Below are positions 1 through 64,000 of a DNA stretch of 64,000 nt, one piece after another. The stretch's first letter is position 1. Each line of letters begins with the position of its first letter. The translations under genes were made by a program, and so were the position numbers. Under the pieces are notes generated by a model that saw only the letters and a list, made by a program, of their open reading frames with translations, had not been told where the DNA came from and searched no databases. Location of the stretch: assembly GCA_017472665.1 (NCBI GenBank), contig JAFUOS010000003.1, forward strand, positions 16,510 through 80,509. Direction: 5' to 3'. Source of the DNA: Tyzzerella sp. (GTDB lineage Bacteria > Bacillota > Clostridia > Lachnospirales > Lachnospiraceae).

Positions 1-588
1 TGTCACTTCTACTTCGGTTTCAAAGTAGAACTGCTTTGCGCTTAAATCATTGATGTACGCATAAAGTGGTGTTCCCTTTGTTGCATCTAATGTCAAGTAT
101 GGAAATAATCCTTTGTCCGTCTTGAAATTAATCACATCACTGGATTCATAATCTCCCGATTTTCCGAAAAAGTTACCCTTTCCTACAATCAGCGAGAATT
201 TTGCCAGAACCTTGACATCTTTTGCCGGCATTTTAAAAGTTGTTTCACTTTTTTTCTTATTTACAGTCAATGACTTGAGTTCATAGCCGTCATCCGGTTT
301 AACGGTCAGCACAATCTCATCGCCTTCTGCAGCTTCCGTTTTGTTAGCCGTTACGCTGCCATGTGCGCTTTTCAGAATCTGGACCTCATAAATCCCGTCA
401 TCCTGCTCTGCTGAAACATCTTCATCATCTTCTTCTGAAGTATCTTTATCAACATTCTCTACCGGAATATCATTTCCTGTATTCTCATCTTTCGATATGC
501 AGGAAAAGAGGCCTATCACTATTCCCAAAAGCAAAAGAAGTAACAAAATCACCAGCGTCGCTTTTTTCTTTTTGTTATCTTCGTTCAT
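1..588 (-). CDS. surface-anchored protein with InlB-type repeat, 3' end outside window
   Basis: The first 196 codons are visible and the gene runs off the left edge. The start ATG at 588 follows an AGGAGG ribosome site that abuts the stop of the upstream GH43 gene, so it is the last visible gene of the sugar-use operon. The N-terminus is Lys-rich, then a hydrophobic run ending in LFSC at residue 30, which may be a lipobox or simply a membrane anchor. An acidic linker follows (about residues 33-65). Next comes a module with the SAHGSVTAN...GDEIVLTV pattern of Bacterial/InlB B-like repeats, then the start of a beta-rich region. It is probably a cell-surface glycan-binding or enzyme protein; no catalytic motif is visible in this part. 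Confidence 0.75.
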   Translation of the reverse strand, partial: MNEDNKKKKATLVILLLLLLLGIVIGLFSCISKDENTGNDIPVENVDKDTSEEDDEDVSAEQDDGIYEVQILKSAHGSVTANKTEAAEGDEIVLTVKPDDGYELKSLTVNKKKSETTFKMPAKDVKVLAKFSLIVGKGNFFGKSGDYESSDVINFKTDKGLFPYLTLDATKGTPLYAYINDLSAKQFYFETEVEVT

Positions 589-598
589 TTTGCACCTC

Positions 599-3500
599 CT
601 ATTTCAAAATAAATCTACTGTTAAGGTCATTTGGTACACGTCCTTTGAAGTACCACCACGGATCTCCATTAAATTTCATAGCGTTATCCGTAATCTCAGT
701 CACACTCTTGTAACTTTGATCACAGGTCTTGAACGCAAAACCTAAAGCAGCCGTTTTGTTTCCGATCACTTCGTCTGGCACAAAGATTTCTACTACGGTT
801 GTATAGGCTCCAGTCGTCTTATCCTCTGTTGTCTTCATTGCTTTCAGAAGATATCCGCTGTCACCAAATGATGTACATGCAAACTGGTCATCATTGATAT
901 AGAATTCTGCATTTGTGTTATAATGCCAGCTTCCGCCCCACTTATACTGTTTCGTCTGATATTGGTGTGCCACCTTGTACGCCAGATATACACCTTTTTC
1001 ATTTCGATAGCCATACACAGACATCTCATTTCCGTTAGAACTATCTTTCTGACTTGCTACAAGTGTATTCTCTAAATCCCAGTCGCTCAAATCAGCATCC
1101 AATGCAATCTCAGAAACATAAGGATAGATATATTCCTCTACATTTTCCTTCTCTGTCTCATAAGCGTTTACTGTAATCTCTGCCTCTGTATTAAAGAAGA
1201 ACAATCCTGGAATAGAGCCTTCATCAAGACCCTCTACGTCGATGTCGCCCAAAACATATCTGCCGTTAACCAGCATCACAAATTGATCCTCATAACGGAT
1301 GAGTTCCACATTTACATACTCTTCCGCAGATAAACCTAGACCCGATGTATCAAAGGTGTTGCTGGAATTTGTATCCCACTCCCAGTTTGTACCTGAAAAC
1401 TCCGTGGTATGGGCAGTCACTCTTCCTATCGAATTATAATTTGCCCCTGCAATATCAAAATAATATGCAAGCAGAGAATCCATCGACTTGGATGCAACAC
1501 CGAATTTCGGATACTTGTCATTATTTAAAATGTCTCTAACCTTGATATCAACATTGATATAATAAGCATCTGACAATTCATCTCCAAAGTAGTAGAACTG
1601 GTTTGAACCTCCAGTCTGGGTAAGGGAATCGCCGTCCACTTCAAATCCGCCTGTCATAACTGTCTGACCATCGGCATTAATTCGATACCATGAAGTCGGA
1701 TCTGAGAACGAAGAACCTACCATCAATGTCCATGTCGTTCTTCCTGAAGCCTCATAGGCTTTTCTCGTATTAAAGGAAGGAGCACAGATTAAGCTGTCCG
1801 GTTGTTCCTCCAGATTCAAAGCACTATATGGAATATATGCCTCCACATCATATCCTTCACATTTAGAAGAATTCAACTCTCCATAGATATGAACTTTGCT
1901 TACGGTATCAATATAGGTGCGGATGTATTCATAATCCTTTGCAGAATTAACACCAATCCATCCTTCTGTTGTTCCATCTAAGCCATATCGAACCTGAATG
2001 ACATTGGCATTTAATTTGTCTGTTCCACCCTCAGCAAGCTGAATCTCCACAGAAGTATTCTGGTAAATACTCTGGGTTGGATTAACGAACACATTGGTAT
2101 CGTTTGAATGGAAACCGAAGAAGATACCTTCTTCTGTCATCTTGGAATACATCGTCATAGTAACGCCGTTTGTATCAGCGAATTCTATTTTTTCGCCTGT
2201 GTATTCTTCTGCTTTTACTTCCCCGTCAAACGTTACCGTGTCATCTTCAGGAACCTCTATCTGCCATGTACCATCGCCTTCGGCTTCTTCTAATTCCTCT
2301 TGGTTATCTCGTTTTGCCATTACCGCAATTTCGGAAATTGCATACTCAGTAGACATCGCAGGCATTTTGATTTCAATGGATTTTACTTTCATCTCATCAA
2401 ATGTGAAAGCAACTGCGCCGCCTGGTATTACATAACCATCCTCTGTATAATACTTATCCCAGTCAAATGCCAAATCTTTATAAGTAACTTTCTCTCCATT
2501 TTCGAGAGTCAATTTCACAGAACTGATGTTACTGAACATATAGTCATAGTCCTGGCTATTGTAGATTGCGAGGCCCGAAACTGCCTGTGCTTCCTCGAAA
2601 TCCAGAGTAATCTTGGAAGACTTTCCAGCAAAAACAGCTTCCTTGATAAACGAAACATTATGATAATCAATGAGCTTATCATTCAGACAAGCAGCATCCG
2701 CATCATCCACAAGTCCCTTTGCCTGAACCTTTGCCTTTGGTGCCACGTTTTCATATTGATATGTAGTCAGTGGCATGAAAGAATAAGATGGTCCATTGGC
2801 TACCGGCACTAACATTCCGTCATCATTCTTTGTCCAATTCAGTTCGTCTACGGCGATTCCTCTGGTAGAGTTACCGTTTACGCGGTCTAAGTGGGCATGA
2901 TAAACAATGTAATCCTGTCCATTTTTGTTTACGACACTACAGTGTCCTGTTCCGGATGCCCAGCTCCAATGGCTTTCTGCAAACAGCAGGAATCCGCCTT
3001 CGTCCTGAGACAGCTTTGTAAATGGTCCTGTAGGTGTCTCTCCAACTGCCACTCTTACAGAATACGTTTTCTGATTAAAAGAGTTCGCAGAATACAGCAG
3101 ATAATACAAATCCGATTCTTCGTTGTAGAGCATGTAAGGAGCTTCGTTTACGCTTCCTTCATTCATATCGTAAGAAATTTCAGAATCTAATGTGTATTGA
3201 TTTGGGGTTGTCAGACGATATACCTCATCATAATTTACAGTATAATCATCATTTAGCGCTATTGCATAAATATTGGATTCCGTTATACCCTGGTCTTTCC
3301 ATAAATCATGACAAAAATATACATACTTTTTACCCGTCTTAGGATCCTCAAAAGGATTCAAGTCAATGATCTTCATATATCCATTGGTTTGGGTTTCATA
3401 CAATGGATGGTCCGGTGACATTTTCGAAAAATCAAATACCGGCTCATAACACACGATTTTCTTTTCTGCATCAACTACAACCGGCTCCTTGCCCAAGTAT

Positions 3501-4027
3501 TCGTTATACTGAACAAATGGACCGGCTGGCGATTCTGAAACTGCTATATCGCCATAGAAGTTAAGAGAATTTTCAAAACTAGTGTCGTATCGATTCGCTG
3601 TGTAGAACATATAATAAAGTTTTGTTTCTTCATCATAAATCACTTCCGGTGCCCAGTAATTTGAAAACGCATACGAAATTGTCGTATATCCGGTTGCCTC
3701 GTCATATTTCCCATCCGGATTTAATGCAACTCCTGCACACTCCCAGTTTACTAAGTCCTTGGATTTGTACGCAAAATATCCTGCTCCGCCGAGTTCGTCC
3801 GAAGTAATATACATATAGTAATATCCGGCGTCCTCTCCCTCGGTGATGTAAATCACATCCGGGTCGGCCCCAACTGTCGTCAGGTCATTTTGGTAAAAGA
3901 GCTCACTCCCTGCATCCACTGAATCCACTTTTTTCTCTTTCTTGCCGAACAAGAAGATCCCTGCAGACAGTGCTGCCACGACAACTACTACAGCTGCTAT
4001 TGGAAGCAATATTTTTTTGTTTTTCAT
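599..4027 (-). CDS. multidomain extracellular glycoside hydrolase family 43 protein
   Basis: 1142 residues. A signal or anchor helix spans about residues 6-27. The GH43 five-bladed propeller spans about 45-430 with the expected acidic residues: D55 in ADPDVIY (base), D218 in FEDPKTGKKY (pKa modulator) and E295 in NEAPYML (acid), plus the WAPEVIY segment at 125. After it come a discoidin-like region (about 430-600) and two regions resembling the CBM9/DOMON fold (about 610-800 and 1000-1142) with a laminin-G-like stretch between. The family cleaves alpha-L-arabinosyl or beta-xylosyl links in plant polysaccharides; the exact substrate cannot be read here. It lies in an operon with a sugar ABC transporter; its ATG overlaps the upstream permease stop as TAATG, implying translational coupling. 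Confidence 0.9.
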   Translation of the reverse strand: MKNKKILLPIAAVVVVVAALSAGIFLFGKKEKKVDSVDAGSELFYQNDLTTVGADPDVIYITEGEDAGYYYMYITSDELGGAGYFAYKSKDLVNWECAGVALNPDGKYDEATGYTTISYAFSNYWAPEVIYDEETKLYYMFYTANRYDTSFENSLNFYGDIAVSESPAGPFVQYNEYLGKEPVVVDAEKKIVCYEPVFDFSKMSPDHPLYETQTNGYMKIIDLNPFEDPKTGKKYVYFCHDLWKDQGITESNIYAIALNDDYTVNYDEVYRLTTPNQYTLDSEISYDMNEGSVNEAPYMLYNEESDLYYLLYSANSFNQKTYSVRVAVGETPTGPFTKLSQDEGGFLLFAESHWSWASGTGHCSVVNKNGQDYIVYHAHLDRVNGNSTRGIAVDELNWTKNDDGMLVPVANGPSYSFMPLTTYQYENVAPKAKVQAKGLVDDADAACLNDKLIDYHNVSFIKEAVFAGKSSKITLDFEEAQAVSGLAIYNSQDYDYMFSNISSVKLTLENGEKVTYKDLAFDWDKYYTEDGYVIPGGAVAFTFDEMKVKSIEIKMPAMSTEYAISEIAVMAKRDNQEELEEAEGDGTWQIEVPEDDTVTFDGEVKAEEYTGEKIEFADTNGVTMTMYSKMTEEGIFFGFHSNDTNVFVNPTQSIYQNTSVEIQLAEGGTDKLNANVIQVRYGLDGTTEGWIGVNSAKDYEYIRTYIDTVSKVHIYGELNSSKCEGYDVEAYIPYSALNLEEQPDSLICAPSFNTRKAYEASGRTTWTLMVGSSFSDPTSWYRINADGQTVMTGGFEVDGDSLTQTGGSNQFYYFGDELSDAYYINVDIKVRDILNNDKYPKFGVASKSMDSLLAYYFDIAGANYNSIGRVTAHTTEFSGTNWEWDTNSSNTFDTSGLGLSAEEYVNVELIRYEDQFVMLVNGRYVLGDIDVEGLDEGSIPGLFFFNTEAEITVNAYETEKENVEEYIYPYVSEIALDADLSDWDLENTLVASQKDSSNGNEMSVYGYRNEKGVYLAYKVAHQYQTKQYKWGGSWHYNTNAEFYINDDQFACTSFGDSGYLLKAMKTTEDKTTGAYTTVVEIFVPDEVIGNKTAALGFAFKTCDQSYKSVTEITDNAMKFNGDPWWYFKGRVPNDLNSRFILK

Positions 4028-4881
4028 TATCCTTTTTCACCTCCTGCTGTAATACCCTCAATAAAGTATTTCTGCGCAAAAATATAAATTAATACCGTCG
4101 GAACAATCGCAACTACATTGGCCGCCAAGATGCTTGGCCAGTCGCCCGAGTACCGATCGGAAAAGATAGATACTGCAATCTGCAGTGTCTGATAATCAGA
4201 TTTCAGGTAAATCAATGGTCCAAAGTAGTCATTGTATCCGCCTACAAATCCTAAAATTCCCTGCGACAAAAGAGCAGGTTTCGAAAGCGGCAGAACGATA
4301 CGCAAAAAGCACTGGAATGGACCAAGTCCATCTATTTTTGCCGCCTCGATAATGGAGTCCGGAATCGCATAGAACGACTGTCTCATGAAGAACACACAAG
4401 CCGCCGCACCAAACATTCCAGGAATCATAAGTGGAAGAAACGGTGCATTTGCCGTCACTCCAAGAGCATCCCAAATAACATAAGAAGGCACGAGTGTCAC
4501 AATACCCGGAACCATCATGGTAGCAATGAGAAGCCCAAACATAATATCCTTTCCTCTGAATCGCATTTTTGCAAATGCAAATGCAGAAAGAGAAGACACA
4601 AAGAGACCTATCAGCGTAGGTGGAATAATAATCCACAGAGTGTTGAAAAATCCTTCCACAATCGATGTGGATGAAGCAACCTTTTCAAATGCATTCATGT
4701 AACCGCGAAGGGTCACTCCCAGTTTTGGCAACCATGTAAACGTACCAATGGTTTCTTCTTTCTGTTTTAAAGAAGAAATCAACATGATTGCAAAAGGAAG
4801 CAGCACAAAGAGTGCATACAGAATCAGGCCCACATATGTCAGGCATTTACGAATGATTACGTTTTTATTCTTTTTAATCAT
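4027..4881 (-). CDS. sugar ABC transporter permease, MalG/UgpE type
   Basis: 284 residues with six hydrophobic segments, the first at about 12-35. The EAA loop that docks the ATPase reads EAAKIDGLGPFQCFLRIVLP near residue 190. It is the second of two inner-membrane permeases of a CUT1-family oligosaccharide importer, paired with the gene just upstream (8-nt overlap). No ATPase is encoded nearby. In many Firmicutes a shared MsmK-type ATPase serves several such transporters, and that is the likely arrangement here. Confidence 0.93.
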   Translation of the reverse strand: MIKKNKNVIIRKCLTYVGLILYALFVLLPFAIMLISSLKQKEETIGTFTWLPKLGVTLRGYMNAFEKVASSTSIVEGFFNTLWIIIPPTLIGLFVSSLSAFAFAKMRFRGKDIMFGLLIATMMVPGIVTLVPSYVIWDALGVTANAPFLPLMIPGMFGAAACVFFMRQSFYAIPDSIIEAAKIDGLGPFQCFLRIVLPLSKPALLSQGILGFVGGYNDYFGPLIYLKSDYQTLQIAVSIFSDRYSGDWPSILAANVVAIVPTVLIYIFAQKYFIEGITAGGEKG

Positions 4882-5794
4882 AATTCACCCACTTTCTCTG
4901 CAGTTTGAAATTCACAATGGTGACAGCACCAATCAGCACTGCAATCAGCCAGCCGGTAGCTGTAGCCACACCTAAATCCGAACCGCCGGAAGCATTAAAC
5001 AGCTTCCTGTACAGGTAAAATACAACGGTGAGGCCCTGATAATCCGGTCCTCCATCCGGGGTCATAACCTGGAATTGGGCAAATGCCTGAAGCGCCCCAT
5101 TGACTCCCGTAACTAACAGGAAGAATATAGTAGGCGATATGATTGGAATCGTGATTTTGAAAAACTTCCTCAGTCCACTTGCACCGTCAATATCTGCTGC
5201 TTCATACAGATCCCTTGACACATTCGTGAGAGCTGACGTGAGCAGGATAATATTGTATCCCATGCCGCCCCATACCAGCAGTACAAACATTGCCACTCTA
5301 TAATAATCTGCCGAGCCGAGCCAGTCGATAGGTTCTTTAATCCAGCCCCATTCCATTAACGTGGAATTCAAAACTCCATAATTGTAGTCGTAAATCCACT
5401 TCCACATGAAGGTAACTGCTACCATGGAACACACATATGGAACGAAATATACTGTTTTAAATCCCTTCGCTCCCTTTACACCTGTCGCAATCAGTCCGCT
5501 GATGACCAAAGAGAGCACTAGCGAAACGATAGAGGCAAACAGAACATAGACCGTATTGCCCAAAGCCTTATAAAATAATTCATCCTCCAATATGGCCTTA
5601 AAGTTCTCAAGTCCAATAAAGGCTGCACTGTCTAAACGCAGGCCTTTGAATGTATGAAAACATAAGTAAACAGATAAAAGCAGGGGAATCAGCCCAAAGA
5701 TCGTAAAACCAAGCAGCGGAATATTAGCGAACACAATTCCCTGAATTTCTTCTCCCTTTATTTTTTTCTTGGTTTTTTGCATGTTTTTATTCAT
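4874..5794 (-). CDS. sugar ABC transporter permease, MalF/UgpA type
   Basis: 306 residues from the ATG at 5794 (MNKNMQKTKK). An upstream in-frame start would lie deep inside the binding-protein gene, so the shorter form is preferred; it still overlaps that gene by 8 nt. There are six hydrophobic segments, and the EAA loop YEAADIDGASGLRKFFKIT lies near residue 215. It is the first permease of the CUT1 importer and forms a heterodimer with the next gene. It probably imports the oligosaccharides released by the GH43 enzymes of this operon. Confidence 0.92.
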   Translation of the reverse strand: MNKNMQKTKKKIKGEEIQGIVFANIPLLGFTIFGLIPLLLSVYLCFHTFKGLRLDSAAFIGLENFKAILEDELFYKALGNTVYVLFASIVSLVLSLVISGLIATGVKGAKGFKTVYFVPYVCSMVAVTFMWKWIYDYNYGVLNSTLMEWGWIKEPIDWLGSADYYRVAMFVLLVWGGMGYNIILLTSALTNVSRDLYEAADIDGASGLRKFFKITIPIISPTIFFLLVTGVNGALQAFAQFQVMTPDGGPDYQGLTVVFYLYRKLFNASGGSDLGVATATGWLIAVLIGAVTIVNFKLQRKWVNYD

Positions 5795-7454
5795 TAGAAT
5801 ACCCCGTATATTTATACAACTTTTCCTGCGTTGGTTCATAATACTTGTCAAACAAATCATTTACGGTAGCCTTATTTTCTCTGACTGTGTAGTTCAAGTA
5901 GTTTGCCCAGTCATCAATCCATGTTGAGTCAGTAAGGCTCCACCAGTCACCCGGACGCTGTACAGCTGCCGCTTCCACGAAAGCAATCGCGTTCGCAGGG
6001 TCTTGTGAAGTTTGTAAGAACACTTCATCATTTGCAAGTGCTTTCTGGTTTGGAATTGCAAAACCAGCTTCCGCTTGTGATTTCTGTCCTTCTTCACCAG
6101 CTACGAATTTTAAAAACTCGAATGCTGCTTCCTTGTTCTTAGAACCATCTGCAATTGCAAGTCCTACAGAACCGGAATGTCCTGCTGCCACACCGTGAAC
6201 TGTTACGTTGCCGCTGGCATCATATTCTTTATAAACAGGAAGTGGAGCTACGTTCCAAGAGCCTTTGCCCCATTTTTCTGATTCTGACATTTCCTTACGC
6301 AAAGTAGGTACTTCCCATCTTCCATCTACAAACATACCGAATTTACCGGAAATGAAATAATCCTCTGCATCTGCAGTTCCAAGTGAGTTCGCTCCCATAG
6401 AAACGCCATAGCCAAGTTTTTCTGAACCATCTGTAGCAGTTCCCACAACACTTCCTTCTTTTGCTGTCAATGCAACAAATTCTAAGAAAGCATCAAACAT
6501 GCTAGGAAGTTCATTTAAACTCTGCTTATCTGCATCTGTAAGAGTTGCTTTGTCTTTATAAGAAATGAGCTCACCTGCTTTATAGGTTGTTCCATTGATT
6601 TCCACAGACGCTACATCATCTTTTACAATGTAATTTGGTGTCTCGTCGTTCAATGTGAATTTATAGTAACCTTCGTCCATGTACTCAACGTTGTCGCCGC
6701 CTACAGACCATCCGTAATTAAACCACCATTCATTGTAATAGCCGTAGTCACAGCCATCAATTTTTTCCATTTCTTTTGCAAGTTCGATTGTCTCTTCCCA
6801 AGACATTGCAATGCGGTTATTAAACACTTTCGCATCAGAATCGTAGCCTTTTGCCAGATAGTTTGTTCCGTTTGCTGTATTATAGGCAGCCAGCTCTTCT
6901 TCTGTAACGGAAATTTCTGTGATTCCTAATTCTTTTAAATATGTAGTATTATAATAGATAACAGTTGGACCAATATCCTTTGGCAGAGCCCACAGAGGTG
7001 CATCTTCACTGGTCGTTGCTGTCTCCGGATCAAAACGGTATCTATAGAGTCCGCTTTCCCACATCTCATCCTTCTCATTTGTAAAATCAAATCCTGAAAA
7101 TTCTCCGGAATCTAACTGAGTTAAGTATCCTGCGTCTGACCATGACTTCACATAAGTTTCTTCCACATAGACAATATCCGGTGTATTATTTCCGGAGAGT
7201 GCCAGTGCGGCATCACTTGAATAAGAAGAAGATGCTTTCTGCACATATTTTACAGAAATATTTTTTTCTTTTCCTACAGTCTCATTAAACTGGTCTGTAA
7301 TTTCCTGGAAAACAGATGCTTCTACATCATCTCCCCAGCCCCAGAACTGAAGAGTAACCGTATCGTTGGTCGGTTTTCCATCACTAGCTGTTCCACAAGC
7401 GCTAAGTCCTAAAACAAGCGCCATTCCCATAGCTACCAAACTTTTCTTTTTCAT
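5787..7454 (-). CDS. extracellular sugar-binding lipoprotein (family 1 SBP)
   Basis: 555 residues. A lipoprotein signal ends in LGLSAC with the lipidated Cys at residue 20. Then follows a family 1 solute-binding fold beginning VTLQFWGWGDD, with the usual GNNTPDIVYVEE segment. It captures oligosaccharides on the outer face of the membrane and hands them to the two permeases encoded directly downstream. At 555 residues it is longer than the usual 420-450, as often seen in Clostridial binding proteins for larger oligosaccharides. The ATG lies 15 nt after the upstream GH43 stop with a good GGAGG site. Confidence 0.92.
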   Translation of the reverse strand: MKKKSLVAMGMALVLGLSACGTASDGKPTNDTVTLQFWGWGDDVEASVFQEITDQFNETVGKEKNISVKYVQKASSSYSSDAALALSGNNTPDIVYVEETYVKSWSDAGYLTQLDSGEFSGFDFTNEKDEMWESGLYRYRFDPETATTSEDAPLWALPKDIGPTVIYYNTTYLKELGITEISVTEEELAAYNTANGTNYLAKGYDSDAKVFNNRIAMSWEETIELAKEMEKIDGCDYGYYNEWWFNYGWSVGGDNVEYMDEGYYKFTLNDETPNYIVKDDVASVEINGTTYKAGELISYKDKATLTDADKQSLNELPSMFDAFLEFVALTAKEGSVVGTATDGSEKLGYGVSMGANSLGTADAEDYFISGKFGMFVDGRWEVPTLRKEMSESEKWGKGSWNVAPLPVYKEYDASGNVTVHGVAAGHSGSVGLAIADGSKNKEAAFEFLKFVAGEEGQKSQAEAGFAIPNQKALANDEVFLQTSQDPANAIAFVEAAAVQRPGDWWSLTDSTWIDDWANYLNYTVRENKATVNDLFDKYYEPTQEKLYKYTGYSNE

Positions 7455-7468
7455 TTTTTCCCTCCTTG

Positions 7469-8365
7469 TTACAACTCGAACACAATGGTTCCATTTTTGA
7501 TTTCTGCGTTACAAATACAAGCTTTTCTGTTTTGCGAAGGCTCATTCTCATATGTATGAATATGGAAAGATGTCATCAAATTTCCTTCTCCATCTTTAAA
7601 GAATGCATTGTGTCCTGGACCTGAAAAGTCTCCATCCACATCTTTGTGTGTCAGGATTGGCTCATCGTGTTTCACAAAAGGTCCAAGTGGATTCTCCGAT
7701 TTAGCCAGGCAGATACAGTAATCTTTTGAGGCATAGAAATTGGCTGAATAAGCAAGATAATAAATTCCGTCTTTTTTCAACACATATGGTGCTTCATTCC
7801 ACGACTGATCCCCGACCATCATCGAATCGTAATCTTCGCTTGGTCCAAACAATGTGATTGGTTCCCCCACGAGAGACAGAAGGTCATCACTCAATTCACA
7901 TACACATATTTCCGAAATTCGTCCTTTTCCGTCCACATAGTTCTCCGAGCAATCCTTCGAATAATAGAAATACGTTTTTTGGTCTTCATCGATAAACACA
8001 TGTCCGTCAATTGCCGCATAGCCAAAGTCAAACATTGGACCGTTGTGAACATCCGTGAATGGTCCTTCTGGACTATCGCTCACAGCAACACCAATTCTTA
8101 AAGAATTGTCGGCTTTGCGTCTGGCTGTATAGTGCATAATGTACTTGCCTTGATAGTAAATTACTTCCGGTGCCCAATAGTCTTGACAAGCCCATGAATC
8201 ACTCAAGTCCAGACAAACGCCCAGATTGTCCCAGTTGGTGAGGTCATCCGACTTCCAAACTTTGAAGCCATCCACATCAAAACTAGTGGCGTACATATAA
8301 TAGTGTTCGCCAGCATTGACCACGAATGGATCTCCAATATTTGTCACATTTGTTCTGATCATCAT
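7469..8365 (-). CDS. single-domain cytoplasmic GH43 glycosidase
   Basis: 298 residues with no signal peptide, so probably cytoplasmic. It is a bare GH43 propeller: D12 in NIGDPFVV (base), WAPEVIYY at 64, D120 in AAIDGHVF (pKa modulator) and E191 in WNEAPYVL (acid). It is the promoter-proximal gene of the transport operon and likely trims imported arabino- or xylo-oligosaccharides, complementing the exported GH43 five genes downstream. Two adjacent ATGs at 8365 and 8362 can both serve as start behind AAGGAGGG. Confidence 0.9.
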   Translation of the reverse strand: MMIRTNVTNIGDPFVVNAGEHYYMYATSFDVDGFKVWKSDDLTNWDNLGVCLDLSDSWACQDYWAPEVIYYQGKYIMHYTARRKADNSLRIGVAVSDSPEGPFTDVHNGPMFDFGYAAIDGHVFIDEDQKTYFYYSKDCSENYVDGKGRISEICVCELSDDLLSLVGEPITLFGPSEDYDSMMVGDQSWNEAPYVLKKDGIYYLAYSANFYASKDYCICLAKSENPLGPFVKHDEPILTHKDVDGDFSGPGHNAFFKDGEGNLMTSFHIHTYENEPSQNRKACICNAEIKNGTIVFEL

Positions 8366-8402
8366 AAACCCTCCTTTCTTTTTACTTTTATTTCATTTTT
8401 AT

Positions 8403-8430
8403 TTTATACAATCTTTACCCTATAAAACAA
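8403..8430 (-). promoter_or_regulatory. promoter of the GH43/transport operon
   Basis: On the minus strand a -35 TTGTTT (8425-8430) and a -10 TATAAA (8403-8408) are 16 bp apart, about 40 nt ahead of the first gene. The -35 is weak, as expected of an activator-dependent promoter. AraC-type repeats lie just upstream of it. Confidence 0.55.
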
Positions 8431-8458
8431 TATATAAATGTGTCATATAAGTGAGGAA

Positions 8459-8602
8459 AAATTTCATTTAGTACAATCATGCCCGTATAAAGTAATTTGA
8501 AATTTCATGGTAAAATTTGCTAAAATTAAGATTTTTAACTTGACTTCTCTTATCTTATGCGTTAAATTTGAAACGACGCATGAAGGTGAGGTAAAATTTC
8601 AT
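8459..8602. promoter_or_regulatory. three direct AAATTTCAT repeats in the AraC/GH43 divergent region
   Basis: Identical 9-mers AAATTTCAT occur at 8459-8467, 8500-8508 and 8594-8602, with related AAATTTG versions at about 8514 and 8564. The first two sit 30-80 bp upstream of the operon -35 box, where an AraC-family activator would bind. The third lies between the ribosome site and the start codon of the regulator itself, suggesting autoregulation. Binding is inferred from position and repetition only. Confidence 0.5.
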
Positions 8603-8603
8603 T

Positions 8604-9503
8604 ATGGATAAATATATAACATTTGATCATATTAGAAAAAAAGATATTTCTGGTTTTACAGGGTTAGAGAATGAAGTACTGACTTACATTTATCACAGTC
8701 AGGGAAAAGTCCCGTTATCCATCGAAAGCTTTGGCATTACTTTTCCCAGCCCAGACTATCATATTCAGAGAACTGGCTCCCGCTATTTTATTTTGGAATA
8801 TATCGTTTCCGGGAAAGGATACTTAAAAGTAGATGGAAAAAAATTCGCCTTGAGTGCGAACGATGTCTATTTGTTAGAGCCCGGGTCTTCGCATGAATAT
8901 TATTCGGACAAAGATGATCCTTTTAAGAAATACTGGATTAATTTTAATAGTGAGATTTTTTTCAACATTTTTAATGAATATGACTTAAAGCAGATTTATG
9001 TTTTCCCCGATACGGATATTTCTGAGGAAATGGAGAATCTATTCAAATTAGAAGAAATTTCTCTTTACAATGACCATATTTATAGAGAAGCAAGTGCCTA
9101 TTTGTTTTCTATTTTTATGAAATTGGCTGCCAAGAACCAGATAAAAGAAGAAAGTTCCGTAATCGCCCAACAGATACTGGCAGAACTAGACCTTGCAATC
9201 GACTCCTCGATTTCCATCGATGAAATATGCAATAAGCTTTTTATTTCGCGTTCGAAGCTAATACGCGAGTTCAAAAAGCACTACAACATAACACCCCACG
9301 CTTACCTAATGGACCGGAAGATTGCATTTTCCAAAATGCTTCTGCAAAATACCAACCATTCCATCAAGTCCATATCGAATCACCTGGGATTTGCGGATGA
9401 ACATTATTTTTCCAATGTTTTTCGGAAGAAGACAAATATGACACCGAGTGAGTATCGAAGGTCGCGGAGTAATCTTGTTGTAGATTCCAGTAGGGAAGAT
9501 TAG
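8604..9503 (+). CDS. AraC-family transcriptional regulator of the GH43 locus
   Basis: 299 residues. The N-terminal half is a cupin-like sugar-sensing domain (AraC_binding; LLEPGSSHEYYSD near residue 92). The C-terminal 100 residues carry the two helix-turn-helix motifs of the family, ending in HLGFADEHYFSNVFRKKTNM and the PSEYRRS signature. It is divergent from the GH43/ABC operon and probably activates it on binding an arabinose- or xylose-derived inducer. The ribosome site GGTGAGG is about 12 nt from ATG, rather far. Confidence 0.9.
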   Translation: MDKYITFDHIRKKDISGFTGLENEVLTYIYHSQGKVPLSIESFGITFPSPDYHIQRTGSRYFILEYIVSGKGYLKVDGKKFALSANDVYLLEPGSSHEYYSDKDDPFKKYWINFNSEIFFNIFNEYDLKQIYVFPDTDISEEMENLFKLEEISLYNDHIYREASAYLFSIFMKLAAKNQIKEESSVIAQQILAELDLAIDSSISIDEICNKLFISRSKLIREFKKHYNITPHAYLMDRKIAFSKMLLQNTNHSIKSISNHLGFADEHYFSNVFRKKTNMTPSEYRRSRSNLVVDSSRED

Positions 9504-9538
9504 GAATTGGTGTGGCGCCAAGCGAATACGCAAAAAAA

Positions 9539-9580
9539 AGCTATTACTCAGTAGACTAGATATCTACTTTTGTAATAGCT
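9539..9580. terminator. bidirectional terminator between araC-type gene and ferredoxin
   Basis: Arms AGCTATTAC (9539-9547) and GTAATAGCT (9572-9580) pair perfectly, with an inner GTAGA/TCTAC helix. There is an A-run on the left and a T-run on the right, so it can stop transcription from both convergent genes. Confidence 0.85.
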
Positions 9581-9596
9581 CTCTTTTTTATTGATA

Positions 9597-9767
9597 TTAT
9601 TCAGCTGAGATAGCTCCTACTGGACATTGAGCTGCACATGCACCACAATCTACACAAGAATCTGCATCGATTTCGTAGTGTTCTGCGCCTTCAGAAATAG
9701 CGCCTACTGGGCATTCAGCTTCGCAAGATCCACAGCTTACACATTCATCACTAATTACGTGTGCCAT
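9597..9767 (-). CDS. 2[4Fe-4S] ferredoxin
   Basis: 56 residues. It carries two CxxCxxCxxxCP clusters: CVSCGSCEAECP near residue 9 and CVDCGACAAQCP near residue 38. This is the clostridial-type low-potential electron carrier, about the usual 55-60 residues. It is transcribed in the same direction as the PFL activase gene 110 bp upstream. Ferredoxin could supply electrons to that radical SAM enzyme, an inference from position and chemistry. The start follows a GGAGG site. Confidence 0.95.
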   Translation of the reverse strand: MAHVISDECVSCGSCEAECPVGAISEGAEHYEIDADSCVDCGACAAQCPVGAISAE

Positions 9768-9790
9768 AATATGTACCTCCTTTTTGATTT

Positions 9791-9810
9791 GTCAGGCTTC
9801 ATCGCCTGAC
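9791..9810 (-). other. stem-loop in the 5' leader of the ferredoxin mRNA
   Basis: GTCAGGC (9791-9797) pairs perfectly with GCCTGAC (9804-9810) around a 6-nt loop. On the minus strand it ends 10 nt ahead of the ferredoxin GGAGG site and has no T-tract, so it is not a terminator in that direction. It may stabilise the mRNA or modulate translation. Confidence 0.5.
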
Positions 9811-9879
9811 CCTTTTATTCATTCTAATACAATTTTGCAAAATATACAAGCCATTTTCGTGTTTTGGATTGGATACATA

Positions 9880-10638
9880 TTATCTTTCCTTAAAGCTCTT
9901 TGCTTTCTTATACGCATTCAATATAATCTGCTTCGCCGCAACCGCTTCCTGCTTCGTTGCCTCTCTCGTATCCTTCAAAGGATAATCCATATTCATATTC
10001 TCATACTTCACTTTTCCCATCGTATGATATGGAAGCACGTCCAAAGCCTGCACGTTATTGAGCGTACCCATGAATTCTCCGAGTTTTTCCAGATACTCCT
10101 GATACAGCGTAATGCCCGGCACAACCACATGGCGAATCCAGATAGGAATATTCTTTTCATCCAAATATCTGGCAAATGCAAGAATTCTTTCATTAGAATG
10201 AGAAGTCAATATCTTGTGCTTTTCATTATCAATATGCTTGATATCCAGCATCACCAAATCTGTCACGGCCGCCAGCGTCTCCATCTTCTTCATAAACTCT
10301 TCGCTTTTTGGCTGGAACATAATGCCCGATGTATCGATGCAGGTGTGCACTCCATCCTCGTGCAGTTTGGTAAATAACTCAATTAGGAAATCCATCTGCA
10401 TCATCGGTTCTCCACCCGTCACGGTAACGCCGCCATGTTTGTAAAATGCAAGGTTACTATAAAAACTCTTCAGGACCTCATCCACTGTCATCTCATCGCC
10501 AATTCCCGGCTCCCAGGTGTCTGGATTGTGGCAATATTGGCATCGCATTGGACAGCCTTGTAAAAAAATTACATATCTTAAGCCTGGACCGTCTACTGTC
10601 CCACAAGTTTCTATTGAATGTATATGACCTTTTGTCAT
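9880..10638 (-). CDS. pflA: pyruvate formate-lyase activating enzyme (radical SAM)
   Basis: 252 residues from the ATG at 10638, which follows GGAGGTGACGAC; a longer in-frame form has no ribosome site. The radical SAM motif GCPMRCQYCHNPDTW places C29, C33 and C36 around a 4Fe-4S cluster, and VTVTGGEPMMQ follows. It uses S-adenosylmethionine to abstract a hydrogen from the glycine of PFL and so install the glycyl radical. Here its substrate is predicted to be the separate 81-residue subunit encoded just upstream. A hairpin terminator separates the two genes. Confidence 0.95.
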   Translation of the reverse strand: MTKGHIHSIETCGTVDGPGLRYVIFLQGCPMRCQYCHNPDTWEPGIGDEMTVDEVLKSFYSNLAFYKHGGVTVTGGEPMMQMDFLIELFTKLHEDGVHTCIDTSGIMFQPKSEEFMKKMETLAAVTDLVMLDIKHIDNEKHKILTSHSNERILAFARYLDEKNIPIWIRHVVVPGITLYQEYLEKLGEFMGTLNNVQALDVLPYHTMGKVKYENMNMDYPLKDTREATKQEAVAAKQIILNAYKKAKSFKER

Positions 10639-10668
10639 GTCGTCACCTCCATTTCTTATTAGTATAAA

Positions 10669-10697
10669 ACAGGAGATGAAAAATATCCATCTCCTGT
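10669..10697 (-). terminator. terminator or attenuator between the PFL small subunit and pflA
   Basis: ACAGGAGATG (10669-10678) pairs with CATCTCCTGT (10688-10697). On the minus strand the hairpin is followed by TTTTAT. It probably ends most pfl transcripts and lowers pflA expression relative to the abundant PFL subunits. Confidence 0.75.
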
Positions 10698-10720
10698 CAT
10701 AAATCATTTCAACTTTTCAA

Positions 10721-10966
10721 TTACATTGCTTCGTGGAATGTACGTGAAATTACGTCATCTTGTTGTTCCTTTGTAAGTTTGATAAAGTTTACTGCATAAC
10801 CAGAAACACGCACTGTTAATTGTGGATAATTTTCTGGATGTTGTTGTGCATCTAATAATGTTTCTCTTGTAAATACGTTAACATTTAAGTGATGTCCACC
10901 TTGTTCTACGTATCCATCTAACATGTTCACTAAGTTGTCAATTTGTTGTTGGTTTACTGCTGCCAT
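10721..10966 (-). CDS. glycyl-radical subunit of a split pyruvate formate-lyase
   Basis: 81 residues. It aligns with the extreme C-terminus of PflB and with E. coli YfiD/Grc[19 protein letters not shown], then [14 protein letters not shown], then the end TFHEAM. The radical glycine is G56 in RVSGY. It begins with 10 residues of its own ([10 protein letters not shown]) and has its own AGGAGG site 43 nt after the stop of the 703-residue PFL body. Because that body lacks this domain, this protein should be an obligatory subunit and not a repair part. PflA should activate it at G56. Confidence 0.9.
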
Positions 10967-11009
10967 GTTTCATACCTCCTTATTATTTTAAACAATAGCT
11001 TTATAAATC

Positions 11010-13121
11010 TTATTCTGCATCAATGCTGTCCATGATATTTGGAATATCAGCGCATGTTGCACATTCTCCTCCGATTCTGTCAAGGTCTAAATCTCCAGCG
11101 AAGATTTGATCTTCTTTTCCAAGTGCTCCCGGAATGATAGAGAATGTGTTTGAAATACCATCCTGAGCGTGTCTGAATGGAATCTTAGCTACAGATGCAA
11201 GTGAAGCTAATGCTCCATGTGTATCACGTCTGTGCATTGGGTTAGCACCTGGTGCTAATGGTTCTCCTAATTTTCTACCATCTGGTGTGTTACCTGTCTT
11301 CTTACCATATACAACGTTTGAAGTAATTGTAAGGATTGACATTGTTGGAACACCGTGACGATATGTGTGGTGTTTTCTGATCTTGTCCATGAATGAACGT
11401 ACAACCATAACTGCTAAATCGTCTACACGGTCATCATCATTACCATATTTAGGGAATTCGCCTTCTACTGCGTAGTCTACTACTAAACCATCTTCATCGC
11501 GGACTGCTTTCACTTTTGCATATTTAATAGCACTTAATGAGTCAGCTACTACTGAGAGTCCGGCAATACCTGTTGCGAAGTAACGTTTTACTTCTCTGTC
11601 GTGAAGAGCCATCTGGATTTTTTCGTAGCAGTATTTATCATGCATGTAGTGAATGATATTCAATGTGTTTACATAAAGTTCTGCTAACCATTCCATCATA
11701 GCGTCAAATTTATCCATTACATCGTCAAAGTCAAGGTATTCGCCTTCCACTGCACGATATTTTGGTCCAACTTGCACTTTTGATTTTTCATCCACACCAC
11801 CGTTGATAGCGTATAATAAACATTTTGCAAGGTTTGCACGAGCTCCGAAGAACTGCATTTCCTTACCAACTCTCATGGAAGATACACAGCAAGCAATAGC
11901 GTAGTCATCACCGTGTGTTTCACGCATTAAATCATCATTTTCGTATTGGATAGATGATGATTTGATTGACATCTTAGCACAGAATTCTTTGAATGCTTTT
12001 GGTAAGCGTGTTGACCAAAGTACTGTTAAGTTTGGTTCTGGAGCTGTACCAAGGTTGTCTAATGTGTGTAAATAACGGAAGGATGTCTTTGTTACCAATG
12101 GACGTCCGTCAATACCAACACCACCGATTGATTCTGTTACCCATGTTGGGTCACCTGAGAATAATGCGTTATATTCTGGTGTACGAGCAAATTTTACAAG
12201 ACGTAACTTCATAATGAAGTGGTCAATGTATTCCTGAGCTTGTTCTTCTGTGATTAATCCTCTTTCCAAGTCACGTTGGATATAGATATCAATAAATGTA
12301 GAAGTACGGCCAAGGCTCATTGCTGCCCCGTTTTGTTCCTTAACTGCTGCTAAGTATCCGAAGTATACCCATTGGATAGCTTCTTTTGCATTTGCAGCTG
12401 GTTGTGAAATATCGTATCCGTAGATCTGACCTAATTCAGCTAATTCGCCAAGTGCACGGATTTGTTCTGATAATTCTTCACGAAGACGGATATTTTCACC
12501 TGTCATTCTCTTTAATGAAGTAGCAAGCTGTTCTTTCTTGTCTTCGATTAATTTGTCTACACCGTATAAAGCTACACGACGGTAGTCACCGATGATACGT
12601 CCACGTCCGTAAGCATCTGGAAGACCTGTGATAATACCAGATTTTCTAGCTGCTCTCATCTCTGGTGTGTAAGCATCGAATACACCTTGGTTGTGTGTTT
12701 TTCTATATTTTGTAAAGATTTCTACAACTTCTGGATCTACTTCGTATCCGTTTTCTTTGCAAGCGTTTTGCGCCATACGGATACCACCAAATGGTTGAAG
12801 AGAACGTTTGAAAGGCTTGTCTGTCTGGAAACCTACGATCGTTTCTAAATCTTTATCTAAGTATCCAGGTCCATGAGATGTAATACCTGAAACGATCTTG
12901 GTATCCATATCAAGAACTCCGCCTGCTTCACGTTCTTGTTTTGAAAGTTCCATTACCTGTGCCCAGAGCTTTGTAGTAGCTTCTGTAGGTCCTGCCAAGA
13001 ACGAATCATCACCTTCATATGGTGTGTAGTTTTCTTGAATAAAGTCGCGAACATTTACTCCTGTACGGCTCCAGCGACCTGGTTTGAAGCCGTCCCAATT
13101 TGAGTGCCAATTTTTTTCCAT
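11010..13121 (-). CDS. pflB: pyruvate formate-lyase catalytic body lacking the glycyl-radical domain
   Basis: 703 residues against about 750-760 for the intact enzyme. The active-site cysteine pair is present as C411-C412 in [10 protein letters not shown], and the PFL core matches throughout ([46 protein letters not shown]). The protein ends after [13 protein letters not shown] with a tail carrying ECATC (C687, C690) and no RVSGY motif. The missing domain is encoded 43 nt downstream. With that subunit it should convert pyruvate and CoA to acetyl-CoA and formate in the cytoplasm. Start follows AGGAGGAG. Confidence 0.95.
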
Positions 13122-13180
13122 GGATATCTCCTCCTTTTATTAAAATAATATAATTATTATTACTTTACCGATTTGACTTT

Positions 13181-13209
13181 ATTATACTCCAGTGAAAATT
13201 TTAACGCAA
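13181..13209 (-). promoter_or_regulatory. pfl promoter
   Basis: On the minus strand TTGCGT (13204-13209) and TATAAT (13181-13186) are 17 bp apart, about 50 nt ahead of the PFL start. The perfect -10 fits a strongly expressed fermentation gene. Confidence 0.7.
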
Positions 13210-13343
13210 TGCTAATGTTGCACTTAGATTGTTCTAAATTCGATACACTTTCTTATATTTCTAAAAAATTAAGAATTATTTTCACCCTTTTTTCAAAGTT
13301 TTGGTGTATAGTGTCTTTAGTAAGTTTATGGAGGATGTAATTT

Positions 13344-14516
13344 ATGAAAAAAAGATTTCGTGTAATAGCACTCGTTCTCAGCCTTGCACTCCTTGGCAGC
13401 GGGTGTTCCAGGGCTCCGGCAAACGGCGGAGAATCGACAAACACAAACGTTAACAATACTACTAAGACAGAAAACGCAAACCAAAGTAAACTGGATGCAC
13501 TTAGTCCAGATGCCTACAGTAACGTAGACGGTTTAACTTTGGAACCAGGCTCTTACATTTCTATTATAGGAAGATTCTCAGGGGACAGCTACTGGAAAGA
13601 AGTGGAAGCAGGCGCAAAGCAGGCAGTTGCTGACATCAATACTCTGCTTGGTTATAAAGGAGACGATAAGATTAAGCTCACATTTAGTGCTCCAAGCGAA
13701 CGTGATAATGTAGATGAACAGGTTAATATTTTAGATGAAGAATTGGCACGATATCCTGTTGCCATTGCTATCGCAGCCGTTGATACCACAGCATGCCAGG
13801 TGCAGTTTGAAGCTGCTGCCGACAATGGTATTCCAGTTGTAACTTTCGATTCTGGTAGTGATTATGCAGATATTGCATCACATGTTTCTACTAATAATTT
13901 AGAAGCATCAAAAACGGCAGCCGACAAATTAGCCACTCTTATGGAGAGAAGCGGCGAAGTCGCTGTTTTTGTACAGGACTCTCTTTCGATGACAGCAAAA
14001 GAACGTGAACAAGGGTTTGTGGCAGAACTTGCGGCCAGCTTTCCAGATGTTTCAGTAGTGAGTGTCTATCATCTGGATGAATTGGAAACGATGGCAGCAA
14101 ATATTGCAGCCGAAAAAAATGCTGCACTTGCAGAAGGCGAGGAGGGCATTGACCCTGCTTCTATTACACAGGAAGATGTAGTGAAATATATTTTAGAAAA
14201 GAATCCAAACTTAAAAGGAATCTATGCAACAAATTTAGATACGACACAGTTAGTTGCGGATGTGCTCGCTTCTCTTGAACGTGACGATTTATATTTTGTG
14301 GGATTTGATGGTGGTGAGGAACAATTAGAACTGCTTAAAGATGATGTCGTAGACGGACTTGTGATTCAGAACCCATATGGTATGGGATATGCTGCTGTGG
14401 TTTCGGCTGCGAGAGCGGTGCTGGAACTTGGAAATGAGGCTTTTGTGGACAGTGGTTATACTTGGGTTACTAAGGATAATATGAAAGAGGCGGAAATTAA
14501 GAAGATGTTGTATTAG
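13344..14516 (+). CDS. orphan sugar-binding lipoprotein (RbsB/MglB-like)
   Basis: 390 residues. A lipoprotein signal ends in LLGSGC (C21), then a Thr/Asn-rich linker, then a type I periplasmic-binding fold (SIIGRFSGDSYWKEVEAGAK, later NGIPVVTFDSGSDY and FVGFDGGEEQLELL). Proteins of this family bind ribose, galactose or autoinducer-like sugars. No permease or ATPase gene adjoins it; the next gene encodes a MerR-type regulator. It may serve a distant transporter or act as a sensor. The ribosome site GGAGG is well placed. Confidence 0.85.
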   Translation: MKKRFRVIALVLSLALLGSGCSRAPANGGESTNTNVNNTTKTENANQSKLDALSPDAYSNVDGLTLEPGSYISIIGRFSGDSYWKEVEAGAKQAVADINTLLGYKGDDKIKLTFSAPSERDNVDEQVNILDEELARYPVAIAIAAVDTTACQVQFEAAADNGIPVVTFDSGSDYADIASHVSTNNLEASKTAADKLATLMERSGEVAVFVQDSLSMTAKEREQGFVAELAASFPDVSVVSVYHLDELETMAANIAAEKNAALAEGEEGIDPASITQEDVVKYILEKNPNLKGIYATNLDTTQLVADVLASLERDDLYFVGFDGGEEQLELLKDDVVDGLVIQNPYGMGYAAVVSAARAVLELGNEAFVDSGYTWVTKDNMKEAEIKKMLY

Positions 14517-14618
14517 AATATCCTGTCGAAATTTTACGATTGATTTTTGTAAAAAACAGGACAAACCTGTGCTATGATATACATGAATTAAATAAACATG
14601 ACATAGGGGGCATTTTGT

Positions 14619-15203
14619 ATGGGCGAAGTTCACTACATGATTTCCGAAGCCGCCAAACGCGTAAGTGTTGAAACCCACGTTTTAAGATACTGGGAAGAAG
14701 AGTTAGATTTGACGATTGGCCGCACGGAAATGGGACATCGATACTATACAGAAGAAGATGTACAGTTATTTAACTGCATTAAAGAACTAAAAGAACAAGG
14801 CATGTTATTGAAAGATTTGAAAAATCTGATTCCGGACATGTTGCGTACGAGAAACAAACTGAGACTTCGCAGATTGGAAGCTGCGACAAACGCTGCGATA
14901 AAGGAACCAACAACAGAGACACATAATGAGCCAAACGCTCCTATCGTCGCTGAAAACACAAAAAAACTGACTGACCTTCAAGAAGCACTTTTAGCGAACA
15001 ACAAACTTCTAGAAACCTCCATCAGTCAAGCTGTCTCAAAAGCAGTCATTACAGAGATGGATTTTCTACTACAAGCCAAAGAGCGTCAGGAAGAAGAACG
15101 CTACAAGAAGCTAGACTGCCTGATTCGTCAGCAGCAAACCTTAAGACGCGAATCTGCGCGCCCTGCACCATTCAAAAATTTTCGCAGATTATTTGAGGCG
15201 TAA
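14619..15203 (+). CDS. MerR-family transcriptional regulator
   Basis: 194 residues. The N-terminus is a MerR winged helix (MISEAAKRVSVETHVLRYWE near residue 7, then GHRYYTEEDVQLF). A helical linker and a long charged coiled-coil C-terminus follow, with no Cys-rich metal site. The ligand is therefore unknown, or dimerisation itself may be the signal. It starts 102 nt after the orphan binding protein, with a GGGGG ribosome site. A TATGAT box at 14573 may give it its own promoter. Confidence 0.85.
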   Translation: MGEVHYMISEAAKRVSVETHVLRYWEEELDLTIGRTEMGHRYYTEEDVQLFNCIKELKEQGMLLKDLKNLIPDMLRTRNKLRLRRLEAATNAAIKEPTTETHNEPNAPIVAENTKKLTDLQEALLANNKLLETSISQAVSKAVITEMDFLLQAKERQEEERYKKLDCLIRQQQTLRRESARPAPFKNFRRLFEA

Positions 15204-15222
15204 ATGTACATACTTATAAAAG

Positions 15223-15279
15223 AAGCGCACCGCTGATGGCGGCATACCACAATATGCTACCAAAAGCAATGCGCTTTTT
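15223..15279. terminator. structured hairpin repeat, copy 1, between convergent genes
   Basis: The outer arms AAGCGCA and TGCGCTT enclose TGG/CCA and GCATA/TATGC helices. The 3' end runs into TTTTT on the plus strand. It lies between the stops of the MerR gene and glgP. It is clearly homologous to the element at 18865-18920; see findings. Confidence 0.8.
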
Positions 15280-15287
15280 CATATTTA

Positions 15288-17543
15288 TTAGTTCAGTTTC
15301 CAAATATCACGGTTGTAGTCTTCAATGGTTCTGTCTGATGAGAAATATCCCGCTTTTGCTGTATTTACAAGCATTTTCTTAGCCCATAATTCTCTGTCAG
15401 CATAGTCAGCAAACATTTTCTCTTTTGTTGCAATATATTCTTTCACATCAAGTAATGCCATGAACCAGTCTTTGTGAATCAAATCGCCATGCACGCGTCC
15501 AAGATTTTCAGCATCACCGATTGCCAATAATTCTTCTCCAACAATGAAATCTACTATCTTCTTGATTTCTACATCATTGTTGTAAATATCCCATGAACTG
15601 TAGCTTCCTGTTTCATAAAGTTTGATGACTTCTTCACTCTTCTTACCGAAGATGTAAATGTTATCTTCTCCAACCAAATCATGGATTTCCACGTTAGCAC
15701 CGTCCATTGTTCCAAGTGTAACAGCACCATTTAACATGAATTTCATATTACCTGTACCAGAAGCTTCTTTCGAAGCAAGTGAGATTTGTTCTGAAACATC
15801 ACATGCCGGAATTAATTTAGAAGCTTTTGTTACGTTGTAGTTTTCTACCATAACCACTTTTAAGTATGGACTTACTTCTGGATCATTTGCAATTAATTCT
15901 TGTAAACAAAGAATTAAATGAATGATATCTTTTGCAAGGATATATGCAGGAGCTGCTTTTGCACCGAAAATCATGGTAATCGGTGTTTCAGGACGTTTTC
16001 CTGCCTTGATTTCCAAATATTTGTAAATCACATAAAGTGCGTTCATTTGTTGACGTTTATACTCGTGAAGACGTTTGATTTGGATATCAAAAATAGAGTT
16101 TTCGTCTACTTCAATCTGCTCTGTTTCTGCAAGATATTTCTTAAGCGCCACTTTATTTTCTGTTTTAATTGCAACTAATTTTTCTAATACAGTTTCATCA
16201 TCGATGAATTTCAAAAGTTTTTCCAGTTCTTTTGCATCCTTCTTCCATCCATTTCCGATTAACTCTGTAATATATGCTGCAAGCTTTGGATTACAGTGCA
16301 TTAACCATCTACGGAATGTAATTCCGTTTGTCTTATTATTGAATTTTTCCGGATAAATGTCGTAGAACACTTTAAGTTCAGATTCTTTTAATATATCTGT
16401 ATGGAGTGCTGCTACCCCATTTACGCTAAATCCGTAGTGAATGTCCATATGAGCCATGTGTACACGGTCTGATTCATCAATAATTGCAACTCTTTTATCA
16501 TCATATTTTTCTTTTACACGTTTATCCAATTCGCGGATGATTGGAAGCAAGTGCGGCACTACTTCTTCTAAGAATGAAATTGGCCATTTTTCCAATGCTT
16601 CTGCCAAGATTGTGTGGTTTGTATATGCGCATGTCTTTGTTACAATTTCAACTGCTTCATCCATAGAGATTCCACGTCCCATTAATAAACGGATTAATTC
16701 TGGAATAACCATAGATGGGTGTGTATCATTGATTTGCACTACCACATGTTCATGAAGTTTCTTTACGTCAAATCCATTTTCATCCATTTCTTTCAAGATT
16801 AACTGAGCCGCATTGCTTACCATGAAGTATTGTTGGTAAATTCGAAGCAGCTGGCCTTCTCTGTCACTGTCATCCGGATATAAGAATAATGTTAAGTTCT
16901 TTGCGATGTCTTTCTTATCGAAATTGATTCCTTCACCTACCAAGCTTTCGTCAATGGTAGCCACATCAAACAAGTGAAGTTTGTTTGTAGCGTTTTCATA
17001 TCCTGTTACATCGATGTCATACAATTCTGATGTTAATGTGAAATCTTTGAATGTAACCTGAAAACTTGTATTTGTTTTTGTTAACCAGCTTTCTTTTTCC
17101 ATCCATGGATTTTTTACTTCTTTTTGCTTGCGGTTTTCAAATACCTGTTGGAATAAACCATAGTGATAGTTGAGTCCAACGCCTGCGCCGTTTAATCCTA
17201 ATGTTGCAATGGAATCCAAGAAACATGCAGCGAGTCTTCCAAGCCCGCCATTTCCAAGTGATGGTTCTGGTTCCACTTCTTCAATTTCTGTTATATCTTT
17301 CTGATTTTCAGCCAACAATGCTTTCACATCATCATAAATTCCCAAATTAATCAAGTTATTTGAAAGCAATTTTCCAATTAAGAATTCTGCTGAAATATAG
17401 TATACTTTTTTATTACCCGCTTTTCTCTCTTTTCCTTTGCTCATTTCCTTTACTACGGATAACAAAGCATAATATACTTGTTCATTTGTTGCGTCGGCGA
17501 TTGTCTTACCTAATTTTTGTTCTAATACTTGTTGTAAGTTCAT
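15288..17543 (-). CDS. glgP: glycogen/maltodextrin phosphorylase
   Basis: 751 residues, at the short end of the family. The active-site signature [19 protein letters not shown] carries the PLP lysine (NMK), and [19 protein letters not shown] and [11 protein letters not shown] are also typical. It releases glucose 1-phosphate from glycogen or maltodextrin by phosphorolysis in the cytoplasm. It is transcribed divergently from a LacI-family regulator, which probably controls it. The start ATG at 17543 follows AAAGGAG. Confidence 0.95.
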
Positions 17544-17619
17544 TTTTAAAATCTCCTTTCAATCCATAAAATGCGTCTATAAAATATTGTTGATATCAGA
17601 TTCTGATGTTGCGCTGTTA

Positions 17620-17815
17620 TCGCAACCGTTTGCACTAAATTTACAATATTTGCATAGCGTTTGCAAGCCGTTTTTTTATTTTTTTGCAGTTTTCTGCATT
17701 TTGCATAACTATTTATGCCATGCTTTGTGCATTTTCCACTTCTTTTTATGCAAATTTTGCATGAATTTGCACAGCACAATTGACTTTTATGCATGCATTT
17801 ACTAAAATAAAATTA
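17620..17815. promoter_or_regulatory. TGCA-rich operator region and LacI-gene promoter
   Basis: About a dozen TGCA-centred words lie here, including the perfect palindrome ATGCAAA-T-TTTGCAT (17748-17762) and ATGCATGCAT (17788-17797). The plus-strand promoter of the LacI gene is TTGACT (17780-17785), 17 bp, TAAAAT (17803-17808), with ATGCATGCAT inside its spacer. LacI proteins bind palindromes of this kind, so control of both divergent genes is likely. Confidence 0.6.
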
Positions 17816-17840
17816 GTTTACAAACAAAGGAGGCCTTTCC

Positions 17841-18860
17841 ATGCCTGTTACAATTAAAGATGTTGCAGCTCTTGCCGGAGTCTCACCTTCCACGGTTTCC
17901 AGAACCTGCAAAAACAACCCTTCTATCAGCAAGGAGACAAAGGAAAAAGTAAGACGCGCCATGACAGAACTTGGTTATGAGCCAAATTTCCAGGCAAGCA
18001 ACCTTGCAAACAATAACTCTAGAACGATTGGAATCATTCTTCCTGTCTCAGCAAAAGAGGCCTATGAAAATTCATTTTATTTGGAAGTAATCCGCGGAAT
18101 CAGTCAGTTCTGTAATCAACGACAATATGCAAATACGATCATTACAGGACAAGACGAGAATGAGATTCTGCAGGTAATCCGCACTATGACCCGCAGTGGA
18201 CAAGTAGATGGGTTTATTGTGCTTTATTCAAGACACCAAGACCCTATTATTGATTACTTAGATGAAGAGGGACTTCTTTACGTGTTGATTGGGAAAGCCT
18301 ATCAGCTTGCAAATCAGACGATTTACATTGACAACGACAATATCCTTGCAGGGCAGGCAGCCACCGAATATTTATATCGTTTAGGGCATAGAAAGATTGC
18401 ATACTTAGGATGTGGAGATGATTTAATCTTTTCTTCAGATAGAAAAGCTGGATACCAGTTAGCCGCATCAAGATTGCGGCTGGACGCTCCTGTAGAATAC
18501 AACGTCAATATGCCTTCTGTGTTTGGCGATGACTATTCTTCCGTACGAGAGCTTTTAACTTCAGAAAATCGCCCGAGCGCGATGGTTGTATGTGATGACA
18601 TTCTTGCTGTGGCACTAGAACGCATTTGCAATGAGATTGGACTTTCTATCCCAGATGATTTGTCCATTATTTCATTCAACAATTCCTTGTTTGCAAAATT
18701 GACTTCTCCTCAATTGACAACCATTGATATCAATACAGCGCAATTAGGAATTGAAGCCGCTTCGCAGATTATCAATCACATTGAAAATCCGAATCTTTTG
18801 GCCACAAAGATTATTGTTCCGCATTTTATTGTGGAACGCAATAGCTGCAGACAGATATAA
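17841..18860 (+). CDS. LacI-family transcriptional regulator
   Basis: 339 residues. An N-terminal LacI helix-turn-helix (TIKDVAALAGVSPSTVSR) and hinge are followed by a sugar-binding core (TIGIILPVSA near residue 61, and ISFNNSLFAKLTSPQLTTI near 275). It probably represses glgP and itself in response to a maltodextrin- or glucose-related signal; the effector is not visible. It is divergent from glgP across a 297-bp operator-rich region. A GGAGG site precedes the ATG. Confidence 0.92.
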   Translation: MPVTIKDVAALAGVSPSTVSRTCKNNPSISKETKEKVRRAMTELGYEPNFQASNLANNNSRTIGIILPVSAKEAYENSFYLEVIRGISQFCNQRQYANTIITGQDENEILQVIRTMTRSGQVDGFIVLYSRHQDPIIDYLDEEGLLYVLIGKAYQLANQTIYIDNDNILAGQAATEYLYRLGHRKIAYLGCGDDLIFSSDRKAGYQLAASRLRLDAPVEYNVNMPSVFGDDYSSVRELLTSENRPSAMVVCDDILAVALERICNEIGLSIPDDLSIISFNNSLFAKLTSPQLTTIDINTAQLGIEAASQIINHIENPNLLATKIIVPHFIVERNSCRQI

Positions 18861-18864
18861 AAAG

Positions 18865-18920
18865 AAGCGCATCGCTGATGGAGCATACCATAATATGCAC
18901 TCCAAAAGCGTTGCGCTTCC
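18865..18920. terminator. structured hairpin repeat, copy 2, between convergent genes
   Basis: AAGCGCA and TTGCGCTT form the outer arms, with TGGAG/CTCCA and CATA/TATG helices inside. It lies between the LacI gene and dnaB, which converge. Copy 1 is at 15223-15279; compensating changes in the stems support a conserved structure. Confidence 0.8.
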
Positions 18921-18936
18921 TTTATAAAATTCTTTT

Positions 18937-20274
18937 TTACTGCTTCAAATAATTCGCGAACTTCGTGTAATTTGGCAGCCATGTCAGATTCACAGTTCCA
19001 ATCGAACCATTTCTCTGTTTCGCTATGATAATCTCCGCCACATTCTTCAGTTCCGTATCTTTATTATAATAATCATCACGATAAATAAACATAACCACGT
19101 CGGCATCCTGCTCAATCGCACCCGATTCACGCAGGTCTGAAAGCATCGGTCTGTGGTCCGGTCTCTGCTCTACCGCACGGCTGAGCTGCGACAATGCGAT
19201 AACCGGTACATTCAGCTCTCTCGCAAGACCTTTCAGTGATCTTGAAATATCTGAAATTTCCTGCTGTCTCGATTCACTTCTGCCGCCGACACGTCCTGTC
19301 ATAAGCTGCAGGTAGTCGATGATAATTAAATCGAGGCCATGTTCTAACTTAAACTTACGGCATTTCGAACGCAATTCAGAAATCGAAATACCTGGTGTAT
19401 CGTCGATAATCAGTTTTGACTTTCCGATGATACCGGCACTTTCAATCAATTTCTCCCAATCCTCATCCTTCAAGTTACCGGTACGAAGGGACTGAGAATC
19501 TACTTGTGCCTCCAATGCAAAAAGACGGTTTACCAACTGTTCCTTTGACATTTCCAAACTAAAAATCGCAACGGCCTTGTCCGCCTTAAACGCCACATGC
19601 TGCGCAATGTTAAGTACAAACGCCGTCTTACCCATAGAAGGTCTGGCCGCAACCAGAATCAAATCCGACGGCTGAAGTCCCGCCATCTTATAATCCAAAT
19701 CCAGGAATCCGGTCGGAATACCTGTTACATTGCCACTTGTCTTAGATGCGATTTCAATTTTTTCCAGAGTATTTAACACCACATCTTTGATTGGAACAAA
19801 GTCCCCTGTATTTCTCTTCTGGACAAGTTCAAATACTTTTTTCTCTGTCGTTTCCAGTACGGCCTCCATCGGTTCTTTGCCAAGGTAGCACATATTAGAA
19901 ATCTCATCATTTAATTTAATCAATCGGCGCAGCATCGACTTTTCCGCTACAATCTCTGCGTAGTATTTCACATTCGCAGAAGTAGGGACGGCTGTCACCA
20001 AATCCCTGACAAACTCCAGGCTGCTGATCTCCGCCGGTACATCCTTCTCTTTCAAGCGTTCCTGCAGAGTAATCAAATCCACCGGTTTGCCTTCGTTATA
20101 AATCTCCACGACAGCCTCAAAAATCACTCCATATGCAGTTTGATAAAAATCTTCCCCACTGATAATCTCTGAAGAGGTCAGAATCGCATCTCGGTCCATA
20201 AGCATGGCACCTACAACTGCCTGCTCCGCTTCAATACTATGTGGCAATACTCTTTTAATGAGAGCTTCATCCAT
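18937..20274 (-). CDS. dnaB: replicative DNA helicase
   Basis: 445 residues. The N-terminal domain begins with HSIEAEQAVVGAMLMDRDAI; the RecA-like core carries Walker A ARPSMGKTAF, Walker B LDLIIIDYLQLM and the ALSQLSRAVEQR motif. It is the hexameric helicase that unwinds DNA at the fork. It sits 13 nt after rplI in the common Firmicute order gdpP-rplI-dnaB. Confidence 0.97.
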   Translation of the reverse strand: MDEALIKRVLPHSIEAEQAVVGAMLMDRDAILTSSEIISGEDFYQTAYGVIFEAVVEIYNEGKPVDLITLQERLKEKDVPAEISSLEFVRDLVTAVPTSANVKYYAEIVAEKSMLRRLIKLNDEISNMCYLGKEPMEAVLETTEKKVFELVQKRNTGDFVPIKDVVLNTLEKIEIASKTSGNVTGIPTGFLDLDYKMAGLQPSDLILVAARPSMGKTAFVLNIAQHVAFKADKAVAIFSLEMSKEQLVNRLFALEAQVDSQSLRTGNLKDEDWEKLIESAGIIGKSKLIIDDTPGISISELRSKCRKFKLEHGLDLIIIDYLQLMTGRVGGRSESRQQEISDISRSLKGLARELNVPVIALSQLSRAVEQRPDHRPMLSDLRESGAIEQDADVVMFIYRDDYYNKDTELKNVAEIIIAKQRNGSIGTVNLTWLPNYTKFANYLKQ

Positions 20275-20287
20275 CGTTTATAGCCTC

Positions 20288-20734
20288 CTAAGCTCCTGTT
20301 ACAATTACTTTTAATTCCGCTGTCACCTTTGGATGTAATTTTACTGGAACAGTATGCGTTCCCAACGCTTTAATCGCATCCTTCAGCTGAATCTTCTTCT
20401 TATCGATGTCATATCCCATCTGTTCTTTCACAGCTGCCGCGATTTCTTTGGAAGAGACAGAGCCAAATGCTCTTCCCCCTTCTCCAACCTTAATCGCAAG
20501 CTCCACTTTTCCGGCTTCGATCTTCTTTCCGAGTGCCTGTGCTTCTTCTAATTGTTCCTGGGCGAGCCTAGCTTCATTTGCTTTTTTTAATTTTAAATCA
20601 TTCAAATTCTTACTAGTTGCTTCTAAACCAAGCTTCTTTGGTAAAATAAAGTTTCTTGCATATCCATCGTTTACATTTACGATTTCGCCCTTTTTACCAA
20701 GTGTCTTTACGTCTTCTAATAAAATAACCTTCAT
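20288..20734 (-). CDS. rplI: 50S ribosomal protein L9
   Basis: 148 residues, the usual length. The N-terminal rRNA-binding domain [19 protein letters not shown] and the [13 protein letters not shown] segment are typical; a long helix and a C-terminal domain follow. It begins just after the gdpP stop and precedes dnaB, so the three genes form one transcription unit. Confidence 0.97.
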
Positions 20735-20736
20735 AA

Positions 20737-22785
20737 TTAAAGATCCCCTTCTGAAATCATAATGTCAATCACATCTTTTAAGCTTGCGATTGCTTCCTCC
20801 ATGTCCGTATGTTGGAACTGTGCACCGGCAGTATTAATATGACCGCCGCCACCAAGTTTTTCCATAATCACCTGTACATTGACTTCGTCAATCGCCCTTG
20901 CGCTGACATAAATCTTGCCATAATACTCCGTTAAAACAAACGAAGCTTTAATTCCACTGATGTTCAGCAATTCATTCGCTGCCTGTGCACCAATAATCGT
21001 TGGGCTCTCGATATCTTGATTTGTGCATTGAGCAATCGCATATTCATCATGGAATACTTCTGCACTGCTGATAATTTCCGCTTTTACACGATAGCTTTCC
21101 AAATCATCCCGGAACATCTTTCTTACATGCGTAATATCTGCACCGCAGCGTCTTAAGAATGCTGCCGCTTCAAACGTTCTGACCCCTGTACGATTCATAA
21201 AATTGTTCGTATCAATCATAATTCCGGCATACATACTGTTTGCCTCAACGTTTGAAATTCTAATATTATCTGCAATATACTGCAATACCTCTGCTACCAT
21301 TTCGCAAGCAGAAGATGCATAAGGTTCTATATAAGATAAAGTCGTATTTTCAATCATGTCACTACTTTGTCTGTGATGGTCAAATACTACTATTGTCTTT
21401 GCCTTCTTGAGTAATTCGGGACAATCCGTCATCTCTGGTTTATTTGTATCAACTACAACCACCATCGTGTTATCGTTCATAAGTTCATTTACATCTGAAG
21501 ACTTAATAAACATATCCTCCGGATAAGCTTTTTTTCCACAAAATGAATTGTAAAGCGGGCGCACCGATGCTGTAATATCATTCAGTACAATATAAGCCTT
21601 TTTCTCCATCGTCCTTGCCGCGCGCCAAATACCAATCGCCGCACCAAAAGAGTCCACATCTGCAATGCGATGTCCCATGACAATAACCTGATCCTTTGCC
21701 ATAATAAACTCTCGCAATGCCTCTGCTTTTACACGAGCCTTTACTCGTGTATTTTTGGATGTCTGTTCTCTCTTACCACCATAGTAAGAAATATTTTTTC
21801 CATCCTTTACAACAGCCTGGTCGCCACCGCGAGCAAGCGCCAAATCGATAGCAACACGTGCATAATTGTAACTTTGTGCATAAGTATCCGCAGCCATACC
21901 CATACCGATACTGAGCGTAACCGGCATGGTATTTCCGATATTCACACTTTTTGCGTCTTCTAAAATTGAAAACTTATTCTTCAGCATTTCTTTAAAGTAA
22001 TGTTTCTTGACAACAAAGAAATACTTATCTTTTTCCATCTTCTTGACAAGACCATCGCAGCTGGCCAAATACTGGTTGATCTTTCGGTCAATCAATGCAA
22101 CAAGTAAAGACTGGCGTACTTCCTCAACACTTTCCATAACTTCTTCATAGTTATCGATATAAATCAAACCGGAAACCAGCCTCTGGTCCTCATTTTCCCG
22201 CATGAAACGCTTTAAGTCTGTGATGTCACTAAGCGATACCGCCACAAAACATTCTCTTCCTTTCGGAAGGTGAAACATTTTATCTGCATCACGGAATTCC
22301 TGTACCGCAATTCTCGAAAGTTTTGCGCGATAGTTCCGTTCCCGGAAAGTCACTTCCATCTCAGCCTTTTCGCTTTCTTCTTTTGGGAAAACACTTCGAT
22401 TCAGTTCAGGAATATAATTGCTTAAATAACACTCAACAACTTGTTCTCCTTCAAACAGTTTTGAAAAACTGTCATTCACCCAGAGCACCTTACCATCATC
22501 CAGCATGATCGCATATGGAATTGATAATTCTTTTAATAATACATTTTGAACAAGACCATACTGTGCTGCGAAATCAATCAATCCTGTCATAATCAGTGAT
22601 TTGTTGTAAAAATATAAAAGCGCTACAGCAACAATATAAATTAACACAAGAAGACTCATAACGAGTCCCGCATGTATGTCAATCGTAAAAATCCATATGT
22701 TCATGGCAAGCAATAAAATAACCATAATCGCCGGCCATAGCATATACAATTTCAGTCGTCCTTTCAAACGCACATCATTTTTCAT
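20737..22785 (-). CDS. gdpP: cyclic-di-AMP phosphodiesterase with degenerate GGDEF and DHH domains
   Basis: 682 residues from the ATG at 22785, which follows GGGAGGGCAAGGTA. Two N-terminal membrane helices (about residues 10-50) lead to a PAS-like domain and a degenerate GGDEF domain. The C-terminal DHH/DHHA1 phosphodiesterase has [34 protein letters not shown] and [12 protein letters not shown]. It hydrolyses c-di-AMP, which controls potassium and osmotic balance and wall stress. It is first in the gdpP-rplI-dnaB unit and lies 32 nt after galE. Confidence 0.93.
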
Positions 22786-22817
22786 TACCTTGCCCTCCCA
22801 ATCCGGGAAATCATTCA

Positions 22818-23834
22818 CTAACCTTCATATCCGTTTGGATTTGTTGACTGCCATCTCCAAGAGTCTTCACACATTTCATCCAAACCTCTCTTGGCTTCCC
22901 AGCCAAGCTCTGCTTTTGCCTTTGCAGGATCTGCATAACAGGTAGCAATGTCACCAGGTCTTCTATCCTGGATCTTATATGGAAGGTCTTTTCCACAAGC
23001 TTTGCTGAATGCTTTTACCATATCTAATACAGAATAACCGTTTCCTGTACCAAGGTTGTATACACAAACTCCTGCTTTTTCTTTAATCTTCTTAAGTGCT
23101 TTTACATGACCCTCTGCAAGGTCTACAACATGGATATAGTCACGCACGCCTGTACCATCTGGTGTATCATAATCGTCACCAAATACGCCAAGGAATTCAC
23201 GTTTTCCAACTGCCACTTGTGTAATGTATGGCATCAAGTTGTTTGGAATACCCTTTGGATCTTCTCCGATTGTACCGCTCTTATGAGCTCCAACCGGATT
23301 GAAGTAACGAAGTAATACCACGTTCCATTCTGGGTCTGCTGTGTGGAAATCTGTTAAAATCTGTTCTAACATAGATTTTGTCCAGCCGTATGGATTTGTA
23401 CATTGTCCTTTTGGGCATTCTTCTGTAATCGGAATAAATGCTGGGTCTCCATATACAGTTGCTGATGAACTGAAAATGATGTTTTTCACACCGGCATTTC
23501 TCATAGCATTACATAATACTAATGTTCCGTTGATGTTGTTATCATAATATTCTAATGGTTTAGCTACAGATTCTCCTACAGCTTTTAAGCCTGCGAAATG
23601 AATGACTGCATCAATTTTTTCATTGGCAAATACATTCTTCATAGCCTCGGCATCACGAATGTCTGCTTCGTAAAATTTAATTTCTTTTCCAACGATCTTT
23701 TCTACTCTTTTTAAAGATTCCTTGCTTGCATTGCATAAGTTATCTACAACTACTACATCATAACCTGCATTCACTAATTCGATACATGTATGGCTACCAA
23801 TATAGCCTGCTCCACCTGTTACTAAAATTGTCAT
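22818..23834 (-). CDS. galE: UDP-glucose 4-epimerase
   Basis: 338 residues. The Rossmann motif [11 protein letters not shown] opens the protein, and the catalytic pair is Ser in FSSSATVYG with YGWTK (YxxxK). It interconverts UDP-glucose and UDP-galactose for galactose use and surface glycans. It follows a nucleotidyltransferase gene by 13 nt, and the two probably act in the same nucleotide-sugar pathway. Confidence 0.96.
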
Positions 23835-23847
23835 AATTTTTTCCTCC

Positions 23848-24774
23848 TTATTCTGCTTTCCATAATCTTTCTGGATATAAGCCTGTTTCTTTCATATTTT
23901 TAATTGCTGCAACCACAACTGGTTTGTCTTCTTTGTATGTAACACCATACCATTTATCTTCCGATGTAAGTACTACGACTGTGGCTTTGTCTTTTGCTAA
24001 CAAATCACTTACGACTGATGGAAGATAATACTCACATTTCATAGGGTTGGTCTTTAACCCTTCTTTCAAAAATGTTGGAAATCCTTTTTTAATTTCCTGC
24101 AAAAAACTTGCAGTAAATCCCCACATATTCATGGACACGATGCTGCCTTTTGGAAGCGAAATCCATGTTGCTCCATCATCTTCCGTATAAGCTGCGCCAT
24201 TTTCCTTTTTCTCAATGCGCGTTCTTTCTACAACACTCACGAGTTCGCTTTGTGCATTCAGAGTACATACACCACGTGATACATGACCATTTTCTGTCAA
24301 TGTGTTTTCCAATTGATATCCAACCATGGTATAACGATATTTGTCGTCATCTTCATGGGTTGACAGATAATCGTAAATCTTTTGGAATGCATCTCTTCCG
24401 TAGTAGTCATCTGCATTAATTACTGCAAATGGTCCATCTACCTCATCGATACAGCTAAGTACCGCATGTGCTGTTCCCCAAGGCTTCACTCTGCCCTCCG
24501 GAACTTCAAAGCCCTCTGGAATATTATGCAGGTCTTGATATACATATGCTACTTCCATGACACTTTCTACACGTTTTCCAATTGCTTCTTTGAATGTGTC
24601 TTCATTATCTTTTTTAATGATAAATACGACTTTCTCAAATCCTGCTCTTTTGGCATCAAAGATAGAGAAATCCATGATAATGTGACCCTGTTCATCGATT
24701 GGGTCAATCTGTTTTAACCCGCCATAGCGGCTCCCCATGCCTGCCGCCATAATGACTAACACTGGTTTTTTCAT
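23848..24774 (-). CDS. sugar-phosphate nucleotidyltransferase
   Basis: 308 residues. The N-terminal signature is [13 protein letters not shown] (GxGxR...K), and INADDYYG provides the metal-binding Asp. The fold is that of the NTP_transferase family, which makes NDP-sugars from sugar 1-phosphates. Its position before galE suggests UDP-glucose or a related NDP-sugar, but the sequence differs enough from GalU that the substrate is left open. Confidence 0.82.
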
Positions 24775-24886
24775 CTCTTATTCCTCCAGACGGTGTGCTT
24801 TTATTTTTAGTTCGCACACTGTATTTAACTATTATAGTACATATCGCTTTAAAAATCAATGCAAGTCAAGTTCCTGATATATAAAA

Positions 24887-24914
24887 AAACCTGCCGCAAC
24901 TTTGCGACAGGTTT
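24887..24914 (-). terminator. terminator of the rpsF-ssb-rpsR operon
   Basis: The arms 24887-24899 and 24902-24914 (AAACCTG...CAGGTTT) pair over 13 bp with one mismatch. The minus strand continues into TTTTTTTATAT. It lies 13 nt after the rpsR stop. Confidence 0.9.
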
Positions 24915-24926
24915 CATTCATACTAA

Positions 24927-25190
24927 TTAATCTTGTACATATGGCATAAGTGCGATATGTCTTGCTCTCTTGATAGCTACTGTAAGAGCTCTTTGATGTT
25001 TTGCACAGTTTCCTGTGATTCTTCTTGGAAGGATTTTTCCTCTTTCAGAAACATATTTTCTCAATTTAGCCACATCTTTGTAATCGATCTGGTTGTTTTC
25101 TTTACCACAGAATACACATACTTTTTTTCTTCTGCGTCCGCCTCTTCTCTTCATTGGAGAATCAGCTTTGTTACCTTTATCAAAAGCCAT
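24927..25190 (-). CDS. rpsR: 30S ribosomal protein S18
   Basis: 87 residues. [18 protein letters not shown] and the basic [12 protein letters not shown] segment identify S18. The two cysteines of CVFC and a third further on resemble the zinc-binding C+ form. It is last in rpsF-ssb-rpsR; S18 pairs with S6 in the small subunit. Confidence 0.97.
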
Positions 25191-25254
25191 TTGTCAATAC
25201 CTCCTATAATATTTCTCGAACACACGCGTTCTTACTACTACACAATCAATCGTT

Positions 25255-25695
25255 TTAGCTGAATGGTAATTCTTCATCAATTCCGTCTGGAATGTTCATG
25301 AATCCATCGCCGATGTCTACGCTTGGTGATGGTGCTGGGCTTGTCTGATAATTACTGTTAGATGCACCACTTGCTGCTTTGCTTTCTGCAAATTCTTGTT
25401 CTTCGATCACAACGTCTGTTGTGTAAACTTTTACGCCATCTCTGTTTGTATAGCTTCCAGTCTGAATACGTCCAGTTACTGCAATCTTCACACCTTGACG
25501 TAAATATCTTTCAGCAAATTCTGCTGCTCTGCCAAATGCCACACAGTTAATAAAATCTGCTGATTGTTCTCCGTCACGTTTGAAACGGCGGTCAACAGCC
25601 AATGTATATCTTGCAACTGCGCTTGCATTCTCACCTTGTGAATATCTAACTTCTGGATCTCTTGTCAAACGTCCCATTAAAATTACTTTATTCAT
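25255..25695 (-). CDS. ssb: single-stranded DNA-binding protein
   Basis: 146 residues. An OB fold opens with MNKVILMGRLTRDPEVRYS; a flexible Ser/Pro-rich linker follows. The C-terminal acidic tip DEELPFS recruits repair and replication partners. Its position between rpsF and rpsR is the usual one. Confidence 0.97.
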   Translation of the reverse strand: MNKVILMGRLTRDPEVRYSQGENASAVARYTLAVDRRFKRDGEQSADFINCVAFGRAAEFAERYLRQGVKIAVTGRIQTGSYTNRDGVKVYTTDVVIEEQEFAESKAASGASNSNYQTSPAPSPSVDIGDGFMNIPDGIDEELPFS

Positions 25696-25713
25696 ACGAT
25701 TTCCTCTCTTCTC

Positions 25714-26001
25714 TTATGCTTCTTGTCTAACGCATAAAAATCTGATTACATTGTCCATGATACGAAGTCTTGCTTCGATTTCAGCTGGAGCTGTAGCTTC
25801 AGATTCGAAGTTGATGAAGTAGTAATATCCTTCTCTCATCTTTTGAATTTCGTAAGCTAATCTTTTCTTACCCCATTCATCAACGTTAGTAACTGTACCA
25901 CCGAAACGTGTAATATAGCCTTGCACTTTTTCGATTACAGCTGCTCTAGCGTCGTCTTCGATTTTTGCATTGACAACAACTGCTAATTCATATTTGTTCA
26001 T
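25714..26001 (-). CDS. rpsF: 30S ribosomal protein S6
   Basis: 95 residues, the usual length. MNKYELAVVVNAKIEDDAR and the KMREGYYYFINFE segment are typical of S6. It is first in the rpsF-ssb-rpsR operon behind an AGGAGGTG ribosome site. Confidence 0.97.
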   Translation of the reverse strand: MNKYELAVVVNAKIEDDARAAVIEKVQGYITRFGGTVTNVDEWGKKRLAYEIQKMREGYYYFINFESEATAPAEIEARLRIMDNVIRFLCVRQEA

Positions 26002-26081
26002 GTCGTTTGCACCTCCTTATGGTCTCTGGTCCCTAAATCTTTGTTAGGAACAAGGAATAAAATAATATATCACAATTTGGT

Positions 26082-26110
26082 ATGATAACATATTTAAAGC
26101 ACGGTTTCAA
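26082..26110 (-). promoter_or_regulatory. rpsF operon promoter
   Basis: On the minus strand TTGAAA (26105-26110) and TATCAT (26082-26087) are 17 bp apart. The -35 box overlaps the last codons of the upstream DUF951 gene. The transcript would have a leader of about 75 nt, long enough for the S6:S18 autoregulatory structure known in other bacteria; I could not confirm that fold. Confidence 0.65.
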
Positions 26111-26295
26111 GCCTTTTTTCTCAATTCTTTCGTGTTTTTTTCCACTAATTTCCGTGCAATCATAATCTGGTGGCCGCAGCCGACACATTTTAAACGAAAG
26201 TCTGCTCCCACGCGCAGGATTTCCCATTCAAAACTGCCGCATGGATGCTTTTTCTTCATTTTTACAATATCCCCAATCTCATAAATGTCTGCCAT
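26107..26295 (-). CDS. DUF951 family protein
   Basis: 62 residues. IGDIVKMKKKHPCGSFEWEI and the CVGCGHQIMI segment identify DUF951. It is a small basic protein with three Cys residues that may bind zinc or nucleic acid. It commonly precedes rpsF in Firmicutes, as here. Its biochemical role is unknown. Confidence 0.88.
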   Translation of the reverse strand: MADIYEIGDIVKMKKKHPCGSFEWEILRVGADFRLKCVGCGHQIMIARKLVEKNTKELRKKA

Positions 26296-26341
26296 TTCTA
26301 CACTCCTCTATTAAATTTTCCCTTTCTGCATCTATGGTTCC

Positions 26342-27208
26342 TTAGTTTGCAGACTCGGCGCTTCCGCCTTTTTCCGTTGCCGCCTCGCCACCAACCGTCT
26401 CTTCGTTGATTTTCACGCCATGTACCAACAATCGCTCGTCATCACTAACATTTGTGCAAGTAGACAGACTGACGATTTTTGAATCCGTTCCCACTTCCAC
26501 ATCTGTCTGATATCCGGAAATGCTTCTGATGTAATTGATATAGTTCTGGAACTCCGCATCTGAATTGTACCATTTCGTATAGCTTTCCGAAGTATCTTTC
26601 ACAACACTCACAGCAAATACTTGATATGTAGACACCTTTCCATCCGGCGTATAAATATAAAAGTACGGGTGTTCTGTGCCAAAAGACTTCGTCTTATATT
26701 TTCTCAGCATTCCGAACATAGAACCATTTTTCATGTTATGTCCATAAATAAATGTGTTTCTATCACTAAAATCACCTGCATTATACATATCTACAAAAAG
26801 CGTACCCGCCGAGTTTTTCTTGCCTTCAAATGTGGTCTTCAAGTATTTGTCATTATCCTTGCCTTTGACCACCGGATAACTAATCTGTGATGGCTCGTCG
26901 AATCGAATCCACGCCACTACATCTGGATTGATTTCTTCCAGTTTTGCAAAGTCTACCATAAAAGTTTCTTCCTCTTCTTCCCCCTCCTCTGGCTTTGTAT
27001 ACGTGATTGCAATGTCTTCGAGGGAAGCGTATTCCTCTTCTCCTTTTCCGTACTCAGAGAAAATCCCCCACAATTTAAATGCAGAAAACAAAAATACACC
27101 AATTGCAATTATAAGCACAACATTACTAACGATTTGCCCTACCGACTTTTTCTTACGTCTTCCTCTGTGATGTTTCGTCCCCTTATGCTGTTTTGTCTTA
27201 TCTTCCAT
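26342..27208 (-). CDS. srtB: class B sortase
   Basis: 288 residues from the ATG at 27208, 8 nt after GGAGG; a start 18 nt earlier lacks a site. A basic cytoplasmic N-terminus is followed by one membrane helix (about residues 26-45). The sortase domain has the catalytic His in FIYGHNMKNGSMFG, the Cys in SLSTCTNV and the Arg in DDERLLVHG. It anchors surface proteins to peptidoglycan. No sorted substrate is encoded next to it. Confidence 0.92.
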   Translation of the reverse strand: MEDKTKQHKGTKHHRGRRKKKSVGQIVSNVVLIIAIGVFLFSAFKLWGIFSEYGKGEEEYASLEDIAITYTKPEEGEEEEETFMVDFAKLEEINPDVVAWIRFDEPSQISYPVVKGKDNDKYLKTTFEGKKNSAGTLFVDMYNAGDFSDRNTFIYGHNMKNGSMFGMLRKYKTKSFGTEHPYFYIYTPDGKVSTYQVFAVSVVKDTSESYTKWYNSDAEFQNYINYIRSISGYQTDVEVGTDSKIVSLSTCTNVSDDERLLVHGVKINEETVGGEAATEKGGSAESAN

Positions 27209-27293
27209 CTCAGCCTCCTGTTTCAACTACACAATCCTCGTGCACGGGCAGCCTGTAACTCAATTCCCGACACAAACCATATATTTAGAAAAA

Positions 27294-27315
27294 GGTGGGC
27301 ACGATTGCACCCACC
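27294..27315 (-). terminator. terminator after murA
   Basis: GGTGGG (27294-27299) pairs with CCCACC (27310-27315), extended inside by GCA/TGC. The minus strand continues into TTTTTC. It lies 12 nt downstream of the murA stop. Confidence 0.85.
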
Positions 27316-27327
27316 CATTAACTTCCA

Positions 27328-28620
27328 TTAACCAACTTTTAATTTAAATTTCTGAATCTCTTTCTCGCTGGCAACTCTTTCAATCAATCCGCCGAGCGAG
27401 CGAAGTTTTTCTTCAAATCGTTCATATCCTCTTTGGATATATACGATATCATCTACAATAGTAATACCTTCCGTTGCCAGACCTGCAATACAAAGTGCTG
27501 CTCCTGCTCGCAGGTCCGGTGCACTTACTCTTGCGCCCGATAATTTTTCTACACCTTCAATCGTAGCAGAATTGCCTTCAATCTTTGCGACTGCGCCCAT
27601 ACGAGCAAGTTCATCCAAATATTTAAAACGATTTTCAAAAATACTTTCCGTAATAATACTGGTTCCCTGTGCCAATGCCAAGGCCACACCAATCTGCGGC
27701 TGCATATCTGTCGGATATCCAGGATATGGAAGCGTCTTTACATGCGTGCTTCTCAAACGTTTCTTAGCGACTACGCGAACTGCATCGTCAAATTCCTCTA
27801 CTTCGCACCCGATTTCTACTAATTTTGCAATCGTAGCCTCTAAATGCTTTGGAATGACGTTGAGTACCGTAACATCACCTCTTGTAGCTGCTGCTGCGAA
27901 CATAAATGTCCCCGCTTCAATCTGGTCTGGAATAATCGAATACTCTGTCTTATGAAGCTTTGGTACTCCTTTAATCTTGATGACGTCTGTACCAGCGCCC
28001 TTGATATTAGCGCCCATACTATTCAGGAAGTTTGCAACGTCTACAACATGAGGTTCCTTGGCAACGTTTTCTAAGATAGTAGTACCTTCTGCCATGGCAG
28101 CGGCCATCATAACGTTGATTGTCGCACCTACAGAAACCACGTCAAAGTATAAGTGTGTTCCTCTTAAATGCTCTGCTTCTGCTACAATCTTTCCACATTC
28201 AATCTCTACTTCTGCGCCCAAAGCACGGAAGCCTTTCAAATGTTGGTCAATTGGTCTGCTTCCGATGTTGCATCCTCCAGGGAGTGCAACCTCTGCTTTA
28301 TGATATTTCCCAAGTAATGCTCCTAACAAATAGTAAGAAGCTCTGATTTTCTTAATATATTCATATTCAATACTTAAATCGCCCACGCCGGCACCATTGA
28401 TACGGACTGTGTGGCGGTCTACACGTTGCACCGATGCGCCGATACCACTAATGGCTTCCAAGAGCACATTGATATCGTTTACATCCGGCAAATTATCTAT
28501 CGTAACGGTTTCGTCTGTCATAATCGCTGCTGATAAAATAGCAAGCGCAGCATTCTTTGCTCCACCGATTTCAACTTCTCCTACTAGCGGATTTCCACCC
28601 TTAATAATATATTGTTCCAT
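27328..28620 (-). CDS. murA: UDP-N-acetylglucosamine 1-carboxyvinyltransferase
   Basis: 430 residues. The active-site cysteine is C117 in LPGGCNIGSRPIDQHL, the fosfomycin target. The EPSP-synthase-like fold is complete (GGAKNAALAILSAAI at the start, PYPGYPTDMQPQ in the C-terminal half). It carries out the first committed step of peptidoglycan synthesis in the cytoplasm. Firmicutes often have two MurA copies; only one is in this window. Confidence 0.96.
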   Translation of the reverse strand: MEQYIIKGGNPLVGEVEIGGAKNAALAILSAAIMTDETVTIDNLPDVNDINVLLEAISGIGASVQRVDRHTVRINGAGVGDLSIEYEYIKKIRASYYLLGALLGKYHKAEVALPGGCNIGSRPIDQHLKGFRALGAEVEIECGKIVAEAEHLRGTHLYFDVVSVGATINVMMAAAMAEGTTILENVAKEPHVVDVANFLNSMGANIKGAGTDVIKIKGVPKLHKTEYSIIPDQIEAGTFMFAAAATRGDVTVLNVIPKHLEATIAKLVEIGCEVEEFDDAVRVVAKKRLRSTHVKTLPYPGYPTDMQPQIGVALALAQGTSIITESIFENRFKYLDELARMGAVAKIEGNSATIEGVEKLSGARVSAPDLRAGAALCIAGLATEGITIVDDIVYIQRGYERFEEKLRSLGGLIERVASEKEIQKFKLKVG

Positions 28621-28749
28621 TTCGCACCTCTAATATGGTTTCATAATCTATCTTTATTAAAAATTAGTCCTACTCACCCAAGTGTAATTTACACTACCTT
28701 GGTATTATATCACAAAATACACTTTTGTAAAAGTATTTCTTTGAAAAGT

Positions 28750-28776
28750 AAATAGGAGGCATGCCACCTCCTATTT
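28750..28776 (-). terminator. terminator overlapping the shikimate kinase stop
   Basis: AAATAGGAGG (28750-28759) and CCTCCTATTT (28767-28776) form a perfect 10-bp stem that includes the stop codon of the gene. The minus strand continues TACTTTTC, a modest T-tract. Confidence 0.75.
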
Positions 28777-29268
28777 ATCAAACAATTCCAACACTTCATC
28801 AATTGTCTCTTCCAGACTTAATCCCTCTTCTGAAACAATATAGTCTGCATATTTTTCGAACAATTTTGTTCTTTCCTCGTACAGGTCGCGCAGTGTCTGA
28901 CCTTCTTTCAACACCACGCCACGGTTTTTCGCACTGCTGATTCTTCGATTGATTGTCTCATAAGATACTTTTAAATATACAATCTTTCCGATTTCTTTAA
29001 AATGTTCCATCGCATCTTTGCAGTAGACCACACTTCCACCCGGCGAAATCACCGCATGTTCTGCTTCTACTTCTCGATTCACCTGATTCTCAATTGCAAG
29101 AAATCCATCATTTCCCACATCTGCTATAATCTCTTTCAGCAAACGTTTTTCTTGTTTTTGTATTAATAAATCTGTGTCTATGAAATCATATCCCAGGCGT
29201 TTTGCAACGACAACTCCTACTGTACTTTTTCCTGATGCCGGCATGCCGATAAAAATAATGTTTTTCAT
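28771..29268 (-). CDS. aroK: shikimate kinase
   Basis: 165 residues from the ATG at 29268. Walker A GMPASGKST, then FIDTDLLIQ with the shikimate-binding Asp, and GGSVVYCKDAMEHF. It phosphorylates shikimate in aromatic amino-acid synthesis. It is downstream of a hypothetical gene by 23 nt. The GGG of the canonical substrate loop is GGS here, a common variation. Confidence 0.88.
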   Translation of the reverse strand: MKNIIFIGMPASGKSTVGVVVAKRLGYDFIDTDLLIQKQEKRLLKEIIADVGNDGFLAIENQVNREVEAEHAVISPGGSVVYCKDAMEHFKEIGKIVYLKVSYETINRRISSAKNRGVVLKEGQTLRDLYEERTKLFEKYADYIVSEEGLSLEETIDEVLELFDK

Positions 29269-29291
29269 ATGTATCTCGCCTTTCATTCATC

Positions 29292-29774
29292 CTAATAAAA
29301 TCTTCTTCTGCGTCTTCGATGATCGTTTCTTCGCCGAAACAATTCCTGAAACAGTAGAACCTGAATCAAATCCCTGAGTCGGTCTCTCTGCGGATTTCTA
29401 CGTGGATTCCTCTGTGGGTCTCCTGGTGGATCACCTTGCATTTCTCCTCGCATCTCTCCCCACATAGCTCCTTCTTGCGGATCTCCCCATAGTTCTTCTT
29501 CAGAATCTGCCATATCCTTCACTTTATCATAAACGCGATTGCACATCATGCGAATCTGCAGCTGATCCGGATATTCATCATAGATGACGCTGCCCGTATA
29601 TTCCATACGGTCACATTCTTCTTCCACGTATGGTAATATTCTTTTTGCAGTCATGGGGTACATGCTTTTCATGTATTCGAAATCCCGTTTTTCTATTTTT
29701 TCGTCATCATATAGTAATGGCATTGGATAGGCCATGTAGTATGGCAATTTTGAATCCATCATCCACACATCCAA
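29292..29774 (-). CDS. hypothetical protein with Arg/Pro/Met-rich repeats
   Basis: 160 residues. The N-terminal half (to about residue 90) is globular with MKSMYPMTAKRILPYVEEEC and YEDxP-like acidic patches. The middle is low complexity, with short repeats such as GEMRGEMQGDPPGDPQRNP. The tail is strongly basic and ends RRRNDHRRRRRRFY. No family is recognised; spore-coat-like proteins of Clostridia have similar composition, a weak parallel. A second ATG five codons in could be the true start. It precedes aroK by 23 nt. Confidence 0.65.
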   Translation of the reverse strand: MDVWMMDSKLPYYMAYPMPLLYDDEKIEKRDFEYMKSMYPMTAKRILPYVEEECDRMEYTGSVIYDEYPDQLQIRMMCNRVYDKVKDMADSEEELWGDPQEGAMWGEMRGEMQGDPPGDPQRNPRRNPQRDRLRDLIQVLLFQELFRRRNDHRRRRRRFY

Positions 29775-29820
29775 TCTATAAACATTATAATATAAGATAT
29801 GCAGATGTAAAGAATTTGGT

Positions 29821-30690
29821 TTATATTTTTTCTCTCATTCGACGATAAAAAGTAGAACGGCTCAGTTGCAAAATTTTAAGAGCCTCTTCTTCTGTAATTA
29901 ACCCCTCTTGGAACTGATTTACTGTTTCCTTAAAAAGCAATGGATCCAAAGAAATGCGTTTTCTCCCTTTATACTTCCCCTCTGCCTTTGCTTTTTCAAT
30001 CCCCGCCTTTTGTCTCAACGTCTGAAACGCTTTCTCATATTCCATCATACGTCCTAAAGAATAGAGATTCCTTCTACATTCTTCCACTGTCAGCACCATA
30101 TTATCTTCTTTCACGAAAATCGTCACTCCGCTTTGAAAAAGACGGAACATAGACTCTGAAAGGTCATTTCGATTGGTAGATATATCGCATAATTGGTTCA
30201 ACACCACCCTATCTCCAGGTTGGAAAAGATTAATTTTCTCTGCGCTCGGCTCCTCATAGGTTACAGCTTTATCGTGTTTTCTTACAACAATAAAATTGTC
30301 ATCTCCACAGCGCATATCTGTGCGTAGTAACCATTCAAATCGATCATAATAATCAAGTCCAACTTCCTTCAATAATTCCCACACATCTTCTCTGGACTGA
30401 CTTGGCGTTCTCTTACTGATAAAAGAAGGGGTCATGTTTACACGATAATAATGTTCCTTCTGAATATCCATGTCAATTCCTGGAATGCCTGAAAATATAT
30501 TGGACGGAAGCGTCTCAATCTGCCCCCAATATGGGGAAAACACATATTGATAATTTTGATCATCAAATCGCTCAAAGGCAATCTCTGCAACATTATATTG
30601 ATTGTCTTTTTTATCTGCTACTTTGATTATTCCTACACTGCGGAAATATGGTGTGCCTTGGAGCGCTGTGGTATATTCGGTTGTTCGCAT
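29821..30690 (-). CDS. resolvase-derived DNA-binding protein without a recombinase active site
   Basis: 289 residues. Residues 155-197 (FQPGDRVVLNQLCDISTNRN and the following helix) resemble the later part of a serine resolvase catalytic domain. The C-terminus (from about 230) resembles the resolvase tail: GIEKAKAEGKYKGRKRISL and a helix-turn-helix (ALKILQLSRSTFYRRM). The first 150 residues are unrelated, and the Arg/Ser nucleophile motif of a resolvase is not visible. It may be a domesticated transcription factor. A consensus promoter lies 100 nt upstream and AAGGAGG precedes the ATG. Confidence 0.65.
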   Translation of the reverse strand: MRTTEYTTALQGTPYFRSVGIIKVADKKDNQYNVAEIAFERFDDQNYQYVFSPYWGQIETLPSNIFSGIPGIDMDIQKEHYYRVNMTPSFISKRTPSQSREDVWELLKEVGLDYYDRFEWLLRTDMRCGDDNFIVVRKHDKAVTYEEPSAEKINLFQPGDRVVLNQLCDISTNRNDLSESMFRLFQSGVTIFVKEDNMVLTVEECRRNLYSLGRMMEYEKAFQTLRQKAGIEKAKAEGKYKGRKRISLDPLLFKETVNQFQEGLITEEEALKILQLSRSTFYRRMREKI

Positions 30691-30793
30691 GTCTTTCCTC
30701 CTTATCTTTCCAATTTTTTATGTGCATCTACAAGTATTTTTTCATATCTTTCTTTGTACATCATCCTATAGAAGCACTTTTAATAGTACTCGT

Positions 30794-30823
30794 ATTATAA
30801 TTCGCATTCCTTTTTTGTGTCAA
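30794..30823 (-). promoter_or_regulatory. promoter of the resolvase-derived gene
   Basis: On the minus strand a perfect TTGACA (30818-30823) and a perfect TATAAT (30794-30799) are 18 bp apart, about 100 nt before the start codon at 30690. Confidence 0.8.
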
Positions 30824-30865
30824 TAGGGTCCTTTTTATTTTTGAGACTAAAATATGATTTTCTCC

Positions 30866-30894
30866 TTGACTTTTACCACCGCCCATACTACAAT
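30866..30894 (+). promoter_or_regulatory. promoter upstream of the Rpn-type nuclease gene
   Basis: TTGACT (30866-30871) and TACAAT (30889-30894) are 17 bp apart on the plus strand. The start codon of the gene is 210 nt downstream, so the leader is long. Confidence 0.6.
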
Positions 30895-31103
30895 GAAAGC
30901 CCACACAGACGATGGCATCATAAAAAGTAACCATCGTACTTCAAACATTCAAATAACATTTCTAAACATCGTATGGCAATTCGCCAATATTTTAATGTTT
31001 GAACAACAAAATATTGAGGAAGGGGCTGAGGCCTATGATTGTAAAATTCCTTATTTGGGTCTGTTACTAGATAAAATTGTATGCTAAAATAAGGAGAAAG
31101 AAT

Positions 31104-32030
31104 ATGAATTACACAACTGAATATCAAGAAATTCCACAAGGAAACCGTGAATACAAAAGCACTTTATTTTGCAAAGTATTCGAAGAGAAAAAACATTTAC
31201 TGGATTTGTACAACAGTGTGAATGGAACGAATTATCAAAACGAGGACGATTTAGAAGTGAACACATTAGAAAATGTCGTTTACATCTCCATGAAGAATGA
31301 CACCTCGTTTTTGATAGACTGTAACATGAATCTATACGAACACCAAAGTACATACAATCCAAATATGCCATTGCGAGGGCTGCTATATTTTGCACAACTG
31401 TACAACAAGTATATTGCGCAGCATAACATAAACGTTTTTAGCAGCACATTACAAGAAGTCCCAATACCACAGTATGTCGTATTTTACAATGGTACGAAGG
31501 AGCAGCCAGATGAACAGATTTTGCTATTATCTGAGGCTTTTCAGAAAAACAATATGCATAAGTATGTTGAAGGTTGTTTGGAATGTCAAGCACATATGTT
31601 GAATATTAATTACGGGCATAACCGTGAATTAATGGAAAAGTGCAAAAGGTTGGAAGAATATGCAATCTTTGTATCGAAAGTACGTCAATATACTGCTGAA
31701 AATCCTAAAAACCCCTCAAGAGCAATTACGCAGGCATTAGATGAGTGTATCGAAAAAGGAATCCTTGCTGATATTCTAAGTAGTCAGAAAGCCGAGGTGT
31801 TAGAATTGGTATTAACGACATTTAATCGCGAATTATACGAACAAGGATTGAGAGAGGAAGGCGCAAGAGAGGCCTCAAAAGAAGCAGAGGAACGTGGTGA
31901 AAAGAATCTCCTCAAACGTCAAGTAAAAAGTAAGTTAGCAAAAGGCAAGTCCGTAGAAGTGATTGCCGATGAAGTAGAAGAAACTGTCGATACTGTTCTT
32001 GCAATCATCAAAGAACTAGAAGGCAATTAG
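31104..32030 (+). CDS. Rpn-family PD-(D/E)XK nuclease, transposase-related
   Basis: 308 residues from the ATG at 31104, behind AAGGAG. The Rpn/transposase_31-like nuclease core carries D72 and the E79-x-Q81 pair (YEHQSTYNPNMPLRGLLY). A charged helical C-terminus rich in Glu/Lys (REEGAREASKEAEERGEK) follows. Members promote RecA-independent recombination in E. coli or act in phage defence; the role here is unknown. It stands alone between its own promoter and the ATP synthase terminator. A homologue is at 60494 and a probable third at the right edge. Confidence 0.82.
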   Translation: MNYTTEYQEIPQGNREYKSTLFCKVFEEKKHLLDLYNSVNGTNYQNEDDLEVNTLENVVYISMKNDTSFLIDCNMNLYEHQSTYNPNMPLRGLLYFAQLYNKYIAQHNINVFSSTLQEVPIPQYVVFYNGTKEQPDEQILLLSEAFQKNNMHKYVEGCLECQAHMLNINYGHNRELMEKCKRLEEYAIFVSKVRQYTAENPKNPSRAITQALDECIEKGILADILSSQKAEVLELVLTTFNRELYEQGLREEGAREASKEAEERGEKNLLKRQVKSKLAKGKSVEVIADEVEETVDTVLAIIKELEGN

Positions 32031-32097
32031 ATAATGATGAAACTATCGATATGACAGCGAAAGCTTCGGAACACATGCATAGAAAAACTTTAAAAAA

Positions 32098-32126
32098 GTA
32101 GGTTATGCACATTTTGCATAACCTAC
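32098..32126 (-). terminator. terminator of the ATP synthase operon
   Basis: GTAGGTTATGCA (32098-32109) and TGCATAACCTAC (32115-32126) form a perfect 12-bp stem. The minus strand continues into TTTTTTAAAG. It lies 19 nt beyond the atpC stop. Confidence 0.93.
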
Positions 32127-32144
32127 TCGACATAAATACCATTT

Positions 32145-32549
32145 TTACTTCGCCGTCTGAATCCGCGCCACGGCCCTCTTCAGCGCCGCCTCGGCCCGCA
32201 CCACATCCAGCCCGGCTTCCTTCCGGGCAAGGCGGTCCTTGGCCCGCTGCCTCGCTGCCTCGGCACGCGTCACGTCGATTTCTTCCGGCCAGTTCGCATC
32301 CTCAGCCAGCACCGTAATGCGCTCCTTCTGGATTTCGATAAACCCACCTAAAATCGCCGCTTTCTTTCTCTCGCCGCCATCGTGGATTTTCATCACACAC
32401 GGCTCGAGAATCGTCGTGAGCGGAATATGATTCTTATAAACTCCCATCTCGCCTTCCACGGAAGTAAATTCCAAAAAGTCGCTCCCGCCTTCAAAGAAAA
32501 CTCCGTCCGGCTCAATAATCTTTAACTCAAATCTGTTATTCTCTGCCAT
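32145..32549 (-). CDS. atpC: ATP synthase F1 epsilon subunit
   Basis: 134 residues from the ATG at 32549; a GTG two codons earlier is less likely. FELKIIEPDGVFFEGGSDFL and the EGEMGVYKNHIPL segment identify epsilon. The helical C-terminus (AEAARQRAKDRLARKEAGLD) regulates rotation. Its coding DNA is unusually GC-rich (about 72% over 32161-32280) in a low-GC region. Last gene of the operon. Confidence 0.95.
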   Translation of the reverse strand: MAENNRFELKIIEPDGVFFEGGSDFLEFTSVEGEMGVYKNHIPLTTILEPCVMKIHDGGERKKAAILGGFIEIQKERITVLAEDANWPEEIDVTRAEAARQRAKDRLARKEAGLDVVRAEAALKRAVARIQTAK

Positions 32550-32561
32550 ACGCACCCACCT

Positions 32562-33965
<1,404 letters not shown>

Positions 33966-34829
33966 TTATCCGATAGCATCCGCTCCGGCTATAATTTCTG
34001 TTAATTCTTGTGTAATAGCACCCTGACGGGCTCTATTGTATTTCAATTCCAAATCATTTATGATTTCTTCTGCATTATTCGTCGCGGAATCCATCGCCTG
34101 CATACGCGCGCCATTTTCACTTGCAACTGCCTCTACAAAAGCACCATATAAAATACTGGTCACATACTTTGGGATCAGAAGGCCGATTGCTTCCTCTTCG
34201 CTTGGCTCGAAATTCATGAGCGTAAGCTGGCCTGCTTCGCCTTCCTCCGTCTGCATTTCCGCAGGATCTATCGGAAGAAGCTTCATCAATTTCGGTACAT
34301 GACTCACTGTATTCTTAAATTCGGTATATGCAATATAGATTTCCCCGATTTCTCCATTGGAAAAATCAGAAAGTAATCTTGTTCCAATCTGTCTTGCGTC
34401 TTCAAACGTCGGGTCCTCAATCACTTCCGGATAATCGACTGCAATCTCGTAACCTTTTCTCGCAAGGGTTTCTGCTCCTTTATTTCCGACTGTGTACAGA
34501 CGAACCTTTTCTTTTTCAAATCCGCTCGACTGAATCAGTCTGGCAATGTTGGCATTGTAACCGCCTGCAAGACCTCTGTTTGAAGTAATCGCAACAATCC
34601 CTACTTTGTCAGAATTGCCGCTTTTCAGATAAGGATGGTTAATCTCTCCCGCTTGTGCAAGCATAGACGTCATCGTCTTATACATATACTGAAAATATGG
34701 TTTTGAGTTTTCTGCACGTTGTCTCGCTTTTTGTAGTTTTACAGTAGAAACAAGTTTCATGGCTTTTGTAATCTGCTGCGTGCTTTGAATACTGCCGCGG
34801 CGTCTTTTAATTTCTCTCATTGATGCCAT
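33966..34829 (-). CDS. atpG: ATP synthase F1 gamma subunit
   Basis: 287 residues. MREIKRRRGSIQSTQQITKA and ITSNRGLAGGYN at the start, and a C-terminal helix (YNRARQGAITQELTEIIAGA), are typical of the rotating central stalk. It lies between atpA and atpD. Confidence 0.97.
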   Translation of the reverse strand: MASMREIKRRRGSIQSTQQITKAMKLVSTVKLQKARQRAENSKPYFQYMYKTMTSMLAQAGEINHPYLKSGNSDKVGIVAITSNRGLAGGYNANIARLIQSSGFEKEKVRLYTVGNKGAETLARKGYEIAVDYPEVIEDPTFEDARQIGTRLLSDFSNGEIGEIYIAYTEFKNTVSHVPKLMKLLPIDPAEMQTEEGEAGQLTLMNFEPSEEEAIGLLIPKYVTSILYGAFVEAVASENGARMQAMDSATNNAEEIINDLELKYNRARQGAITQELTEIIAGADAIG

Positions 34830-34875
34830 GATAATAGCTCTCCTCTCTTACTTAAGGAAAACATCTTCGAGTTTT

Positions 34876-36417
<1,542 letters not shown>

Positions 36418-36423
36418 TTATGG

Positions 36424-36490
36424 TTGCACATGTTTTGTGCTTGTACATAATTTGGCACTCATACATATTTCTGCACTTGTACATATTTTG
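36424..36490. repeat. imperfect 18-bp tandem repeats between atpH and atpA
   Basis: Three units with a period of 18 bp are centred on TTGTACATA, TCATACATA and TTGTACATA, about 36442-36495, with a degenerate fourth to the left. They fill an unusual 108-bp gap within an otherwise tightly packed operon. Confidence 0.6.
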
Positions 36491-36498
36491 TACGTGCC

Positions 36499-37044
36499 TT
36501 ACACCTGCACATTTCTTAACTCGCGCGACAATTCATACAATTTCGTCTTAATACTGCTGTCCACCACGCGGTCACCGATTCGGATTACCATGCCGCCAAT
36601 TAAGGATGCATCTACAGAATAGTTCATTTCAAATGTTTCATATTTTGTAGTATCCAATAATCTTTGTTCCACCTTTGCTTTTTGTTTGTCGCTCAGCTGG
36701 ACTGCTGTTGTGACACTGGCAATTCCAATTTTCTTTTCTTCTTTTACAAGGTCGATAAAATAATCAAACACGGAAAGCATCTCTTCTGCACGACCCTTTG
36801 TCACGAGGATGGTCATCATCCCCACGATTTCTTTCGGGATTCTGCCGCTGAAGGTGTCTTCCACGATTTTCACTTTATCTTCTTTCATAATCTTTGGATG
36901 ATTCATTAATTTGCCAAACTCATCGTTCGTGCGCAAAATCTCAGCCACGACCTTCACTGCTTCAAAAAATTCATCCATACGGTTCTCTTCCAAAGCGACT
37001 GCAAATAATGCATCCCCATATGTTTTTGAAACTAACTTAGCCAT
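36499..37044 (-). CDS. atpH: ATP synthase F1 delta subunit
   Basis: 181 residues. KTYGDALFAVALEENR near the start and SLIGGMVIRIGDRVVDSSIK at the end identify delta, which joins F1 to the peripheral stalk. It overlaps atpF by 13 nt, suggesting coupled translation. Confidence 0.96.
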   Translation of the reverse strand: MAKLVSKTYGDALFAVALEENRMDEFFEAVKVVAEILRTNDEFGKLMNHPKIMKEDKVKIVEDTFSGRIPKEIVGMMTILVTKGRAEEMLSVFDYFIDLVKEEKKIGIASVTTAVQLSDKQKAKVEQRLLDTTKYETFEMNYSVDASLIGGMVIRIGDRVVDSSIKTKLYELSRELRNVQV

Positions 37045-37547
37045 GTACCTTCACCCATTTCTTTCAATGTTTCGTCAATCAGACTTTCCTGTACATTCGT
37101 ATCAATAGAAGCCGCTACGACTTTTTCAGCCATCATAGATGCAATCGTAATCATCTCTTGTTTCATATCGTTAAGTGCATGTTTCTTTTCTAATTCAATC
37201 TCGGCATTTGCACGAGCGATAATACGGGCTGCCTCTTCTTTTGCCTCAGCGACAATTTTTGCTTCATTTTGAAGTGCTCTTTTGCGCGCATCACTGAGAA
37301 TGACCTGCACTTCCTTGTCCACTTCTTTCAGTTTTTGCTCATATTCTTCTCTATAAGCAATCGCTTCTGCTTTTTCACGCTTTGCAGACTCCTGATCATC
37401 CACAACACGCTGTCTTCTCTTTTCCAGCATGTCTCTTACCGGATTAAACAGCAGATAAGAAAGCAACGTGAATAATACAAGCATACTCAGCGCCATGACT
37501 GCGACATCAAACAAAAACTGCGCATCAAGTGAAAATAAACGTTCCAA
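37032..37547 (-). CDS. atpF: ATP synthase F0 b subunit
   Basis: 171 residues. One N-terminal membrane helix (FDVAVMALSMLVLFTLLSYL) leads to a long charged coiled coil that forms the peripheral stalk. It lies 43 nt after atpE and overlaps atpH. Confidence 0.95.
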   Translation of the reverse strand: MERLFSLDAQFLFDVAVMALSMLVLFTLLSYLLFNPVRDMLEKRRQRVVDDQESAKREKAEAIAYREEYEQKLKEVDKEVQVILSDARKRALQNEAKIVAEAKEEAARIIARANAEIELEKKHALNDMKQEMITIASMMAEKVVAASIDTNVQESLIDETLKEMGEGTWLS

Positions 37548-37590
37548 GGTCCAGCCTCCTTCCCTCTATTCTTTCTTTTTATCCTGTTTT

Positions 37591-37869
<279 letters not shown>

Positions 37870-37895
37870 CTAATTTTTGATTTTTATTTTATTAT

Positions 37896-38615
37896 TTAAT
37901 TTTTGTCTGGTATCTTGTTGCCGATAAATACCATCGTCAACATACAGAATACATACGTCTGGATTGCCCCGGAAAATACATCGAAATATACATGTAAGAT
38001 TCCCGGCCAAAAGAATGCAATTTTATATAGCAGTCCATAAACCAGCGCCATAATAACGGTTCCTGCCAGCACGTTTCCAAATAAACGCAGTGACAAAGAA
38101 AATGGGGTTGCGATTTCTCCAATCAGGTTAATCGGGAACAAAAGCGGTATCGGCTGGAACAATTCTGTAAATGCGCCGAATTTGTTGTACCGGATGTTGT
38201 TCACCTGAACCAGGAAAAATGTGATCAATCCCAAACCAAGCGTGACACCATAATCTGCTGTCGGCGGCCTGAGGCCCAATAATCCGGAAAGATTACTGAA
38301 CAAAATAAACAGGAACAACACTCCAATATAATTGCGGAATGGTGCGCCCTTTTTCCCCATGGAACTTGCTACCATGCCATCCAGCATCTCGACCACGAGC
38401 TCCATCGCATTTTGAAAACGACTCGGCTTTTCGTTTGTGTCTTTCAGCTTAATTCTTGCGACGAGAGCAATTAAAATAAGTGCGACACAGATAATGAGCA
38501 GACTGACATGGGTCGTTGTCAGATATACTTCCTGTCCTAGAATTTTCAACTTTAACAGGTTATGAATCATAAAGTCTGCTTCTTTTGCTGCCACAACTCC
38601 TAAGCTGTTTCCCAC
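37896..38615 (-). CDS. atpB: ATP synthase F0 a subunit
   Basis: 239 residues. The essential stator Arg is in PFSLSLRLFGNVLAG (fourth helix region), next to the c ring. Five hydrophobic segments are visible. The start appears to be GTG at 38615, 8 nt after GGAGG; an ATG one base earlier is in a different frame. It forms the ion half-channels together with the c ring. Confidence 0.95.
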   Translation of the reverse strand: MGNSLGVVAAKEADFMIHNLLKLKILGQEVYLTTTHVSLLIICVALILIALVARIKLKDTNEKPSRFQNAMELVVEMLDGMVASSMGKKGAPFRNYIGVLFLFILFSNLSGLLGLRPPTADYGVTLGLGLITFFLVQVNNIRYNKFGAFTELFQPIPLLFPINLIGEIATPFSLSLRLFGNVLAGTVIMALVYGLLYKIAFFWPGILHVYFDVFSGAIQTYVFCMLTMVFIGNKIPDKN

Positions 38616-38669
38616 ATTATCACCCTCCTTTACTCAGTTTTCTTTACTTTTGGTTTCAATGTTTTAATC

Positions 38670-39065
38670 TCATTTCTGCGATTTCAATAAGTGTTTAGAA
38701 AACACTCTGTGCATAAGCGGCTGCATATAAGCTGCCACTTTCAATGCAAAAATCCCTGCCAATACGGTCAGCGGATTGCCCCACTCATAGTAGATAACCA
38801 CACCAATCACAACACACACCACCAAAGCACGCGTCATGTATGACTTGCGCATATATCTATCTGCAGAATCTGCATCAAAATCCAACGCATCTTCCACGGA
38901 ACGCTGCATATGAATGGCTAGTCCCCCACTGAGCAGCACACCGCTCCATAACCCCACGGCATTATATACATGGTTTTCAAAAAAAATCAGACATACTATC
39001 TGCTCTATGACTCCTACGAGAAGAATTCCCGCAAGAAGTTCTGCTAACGTGCTATTCTTCTTCAT
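38670..39065 (-). CDS. atpI: ATP synthase subunit I-like membrane protein
   Basis: 131 residues from the ATG at 39065, just inside the end of the previous gene. There are four hydrophobic segments, in an AtpI-type arrangement. In A. woodii and other Na+ ATPases AtpI helps assemble the c ring; that role is inferred here from position. It lies between atpZ and atpB. Confidence 0.75.
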   Translation of the reverse strand: MKKNSTLAELLAGILLVGVIEQIVCLIFFENHVYNAVGLWSGVLLSGGLAIHMQRSVEDALDFDADSADRYMRKSYMTRALVVCVVIGVVIYYEWGNPLTVLAGIFALKVAAYMQPLMHRVFSKHLLKSQK

Positions 39066-39288
39066 CTTCCTCTTCCTTTGCTTCTTCGATTGCACGGCGT
39101 ACCATCGCATAAACATTGCGGGCGCCAGAAAATACTCCTAAAATCATCAGCGGTATCGTAAGAGGAATCGAAAATTTCCCTTCCAGCCACACTCCTGCGT
39201 AGGTGCACAAGAGGATTGGGGCTACCATGCTGATACCCAACTGCGAAATCAATGCAAATGTAGTATATACGCTTTTTTTATTTTTCAT
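39052..39288 (-). CDS. atpZ: AtpZ/AtpI-family protein
   Basis: 78 residues. Two membrane helices (FALISQLGISMVAPILLCTY and a second from about residue 40) are followed by a Glu-rich tail (EEAKEEEDEEE). First gene of the ATP synthase operon. AtpZ with AtpI is thought to form a cation channel or assembly factor in Firmicutes. Confidence 0.8.
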   Translation of the reverse strand: MKNKKSVYTTFALISQLGISMVAPILLCTYAGVWLEGKFSIPLTIPLMILGVFSGARNVYAMVRRAIEEAKEEEDEEE

Positions 39289-39324
39289 AATTTCTTTCTT
39301 GTTTTCCTCTCAAACCCTTTCTTC

Positions 39325-39353
39325 ATCTTACAATATCTGCTTGCCTGTGTCTA
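39325..39353 (-). promoter_or_regulatory. ATP synthase operon promoter
   Basis: On the minus strand TAGACA (39348-39353) and TAAGAT (39325-39330) are 17 bp apart, about 37 nt upstream of the atpZ start. Confidence 0.65.
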
Positions 39354-39404
39354 GCGTTTTTGATGATTTTTCTTTACCAAATCTTAGCCATTTTAAATTA
39401 CGAA

Positions 39405-39424
39405 GAGGGACATTAGTCCCACTC
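39405..39424 (-). terminator. hairpin at the trmL 3' end
   Basis: GAGGGAC (39405-39411) and GTCCC-A-CTC (39416-39424) pair, overlapping the trmL stop. On the minus strand it is followed by TTCGTAATTT, a poor T-tract, so termination may be partial. Confidence 0.45.
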
Positions 39425-39907
39425 TAATCGGTGTAAATGCCCCTCTTTCGTCATATCCTTAAAATTGTTCTGTCGCAGTGCCTCATACAGGACAATCGCC
39501 ACCGAATTTCCAAGATTGAGCGAACGGATATCGCCCACCATCGGAATTCGAATACTATCTTCCTTATGATGCACTAAAATTTCTTCCGGAATGCCCGCAC
39601 TTTCCTTACCAAACATGATATAGCAGTCTGGCTCGTAAGACACATCGGTGTAGACATTCGGTGCTTTTGTGGTCGCCATATAGATTTTAGCTCCCGGATT
39701 TTTCTCTAGAAAATCATTAAAATCGATGTACGTTGTCACATCTAAATCTTTCCAGTAATCCATCCCCGCACGTTTCAATGATTTCTCATCCAAACGGAAA
39801 CCCAGCGGCTCAATCAAGTGTAATCTTGTACCTGTCGCCACACAAGTCCTTCCAATATTCCCTGTATTTGCCGGAATCTCCGGCTCAAATAATACAATGT
39901 TTAACAT
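39413..39907 (-). CDS. trmL: tRNA (cytidine/uridine-34-2'-O)-methyltransferase
   Basis: 164 residues. A SPOUT methyltransferase with FEPEIPANTGNIGRTCVATG, IMFGKESAGIPEEIL and IPMVGDIRSLNLGNSVAIVL, which form the knotted SAM site. It methylates the wobble base of certain tRNA-Leu. It lies 10 nt after an aminotransferase gene. Confidence 0.94.
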   Translation of the reverse strand: MLNIVLFEPEIPANTGNIGRTCVATGTRLHLIEPLGFRLDEKSLKRAGMDYWKDLDVTTYIDFNDFLEKNPGAKIYMATTKAPNVYTDVSYEPDCYIMFGKESAGIPEEILVHHKEDSIRIPMVGDIRSLNLGNSVAIVLYEALRQNNFKDMTKEGHLHRLEWD

Positions 39908-39917
39908 CTTTTTTCCT

Positions 39918-41087
39918 CTATTTTTCGTTTCTTAAACGAGTAATAAATCTCTCCAGACGGCCGATTGCCTCTTTCAAATCCTCAATCGAATATGCATAAG
40001 AAATTCGAAGGAATCCTTCTCCACAATCACCAAACGCAGTTCCTGGAACGATAGCAACCTTTTCTTCTTCCAGTAAGCGTGTCGCAAATTCTTCCGAAGT
40101 CATGCCAAATTCCTTGATGCTTGGGAATATGTAAAATGCTCCAAATGGTTCGAAGCAATCTAAGCCGATTCTCTTAAACTCATGTACTAAGAAACGTCTT
40201 CTCTGGTTATATGCCTCGCGCATTTCCTCTACTTCTGCTTCGCAGCTTCTAAGTGCTTCCACCGCTGCATACTGGCTGTTTGTAGGAGCACACATGATTG
40301 CATACTGATGGATTTTTACCATTTGAGAAATGATTTCTGCTGGTCCACATGCGTAGCCAAGTCTCCATCCTGTCATGGCAAATCCTTTTGAAAAACCATT
40401 GATTAAAATCGTGCGTTCCTTCATTCCTTCAAAGCTTGCGATGGAAACGTGTTCTCCTTTGTAGCTCAATTCTGAATAAATCTCATCTGAGATCACAAAT
40501 AAATCATGTTTCTTCACTACTTCTACGATTGGTTCCAAGTCTTCTTTTGTCATAATAGAGCCAGTCGGATTATTCGGGAATGGCATTACCAGAATCTTTG
40601 TTTTTGGAGTAATTGCAGCTTCTAATTCTTCTGCTGTCAGTTTAAATTCATTCTTTTCCTGAAGTGGAATCACAACCGGTACTCCGTCTGCCAAAACAGT
40701 ACATGGCAGATAAGAAACGTAACTTGGCTGTGGAATCAGGACTTCATCGCCTGGGTCCAACATGGCACGAAGTGCGATATCAATACCCTCACTTCCGCCG
40801 ACTGTCACAATCACTTCATTCTGATAATTATACTGTACATTTACTTTTCTATCTAAGTATTTGCAGATTTCAATTTTTAATTCTTTCAAACCAGCATTCG
40901 ATGTGTAGAATGTCTTCCCTTTTTCCAGAGTGTAGATTCCTTCTTCACGAATACGCCATGGTGTATCAAAATCAGGTTCCCCTACTCCAAGAGAAATTGC
41001 ATCTGGCATCTCGCTTACTACGTCGAAAAATTTACGAATGCCTGATGGTGCAATGCTGGTCACTTTTTGTGATAATGGATTTCTCAT
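39918..41087 (-). CDS. PLP-dependent class I/II aminotransferase
   Basis: 389 residues. The PLP lysine is in INGFSKGFAMTGWRLGYACG, with FPNNPTGSIM and YVSYLPCTVLADG also typical. It resembles aspartate/aromatic aminotransferases (AspB/PatA-like); the exact substrate is not certain. Its ATG overlaps the stop of an Lrp-type regulator (TAATG), so the two are coupled and probably linked in amino-acid metabolism. Confidence 0.9.
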   Translation of the reverse strand: MRNPLSQKVTSIAPSGIRKFFDVVSEMPDAISLGVGEPDFDTPWRIREEGIYTLEKGKTFYTSNAGLKELKIEICKYLDRKVNVQYNYQNEVIVTVGGSEGIDIALRAMLDPGDEVLIPQPSYVSYLPCTVLADGVPVVIPLQEKNEFKLTAEELEAAITPKTKILVMPFPNNPTGSIMTKEDLEPIVEVVKKHDLFVISDEIYSELSYKGEHVSIASFEGMKERTILINGFSKGFAMTGWRLGYACGPAEIISQMVKIHQYAIMCAPTNSQYAAVEALRSCEAEVEEMREAYNQRRRFLVHEFKRIGLDCFEPFGAFYIFPSIKEFGMTSEEFATRLLEEEKVAIVPGTAFGDCGEGFLRISYAYSIEDLKEAIGRLERFITRLRNEK

Positions 41088-41569
41088 TATAATGTCACCG
41101 GCATCCTTTCTGGTTTAGATTTCTTTACTAAGATGGTTCCATGGTCTTTGTATTTCTTTAAAATAAAGTGTGTAGCTGTGCTAAGAACAGAATCTACCGG
41201 AGATAATTTGTCCGATACGAACTGTGACACTTCTTTCAAGGTCTTTCCTTCTAATGTGACAAGCAAATCGTAAGCTCCTGAAATCAAGTACACGGCGCTT
41301 ACTTCTGGGTAGTTGTAAATGCGTTCTGCGATTTTGTCAAAGCCTTGATTTCTTTGAGGTGTCACACGTACTTCGATGAGTGCGGTTACGGATTCTACGC
41401 CTGCTTTGTCCCAGTCGATTAAGGTGTGGTAGCCGCAGATAATTTTTTCTTTTTCCATTTCTGCGATTTCATTTGCGACAGTTACTTCATCTGTGCCAAG
41501 TAATACGGCAAGTTCACCTAAATCTACTTTACTTTTCTTTTCGATATACTTTAAAATTTGAGTTCTCAT
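41087..41569 (-). CDS. Lrp/AsnC-family regulator
   Basis: 160 residues. A winged helix at the N-terminus (LGELAVLLGTDEVTVANEIA) is followed by a RAM ligand-binding domain (AVYLISGAYDLLVTLEGKTL). Such proteins sense amino acids. It is translationally coupled to the downstream aminotransferase, which it likely regulates. Confidence 0.9.
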   Translation of the reverse strand: MRTQILKYIEKKSKVDLGELAVLLGTDEVTVANEIAEMEKEKIICGYHTLIDWDKAGVESVTALIEVRVTPQRNQGFDKIAERIYNYPEVSAVYLISGAYDLLVTLEGKTLKEVSQFVSDKLSPVDSVLSTATHFILKKYKDHGTILVKKSKPERMPVTL

Positions 41570-41612
41570 AGGATTCTCTCCTCCCTTATATGTTTAATGC
41601 ATGATGTGTGCT

Positions 41613-42605
41613 TTACTCTGCGCTATACAACTGTAGAAGCTCGTCCGGCGCGGGTCTGTCCAAAAATCGCTTCTCTTCCCCGCCGAGAATGACTCTCGCT
41701 GTATCCATTGTTGTTCTTCCCAAAACGGCAGCTTGAATTCCTTCTTCTTCAAATCTGGAAACTAACTCTTCGCCTCGGTCCGTGAAAATAAGTACACTTC
41801 CCGCCGAAGTAAGCTGATACGGATTCAAATGGCAGAACTCACAAACCTCCACAGTTTCCTGCTTAATCGCCATCTTTTTTAAATCCACTTCCAGTCCCAC
41901 ATTCGAACTTTCCGCCATCTCCCAAAGAGCTGCTAAAATACCGCCGCTCGTAATCTGGTGCATCGCTGATACCCCAAATTCTTTCGCGATAAAAAGTTCC
42001 CTTTCGGAAAATAACTGTGGTTCCAGATTCTTTATCTGATTCAAAAATGTTGGTACAAACCTTTTGGAAAGTGCTTCTTCCTTTTCACGCATGGCACGAA
42101 ATGTTCCCTCTAATCCAATCCATTTCAATAAGACAATGTCCTGGTTCGGTTTCCCCATGTTGCTTTGAAGAAGCTCTCCTTTTTTCAATACGCCCATACC
42201 GTTCACGTAAACAACCGCTTTACTGATAACCGGGCTTACTTCTGCCTTCGCGCACAGAATCTGAACGGCGTGCGCGCTCGCCGCTCGCTCCGCATGCTCC
42301 ACCATCGCCTTCAGCCGCGATTCATACGCATGCGGCGGGAGCATGACGTGTACGCTCGCGCCTACCGCTTTCGCCCCTCGCGTCGCAAGGTCATTCACAA
42401 CCTGCGCCAGTGCAAACACGGCCAAATCCTTTTCATCGCCGTAGAGCACCGCACTGGACGCAATACATTGTTCATCGGCTTGCACCTCTATCCCGTAGCA
42501 CATCTCCTCTATCGAAGGCTCCACAATCGCTTCGTCCCTATGAAATTGTAGTGGTTTCAATATCGACCGTTTCAGCACGGTCTGTGATACTTTCCCTATT
42601 TTCAT
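41613..42605 (-). CDS. PurM/HypE-like (AIR synthase family) protein
   Basis: 330 residues. The N-terminal half has the ATP-binding fold of the AIR synthase family (VVNDLATRGAKAVGASVHVM), and the C-terminal half the matching domain (MHQITSGGILAALWEMAESS). It resembles HypE and related proteins of hydrogenase maturation, but no hydrogenase gene is near, and the C-terminal Cys of HypE is absent (it ends LQLYSAE). Function unknown. It is 44 nt upstream of the Lrp gene. A segment at 42241-42360 has high GC (about 66%). Confidence 0.75.
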   Translation of the reverse strand: MKIGKVSQTVLKRSILKPLQFHRDEAIVEPSIEEMCYGIEVQADEQCIASSAVLYGDEKDLAVFALAQVVNDLATRGAKAVGASVHVMLPPHAYESRLKAMVEHAERAASAHAVQILCAKAEVSPVISKAVVYVNGMGVLKKGELLQSNMGKPNQDIVLLKWIGLEGTFRAMREKEEALSKRFVPTFLNQIKNLEPQLFSERELFIAKEFGVSAMHQITSGGILAALWEMAESSNVGLEVDLKKMAIKQETVEVCEFCHLNPYQLTSAGSVLIFTDRGEELVSRFEEEGIQAAVLGRTTMDTARVILGGEEKRFLDRPAPDELLQLYSAE

Positions 42606-42837
42606 ATTCTCTCAATCACGCAGGTATCCCTGCTTCTCCTGCTATCGCTTTCACTACTGACCAAGTCATCAACCTTACCCCTATCATTTCTTTCTATTCT
42701 TCCAAGGGTATATACACAAAAATTAACACTTCATACCCTCAAAAGCAGTAAAATTGATGATCTTAGAGGCTGTTTTTTCGATTTTTTTCGATATACAAAA
42801 AACTTACTCTGTAATACCCTTAATTATTCTAAAACAG

Positions 42838-42876
42838 CGGGTATAACAAGATAATTTTGATCCATATCGAAATTTC
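42838..42876. repeat. dispersed intergenic repeat, copy A
   Basis: Contains GGGTATA, ACAAGATA, TTTTGATCCATAT and GAAATTTC in that order. The same words in the same order occur at 48572-48622. Confidence 0.55.
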
Positions 42877-42897
42877 TCTGGTTTGAGCCCCAGAAAA

Positions 42898-42916
42898 CCC
42901 AGCACTACTTGCCGGG
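42898..42916 (-). terminator. terminator after the VanW-family gene
   Basis: CCCAGCA (42898-42904) and TGCCGGG (42910-42916) pair with one mismatch; the minus strand continues TTTTCTGG. It lies 31 nt beyond the stop. Confidence 0.7.
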
Positions 42917-42946
42917 CTTAACCCAATGGCGTCGCTACTGCGTTGC

Positions 42947-44515
42947 CTACTGAGTCGTCCCCGCTCCAGCCTCCGCCGGCGTCTGCGCCGCCGCATCCGC
43001 CGCAGGTACGCTCGCCGCATCTATCAAGGCCTTCGCCTGCGCTATCGCTGCATTAATCGTCGCCTCATCCTGCGTCGCAATCGCATTATTCACAATTGCC
43101 GCCGCTTCCGCATTGTCCGTGGCAGTTCCCACATTATAAACTGCTGCAGAAGCACTGTAAGTGCTATTATTTACCACCTTACGGCTCACTTCTACACCAT
43201 TTTCATAAACTACTTTCCAAAGCTTCGCTTTCATTCCAGTGTAACCAGAAGAAGCCTTCTTAATGGTTCCAATCGCATCACCGGAAGCCACAAATTTCTT
43301 GCCCGCCGGGGTTGAACTTACAACCTCGCTGACGAACTCAACCTTCCTGTCTGCCGATCTCGTGTCTTTTCCATAAATATTAAACGTAATATATGCACCA
43401 GACACATATCCTTCAATATAAACCGGTGTGTCCTGATTATTCTTAAACTTCAAATCCTTAAAATCGCCGGCAATCGCTGCATCCATAGATGGTTCCACAT
43501 AACTTACCAACATAGAATGAGCTGCTCGCTCCACGATTTCCAGTTCTGCTAAAATCACTGCATTATAAAGCGTACTCGATACCTGACAGATACCGCCGCC
43601 CATACTCTGCACAACTTTTCCATTTTCATAAGAGCCGGCTTCTGCATAACCATTCTCCGTCGTATACGGCTCCATCGCTGCATTTGCCGAATATTCCTCG
43701 CCTGGCATTAGAACTTTCCCGTTAATATGCGCTGCACCAGTCTTAATGTTCTGCACTCTGCCGCCGCCAGTTCCGCAATTTGTCGTAAACGTTCCAAGTA
43801 CATCCTGAATCGTCTCCAATTGCTCTCTCGTCACCTTCGGATTTTCAACTTTTGTCACAAGTGTAATGCTTCCGCCGTCTTTTTCCCATTCTTCGTTAAA
43901 ATAGGTTTCAATCACTTTGGCAGACTCCTGCGCATCAATTGCAACCCCTTCTACCTCATCTGTAATAACAAATGCACCATTTTGACGCGTAATTGTCGCA
44001 TCCTTCGCTTCATTTTCCAGATGTGGAATCTTTTCCGCAATGGTCGCTGCCACGGCCTCTGCATCAATCTTATAGGTTGCATGGAATACCTTTTTCTGGT
44101 CTTCCAGATCTTTCATTTGGGAATAACGACTCCAAAGGCTGCCCTCTTTTCCATAAGAAACAGCTTTTTCCACTAATTTATCTACGCTTTTTACTCCAAA
44201 TCCAAGGTCACTTAAAAGCACCTCTGCACTTGCTTCCTCTGCAGTTAAAGTAACAGCTACTGTCTGATACTCTGCAATCTTCGCTTCCACCGCCGCTTTC
44301 GCTTCATCGGCCTTCATGCCAGACACATCGACATCCTCAATATAAACATTGTCGCAAATCGTGTCCTTCGCCACTTTGTTCACACTCGACCTTAAAGCGA
44401 GATACCCGGCTAAGCCTATCACAAGAATCAAGCCAGCCACCAGACCAAACTTAATCATCAGATTCCGTTGTCTTGCTCGCTTTCTTTTGCTTATCGGCTT
44501 CCTTTTTTTCTTCAT
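42947..44515 (-). CDS. VanW-family protein with peptidoglycan-binding domain
   Basis: 522 residues. A basic N-terminus and one membrane helix (about 24-45) are followed by a PG_binding_4 domain (AKAAVEAKIAEYQTVAVTLT) and a VanW domain (NIKTGAAHINGKVLMPGEEY, QSMGGGICQVSSTLYNAVIL). The C-terminus is low complexity, rich in Ala, Pro and Thr, which fits a wall-spanning tail. It is a membrane-anchored extracytoplasmic protein. VanW domains are widespread in Clostridia and do not by themselves imply vancomycin resistance. Its 3' coding end is GC-rich. Confidence 0.9.
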   Translation of the reverse strand: MKKKRKPISKRKRARQRNLMIKFGLVAGLILVIGLAGYLALRSSVNKVAKDTICDNVYIEDVDVSGMKADEAKAAVEAKIAEYQTVAVTLTAEEASAEVLLSDLGFGVKSVDKLVEKAVSYGKEGSLWSRYSQMKDLEDQKKVFHATYKIDAEAVAATIAEKIPHLENEAKDATITRQNGAFVITDEVEGVAIDAQESAKVIETYFNEEWEKDGGSITLVTKVENPKVTREQLETIQDVLGTFTTNCGTGGGRVQNIKTGAAHINGKVLMPGEEYSANAAMEPYTTENGYAEAGSYENGKVVQSMGGGICQVSSTLYNAVILAELEIVERAAHSMLVSYVEPSMDAAIAGDFKDLKFKNNQDTPVYIEGYVSGAYITFNIYGKDTRSADRKVEFVSEVVSSTPAGKKFVASGDAIGTIKKASSGYTGMKAKLWKVVYENGVEVSRKVVNNSTYSASAAVYNVGTATDNAEAAAIVNNAIATQDEATINAAIAQAKALIDAASVPAADAAAQTPAEAGAGTTQ

Positions 44516-44540
44516 ACTTTCCCCACCTTTTTAATTCAGG

Positions 44541-44642
44541 TTATACTAAATATGGAATTACAGATGTTGCAACCATTGCTACAACAAGTACAATAATCAC
44601 GATTGCCATAATTCTTCTTGTTTTTTTGTTGTTAAAGTTCAT
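44541..44642 (-). CDS. 33-residue single-pass membrane peptide
   Basis: 33 residues. A basic, Asn/Lys-rich start (MNFNNKKTRR) is followed by one hydrophobic helix and the ending SVIPYLV. The AAAGGTG ribosome site is well placed before the ATG at 44642. Its shape resembles the Prli42/DUF4044 class of small Firmicute membrane proteins, but too short for a sure assignment. It lies 26 nt upstream of the VanW gene and is probably co-transcribed. Confidence 0.7.
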   Translation of the reverse strand: MNFNNKKTRRIMAIVIIVLVVAMVATSVIPYLV

Positions 44643-44716
44643 TTTTTTCACCTTTCTCTCTTGAATGTAAGTTTTATCTTTTCATTGTAAACGTTTTGTA
44701 TCATTTTTGCAAGATT

Positions 44717-46555
44717 CTATATCTGGAAAATTGACGCCTGATGGGTCAACTTACTGCGATTCTCATAGTCAAACAGAATTTTGATCTCCTTCTCAGAGCC
44801 ATCCCCGAGCACATCATACTGAAACTTCTCTATATGTGTCATCTTGCGTAGCTGCCGCTTATCATACTGCTCATAGTTTTTCAAATACTGATGCTGCTCA
44901 GTCTCTACCTCATAAAATTGATTCATTTCTTCCTTTGATACTTTATATTCCCCAGCAAATTCCGGACGATTCTTCACATTTTCCCGCAAATACAGATCAA
45001 ATGTCAAAAGTTCGCGGTACAAATCCTCTTTTCCTGTCTCCAGACTCCGGATAAAATCTAACAAAATCTCGTATCTTGTAATTCGCGAATGACTCATCAA
45101 ATGCAGTTCATGTTTTTCATAATAGTTTCCAAGTGCCATGTACAGTGCAAATGCCGAATCGAATTCCTGTTCCAACTGGCGCAGCGTATAAGAAAATTGT
45201 CCACTATTGTAATAGACTTCTACCATCTCTTCCACCATTTTGAGGACCAGCACGTCCGCGTAAGATAACCAATTCGTATAGAGCACTTCATATGGCGGGT
45301 TACTCTTATATACAAGACCGTAATCCTGTTTCTTTTCCTCCATGTACGAGCCTTTTAGTACCTTTAGAAATCCCAACTGTAATTGTTCAGGATGCAGCCC
45401 ATATACATCATCAAATGATTTTTGGAAACTTGCAAGGTCCTCATAAGGAAGTCCTGCAATCAAATCCAGATGCTGATGCACATTTCCTCCTTGGTTGATA
45501 CGGTTCACGATTCTTGCCACTTCTGGAAACTTCATGGTTCTTCGAATCTCACGAATCGTCTCTTCATTCGTAGACTGCACGCCGATTTCCAACTGAATCA
45601 ATCCCGGTCTCATTTTTCCAATGAGCTGAATCTCTTCCTCGTTTAATAAATCTGCAGCCACTTCAAAGTGAAAGTTAGTAATGCCTTTATCATGTTCCAT
45701 GAGATAGGTCCAAATCTCCATCGCATGTTTATGATTACAGTTAAATGTCCTATCTACAAATTTTACTTGGGGTACTTCTGCATCAATAAAAAATTGTAAT
45801 TCCTTTTTTACCAGTTCCACATCTCGGAAACGCAGGCATTTATCTACCGAGGACAGACAGTAACTACAAGAAAATGGACATCCTCGGCTGCTCTCGTAGT
45901 AAACAATCTTGTTTTTGAAATCTGCCATGTCATGATAGACAAATGGTACGGTACTCAGGTCAATCGTCTTGCGCCATTCATTCTGGCAAATATTTCCATC
46001 TTTGTTTCGATATGCGATTCCTGCAATCGAAGCCAGCGCACTGTCTTGCACCGTTGAGATTGTATCGCTTTCCACTTCTTTCGATGAATCGTCATCTATC
46101 TGCGTCATTGCACTGCCGTTCGCTTGCTTCGTCAAATCGTCCTTCGGCCCTGTCAGCATTTTTTCTCCCTTATGATAATACCTAAGCAGCTCCAAGAACG
46201 TCTCCTCACCTTCACCGAACATAACCCCCGTCACTTCCGGCAAACGCTTAAGCACATCCTTGGCATCATAAGACACTTCCGGACCTCCGACCCAGATTGG
46301 CAGACTCGGAAAAATCTTCCTAATCTCCCGAATCAATTCCTCTACCTGAGTCAGATTCCAAATATAGCAGGAAAAACACAAAACATCCGGCTTTCGCTTA
46401 TATAAATCCATCAAAATGTCATCCAATTGCTGGTTAATCGTATATTCTGCAATCTCAATCTCATCCTTATATTGCTTCGCATACGCACGAAGGCTGTATA
46501 CTGCCAGATTCGAATGAATGTATTTTGCGTTAATCGCGGTTAAAACAACCTTCAT
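44717..46555 (-). CDS. B12-binding radical SAM protein with DUF4080
   Basis: 612 residues from the ATG at 46555, behind AGAGAGGTG. A cobalamin-binding domain (about 1-130) is followed by an acidic, Ser/Thr-rich insert (135-175), then the radical SAM domain with C226, C230 and C233 (RGCPFSCSYCLSS) and the DUF4080 C-terminus. Enzymes of this class often methylate unactivated carbons, but the substrate here is unknown. It is directly downstream of the SRP RNA terminator. Confidence 0.88.
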   Translation of the reverse strand: MKVVLTAINAKYIHSNLAVYSLRAYAKQYKDEIEIAEYTINQQLDDILMDLYKRKPDVLCFSCYIWNLTQVEELIREIRKIFPSLPIWVGGPEVSYDAKDVLKRLPEVTGVMFGEGEETFLELLRYYHKGEKMLTGPKDDLTKQANGSAMTQIDDDSSKEVESDTISTVQDSALASIAGIAYRNKDGNICQNEWRKTIDLSTVPFVYHDMADFKNKIVYYESSRGCPFSCSYCLSSVDKCLRFRDVELVKKELQFFIDAEVPQVKFVDRTFNCNHKHAMEIWTYLMEHDKGITNFHFEVAADLLNEEEIQLIGKMRPGLIQLEIGVQSTNEETIREIRRTMKFPEVARIVNRINQGGNVHQHLDLIAGLPYEDLASFQKSFDDVYGLHPEQLQLGFLKVLKGSYMEEKKQDYGLVYKSNPPYEVLYTNWLSYADVLVLKMVEEMVEVYYNSGQFSYTLRQLEQEFDSAFALYMALGNYYEKHELHLMSHSRITRYEILLDFIRSLETGKEDLYRELLTFDLYLRENVKNRPEFAGEYKVSKEEMNQFYEVETEQHQYLKNYEQYDKRQLRKMTHIEKFQYDVLGDGSEKEIKILFDYENRSKLTHQASIFQI

Positions 46556-46621
46556 ATCGCACCTCTCTCTTTTCTGCTTTGTTTTTCTTTCAGATTTTCT
46601 TACCTGTAAATGCATTTACAA

Positions 46622-46675
46622 AAAAGGTGCTATTGTATCATTAGTTTCTTAACTAGTAATGCAATAACACCTTTT
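46622..46675 (-). terminator. SRP RNA terminator
   Basis: A long stem pairs AAAAGGTG (left) with CACCTTTT (right), extended through TATTG/CAATA and TTAGT/ACTA(G)T. The minus strand continues into TTTTTTG. It ends the SRP RNA transcript. Confidence 0.88.
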
Positions 46676-46683
46676 CTTTTTTA

Positions 46684-46944
46684 CGTGCGTTGCATTTCGA
46701 ACTCCCTCCATGGACGTTACCTCTGCAGTTAACTCAGCCCAGGCACCCTCACGGCACCCGGAAGGTTCTACTTAGTGCTGCTTCGTTCCCGACCTGACAC
46801 GGTTCATAGATTTCCGTCGCGTGAGACCCAAACATCTACGCCACTTACAGAGGGCAGCTCCACAGACAAGAGCCCTCCATGCAACATCACCCCTACTATA
46901 GCGGATTGTAGGTACAAGGCACCGCTAACGCCCCGGCTGCACGG
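46684..46944 (-). ncRNA. ffs: signal recognition particle RNA, large bacterial type
   Basis: About 261 nt. It contains the conserved SRP54-binding hairpin GTCAGGTCGGGAACGAAGCA, the Alu-domain start TAGCGGTGCCTTGTACC and the CCTGGGCTGAG segment, all close to the B. subtilis scRNA. The ends CCGTGC and GCACG pair. It lies in the common position after tadA. Ends were set from the promoter and the closing helix. Confidence 0.95.
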
Positions 46945-46950
46945 TTATTT

Positions 46951-46980
46951 ATTATACTATTACTTTCTTTCAAATGTCAA
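46951..46980 (-). promoter_or_regulatory. SRP RNA promoter overlapping the tadA stop codon
   Basis: On the minus strand a perfect TTGACA (46975-46980) and a perfect TATAAT (46951-46956) are 18 bp apart, 7 nt ahead of the RNA 5' end. The TGA inside the -35 box is the tadA stop codon. Confidence 0.9.
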
Positions 46981-47450
46981 TGCCCTTGTTGCTTTTTCTC
47001 TCGCAATTCTTTAAAAAATTGTTTCATCATCGCACTGCATTCTTCGCCAAGCACACCAATCTCCAATTCCACCTGATGATTGAACTCCTCCATCTGCAGC
47101 AAATTCAAAATGGAGCCGGCGCATCCTGCCTTTGGATTCATACATCCGATGACTACTTTTTTCATGCGGGACTGCACAATCGCCCCGGAACACATCTGAC
47201 ATGGTTCCAACGTCACATACATGGTGCAATCTTCCAAACGCCAGTCGTCCATTTTCTTACTTGCCTTTTTGATAGCAATCATTTCCGCGTGCGCGATTGT
47301 GTTTTTATCAATAGTTCGGCGGTTGTAGCCTCTTCCGATAATTTTGCCTTCATAGACAATGACGCAGCCTATCGGGACTTCTCCAAGAGCGTATGCTTTT
47401 TTTGCCTGCCGAATGGCTTCTTTCATATATTTTTCATCTTGACTTTTCAT
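46977..47450 (-). CDS. tadA: tRNA-specific adenosine deaminase
   Basis: 157 residues. The zinc site is formed by HAE (TIAHAEMIAIKK) and PCxxC (LEPCQMCSGAIV). It makes inosine at the wobble base of tRNA-Arg(ACG). The AAGGTG ribosome site precedes the ATG at 47450. Confidence 0.96.
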   Translation of the reverse strand: MKSQDEKYMKEAIRQAKKAYALGEVPIGCVIVYEGKIIGRGYNRRTIDKNTIAHAEMIAIKKASKKMDDWRLEDCTMYVTLEPCQMCSGAIVQSRMKKVVIGCMNPKAGCAGSILNLLQMEEFNHQVELEIGVLGEECSAMMKQFFKELREKKQQGH

Positions 47451-47554
47451 TTGCTCACCTTAACAAATATCTTTTATGCACAATTTCAACCTCTTTACAG
47501 TTGAAAATACTTTTATATTATGTCTAAATTAGCGCAGAATGTCAACGTATTGCG

Positions 47555-47605
47555 GAAATATGTCATTTTCTTTTGGAAATATATCGAAGCAAAATGACAT
47601 ATTTC
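47555..47605 (-). terminator. 15-bp inverted repeat after the DUF6128 gene
   Basis: GAAATATGTCATTTT (47555-47569) and AAAATGACATATTTC (47591-47605) are perfect inverted repeats around a 21-nt loop, starting 3 nt beyond the stop codon. There is no T-tract, so it may protect the mRNA 3' end or be a protein site and not an intrinsic terminator. Confidence 0.6.
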
Positions 47606-47607
47606 TT

Positions 47608-48468
47608 TTACCGAGCCACCTGCCGACACCAATACCCGAAGTCCTCATAAGTATTTTTCTCATCCTCCGACAAATCAATGTCCATATCCGTTGGCCTTAT
47701 AAATTTGGTAAATCCAAATGCATTCGCTGCCATCTTCTCTTTTTCATGAAAGATGCCGGGCACACCAATCCATGTCTGGTCTCCCTCTTCTATGTAAAGC
47801 AAATGGTGGTAATTATAAAATCCGTGCAGTAAGAAACTATTGTTTGCAAGGCGCCATTCTCGCCGCGGAAGTCTGGACAAATCCTGCCTTTGGATTTTTT
47901 CACAGCGACACGAGGTTGGAGGAATGTACGAGGTAACTTCCTCTTCTTCCTGCGTGTCACCTCTATGCGTACCACCTCTCTGCATTTCGTCCCTCTGCAT
48001 TTCGTCCCTCTGCATCTCGCTTCTCTGCATTTCACGCACTGGTCTCTCCTGCCGTACATTTACCGGCTCCCTCTCTTTCTCTTGTGATAGCATCTCCCGA
48101 CTTTGCTCTACTCCGCAGGTTTGCTCTTTACACTGCGATTTTTCTGTATGCCCCCGCTCTTCTTCACGCTGCGATATTTCTTCCTGCATCATCCCTCCAT
48201 CGCATTGTGGCTCTCTTGCCTGCATCATTCCTCCATTACGTCGTGACTCCTCTGCGCACATTGACTCATCTTCCTTGCATGCCTCCCATGCCGCCAGATA
48301 CTTGCTTCCATCTTCCCGTTGAAACAAAATCCCCATAATTTCATCCAGTTGTTTTGCATAGATCTGGATTACACTCTTATCCATTTGTTTTTCCACTTTC
48401 ATGAATCCCAGATTCCGGACCTTTTTCCCATTTTCATACTCGTACAAATATTGAATAAATTGTGCCAT
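47608..48468 (-). CDS. DUF6128-like protein with central low-complexity repeats
   Basis: 286 residues from the ATG at 48468, behind AAAGGATGGG; an upstream in-frame start has no site. The N-terminal 80 residues (MAQFIQYLYEYENGKKVRNL) and the C-terminal 85 (REWRLANNSFLLHGFYNYHH and GVPGIFHEKEKM) are conserved DUF6128 regions. The centre (about 85-195) is repetitive and charged, with a five-residue repeat EMQRD. Function unknown; such genes are common in Lachnospiraceae. Confidence 0.75.
   Translation of the reverse strand: MAQFIQYLYEYENGKKVRNLGFMKVEKQMDKSVIQIYAKQLDEIMGILFQREDGSKYLAAWEACKEDESMCAEESRRNGGMMQAREPQCDGGMMQEEISQREEERGHTEKSQCKEQTCGVEQSREMLSQEKEREPVNVRQERPVREMQRSEMQRDEMQRDEMQRGGTHRGDTQEEEEVTSYIPPTSCRCEKIQRQDLSRLPRREWRLANNSFLLHGFYNYHHLLYIEEGDQTWIGVPGIFHEKEKMAANAFGFTKFIRPTDMDIDLSEDEKNTYEDFGYWCRQVAR
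47975..48036. repeat. 15-bp tandem repeats inside the DUF6128-like gene
   Basis: About four units of CTCTGCATTTCGTCC and variants, encoding repeats of EMQRD on the minus strand. Confidence 0.75.
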
Positions 48469-48571
48469 ATTCCCATCCTTTATGATCTTGTCTTTACAAC
48501 CCAATTTATTCTGTAAATCTTCAAAAAAGAACCAATGCTATAAGAGTTATGCAGGAAATATTTTATTGCTT

Positions 48572-48622
48572 AAGGGTATATACGAAAAAAACAAGATATT
48601 TTTAAGCCATATAGAAATTTCC
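48572..48622. repeat. dispersed intergenic repeat, copy B
   Basis: AAGGGTATATAC (48572-48583), then ACAAGATATTTTTAAGCCAT, then ATAGAAATTTC. It matches copy A at 42838-42876 in order and largely in sequence. It lies in the 262-bp gap between the cysK terminator and the DUF6128-like gene start; no gene is seen there. Confidence 0.55.
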
Positions 48623-48682
48623 AAGAATCCAGCCACTCCCCACTCTCAAATTCCTCACATGCAAATCCACTCCCAAGCAAAA

Positions 48683-48706
48683 AGCCTGACACAGTCGTGC
48701 CAGGCT
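48683..48706 (-). terminator. terminator after cysK
   Basis: AGCCTG-A-CAC (48683-48692) and GTG-C-CAGGCT (48697-48706) pair with one mismatch. The minus strand continues into TTTTTGC. It lies 25 nt beyond the cysK stop and ends the metQNI-cysK operon. Confidence 0.88.
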
Positions 48707-48730
48707 CAACTTAACAACATTATTCAAATA

Positions 48731-49663
48731 CTAATCTGCAAAAAGTGGAGTAGACAAGTATCTATCACCTGTATCTGGTAACAGCACAACAATCGTCTTT
48801 CCTTCGTTCTCAGGACGTTTTGCCAACTCAATTGCAGCCCACGCAGCCGCTCCTGAAGAAATACCTACAAGAACACCTTCGCTCTTTCCAATCAGTTTTC
48901 CAGTTGCAAAAGCATCTTCATTGCTTACTGGAATAATTTCATCATAAACTCCCGTATTCAAAACATCTGGCACAAATCCAGCACCAATACCTTGAATCTT
49001 ATGTGGACCAGCAACACCAGTAGAAAGTACTGCAGAGGAAGCAGGTTCTACTGCAACAACTTTAACAGCTGGATTTTGAGCCTTCAGATATTCTCCAACT
49101 CCTGTTACTGTTCCGCCGGTTCCTACACCAGCAACGAAAATATCTACATTTCCGTCTGTATCTTCGTAGATTTCTGGACCAGTTGTTTCTCTGTGCGCCT
49201 TTGGATTAGCTGGGTTTACAAACTGTCCAGGAATAAAGCTGTTTGGTGTCTCTTCAGCAAGTTCATTTGCTTTCGCGATTGCACCTTTCATACCTTTTGC
49301 TCCCTCAGTTAATACGAGTTCTGCACCGTAAGCTTTCATAAGCTGACGACGTTCCACAGACATGGTCTCAGGCATAACGATAATGATTCGATATCCCCTT
49401 GCAGCTGCTACAGCGGCAAGACCAATACCTGTGTTTCCAGAAGTAGGTTCGATAATGACAGAACCTGGTTTTAATTTGCCAGATGCTTCTGCCTCGTCAA
49501 TCATCGCTTTTGCAATACGATCCTTGACTGAGCCTGCTGGATTAAAGTATTCCAGTTTTGCAAGGACTTTCGCCTTCAAACCTAATGCTTCCTCAATATG
49601 TGTGAGTTCCAAAAGTGGTGTTTTTCCGATCAATTGATCAGCTGATGTAAAAATATTAGACAT
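48731..49663 (-). CDS. cysK: cysteine synthase A
   Basis: 310 residues. The PLP lysine is in [15 protein letters not shown], and [20 protein letters not shown] and [15 protein letters not shown] bind substrate and cofactor. It makes cysteine from O-acetylserine and sulfide. It follows the methionine importer genes by 37 nt and probably shares their leader-controlled promoter, which would join methionine uptake to cysteine synthesis. Confidence 0.95.
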
Positions 49664-49700
49664 AATAATTGCCTCCTTAAAAATAATTTTTTTGTTTTCA

Positions 49701-50411
49701 TTAAGATTTCTTTTTTAGTCGTTTATCTGATCTAGTGGCCAGATGCGTTCCTATGCTTTGGAATATCTGTACAAGCAGGATTAGCAAAACAACTGCCGCC
49801 AGCATAACTAAGTATTTATATCGGTAATAACCGTAATTGATTGCAATCTTTCCAAGTCCGCCTCCGCCGATGATGCCGCTCATCGCTGAGTAACCAAGAA
49901 TGGTGGTAATGGCAATCGTTGCGTTGGAGATTAGAGAAGGTATGCTTTCCGGTATCATTACCTTCACAATAATTTGTATAGGAGATGCTCCCATACTTTG
50001 TGCCATTTCAATGATATTAGGATTGATTTCCCGCAAGCTGCTCTCTGCCAGCCTTGCTATAAATGGAAATGCAGCAATCACAAGAGGAACAATCGAAGCA
50101 GCTGTTCCTACGACGGTTCCGATAATGGCACGCGTCAGTGGAAAAACTAATATCATCAAAATCAAAAATGGTATCGAACGCAGCAAATTGATAATTACAT
50201 TCAGTGTTTGTAGAAGCCACGAAGGCAGAGGCAAGACGCCATCTTTTTCACCTACCACTAACAGAACACCGAGGGGCAAACCAATCACAATCGCGAATAT
50301 GGTTGCCAAAATCGTTACATATATCGTTTCCCATGTTGCAATAGGAAATTGCGTTTCGATAATCTGCCATGTTTCATTGAGTGTTTCTGATGAAAGAATA
50401 TTACTAAACAT
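49701..50411 (-). CDS. metI: methionine ABC transporter permease
   Basis: 236 residues with about five hydrophobic segments. The permease loop [20 protein letters not shown] is typical of the MetI family. It forms the membrane channel for D/L-methionine import with MetN and MetQ, and overlaps metN by 8 nt. Confidence 0.93.
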
Positions 50412-51183
50412 GTACCGTCACCTCCTTCGCATTCAGCCAATCGGAATCCCTTTCTGGAAACACCAGCCGCCGCGCAGCTAAAGATTTCGGATTTGAAAAT
50501 ACTTCTGCCACCTCACCTTGCTCAACAACCTCTCCATGATCCAGAATGGCAACATGCTTGCAAACGCTTTCCACGACGCTCATCTGATGCGTGATAATGA
50601 CTACCGTAATACCAAGTTTTTCATTGATACCACGTATCAATTCTAAAATCGAATTCGTCGTAGTCGGGTCCAGTGCACTGGTTGCTTCATCACAAAGCAA
50701 GACTTTTGGATTTGTCGCAAGTGCTCTTGCAATTGCAACCCTCTGCTGCTGTCCTCCGGACAATTGTGCAGGATATGCTTTCGCTTTGTCACTCAGCCCA
50801 ACAACCTCTAACAGCTCAAGTGCTCTTTTTTTCGCCTCCGCTTTGCTTTTCCCGGCAAGTTCCAATGGGAAACATACATTTTTCAAGCAATTTCTCTGCA
50901 TCAACAAATTAAATCCCTGAAAAATCATTGTGATGTCCCGCCGAACCTCTCTGAGCTTTGCGTCAGATAGTTTCCCGATATCGCAGCCGTCTATCTCTAC
51001 ACTGCCGCTGCTCGGTCTTTCCAGCATATTGATACATCGCACGAGGGTGCTTTTTCCTGCACCGCTCATACCGATAATTCCAAAGATGTCACCGTCAGGA
51101 ATCGTTATAGATACATTTTTTAATGCCTCTACGGAGCCATCGGCTGCACGGAATGTCTTCGATACATTTTTTATTTCTATCAT
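50404..51183 (-). CDS. metN: methionine ABC transporter ATPase
   Basis: 259 residues. Walker A IGMSGAGKSTLV, signature LSGGQQQRVAIARAL and Walker B VLLCDEATSALDP are intact. The protein is shorter than E. coli MetN (about 343) because it lacks the C-terminal ACT-like domain that mediates inhibition by methionine. Hence substrate control may lie in the RNA leader and not in the transporter. That is an inference. Confidence 0.94.
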   Translation of the reverse strand: MIEIKNVSKTFRAADGSVEALKNVSITIPDGDIFGIIGMSGAGKSTLVRCINMLERPSSGSVEIDGCDIGKLSDAKLREVRRDITMIFQGFNLLMQRNCLKNVCFPLELAGKSKAEAKKRALELLEVVGLSDKAKAYPAQLSGGQQQRVAIARALATNPKVLLCDEATSALDPTTTNSILELIRGINEKLGITVVIITHQMSVVESVCKHVAILDHGEVVEQGEVAEVFSNPKSLAARRLVFPERDSDWLNAKEVTVHV

Positions 51184-51198
51184 AATTTACTCCGGTGT

Positions 51199-52056
51199 TT
51201 ATTTTTTAATCGCATCCAATGTTGTCTGCTTTCCGCCGTAAATACCAATAGGTTCAACATGAATTGCGGAAACCGAAACAATATGTGTGTCATTTTCCTT
51301 ATTAAAATCATCTAAGTAAGGAGTGTGTTGGAAGTAGTTGGCATCAATTTCGCCACTTTCAACAACATTGTTTGGCTGAACATAGTCCGTAAATTCCTTA
51401 ATCTCAAGAGTAATATTTTTCTCAGCTAAAATCTTCTTAGCAACTTCAAGGATTTCAGCGTGTGGAGTTGGCGAAGCTGCAACAGTAACGGTTGTTCCTG
51501 CAAGTGCCTCATAATCAACAGAGGAATCATATCCATCTGTTTGATCGTCTACAACGGATACTACTGCACCATCATATTCAGAAGCGATGAAATCTGCTAC
51601 CTTTTTACTTTCCAGTGCTGCCGCAAGTACTTTGATGATGTCGGAATCTTCATTGCCTTCTTTTACAGCAAGAATATTGCCATATGCTGAAGAAGAACCT
51701 TCCAGACCAAGTGCATCTTTTGTAGGATTTAAGTCAGCTTCGATTGCATAGTTAGAATTGATAACTGCATAATCGACATCCTTCAGTACATTTGGAAGCT
51801 GTGCAGCTTCTACTTCTTTGAATTCAATGTTGTAAGGATTCTCTTCTACATCAAGAATAGTTGCTGTGATTCCAGCACCATCTTTTAATGTGATATATCC
51901 TAATTCTTCTAACAGAAGCAATGCTCTTGCCTCATTGGTGGTATCATTTGGTACTGCAATTGTAATCTTTTCTGAATCACTACCGCAAGCCGTCAGTGAA
52001 AATGCTGCTGTAATTGTTAAAATTGTAATTAATAAAAGTGAACTAATCTTTTTCAT
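51199..52056 (-). CDS. metQ: methionine-binding lipoprotein
   Basis: 285 residues. A lipoprotein signal ends in FSLTAC (C24). The NlpA/MetQ fold includes DYAVINSNYAIEADL and the ending region NVVESGEIDANYFQHTPYLD. It binds methionine outside the membrane. Its ATG at 52056 follows AAAAGGAG. Confidence 0.94.
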   Translation of the reverse strand: MKKISSLLLITILTITAAFSLTACGSDSEKITIAVPNDTTNEARALLLLEELGYITLKDGAGITATILDVEENPYNIEFKEVEAAQLPNVLKDVDYAVINSNYAIEADLNPTKDALGLEGSSSAYGNILAVKEGNEDSDIIKVLAAALESKKVADFIASEYDGAVVSVVDDQTDGYDSSVDYEALAGTTVTVAASPTPHAEILEVAKKILAEKNITLEIKEFTDYVQPNNVVESGEIDANYFQHTPYLDDFNKENDTHIVSVSAIHVEPIGIYGGKQTTLDAIKK

Positions 52057-52116
52057 AATGTTATACTCCTTTTCGTTTGCATTTATGTTTTTATCGTATT
52101 TTTGTCTGTCAAATCT

Positions 52117-52194
52117 CTACTCAAATTCTGTACAACATCGCATTCGTCCAAAACGATAATTTTTTCTCACGAGTTCTTCAAAATAGAATTCCAT
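52117..52194 (-). CDS. 25-residue small ORF between the terminator and metQ
   Basis: MEFYFEELVRKNYRFGRMRC is followed by five more residues (CTEFE), giving 25 residues and a CC pair near the end. A good site GGAAGGTG precedes the ATG at 52194. It lies after the leader terminator and 60 nt before metQ, so it would be translated only in read-through transcripts. No family is recognised. It may be a real peptide or a second control element. Confidence 0.45.
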   Translation of the reverse strand: MEFYFEELVRKNYRFGRMRCCTEFE

Positions 52195-52226
52195 AGGGTC
52201 ACCTTCCTTAAATGATAAATAATAAA

Positions 52227-52253
52227 CCGGAAAACTCCGATAAAGTTTTCCGG
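52227..52253 (-). terminator. leader terminator (attenuator) upstream of metQ
   Basis: CCGGAAAACT (52227-52236) and AGTTTTCCGG (52244-52253) form a perfect 10-bp stem with a 7-nt loop. The minus strand continues TTTATTATTT. It lies between the Met/Cys-rich leader ORF and the structural genes, so it can switch off the operon early. Confidence 0.85.
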
Positions 52254-52298
52254 CTCAAAGCAACATCATTCCGCTTCTAATTTATACGGTACTATAAT

Positions 52299-52412
52299 CT
52301 ATCTCTTTGATGGAGAACATATCGAAAAAAGTTTACAAAAAGCCATGCACATACAACAAGTACACATGCACATCTCCATCATCGTATTCACAACTGAGTT
52401 AAGCTTTTTCAT
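52299..52412 (-). CDS. Met/Cys-rich leader peptide of the met-cys operon
   Basis: 37 residues: MKKLNSVVNT, then a run of Met and Cys (MMEMCMCTCCMCMAFC), then KLFSICSPSKR. Seven Met and seven Cys codons occur, 13 of the 14 after the start codon and 12 of these within residues 11-26 (52335-52382). The AGGAG site lies 8 nt before the ATG at 52412. A consensus promoter is 50 nt upstream and an intrinsic terminator 46 nt downstream. The layout is that of trpL/hisL-type attenuation: ribosomes stalling at Met or Cys codons would allow read-through. It is translated probably only as a sensor. Confidence 0.85.
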   Translation of the reverse strand: MKKLNSVVNTMMEMCMCTCCMCMAFCKLFSICSPSKR

Positions 52413-52462
52413 GATGCATTCTCCTCTCTTTCATATACCAACTTTTTTGGTAGGTTGGTTGC

Positions 52463-52491
52463 ATTATAATTCCTTTTTCCTACTTTGTCAA
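52463..52491 (-). promoter_or_regulatory. promoter of the met-cys leader and operon
   Basis: On the minus strand TTGACA (52486-52491) and TATAAT (52463-52468) are 17 bp apart, a full consensus promoter. Its -35 box lies 19 nt after the dgt-like stop. The transcript would begin near 52457 with a small hairpin (ACCAAC/GTTGGT, 52437-52459) ahead of the leader ORF. Confidence 0.9.
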
Positions 52492-52509
52492 TGGGTAAAA
52501 TGGAAAATT

Positions 52510-53919
52510 TTATATAATTCCATTTAATTCTTGATACAACCGCTTCGCATAACTGTCTGTCATACCACAGATGTAATCCGTTACAAGGAGCAAACGTAAG
52601 TAAAGTTTCTCTTTCTCACTCTTGCCTTCTGCCTGGCATAAATATGCGCTCTTGTAATTTTCCGAGATAAACGTCAGCACACGCTTTTCAAGTTCCCCTA
52701 ATTCTACTTCCGTATCATAATAAATCACCGCATCTACAAATTTTGTCAGCAAGAAATCCATGATAACTGACTCTGCCACTTCCATCTTGTAGATTTCCGG
52801 TGTTGCAAACACTCTTCGATAGGCCATATCTCCAAGCAAATGCATCAAAGCTTCTCCGTAAGTGCCATGGAAAATATCATATTGATAGGTCCCGTCCATA
52901 ATCGCCTCATAATTGGACGTAAAACCATACGTCGCACAGTTAATTAAGAATCCTTGTAACTGCACAATCCAATTTTTCACTGCATATTCTTCCGGATTAT
53001 TTACGTTTCGTTTAATACCGCTTTGATATTTTCTTTCCAATCTTTCCAATGGATCAAAAGAATCTCCTGTGCTGCCTTCCGGCAATGACGCTAATTCTTC
53101 CTTGAGCTGCTGATAAGAAATAAATCCTTTTACGAAGGCATCCTCGATATCTGCTGTCTTGTACGCTATATCATCTGCCGCTTCCAAAATATAAGTCAAT
53201 GGATGGCGTTTGCCATTGGTCCCTGTGGACGCCGCAACCGCCTCATAGATTTCTCTGTCAGCATAATAATATCCCATCTTCTTATCTTTGATATTTCCAG
53301 ACTTTTTATTGATTCCAGTAGAAGTCACCGGATATTTTACAATCGTATTCAAAAGCGCATACGTGAGATTCATGCCATGTTCATCCACCAGATAATGGAG
53401 CTTCGTCACAAGTCTGAGCGCCTGCGCATTCCCTTCAAAATGATAGAAATCTTCTCGCATCTGCGATGTCAATAACTCCTCTACCATACGTCCCTTAAAC
53501 TGGAGTTTCGGCAGATTGCGTTTAAACCAATTTCGAATCACACATTCCCCAAAGTGTCCAAACGGCGGATTCCCGATATCGTGGATTAAGCCCGCGCATT
53601 GAAGAATACTGCATATCTCTTCTTTTCGCTTCTCAGTAAAGTCCGGGTCCTTTTTGTAGGTTAAAATATATTCTCCAATATTCTGCCCAAGTGACTTTCC
53701 AAAAGAAGAAACTTCTAAAGAATGAGTCAGCCTTGTCCGGATAAAATCGCTCTTATCCAAAGGAAATACCTGCGTCTTATCCTGCAATCTCCGGAACGAA
53801 GCACTTCCAATAATGCGGTGATAATCTTTCTCAAACTCACTGCGTAGATCGGCTGAAACTGTACTTACGCTTTTTACTTCCCTGCTTCTTTCTGTCGATA
53901 ATAATTGTTGCCATTTCAT
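52510..53919 (-). CDS. dgt: deoxyguanosinetriphosphate triphosphohydrolase-like protein
   Basis: 469 residues. The HD metal site is formed by LTHSLEVSSFG and GLIHDIGNPPFGHFGE, with further family segments (EAADDIAYKTADIED). It hydrolyses dNTPs to nucleosides and triphosphate, controlling dNTP pools. It is downstream of an HTH protein by 10 nt. Confidence 0.92.
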   Translation of the reverse strand: MKWQQLLSTERSREVKSVSTVSADLRSEFEKDYHRIIGSASFRRLQDKTQVFPLDKSDFIRTRLTHSLEVSSFGKSLGQNIGEYILTYKKDPDFTEKRKEEICSILQCAGLIHDIGNPPFGHFGECVIRNWFKRNLPKLQFKGRMVEELLTSQMREDFYHFEGNAQALRLVTKLHYLVDEHGMNLTYALLNTIVKYPVTSTGINKKSGNIKDKKMGYYYADREIYEAVAASTGTNGKRHPLTYILEAADDIAYKTADIEDAFVKGFISYQQLKEELASLPEGSTGDSFDPLERLERKYQSGIKRNVNNPEEYAVKNWIVQLQGFLINCATYGFTSNYEAIMDGTYQYDIFHGTYGEALMHLLGDMAYRRVFATPEIYKMEVAESVIMDFLLTKFVDAVIYYDTEVELGELEKRVLTFISENYKSAYLCQAEGKSEKEKLYLRLLLVTDYICGMTDSYAKRLYQELNGII

Positions 53920-53929
53920 ATTGATTCCT

Positions 53930-54700
53930 CTAATCTAAATAAATCGGCGGCTCATAATCCTTACCAAGTAACACTTTCTTGCGCTCTTGATATCCAAGGA
54001 AAGCCCATTCAGTCATGTCTGTCCATTTATGCTGCTCTTGATCATATACTTGTACATAGCCGATTCGTTTTGGGTGCATACGTACACTGTTTGTCTTGTA
54101 TTCTTTTCCAGTGTATGGGTTGACATCCCCAACAATTTGAGTTTCTGCTGCTTTTTCTGTCGTTGATTTTTTGAAATATCCCTTGATACCTTTTCTTAAA
54201 ATGTTTCTTTCGTCCGATTCCTGGCTTTTTTTCTGCTCCGCTTTATCTTCGTGTTTTGTTTCTATAACTGAGGTTTCGACACCTTGATTTTCTACAACTG
54301 TAGCTTCAACACCTTCATTTTCTGTAACGGTCTCCGCCGCAGCTTCCAACCCTTCTGCCGCTTCCAGTCCAGCAACCTCGTCTGCCATATCTGCAAGTTC
54401 ACCAATCGTAATTTCTCTTTCTAGCGGATGTAATTCTTCTGCTTTACATACCACTTCAGCAGCTGGAGATGCATCCTCCGCTGTCTCCATGATACTCAAC
54501 TGGAACTTACATCCCAGAATATCCGCAATCAAACGCATATCCTGCTCCTGAAAATTATCTCTTCCCAGGCGCTGCGTCATATTCTGTCTGGACATCGGCT
54601 TCCCCGTGCGTTCTTCCACTAATTCCGCCAACTGTTTGATGGTCATTCCCTTTCGTCCCAAAATGAGTTTCACCTGTTCACCGAACGTCAAATTTACCAT
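53930..54700 (-). CDS. helix-turn-helix protein with acidic linker
   Basis: 256 residues. The N-terminal 75 residues are an XRE-like helix-turn-helix (LGRKGMTIKQLAELVEERTG). The middle (about 75-165) is acidic and repetitive, with ENEGVEATV and ENQGVETSV. The C-terminus (NPYTGKEYKTNSVRMHPKRI and WTDMTEWAFLGYQERKK) is unknown but looks folded. Probably a DNA-binding protein; targets unknown. It lies 12 nt after the carboxypeptidase gene. Confidence 0.7.
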   Translation of the reverse strand: MVNLTFGEQVKLILGRKGMTIKQLAELVEERTGKPMSRQNMTQRLGRDNFQEQDMRLIADILGCKFQLSIMETAEDASPAAEVVCKAEELHPLEREITIGELADMADEVAGLEAAEGLEAAAETVTENEGVEATVVENQGVETSVIETKHEDKAEQKKSQESDERNILRKGIKGYFKKSTTEKAAETQIVGDVNPYTGKEYKTNSVRMHPKRIGYVQVYDQEQHKWTDMTEWAFLGYQERKKVLLGKDYEPPIYLD

Positions 54701-54711
54701 CCAAATCCCTC

Positions 54712-55554
54712 CTATTTTCCGTAATATTCTTCTAAATATTCTTCCAAAGTAATGTCAAGTTCCATAATCTTTGTGGCATCTTCCACTCCTACATATCGAT
54801 AATGCCACGGCTCATAAATAATTCCCGTAACATCCGTTTTTGATGGAGGATACCTTAAAATAAACCCATATTTATGACAATTCGCTGTAAGCCACTGCGC
54901 TTCCTTGGTCGTCTCCTGTCTTTCATCCAATTCTGTATATTGATTGGAAACCAAGTCCAATGCCAGTCCCATAGCGTGCTCGCTGGTTCCCGGCTCTGCC
55001 ACACTAAGTCGCGTATCCTCAAATGCATCCCAATAATTCATCCCTTGATTCAAGCGTTCCTTCACAGAGTCATTGAATACCTGTTCCTGTCTTGTCACAG
55101 AGCGATATGCAGAACAAATCACAACTTTCATCCCTGCTGCTTTCGCATCAGCGAGCATCTGCTTCGCCGCATCAGCAATTCTAGAATCCACACTGTACCC
55201 TTCTTCTAATTCTGTAAGTTCCAAATCATAATCTTCTTCCATTGGATGATCTTTATTCACAAGTGTCAGATACCACGGAAGTTCCTGTACCTCTGTACTC
55301 AAAGCTTCATCCAGTTTCCCTTGGATTTCATCCACCTTATTCTGACTCTCTTCCTTTAATTGTGTAGTAACTTCTTCCAATTCTTTCGCTGCTTTCTTTT
55401 TTTCAGAAGCTCCTGCAACCTTTCCACCCAGAAACGAACCCACAAGCAACGCTGCAAATCCTACTATTAATACTCTTTTTGTTTCTCTATTTATACGCGT
55501 ATTGATTCTCCGGATTCGTTTCATCAAGCGCATCATTATTCTTCGAAATTTCAT
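54712..55554 (-). CDS. D,D-carboxypeptidase, VanY/M15 family
   Basis: 280 residues from the ATG at 55554, behind AAGGGG. A very basic N-terminus and one membrane helix (VLIVGFAALLVGSFLGG) are followed by a coiled linker and the M15B domain. The zinc ligands are in TSEHAMGLALDL (HxxxxxxD) and EPWHYRYVG, with SAYRSVTRQEQVF as the substrate loop. It trims peptidoglycan stem peptides outside the membrane. VanY-type is a structural class; no other van resistance gene is near. Confidence 0.9.
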   Translation of the reverse strand: MKFRRIMMRLMKRIRRINTRINRETKRVLIVGFAALLVGSFLGGKVAGASEKKKAAKELEEVTTQLKEESQNKVDEIQGKLDEALSTEVQELPWYLTLVNKDHPMEEDYDLELTELEEGYSVDSRIADAAKQMLADAKAAGMKVVICSAYRSVTRQEQVFNDSVKERLNQGMNYWDAFEDTRLSVAEPGTSEHAMGLALDLVSNQYTELDERQETTKEAQWLTANCHKYGFILRYPPSKTDVTGIIYEPWHYRYVGVEDATKIMELDITLEEYLEEYYGK

Positions 55555-55586
55555 TTGTTTTCCCCTTATTTTTTCCAAATTCTTTT

Positions 55587-56216
55587 TTATAATTTTACCT
55601 TTTGAATCTGCGGTGCAAATGTATCACAATCTGAACACACCGCTATCCGGTATGGCATCTCCTCTATTACATATTCTTGAAAATAATAATCTTCTGGAAA
55701 TACTGCCGGCTTGTCTTTCAAATATGGCCTGTCCTCTTTTGAAAAAGCAATCTCAAACTGGTCCATGCCAAGTTTCATCCCCATCCGGGTTGCCTTCATA
55801 AAACTTTCTTTCAAAACCCAGTACCGATAAAACATCTCTGTTTGCTTTTTTTCATCGCACTCCCGTATCAAACGATACTCCGATTCACAGAAAAACCGCT
55901 CTGCAATTTTTATATTGGGCCCTCCAACCTTTTCCAAATCGCATCCCAGCTTACTGCTCTTACTTGTACCATCTTCCACAGAACATAAAACACAGTTTCC
56001 AGAATGAGAAATGTTATAAATAAAGTTTCTTTGTAAACTATATTCTTTCTCCATTATTTGCAATAATGCCCATGCGCCAACACTTAACGCCTTATCCGCC
56101 TGCATTTGCAGCCGATCTGCCTTCTTCTGTCTATGTTCCGGCACTCTATCATAGAACTGTAAATATTTTTGTTTCTCTAAAAGTGCGGTCACATCTGCCA
56201 TCCATGTTTGAATCAT
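55587..56216 (-). CDS. 4'-phosphopantetheinyl transferase (Sfp type)
   Basis: 209 residues. LGCDLEKVG carries the magnesium-binding Asp and WVLKESFMKATRMGM the Glu/Lys of the family. It transfers phosphopantetheine from CoA to acyl- or peptidyl-carrier proteins. No carrier or synthase gene is in the window, so its partner is unknown. A second in-frame ATG five codons on could also start translation. Confidence 0.88.
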   Translation of the reverse strand: MIQTWMADVTALLEKQKYLQFYDRVPEHRQKKADRLQMQADKALSVGAWALLQIMEKEYSLQRNFIYNISHSGNCVLCSVEDGTSKSSKLGCDLEKVGGPNIKIAERFFCESEYRLIRECDEKKQTEMFYRYWVLKESFMKATRMGMKLGMDQFEIAFSKEDRPYLKDKPAVFPEDYYFQEYVIEEMPYRIAVCSDCDTFAPQIQKVKL

Positions 56217-56350
56217 ATTTTACCATTCTCTCCCTAACAACAATATACTACCACACATTACGATATCTTTTCCATAGCAATTTTTAAGTTTCTCAAAAAT
56301 CATGTGGATTCTCCAATTTTGCGAAAGTAATACTCGATTACCTGCCAAAT

Positions 56351-56387
56351 AAAATAAGAGTGCGCATCAACACAACACTCTTATTTT
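56351..56387 (-). terminator. terminator of the DUF5685 cassette
   Basis: AAAATAAGAGTG (56351-56362) and CACTCTTATTTT (56376-56387) form a perfect 12-bp stem, running into ATTTGG. It lies 26 nt beyond the membrane-protein stop. Confidence 0.85.
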
Positions 56388-56412
56388 CACTTCATCTCGT
56401 ATCCTTCATATC

Positions 56413-56949
56413 TTAAGACTCTAGCAGCCTCACTCTCAGTTTACCCCAGACCATGCCTTGAAAATATACATATGCTCTATCGTAAATAAGCAAAGCTGCC
56501 TGTCCCCCCAAAAGGACTATAATCCAAAGAACACCTGTTATCTTCTTCGTAAAAATCAACTCTTGAAAAAACAGAAGCACCGGAACATATATCACATTAA
56601 AAATCAGATATTTCCCAATCCATAGCGTCAGAGTTCGATTCTTCATGCATTCCTTTGCTGCAATCTTTTCCCACAGGAATTCACTAAGCAGAAGATATAA
56701 TCCCATTGCAGCATAAGTCATACAATAAAACTTGTTTGGAGAAACAATTACATTTACAAAAGTACTCGCAATCAAAAATCCGAAACCGAAACCTGCGCCC
56801 CATTCGCGTATCACAATTCCCACGCAAAATGAGGCTGCCGCAATAAAAAACAAACTGCTGGACTCAACCACGCTGCTTAATACCAGCACCACTGCTGAAA
56901 AAGCCGCAAGTAATCCGGTCACTGCTATCTTTTTTGCACTTACATGCAT
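56413..56949 (-). CDS. small integral membrane protein, S-component-like
   Basis: 178 residues from the ATG at 56949, which overlaps the DnaJ-gene end by 10 nt; an upstream ATG at 56973 is possible. There are five or six hydrophobic segments, with an N-terminal [20 protein letters not shown] that recalls ECF transporter S-components. The match is by shape only. It is last in an operon with the DUF5685 and DnaJ genes. Confidence 0.6.
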
Positions 56950-57581
56950 GCGCACAAATCGCCTCCCATACATTCACACAAAGTATCCGCGCACCAGAGG
57001 TCACAGCAAAGATTGCCCGTTCCATAAGACTGACGACCGTAACCATAACCGGTGGTCTGATAATGTTGTCCACGGAACTGTAACTGGTTTGCGAAATTTA
57101 CATATTCCATATTATTCGGTTCCATAGCAGCTGCCTGTCTTGCATGCTCTACCGCTACGAGGTTATTTCCAATTCCCATGTTTGAAACCGCACTGTAGTA
57201 GTACCACATCGCATTTCGATTGGATATGTTTGCTAACAGATTCAAAGCTTCATGAAATCTTCTGGCATTAATATAATTTCGCACTGCCTGAAATTCCGCT
57301 GGCGCCTGATTATAATTATTATAGTTGTAAGAAGTATTTGAATATTGCGACTGACTTTGGTTTCCTGCATTGGAATAGCCACTGCCGCTTTCGCGCTGCT
57401 TCATAATCTGGTCGTAAGCTTCCTGTACTTCTTTAAATTTCTCTTCCGCAAGGTCTGCAAGCGGATTGTTCACATAGGAATCTGGATGATATTTTCTACT
57501 CAATTCCCGGTATGCTCTTTTTACTTCATCGTTGCTTGCATTTGGGGATATCCCAAGTACCTCATAAGGATTCGTTACCAT
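56940..57581 (-). CDS. DnaJ-domain protein with Cys-rich tail
   Basis: 213 residues from the ATG at 57581. The J domain (about 3-65) has the HPD motif at 32-34 (KYHPDSY). After a Gln/Asn/Ser/Tyr-rich linker comes a TPR-like stretch ([16 protein letters not shown], then [15 protein letters not shown]). The end [20 protein letters not shown] plus CACM puts seven Cys in the last 22 residues. J domains stimulate Hsp70/DnaK. The Cys tail may bind a metal or pair with the Cys of the upstream DUF5685 protein. It overlaps that gene by 20 nt. Confidence 0.85.
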
Positions 57582-58419
57582 AATCTTTTCCCTCTTCTTG
57601 ATTTTTCTCTTCCAGTTTTTTATCAAATCTGCTCCATACGCCCGCGTACAAAATATTCCTCAGAATTTCTGCATCTTCAATACATGGAAGCCGTTCAAAC
57701 TGACTCGTGCACTCCGCAAGAACATAATTTAACATTTCCTTGCATTTATCATCAAAGTCCGGCTCTTTGTGCAGCGGAATCAGAGCATTATAATTTCCTT
57801 GTTCTATATCTTTTTCTACATCATCGTAAGCATCCATGATGTAAATAAATTTTCCTAAATAAAATCCCATTCTGCGAAGTCGCTTCTCCCACACATCATG
57901 CTTGTATACTAGGAGTTCGCTCATCAACTCGCCAAAATATCTTGCAGTAATGTCGATACTCTCCTCGTTTCGTCCTTCGCATTTTTGCAGAAGTTTTAAA
58001 CATTTACGAATCACAAGACATTTCTCCGGATATTTTTCTTCTAGCTCCAGATACGTTTTGTGTAATGCGCGAAGTCCCACAAGTCCTATTTTGCTCTTTT
58101 CATCTTTCCAATCATCTACCAAATGATAATAGGTAAGAATGATGTTCATATCCGCAGCGTACTCTGTGATTTCATTGGAAAGCATCTTCTGCTTTTTCAT
58201 CGGGTGCACCACACAGCGTTTCTCTTCCAGCTTCGATTCTGTTTCATAAAGCGAAGTCAGAAGGATAATCAAAAACGTCATATCATACGTAAGGGTTATC
58301 TGTCCTAGAAAACCATATTTTTCACGGAGCACTTTGCACAGTCCGCAATAGTAGGCTTTGTACTTATGAAATTCCCGCATTTTCAATTCTGGCTTGTGCG
58401 CCACAACATAACCAAACAT
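57562..58419 (-). CDS. DUF5685 family protein
   Basis: 285 residues, almost all alpha-helical. A CGLC motif (C25, C28) opens it. Two Asp-rich motifs occur, DDWKDE at 102-107 and DAYDDVEKD at 196-204, which recall the metal-binding motifs of isoprenoid synthases; that relation is a guess. The cysteines and acid motifs suggest a metal-dependent role. Function unknown. First gene of the DUF5685-DnaJ-membrane protein operon. Confidence 0.75.
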
Positions 58420-58554
58420 GAAAAATCTCCTCGTAAAAATCAGATTTCGTTCGCATTATATCATGTTCGCTGTGTATTTTGTGTGAAATTTGCAAATATT
58501 TATAGAACCTTAAGATTTTTCACTCCAAAATTCACCCTGCTTCTTCATAATATA

Positions 58555-59199
58555 TTAATTTAAGAGTGCAATAAGTCTGCTTGTCCCAAGTCTGTCTGCC
58601 CCAAGTGCGATAAACTTTTCCGCATCTTCTACTGAACTGATACCGCCAGCTGCTTTCACTTTTACCTGCGCTCCTACGTGTTCCCGCATCAGTTTCACAT
58701 CCTCGAATGTAGCTCCGCCAGTCGAGAATCCAGTCGATGTTTTGATATAATCCGCACCTGACTCCGTTACAACTTCACACATTTTTATTTTTTCTTCGTC
58801 CGTCAAAAGACAGGTCTCAATAATAACTTTCAAAAGTTTTCCACAACATGCGGCTTTAATCGCTTTGATTTCCACAAGCACCTTGTCGTAATCCCCAGCT
58901 TTTACATCGCCCACATTAATCACCATGTCAATTTCATCAGCCCCATTTTTCACAGCATCTTCTGTTTCAAATACTTTCGCCGCTGTTGTCATATTTCCAT
59001 TTGGGAAGCCAATGACTGTGCAGACTGCTACTTTATCGCCCACATATTCTTTAGCTTGTTTTACAAAACATGGTGGAATACATACCGATGCTGTCTGATA
59101 TTCCATACCCTCGTCGCAGATCTTTTTGATTTGTTCCCAAGTTGCTGTTTGTTTTAAAAGTGTGTGGTCTAATCTTTTTAAAATTCCTTGTTTTTCCAT
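58555..59199 (-). CDS. deoC: deoxyribose-phosphate aldolase
   Basis: 214 residues from the ATG at 59199; one two codons earlier at 59205 is also possible. The Schiff-base Lys is in [14 protein letters not shown], with [16 protein letters not shown] and [14 protein letters not shown] also typical. It cleaves deoxyribose 5-phosphate to glyceraldehyde 3-phosphate and acetaldehyde. It follows deoB by 89 nt. Confidence 0.95.
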
Positions 59200-59288
59200 A
59201 ATCATTCTTCTCCCGCTATTTTATCTCAAACTTTTGTTGTAATCATTTATAGTAAATATTTCTCCACAAATTTGCCACTGCATATATT

Positions 59289-60479
59289 TTACAATAATTC
59301 TCTCAACAGCGACACGCCGATAGTTCCCTCTGGCATCTCCACGCCGAAATTCTCTGCTATCGTAGCCCCTACTACCGCAAATGTTTCCTGCTCTGGAATC
59401 CGTCCGCCTTCTTTCATAGATGGCGACCATGCTATAAATGGTACTTTCTCCCTTGTATGATCCGTTCCCTTATAAGTCGGGTCATTTCCATGATCTGCAG
59501 TCAAAATCAGCAAATCATCCTCTTTTAATATTAAAAGAAGTTCCCCTAATTTCTCATCAAACTTCTCAATTTCCTTCGCATAGCCCGCTACATCTCTACG
59601 ATGACCCCAAAGAGCATCAAAATCCACCAGATTCGTAAAGCAAAGCCCCGTAAAATCACGCTTTGCAATCTCAATTGTCTGCTCCATACCATGCACCGAA
59701 GATTTCGACTTGTTCGACTCCGTCAATCCCTCTCCATCAAAAATATCAAAAATCTTTCCAACAGAAATCACATCAAAGCCTCGCTCTTTCAAAGCATTTA
59801 GGGCAGTCTTTCCATTTGGTTTTAGAGCATAATCATGTCGATTCGCTGTTCGCTTAAACTCGCCCTTTTTCTTCCCAATATAAGGTCTTGCAATGACACG
59901 CCCAACCTTCCACTCATCTTTCATGGTAAGTTCTCTTGCGATTTCACAATAACGGTAGAGATTGTTAAGTCCCATCGTTTCCTCGTTTCCACAAATCTGC
60001 AGAACAGAATCCGCCGAAGTATAAACAATCAAATGTCCTTTTTCAATCTCTTCTTCCGCAAGTTCCTCTAAAATCTCCGTACCGCTCGCACTTTTATTTC
60101 CAATAATCGTCCTGCCTGTACGCTTCGAAAGCTCATCAATAAGTTCCTGTGGGAATCCATTTTCCGAAAAGGTCTGGAATGGTTTCGTAATATAGAGCCC
60201 CATCATCTCCCAGTGACCGGTCATGGTATCTTTCCCTACACTTTTTTCATTCAGTTTTGTATATTTCCCAAGCGGTTTTTCCACTGGTTTCACGCTCGCC
60301 AACTCGCATAGATTTGCGATACCAAGCTTCTGCAAGTTCGGAATGTGAAATTCTTTTGTATGTTCTGCAATATGCCCTAATGTATTTACACTGATATCTC
60401 CATAATCTGAAGAATCTTTCATCTCACCGATTCCCAAAGAATCGAGTACAATTGTGAAAATTCTTTTATAATTTTGCAT
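59289..60479 (-). CDS. deoB: phosphopentomutase
   Basis: 396 residues. An alkaline-phosphatase-fold enzyme with the metal/phosphate residues in [20 protein letters not shown] and [19 protein letters not shown]. It interconverts (deoxy)ribose 1- and 5-phosphates and feeds DeoC. It begins 14 nt after the Rpn-type nuclease gene, an unusual neighbour. Confidence 0.97.
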
Positions 60480-60493
60480 GGATTCACCTTTCT

Positions 60494-61366
60494 TTAAATT
60501 TCCTGTTCAAATTGCGCAATCTTTTCTACTTTTGCAGCTAATCTACACCATTTTTTCAAAACAGCTAAATCCTTCTCCTGCCTGATTTTTACCTGTAATT
60601 CTTCCGGCACACTTCCTAATTCTTCCAACGATTCAATAATAACCTGGCACCGTTCTTCTACACGACCTTCTACACGACCTTCCTCGCGTGCTTCCTCTTT
60701 TTCCTCATTCAAAAATTCTTCAAATGTCATGTACCTTGCCCCCATTTCACGGCTTTCCTTCACTTTTCTCACAGAAGACTGTAATTGTCGGACAAAATCA
60801 TCCTCAAAATCCTTGTCACTGTCAGAAAGCGGCGCCTCTACAAATTTTAGAAAGCGAACTAACGCTGGTGGTACTTCATTTACATTGGTGCCCTTTGTAC
60901 TAAGAAAAACCGTATGTGCCCCATCTTCCATGGAAAGTTCTGGTTCTTCCTTACATATCTTTCTCTGAGTATACCTATATTTCCCTTTCCCAAATGGGTC
61001 ATAATCGCAAATAAAAATGACATACGTGTCTGGCAGCTCTGCATATGGCAATCCACTTAATAAAATTTCCATATCAAGCTGCCCATGGTAATACCTGGCT
61101 CTCTTTTTCACTGCTGGTTTTCGCAACACTTGCATCTCCACATCATAATGCGAGCTGTGTTCATCCTTTGCATACACATCCAAACGAACACCTTTGTATT
61201 CCGGATTGTAAACAATACTTTTTTCCTTGCTGACTTCTACACGCTCAATTTCAATGCCCAAAGTACGTTCCAGAATTCCTTTACAATTTTCCGGATCCAG
61301 CATTACTGCACCAAACATAAAGTTATCCTTAAATGTTAGTTCCTGTAAACTTTTCTTTTGTTTCAT
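60494..61366 (-). CDS. Rpn-family PD-(D/E)XK nuclease, transposase-related
   Basis: 290 residues. The N-terminal [12 protein letters not shown] and the nuclease residues D63, E77 and Q79 ([14 protein letters not shown]) are typical of the Rpn/PDDEXK_2 family. A Glu/Arg-rich C-terminal region ([17 protein letters not shown]) follows. Role in the host unknown. It is upstream of deoB by 14 nt and may be co-transcribed. A cluster of DnaA-box-like sites lies in its upstream region. Confidence 0.85.
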
Positions 61367-61633
61367 ATTATTTCTCCTTTCATCCTATCATACTTCTTAA
61401 ATTTGCGGTAGCCAAAAAACGTGAAAATACGCAAATTTTCACACACTCATAGGCTTCGCCTCCCTTGTTCCATATGTTTTTGTTCATCGATTGAATCTCT
61501 CGGCTGAACTGCCTTGAAATCAGATTTGTTTTAACAAAACACCCATACGATGCTTAGAATGAATTAATCTAAATCCGTGTTTTGTTGTAGGAACATTGTA
61601 CCATTTTCCCACAGCCATTTGCAATCATCAAAA

Positions 61634-61707
61634 TGTGGATAATCAAATAAAATTTGTGCATAAGTGTATAAAAAATGTGGATAACTATGTGGAAATACTG
61701 TGGATAA
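61634..61707 (-). other. array of four DnaA-box-like sites
   Basis: TGTGGATAA occurs at 61634-61642, 61676-61684 and 61699-61707, and TGTGCATAA at 61655-61663; TGTGGAAAT at 61688 is a weak fifth. All have the same orientation (TTATCCACA on the minus strand) and are 21, 21 and 23 bp apart, near two helical turns. The surroundings are AT-rich. dnaA and dnaN are not nearby. Confidence 0.65.
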
Positions 61708-61731
61708 CTTAGATTTAGTTTTTTACCCATC

Positions 61732-61779
61732 AAAAAACCTCCAAGTGATTGTTTCCTAAACTTTCACTTGAAGGTCTTT
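61732..61779 (-). terminator. terminator after the HAD phosphatase gene
   Basis: ACCTcCAAGTGA (left) and TTCACTTGaAGGT (right) pair with mismatch; the minus strand continues GGTTTTTTG. Confidence 0.85.
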
Positions 61780-61827
61780 ACACTTCTAATAAATTAAGAT
61801 ATTAATATAAATTCGCAAATACTTATA

Positions 61828-62616
61828 TTATACTAACGTATTATACAACTCACGAATATTCTCAAAAATAAACTCCGGCTTCACATCGCTCGCTTCCACA
61901 TCTTCCATTGTTCCCTCTCCGCTCAGCACAAAGATAGAACTAATTCCTGCATTCACACCGCAAGCAATATCCGTATAAAGTCTGTCTCCGATAACTGCTG
62001 TCTCCTCTGGCTTAAATCCTGCTTTTTCCATAGCAAGAAGCGCCATAGTAGGTTCCGGTTTTCCGATAAACTTCGGCATTCTCTTTGTCGCATGATGTAA
62101 CATCTGACTAACAGAACCACAATCTGGCACGTAACCATACCAAGTAGGACATACCCAGTCTGGATTTGTCGCAATATAGTCCACACCTTTATTTAACAAA
62201 ATACAAGCATCCTCCAGCTTCTGGAAAGATAATTCTGTATCAAATCCCATACACAGGCAATCAATATCCTCCTCTAACTTGTCTGTAATCGGAAGTCCAC
62301 CCTCACGCAGCTGTTCTTTAAAAGAAGTCGTTCCAAATGCATAAATCTTATGATACTTCTTTTCCTGTAAATATAATACAGTAGCATTCGTAGAAGTAAG
62401 AAAATCATCTTTATCAGATTTAATCCCCAGCTTGTCTAATTTTTCGATATACTTATCCACACTTTTCGATGAGTTATTCGTCAAGAAAAAATATTTTCCA
62501 CCGATGCTTTTGATGTATTCTAAAAAATCTAACGTTCCATCAAATAAATCATCATCCAAATAAATAGTTCCGTCCATGTCCAATAAAAATAATTTTTTGT
62601 CTTTTAATGTACTCAT
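61828..62616 (-). CDS. HAD-superfamily phosphatase, NagD/HAD-IIA type
   Basis: 262 residues from the ATG at 62616, 9 nt after GGGAGG; an upstream in-frame start lacks a site. HAD motif I is LLDMDGTIYLDD, motif II FLTNNSSKSV, and motif IV GDRLYTDIACG. The HAD-IIA cap (about 80-180) is present. Such enzymes dephosphorylate sugar phosphates or nucleotides; the substrate is not known. Alone in its transcription unit. Confidence 0.9.
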   Translation of the reverse strand: MSTLKDKKLFLLDMDGTIYLDDDLFDGTLDFLEYIKSIGGKYFFLTNNSSKSVDKYIEKLDKLGIKSDKDDFLTSTNATVLYLQEKKYHKIYAFGTTSFKEQLREGGLPITDKLEEDIDCLCMGFDTELSFQKLEDACILLNKGVDYIATNPDWVCPTWYGYVPDCGSVSQMLHHATKRMPKFIGKPEPTMALLAMEKAGFKPEETAVIGDRLYTDIACGVNAGISSIFVLSGEGTMEDVEASDVKPEFIFENIRELYNTLV

Positions 62617-62846
62617 TCCATTCGTCCTCCCAATATTTCGCAAATCTATTATAAATAAAAAGTGAAGTGATGTATAGCAAAAAATACACAATATTGATAA
62701 TTTTTTAACATTGTGTCATTTTTACATTTTTCTTGCAGTTAATAAAAGTGGATATTCCCTACAAAAAATGGTATAATAAACGTAGATTATCCCCTCTTAT
62801 AAACGTGGGTCAACTGGGTAATTTTGTAAGATAGGAGGCATACAAA

Positions 62847-63635
62847 ATGATTGGATTAAGTTTCGATAAACTTCCACATTATATCTATTCAAACCATCGT
62901 CAATTCCACACTCATGAGCATCATATAGACCGAATTTTTAATGAAGATGTTCTAATTCTAATGCGAAAAGGTATTTTACGTTTCTCCGAAGACAATGAGC
63001 CTGTGGAATTACATGCGAATGAATATTATCTGCAACGTGCAGGACTCCATCAAACCGGCATTCTGGAAAGTGAAAAGCCCAATTATTTCTTTATACATTT
63101 TAATGGTACTTTTGAAGAAAATGGTAATCTTCCTCTGCGTGGTACATTCCAGTCGAAAAGTATCCAGCCTCTTCTTGATGAGATGATGCTCCTTGGTTTG
63201 GAATCCCCTAAAATTGAATATGAACGCTTATTTTATACATTACTCTCGGAGCTGGCAAAGCAGCAACGCGGAGAAACGATGGCCGAAAAAATTCGCAGTT
63301 ACCTATTACAAAATTACACAAATCCGATTTCCTTACAAGATATTAGTGACCACTGTTGTTTTTTATCCAAAAATAGTATTGTAAATATTTTTAAGAAAAC
63401 GTATGGAAAGACTCCTTATCGCTATCTTACCGATTATCGTCTGGACCGGGCTAGTGAATATCTGGTTTCAACACAAAGATCCTTATCCACCATTGCATTT
63501 GATGTTGGATTTGGAGACTACACTGTCTTTTATCGTGCGTTTGTTGAAAAATATGGGATTTCTCCGAAGGATTACAGAGCAATTAAGCAGGCAGAATTCT
63601 TTATTCCGCCTGAAAATGAACGTCCGAAAAGCTAA
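62847..63635 (+). CDS. AraC-family transcriptional regulator
   Basis: 262 residues. The N-terminal half is cupin-like (HEHHIDRIFNEDVLILMRKG). The C-terminal two helix-turn-helix motifs include ISLQDISDHCCFLSKNSI and IAFDVGFGDYTVFYRAFVEK, ending GISPKDYRA. The target is not visible, since no transport or enzyme gene follows it in the window. AGGAGG precedes the ATG; a TATAAT box lies at 62772. Confidence 0.9.
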   Translation: MIGLSFDKLPHYIYSNHRQFHTHEHHIDRIFNEDVLILMRKGILRFSEDNEPVELHANEYYLQRAGLHQTGILESEKPNYFFIHFNGTFEENGNLPLRGTFQSKSIQPLLDEMMLLGLESPKIEYERLFYTLLSELAKQQRGETMAEKIRSYLLQNYTNPISLQDISDHCCFLSKNSIVNIFKKTYGKTPYRYLTDYRLDRASEYLVSTQRSLSTIAFDVGFGDYTVFYRAFVEKYGISPKDYRAIKQAEFFIPPENERPKS

Positions 63636-63747
63636 AGGGAAGCATCTCTGCCTCCCTTTGCTCTATCATCTCTCTAATTCACATTGCAAGTACGTTTTCC
63701 TTAATTTCAAAAAAGGTACTTTCTATAAAAAAGTATAGCAAAATTCG

Positions 63748-64000
63748 CTATTGATTATCTCTGTTGCTTTTTGCAATTTTCGCTTCTAATTCTGCAATAT
63801 AAGCATCTCTTTCTGCGATATAAGCATCTTTTTCTGCAAGTTGCTCCTTCTGGCTGTCGATCTCATCCTGCATCTCATCAATCATATACTGTACCGTGTT
63901 TCTATCCAATTCCAACAATTCTTTCGAAAACATCTCCATCACCTTCTCCATATTCAGGCACAGGTCATAAACCTCCTCATACATTTCACGAAATTCCGGA
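63748..64000 (-). CDS. C-terminal part of a probable Rpn-family nuclease, 5' end outside window
   Basis: 83 codons are visible and the frame is open to the right edge. The pattern EVYDLCLNMEKVMEMFSKEL and DRNTVQYMIDEMQDEI resembles the C-terminal tail of Rpn-type nucleases in related bacteria. The last part is a coiled coil with repeats of DAYIAE. The family call relies on resemblance remembered from such tails and is not proven; the catalytic part is not in the window. Confidence 0.5.
   Translation of the reverse strand, partial: PEFREMYEEVYDLCLNMEKVMEMFSKELLELDRNTVQYMIDEMQDEIDSQKEQLAEKDAYIAERDAYIAELEAKIAKSNRDNQ
63775..63840. repeat. 21-bp tandem repeats encoding heptads
   Basis: About three units with a period of 21 bp (ATATAAGCATCTCTTTCTGC and variants) encode seven-residue repeats around DAYIAE in a coiled coil. 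Confidence 0.65.

Follow-up and report, generated by a model that had tools for sequence, protein, structure and literature searches.

How is the metQ-metN-metI-cysK operon of this Tyzzerella genome controlled, and what part is played by the short open reading frame (ORF), rich in Met and Cys codons, that lies between its promoter and a terminator? The locus was examined within the window, i.e. the whole 64,000-nucleotide stretch of DNA analysed, which comes from an assembly of 1.66 Mb that is 65% complete. The gene order on the minus strand is dgt (the gene upstream of the leader promoter), promoter, leader ORF, terminator, a second short ORF, metQ, metN, metI and cysK. An earlier note on this DNA had reported the consensus promoter, a 37-codon ORF with a Met/Cys tract, and the four genes 3' of it, and all of these are borne out, the promoter and ORF by the sequence and the genes by protein family models.

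52491-52463, minus strand: promoter TTGACA-17-TATAAT, 12 of 12 consensus matches
52455-52437, minus strand: operator-like inverted repeat ACCTACC-AAAAAA-GTTGGT, spanning the expected transcription start
52412-52299, minus strand: leader peptide ORF, 37 codons, with SD AGAGGAG at 52427-52421
52382-52335, minus strand: Met/Cys tract, proposed stall sites
52257-52213, minus strand: intrinsic terminator and U-rich tail, stem 52257-52223 with 16 pairs including G-U
52056-51199, minus strand: metQ, methionine-binding lipoprotein, circularly permuted (PF03180 and MetQ models)
51183-50404, minus strand: metN, importer ATPase (best match TIGR02314, under the curated cut-off since the C-terminal part is absent)
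50411-49701, minus strand: metI, permease (best match NF008049, a little under the cut-off)
49663-48731, minus strand: cysK, cysteine synthase A (TIGR01139, over the cut-off)

The operon proteins have features of their own. MetQ is a circular permutant, in which residues 189-273 match canonical residues 29-113 and residues 32-168 match canonical 128-271; the same swapped segment order is seen against PDB 4k3f, and the MetQ proteins of the best 80 relative loci (below) align with it as one segment. MetN has 259 amino acids and covers only positions 1-240 of the 343-residue MetN model, the absent C-terminal part being presumably the Met-binding NIL domain, and the short metN-to-metI distance recurs in loci L002 and L082. 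Further along the same strand lie an ORF of 298 amino acids with short degenerate EMQR-type repeats (48504-47608) and an ordinary bacterial large signal recognition particle RNA (46944-46683, 184 bits).

The leader peptide, MKKLNSVVNTMMEMCMCTCCMCMAFCKLFSICSPSKR, contains seven Met (start counted) and seven Cys in its 37 residues, and its Met/Cys tract ends 11 codons ahead of the leader stop, with one more Cys in between. The whole assembly has a single exact copy of the core, ATGNNNATGTGYATG, which is that of the leader itself, and 43 more places that match it with one mismatch. Conservation of the tract, on which the earlier note had staked its reading, could be judged against the nearest relative, a locus of the same genus (L002) that carries a homologous leader. 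Every Met and Cys of the tract is retained there, four Cys codons differing synonymously, and the only further changes are Thr to Met and Ala to Asp, though the N-terminal flank is unconserved, with codons 4-8 ahead of the tract all differing in meaning.

Methionine genes in Gram-positive bacteria are mostly described as being under S-box and T-box RNAs. No Rfam family was found at the leader, either at the gathering threshold or in a permissive scan of 52560-51950, and specifically no T-box and no S-box (SAM-I); the earlier note had recognised neither core.

The same note had suggested searching for this leader in relatives. We assembled 83 metQ loci, comprising L001-L003 and the best 80 of at least 585 matches (L031-L110), a set biased to close MetQ relatives and containing many metagenome-assembled genomes (MAGs); among the matches listed, most of the closest are MAGs with labels such as Lachnospiraceae, Oscillospiraceae and Clostridia. 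A leader was counted when an ORF of 15-60 codons lay within 500 nt of metQ, had an SD ahead of it and contained four or more Met in a stretch of 15 codons. Such leaders were present in 36 of the 83 loci (34 when at least five Met in 15 codons were demanded) and absent from 47, as against 0 of 1660 shuffled sequences. Among 762 other upstream regions they were present in six, two of these being the same leaders viewed from a neighbouring ORF, and among 27 loci with canonical metQ in none, a soft control since metQ may not be the first gene there. The occurrence of a Met-rich leader upstream of this type of MetQ is thus not due to chance. As scanned, the leaders carry 4-11 internal Met and 0-7 Cys each, and in sum the 36 trimmed leaders hold 273 internal Met and 100 Cys; Met is their constant residue.

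Met-rich leaders also stand ahead of metY in L117, L131, L132 and L137, which were chosen by Met content; a stricter SD test was passed by 4 of 47 metY loci, two of them being the L117 and L137 places. When diverged Met leaders were sought with a peptide profile, 5 of 291 genomes gave a match, although the profile itself includes sequences from some of the genomes matched, and one of the five matches was weak (E 0.005) and lay within a 163-codon open frame. The peptide profile is therefore a poor estimate of leader spread, and synteny was used instead.

What do the relatives without a leader have in its place? Twenty of the 47 leaderless relatives were scanned with Rfam, and in two a T-box lies immediately 5' of metQ (L060:469-717 and L103:3223-3446). 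In both, the codon after GAAC, which we take to be the specifier place, is AUG, so these T-boxes are probably Met-specific.

Whether the leader would sense methionine alone is a separate matter. In the joint-sensing reading of the earlier note, a ribosome stalled at Met codons or at Cys codons would permit read-through, making the operon responsive to both sulfur amino acids. A share for Cys is not established by the comparison. Cys is plentiful, with seven in the window leader, 100 internal residues over the 36 leaders and at least one in 34 of them; four of its codons changed synonymously between the window and L002, Cys being kept, and cysK belongs to the window operon. Against this, the leaders of L070 and L089 have no Cys at all, none of the 29 leader loci whose downstream sequence reaches 3.5 kb or more has cysK there, and repeats of the TGCATG type may persist partly for RNA pairing. 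The idea that Cys codons track cysK was also rejected, as most of these 29 leaders have Cys nonetheless (L082 has cysK upstream). Joint sensing thus strikes us as possible but on balance doubtful; in the window lineage, the tract's Cys codons may make the leader responsive to Cys as well.

A terminator follows the leader in all 36 leader loci, in 34 by scan (13-49 nt past the stop) and in two placed by hand; in the window the earlier note was right that one is present but put its stem at 10 bp, where the scan gives the 16 pairs listed above. The candidate alternative pairings involve three further segments:

52381-52373, minus strand: region 1, TGATGGAGA, within Met codons; nine pairs with 52316-52308, -12.8 kcal/mol
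52323-52305, minus strand: region 2, antiterminator 5' strand at the 3' end of the leader ORF, supported by the stalled-ribosome fold
52260-52239, minus strand: region 3, antiterminator 3' strand, containing the terminator 5' arm and the stretch just before it

The pairing of regions 2 and 3 (2:3) is predicted at -10.8 kcal/mol in the window and -14.1 kcal/mol for its counterpart in L002. A different antiterminator had been proposed in the earlier note, pairing 52279-52289 with 52237-52247. It can be drawn (-4.7 kcal/mol), but it is weaker than the pairing with the leader 3' end and lacks the same counterpart in L002, whose post-stop stretch pairs otherwise, and we rejected it.

Comparison of RNAduplex energies with shuffles over the loci gave a mean z of -0.85 for 2:3 and of -0.36 for the pairing of regions 1 and 2 (1:2; not significant, p = 0.09). 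That test is weak because region 2 is long, and each region was then paired with its own partner and with partners swapped among the 36 loci. By this measure, which like our count statistics treats related loci as independent, 2:3 coevolves for the leader 3' end (p = 5e-5, the floor of 20,000 permutations) and for the whole stretch (p = 4.5e-4), as does 1:2 (p = 0.001), and the terminator pairing 3:4 gives z = -16.6, whereas the control pairings 1:3 (p = 0.26) and 2:4 (p = 0.25) do not. This coevolution is seen over the set of loci: taken alone, the window is not singled out, its 2:3 pairing being matched or beaten by 114 of 200 shuffles and its 1:2 pairing by 72 of 200.

Folding of the RNA up to region 3 points the same way. 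Mean sequestration of region 3 was 0.89 with a stalled ribosome and 0.48 with a ribosome at the stop codon (34 of 36 loci had the higher value with the stalled ribosome), a contrast that is partly trivial because a stalled ribosome leaves more RNA exposed; in free RNA the mean was 0.68, the stalled value being higher in 27 of 36 loci. When the upstream part was shuffled, stalled sequestration fell from 0.88 to 0.76 (p = 5e-4, 30 of 36 loci). In the window, free RNA (0.88) sequesters the region no less than stalled RNA (0.82), the value with the ribosome at the stop being 0.49. In full-length equilibrium folds a stalled ribosome does not keep the complete terminator from prevailing in 34 of 36 loci, so that antitermination would have to be kinetic.

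These results also bear on the notion that the ORF encodes a small Met/Cys-rich protein acting in trans, for example in metal binding, with the terminator incidental. A composition rich in both residues and the retention of the tract residues in L002 would suit such a protein. Its length and flanks vary, though, Cys is missing at two loci, a terminator is present at 36 of 36, coevolution links the leader 3' end to the terminator arm, and the window leader peptide has no Pfam match; we regard a trans-acting product as highly improbable.

The coevolution of 1:2 and 2:3, set beside control pairings that do not coevolve, instead indicates an attenuator of the trp type, and features typical of trp and his attenuators are present: an SD-led short ORF between promoter and first gene, a recurring enrichment in Met codons, and a terminator before metQ. 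We conclude that the leader very probably controls metQNI-cysK by transcription attenuation of the trp type, with methionyl-tRNA as the signal read. The ribosome-mediated attenuation that the earlier note had put forward for this operon thus gains comparative support, from the recurring Met-rich leader, the terminator at every leader locus and the coevolving pairings; the tract residues retained in L002 and the T-boxes ahead of metQ in L060 and L103 also speak for it. Promoter, leader, terminator, target genes, Met-codon recurrence and pairing coevolution were read from the sequence and its comparison; translation, stalling, termination and the signal itself are what we infer in the following scheme. 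Transcription would start near 52456 and a ribosome would load on the leader ORF. With ample Met-tRNA, the ribosome would reach the stop codon and mask region 2, the terminator stem would form, and the transcript would end near 52220. With Met-tRNA scarce, it would stall within the tract and mask region 1, leaving region 2 to pair with region 3, which holds the terminator 5' arm, before the 3' arm is transcribed; with 2:3 formed, RNA polymerase would proceed into metQNI-cysK. In the event that no ribosome loads, 1:2 pairing would release the terminator to form.

A second short ORF, absent from the earlier note, was an unexpected find.

52194-52117, minus strand: uORF2, MEFYFEELVRKNYRFGRMRCCTEFE, between the terminator and metQ, with CGA-ATG at 52146-52141

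uORF2 is also found ahead of metY in the same genome (L113 and L163). The hexamer CGAATG is the commonest one 130-50 nt upstream of metQ, occurring at 25 of 83 loci (in L003 it lies inside no ORF having a start). It is likewise the commonest 130-40 nt upstream of metY, at 36 of 70 loci (38 within 160-30 nt), these being the 70 closest from a search in which 134 of 291 genomes gave a match. Hexamers made of any other Arg codon and ATG, with frame not demanded, have summed locus counts of 7 for metQ and 6 for metY, and in the long ORFs of L031-L110 CGA accounts for 15 of 169 Arg codons preceding Met.

In its best-conserved form uORF2 has about 18 codons encoding MxxxFExLVRxNFRFGRM, followed mostly by a Cys or stop codon; of the 38 metY cases, 18 have a Cys codon directly after CGA-ATG, 14 a stop and six another codon. 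A search of 291 genomes for NFRFGRM, with any Arg codon allowed, gave 19 matches, and 15 of them are short ORFs, 12 ahead of metY and three ahead of metQ. The last Arg is CGA in all 15, while the first is CGT, AGA, AGG or CGA; the four matches without CGA sit in open frames of 132-719 codons. The frame is thus conserved as a peptide, and its last Arg at the level of the codon too.

CGAATG accompanies 18 of the 36 metQ loci with a Met leader versus 7 of the 47 others, and 0 of the 27 canonical-metQ loci, yet L118, with canonical metQ, has uORF2. For most copies of uORF2 ahead of metY no Met leader was detected; the window copy comes after the Met attenuator. A uORF2 profile run over the phylum gave 17 places in 13 of 249 genomes. 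Two are the known places in the window genome, and of the 15 others the 12 examined (L141, L145 and L151 left out) had no CGAATG in the stretch inspected. A Rho/rut reading of the spacer between uORF2 and the gene was unsupported, the spacer being A-rich with C at 0.148 and G at 0.131.

Tentatively, and with slightly more doubt than belief, we suggest that uORF2 represents a new type of short regulatory ORF in Clostridia, serving sulfur amino-acid genes, with the CGA-AUG pair as sensor. CGA is decoded by an inosine tRNA, which forms an I-A pair with it, and CGA in the P site would slow decoding of the single Met codon, conferring sensitivity to Met-tRNA; alternatively, Met or SAM could cause the Arg-Met nascent chain to arrest. 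With uORF2 behind the Met attenuator, the window would have two checkpoints, and uORF2 may be the more novel of the two. If the suggestion is true, a uORF2 with a codon-level constraint on CGA-AUG would be both a testable single-codon sensor and a marker of sulfur-gene regulation in uncultured bacteria.

Could uORF2, or a repressor at the start-site inverted repeat, be what mainly governs the operon, the attenuator being vestigial in the window genome? The repeat is common to the window, L002, L052 and six metY loci, its pattern occurring in 9 of 153 upstream regions versus 20 of 3060 shuffles (it was picked after examples were seen); the uORF2 motif is recurrent as well, and the window's own pairings do not exceed shuffles. 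Promoter, leader and terminator are nevertheless intact there, and comparison with L002 shows constraint on the tract residues. We consider a vestigial attenuator unlikely, and keep to a working one that reads methionyl-tRNA.

How, then, does this candidate attenuator compare with known systems? The T-box (RF00230), which precedes metQ in L060 and L103, would also sense tRNA charging, but at the window leader no T-box was matched and the reader would be a translating ribosome. A Met-codon leader at the very site where some relatives retain a T-box would amount to a swap of one tRNA-charging sensor for another.

The remaining comparisons draw on portions of each paper cited. In the full-text literature, a body that leaves out most subscription papers and in which CGA-codon leaders were sought as well, the sole direct Met/Cys-leader precedent found is metL of S. 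lividans TK24, a leader (CMCRRMC) annotated ahead of metNIQ (PMC8079986). Like the window leader it is short, with Met and Cys codons before the same importer genes; unlike it, metL has a leaderless start and no clear terminator in that account (PMC8079986), whereas the window has an SD-led ORF, an intrinsic terminator, a candidate antiterminator that coevolves over the loci and a Clostridia host. Control through a met 5'UTR in Xanthomonas is not presented as a leader peptide in the portion drawn on (PMC6230763). Leaders of cys operons in actinobacteria are likewise short ORFs with Cys codons before sulfur genes, but their runs of Cys codons lie near the stop and, as far as the source is used here, have no terminator hairpins (PMC1262725); in the window Met is dominant, Cys is interleaved with Met and a terminator follows. 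There is also a likeness to the trp/his-type attenuators of proteobacteria and the his leaders ahead of hisS genes in bacilli, which share cognate codons in a leader ORF, 1:2, 2:3 and 3:4 pairings and an intrinsic terminator (PMC2965389). The window differs from these in that methionine would be sensed, a case not described in that portion of PMC2965389. What appears to be new, judged by sequence comparison, is a probable Met-specific variant of the trp-type attenuator in Clostridia, together with an unexplained second ORF; complete attenuators built on Met-codon leaders, present across many Clostridia, would stand apart from the S-box and T-box picture of methionine genes in Gram-positive bacteria.
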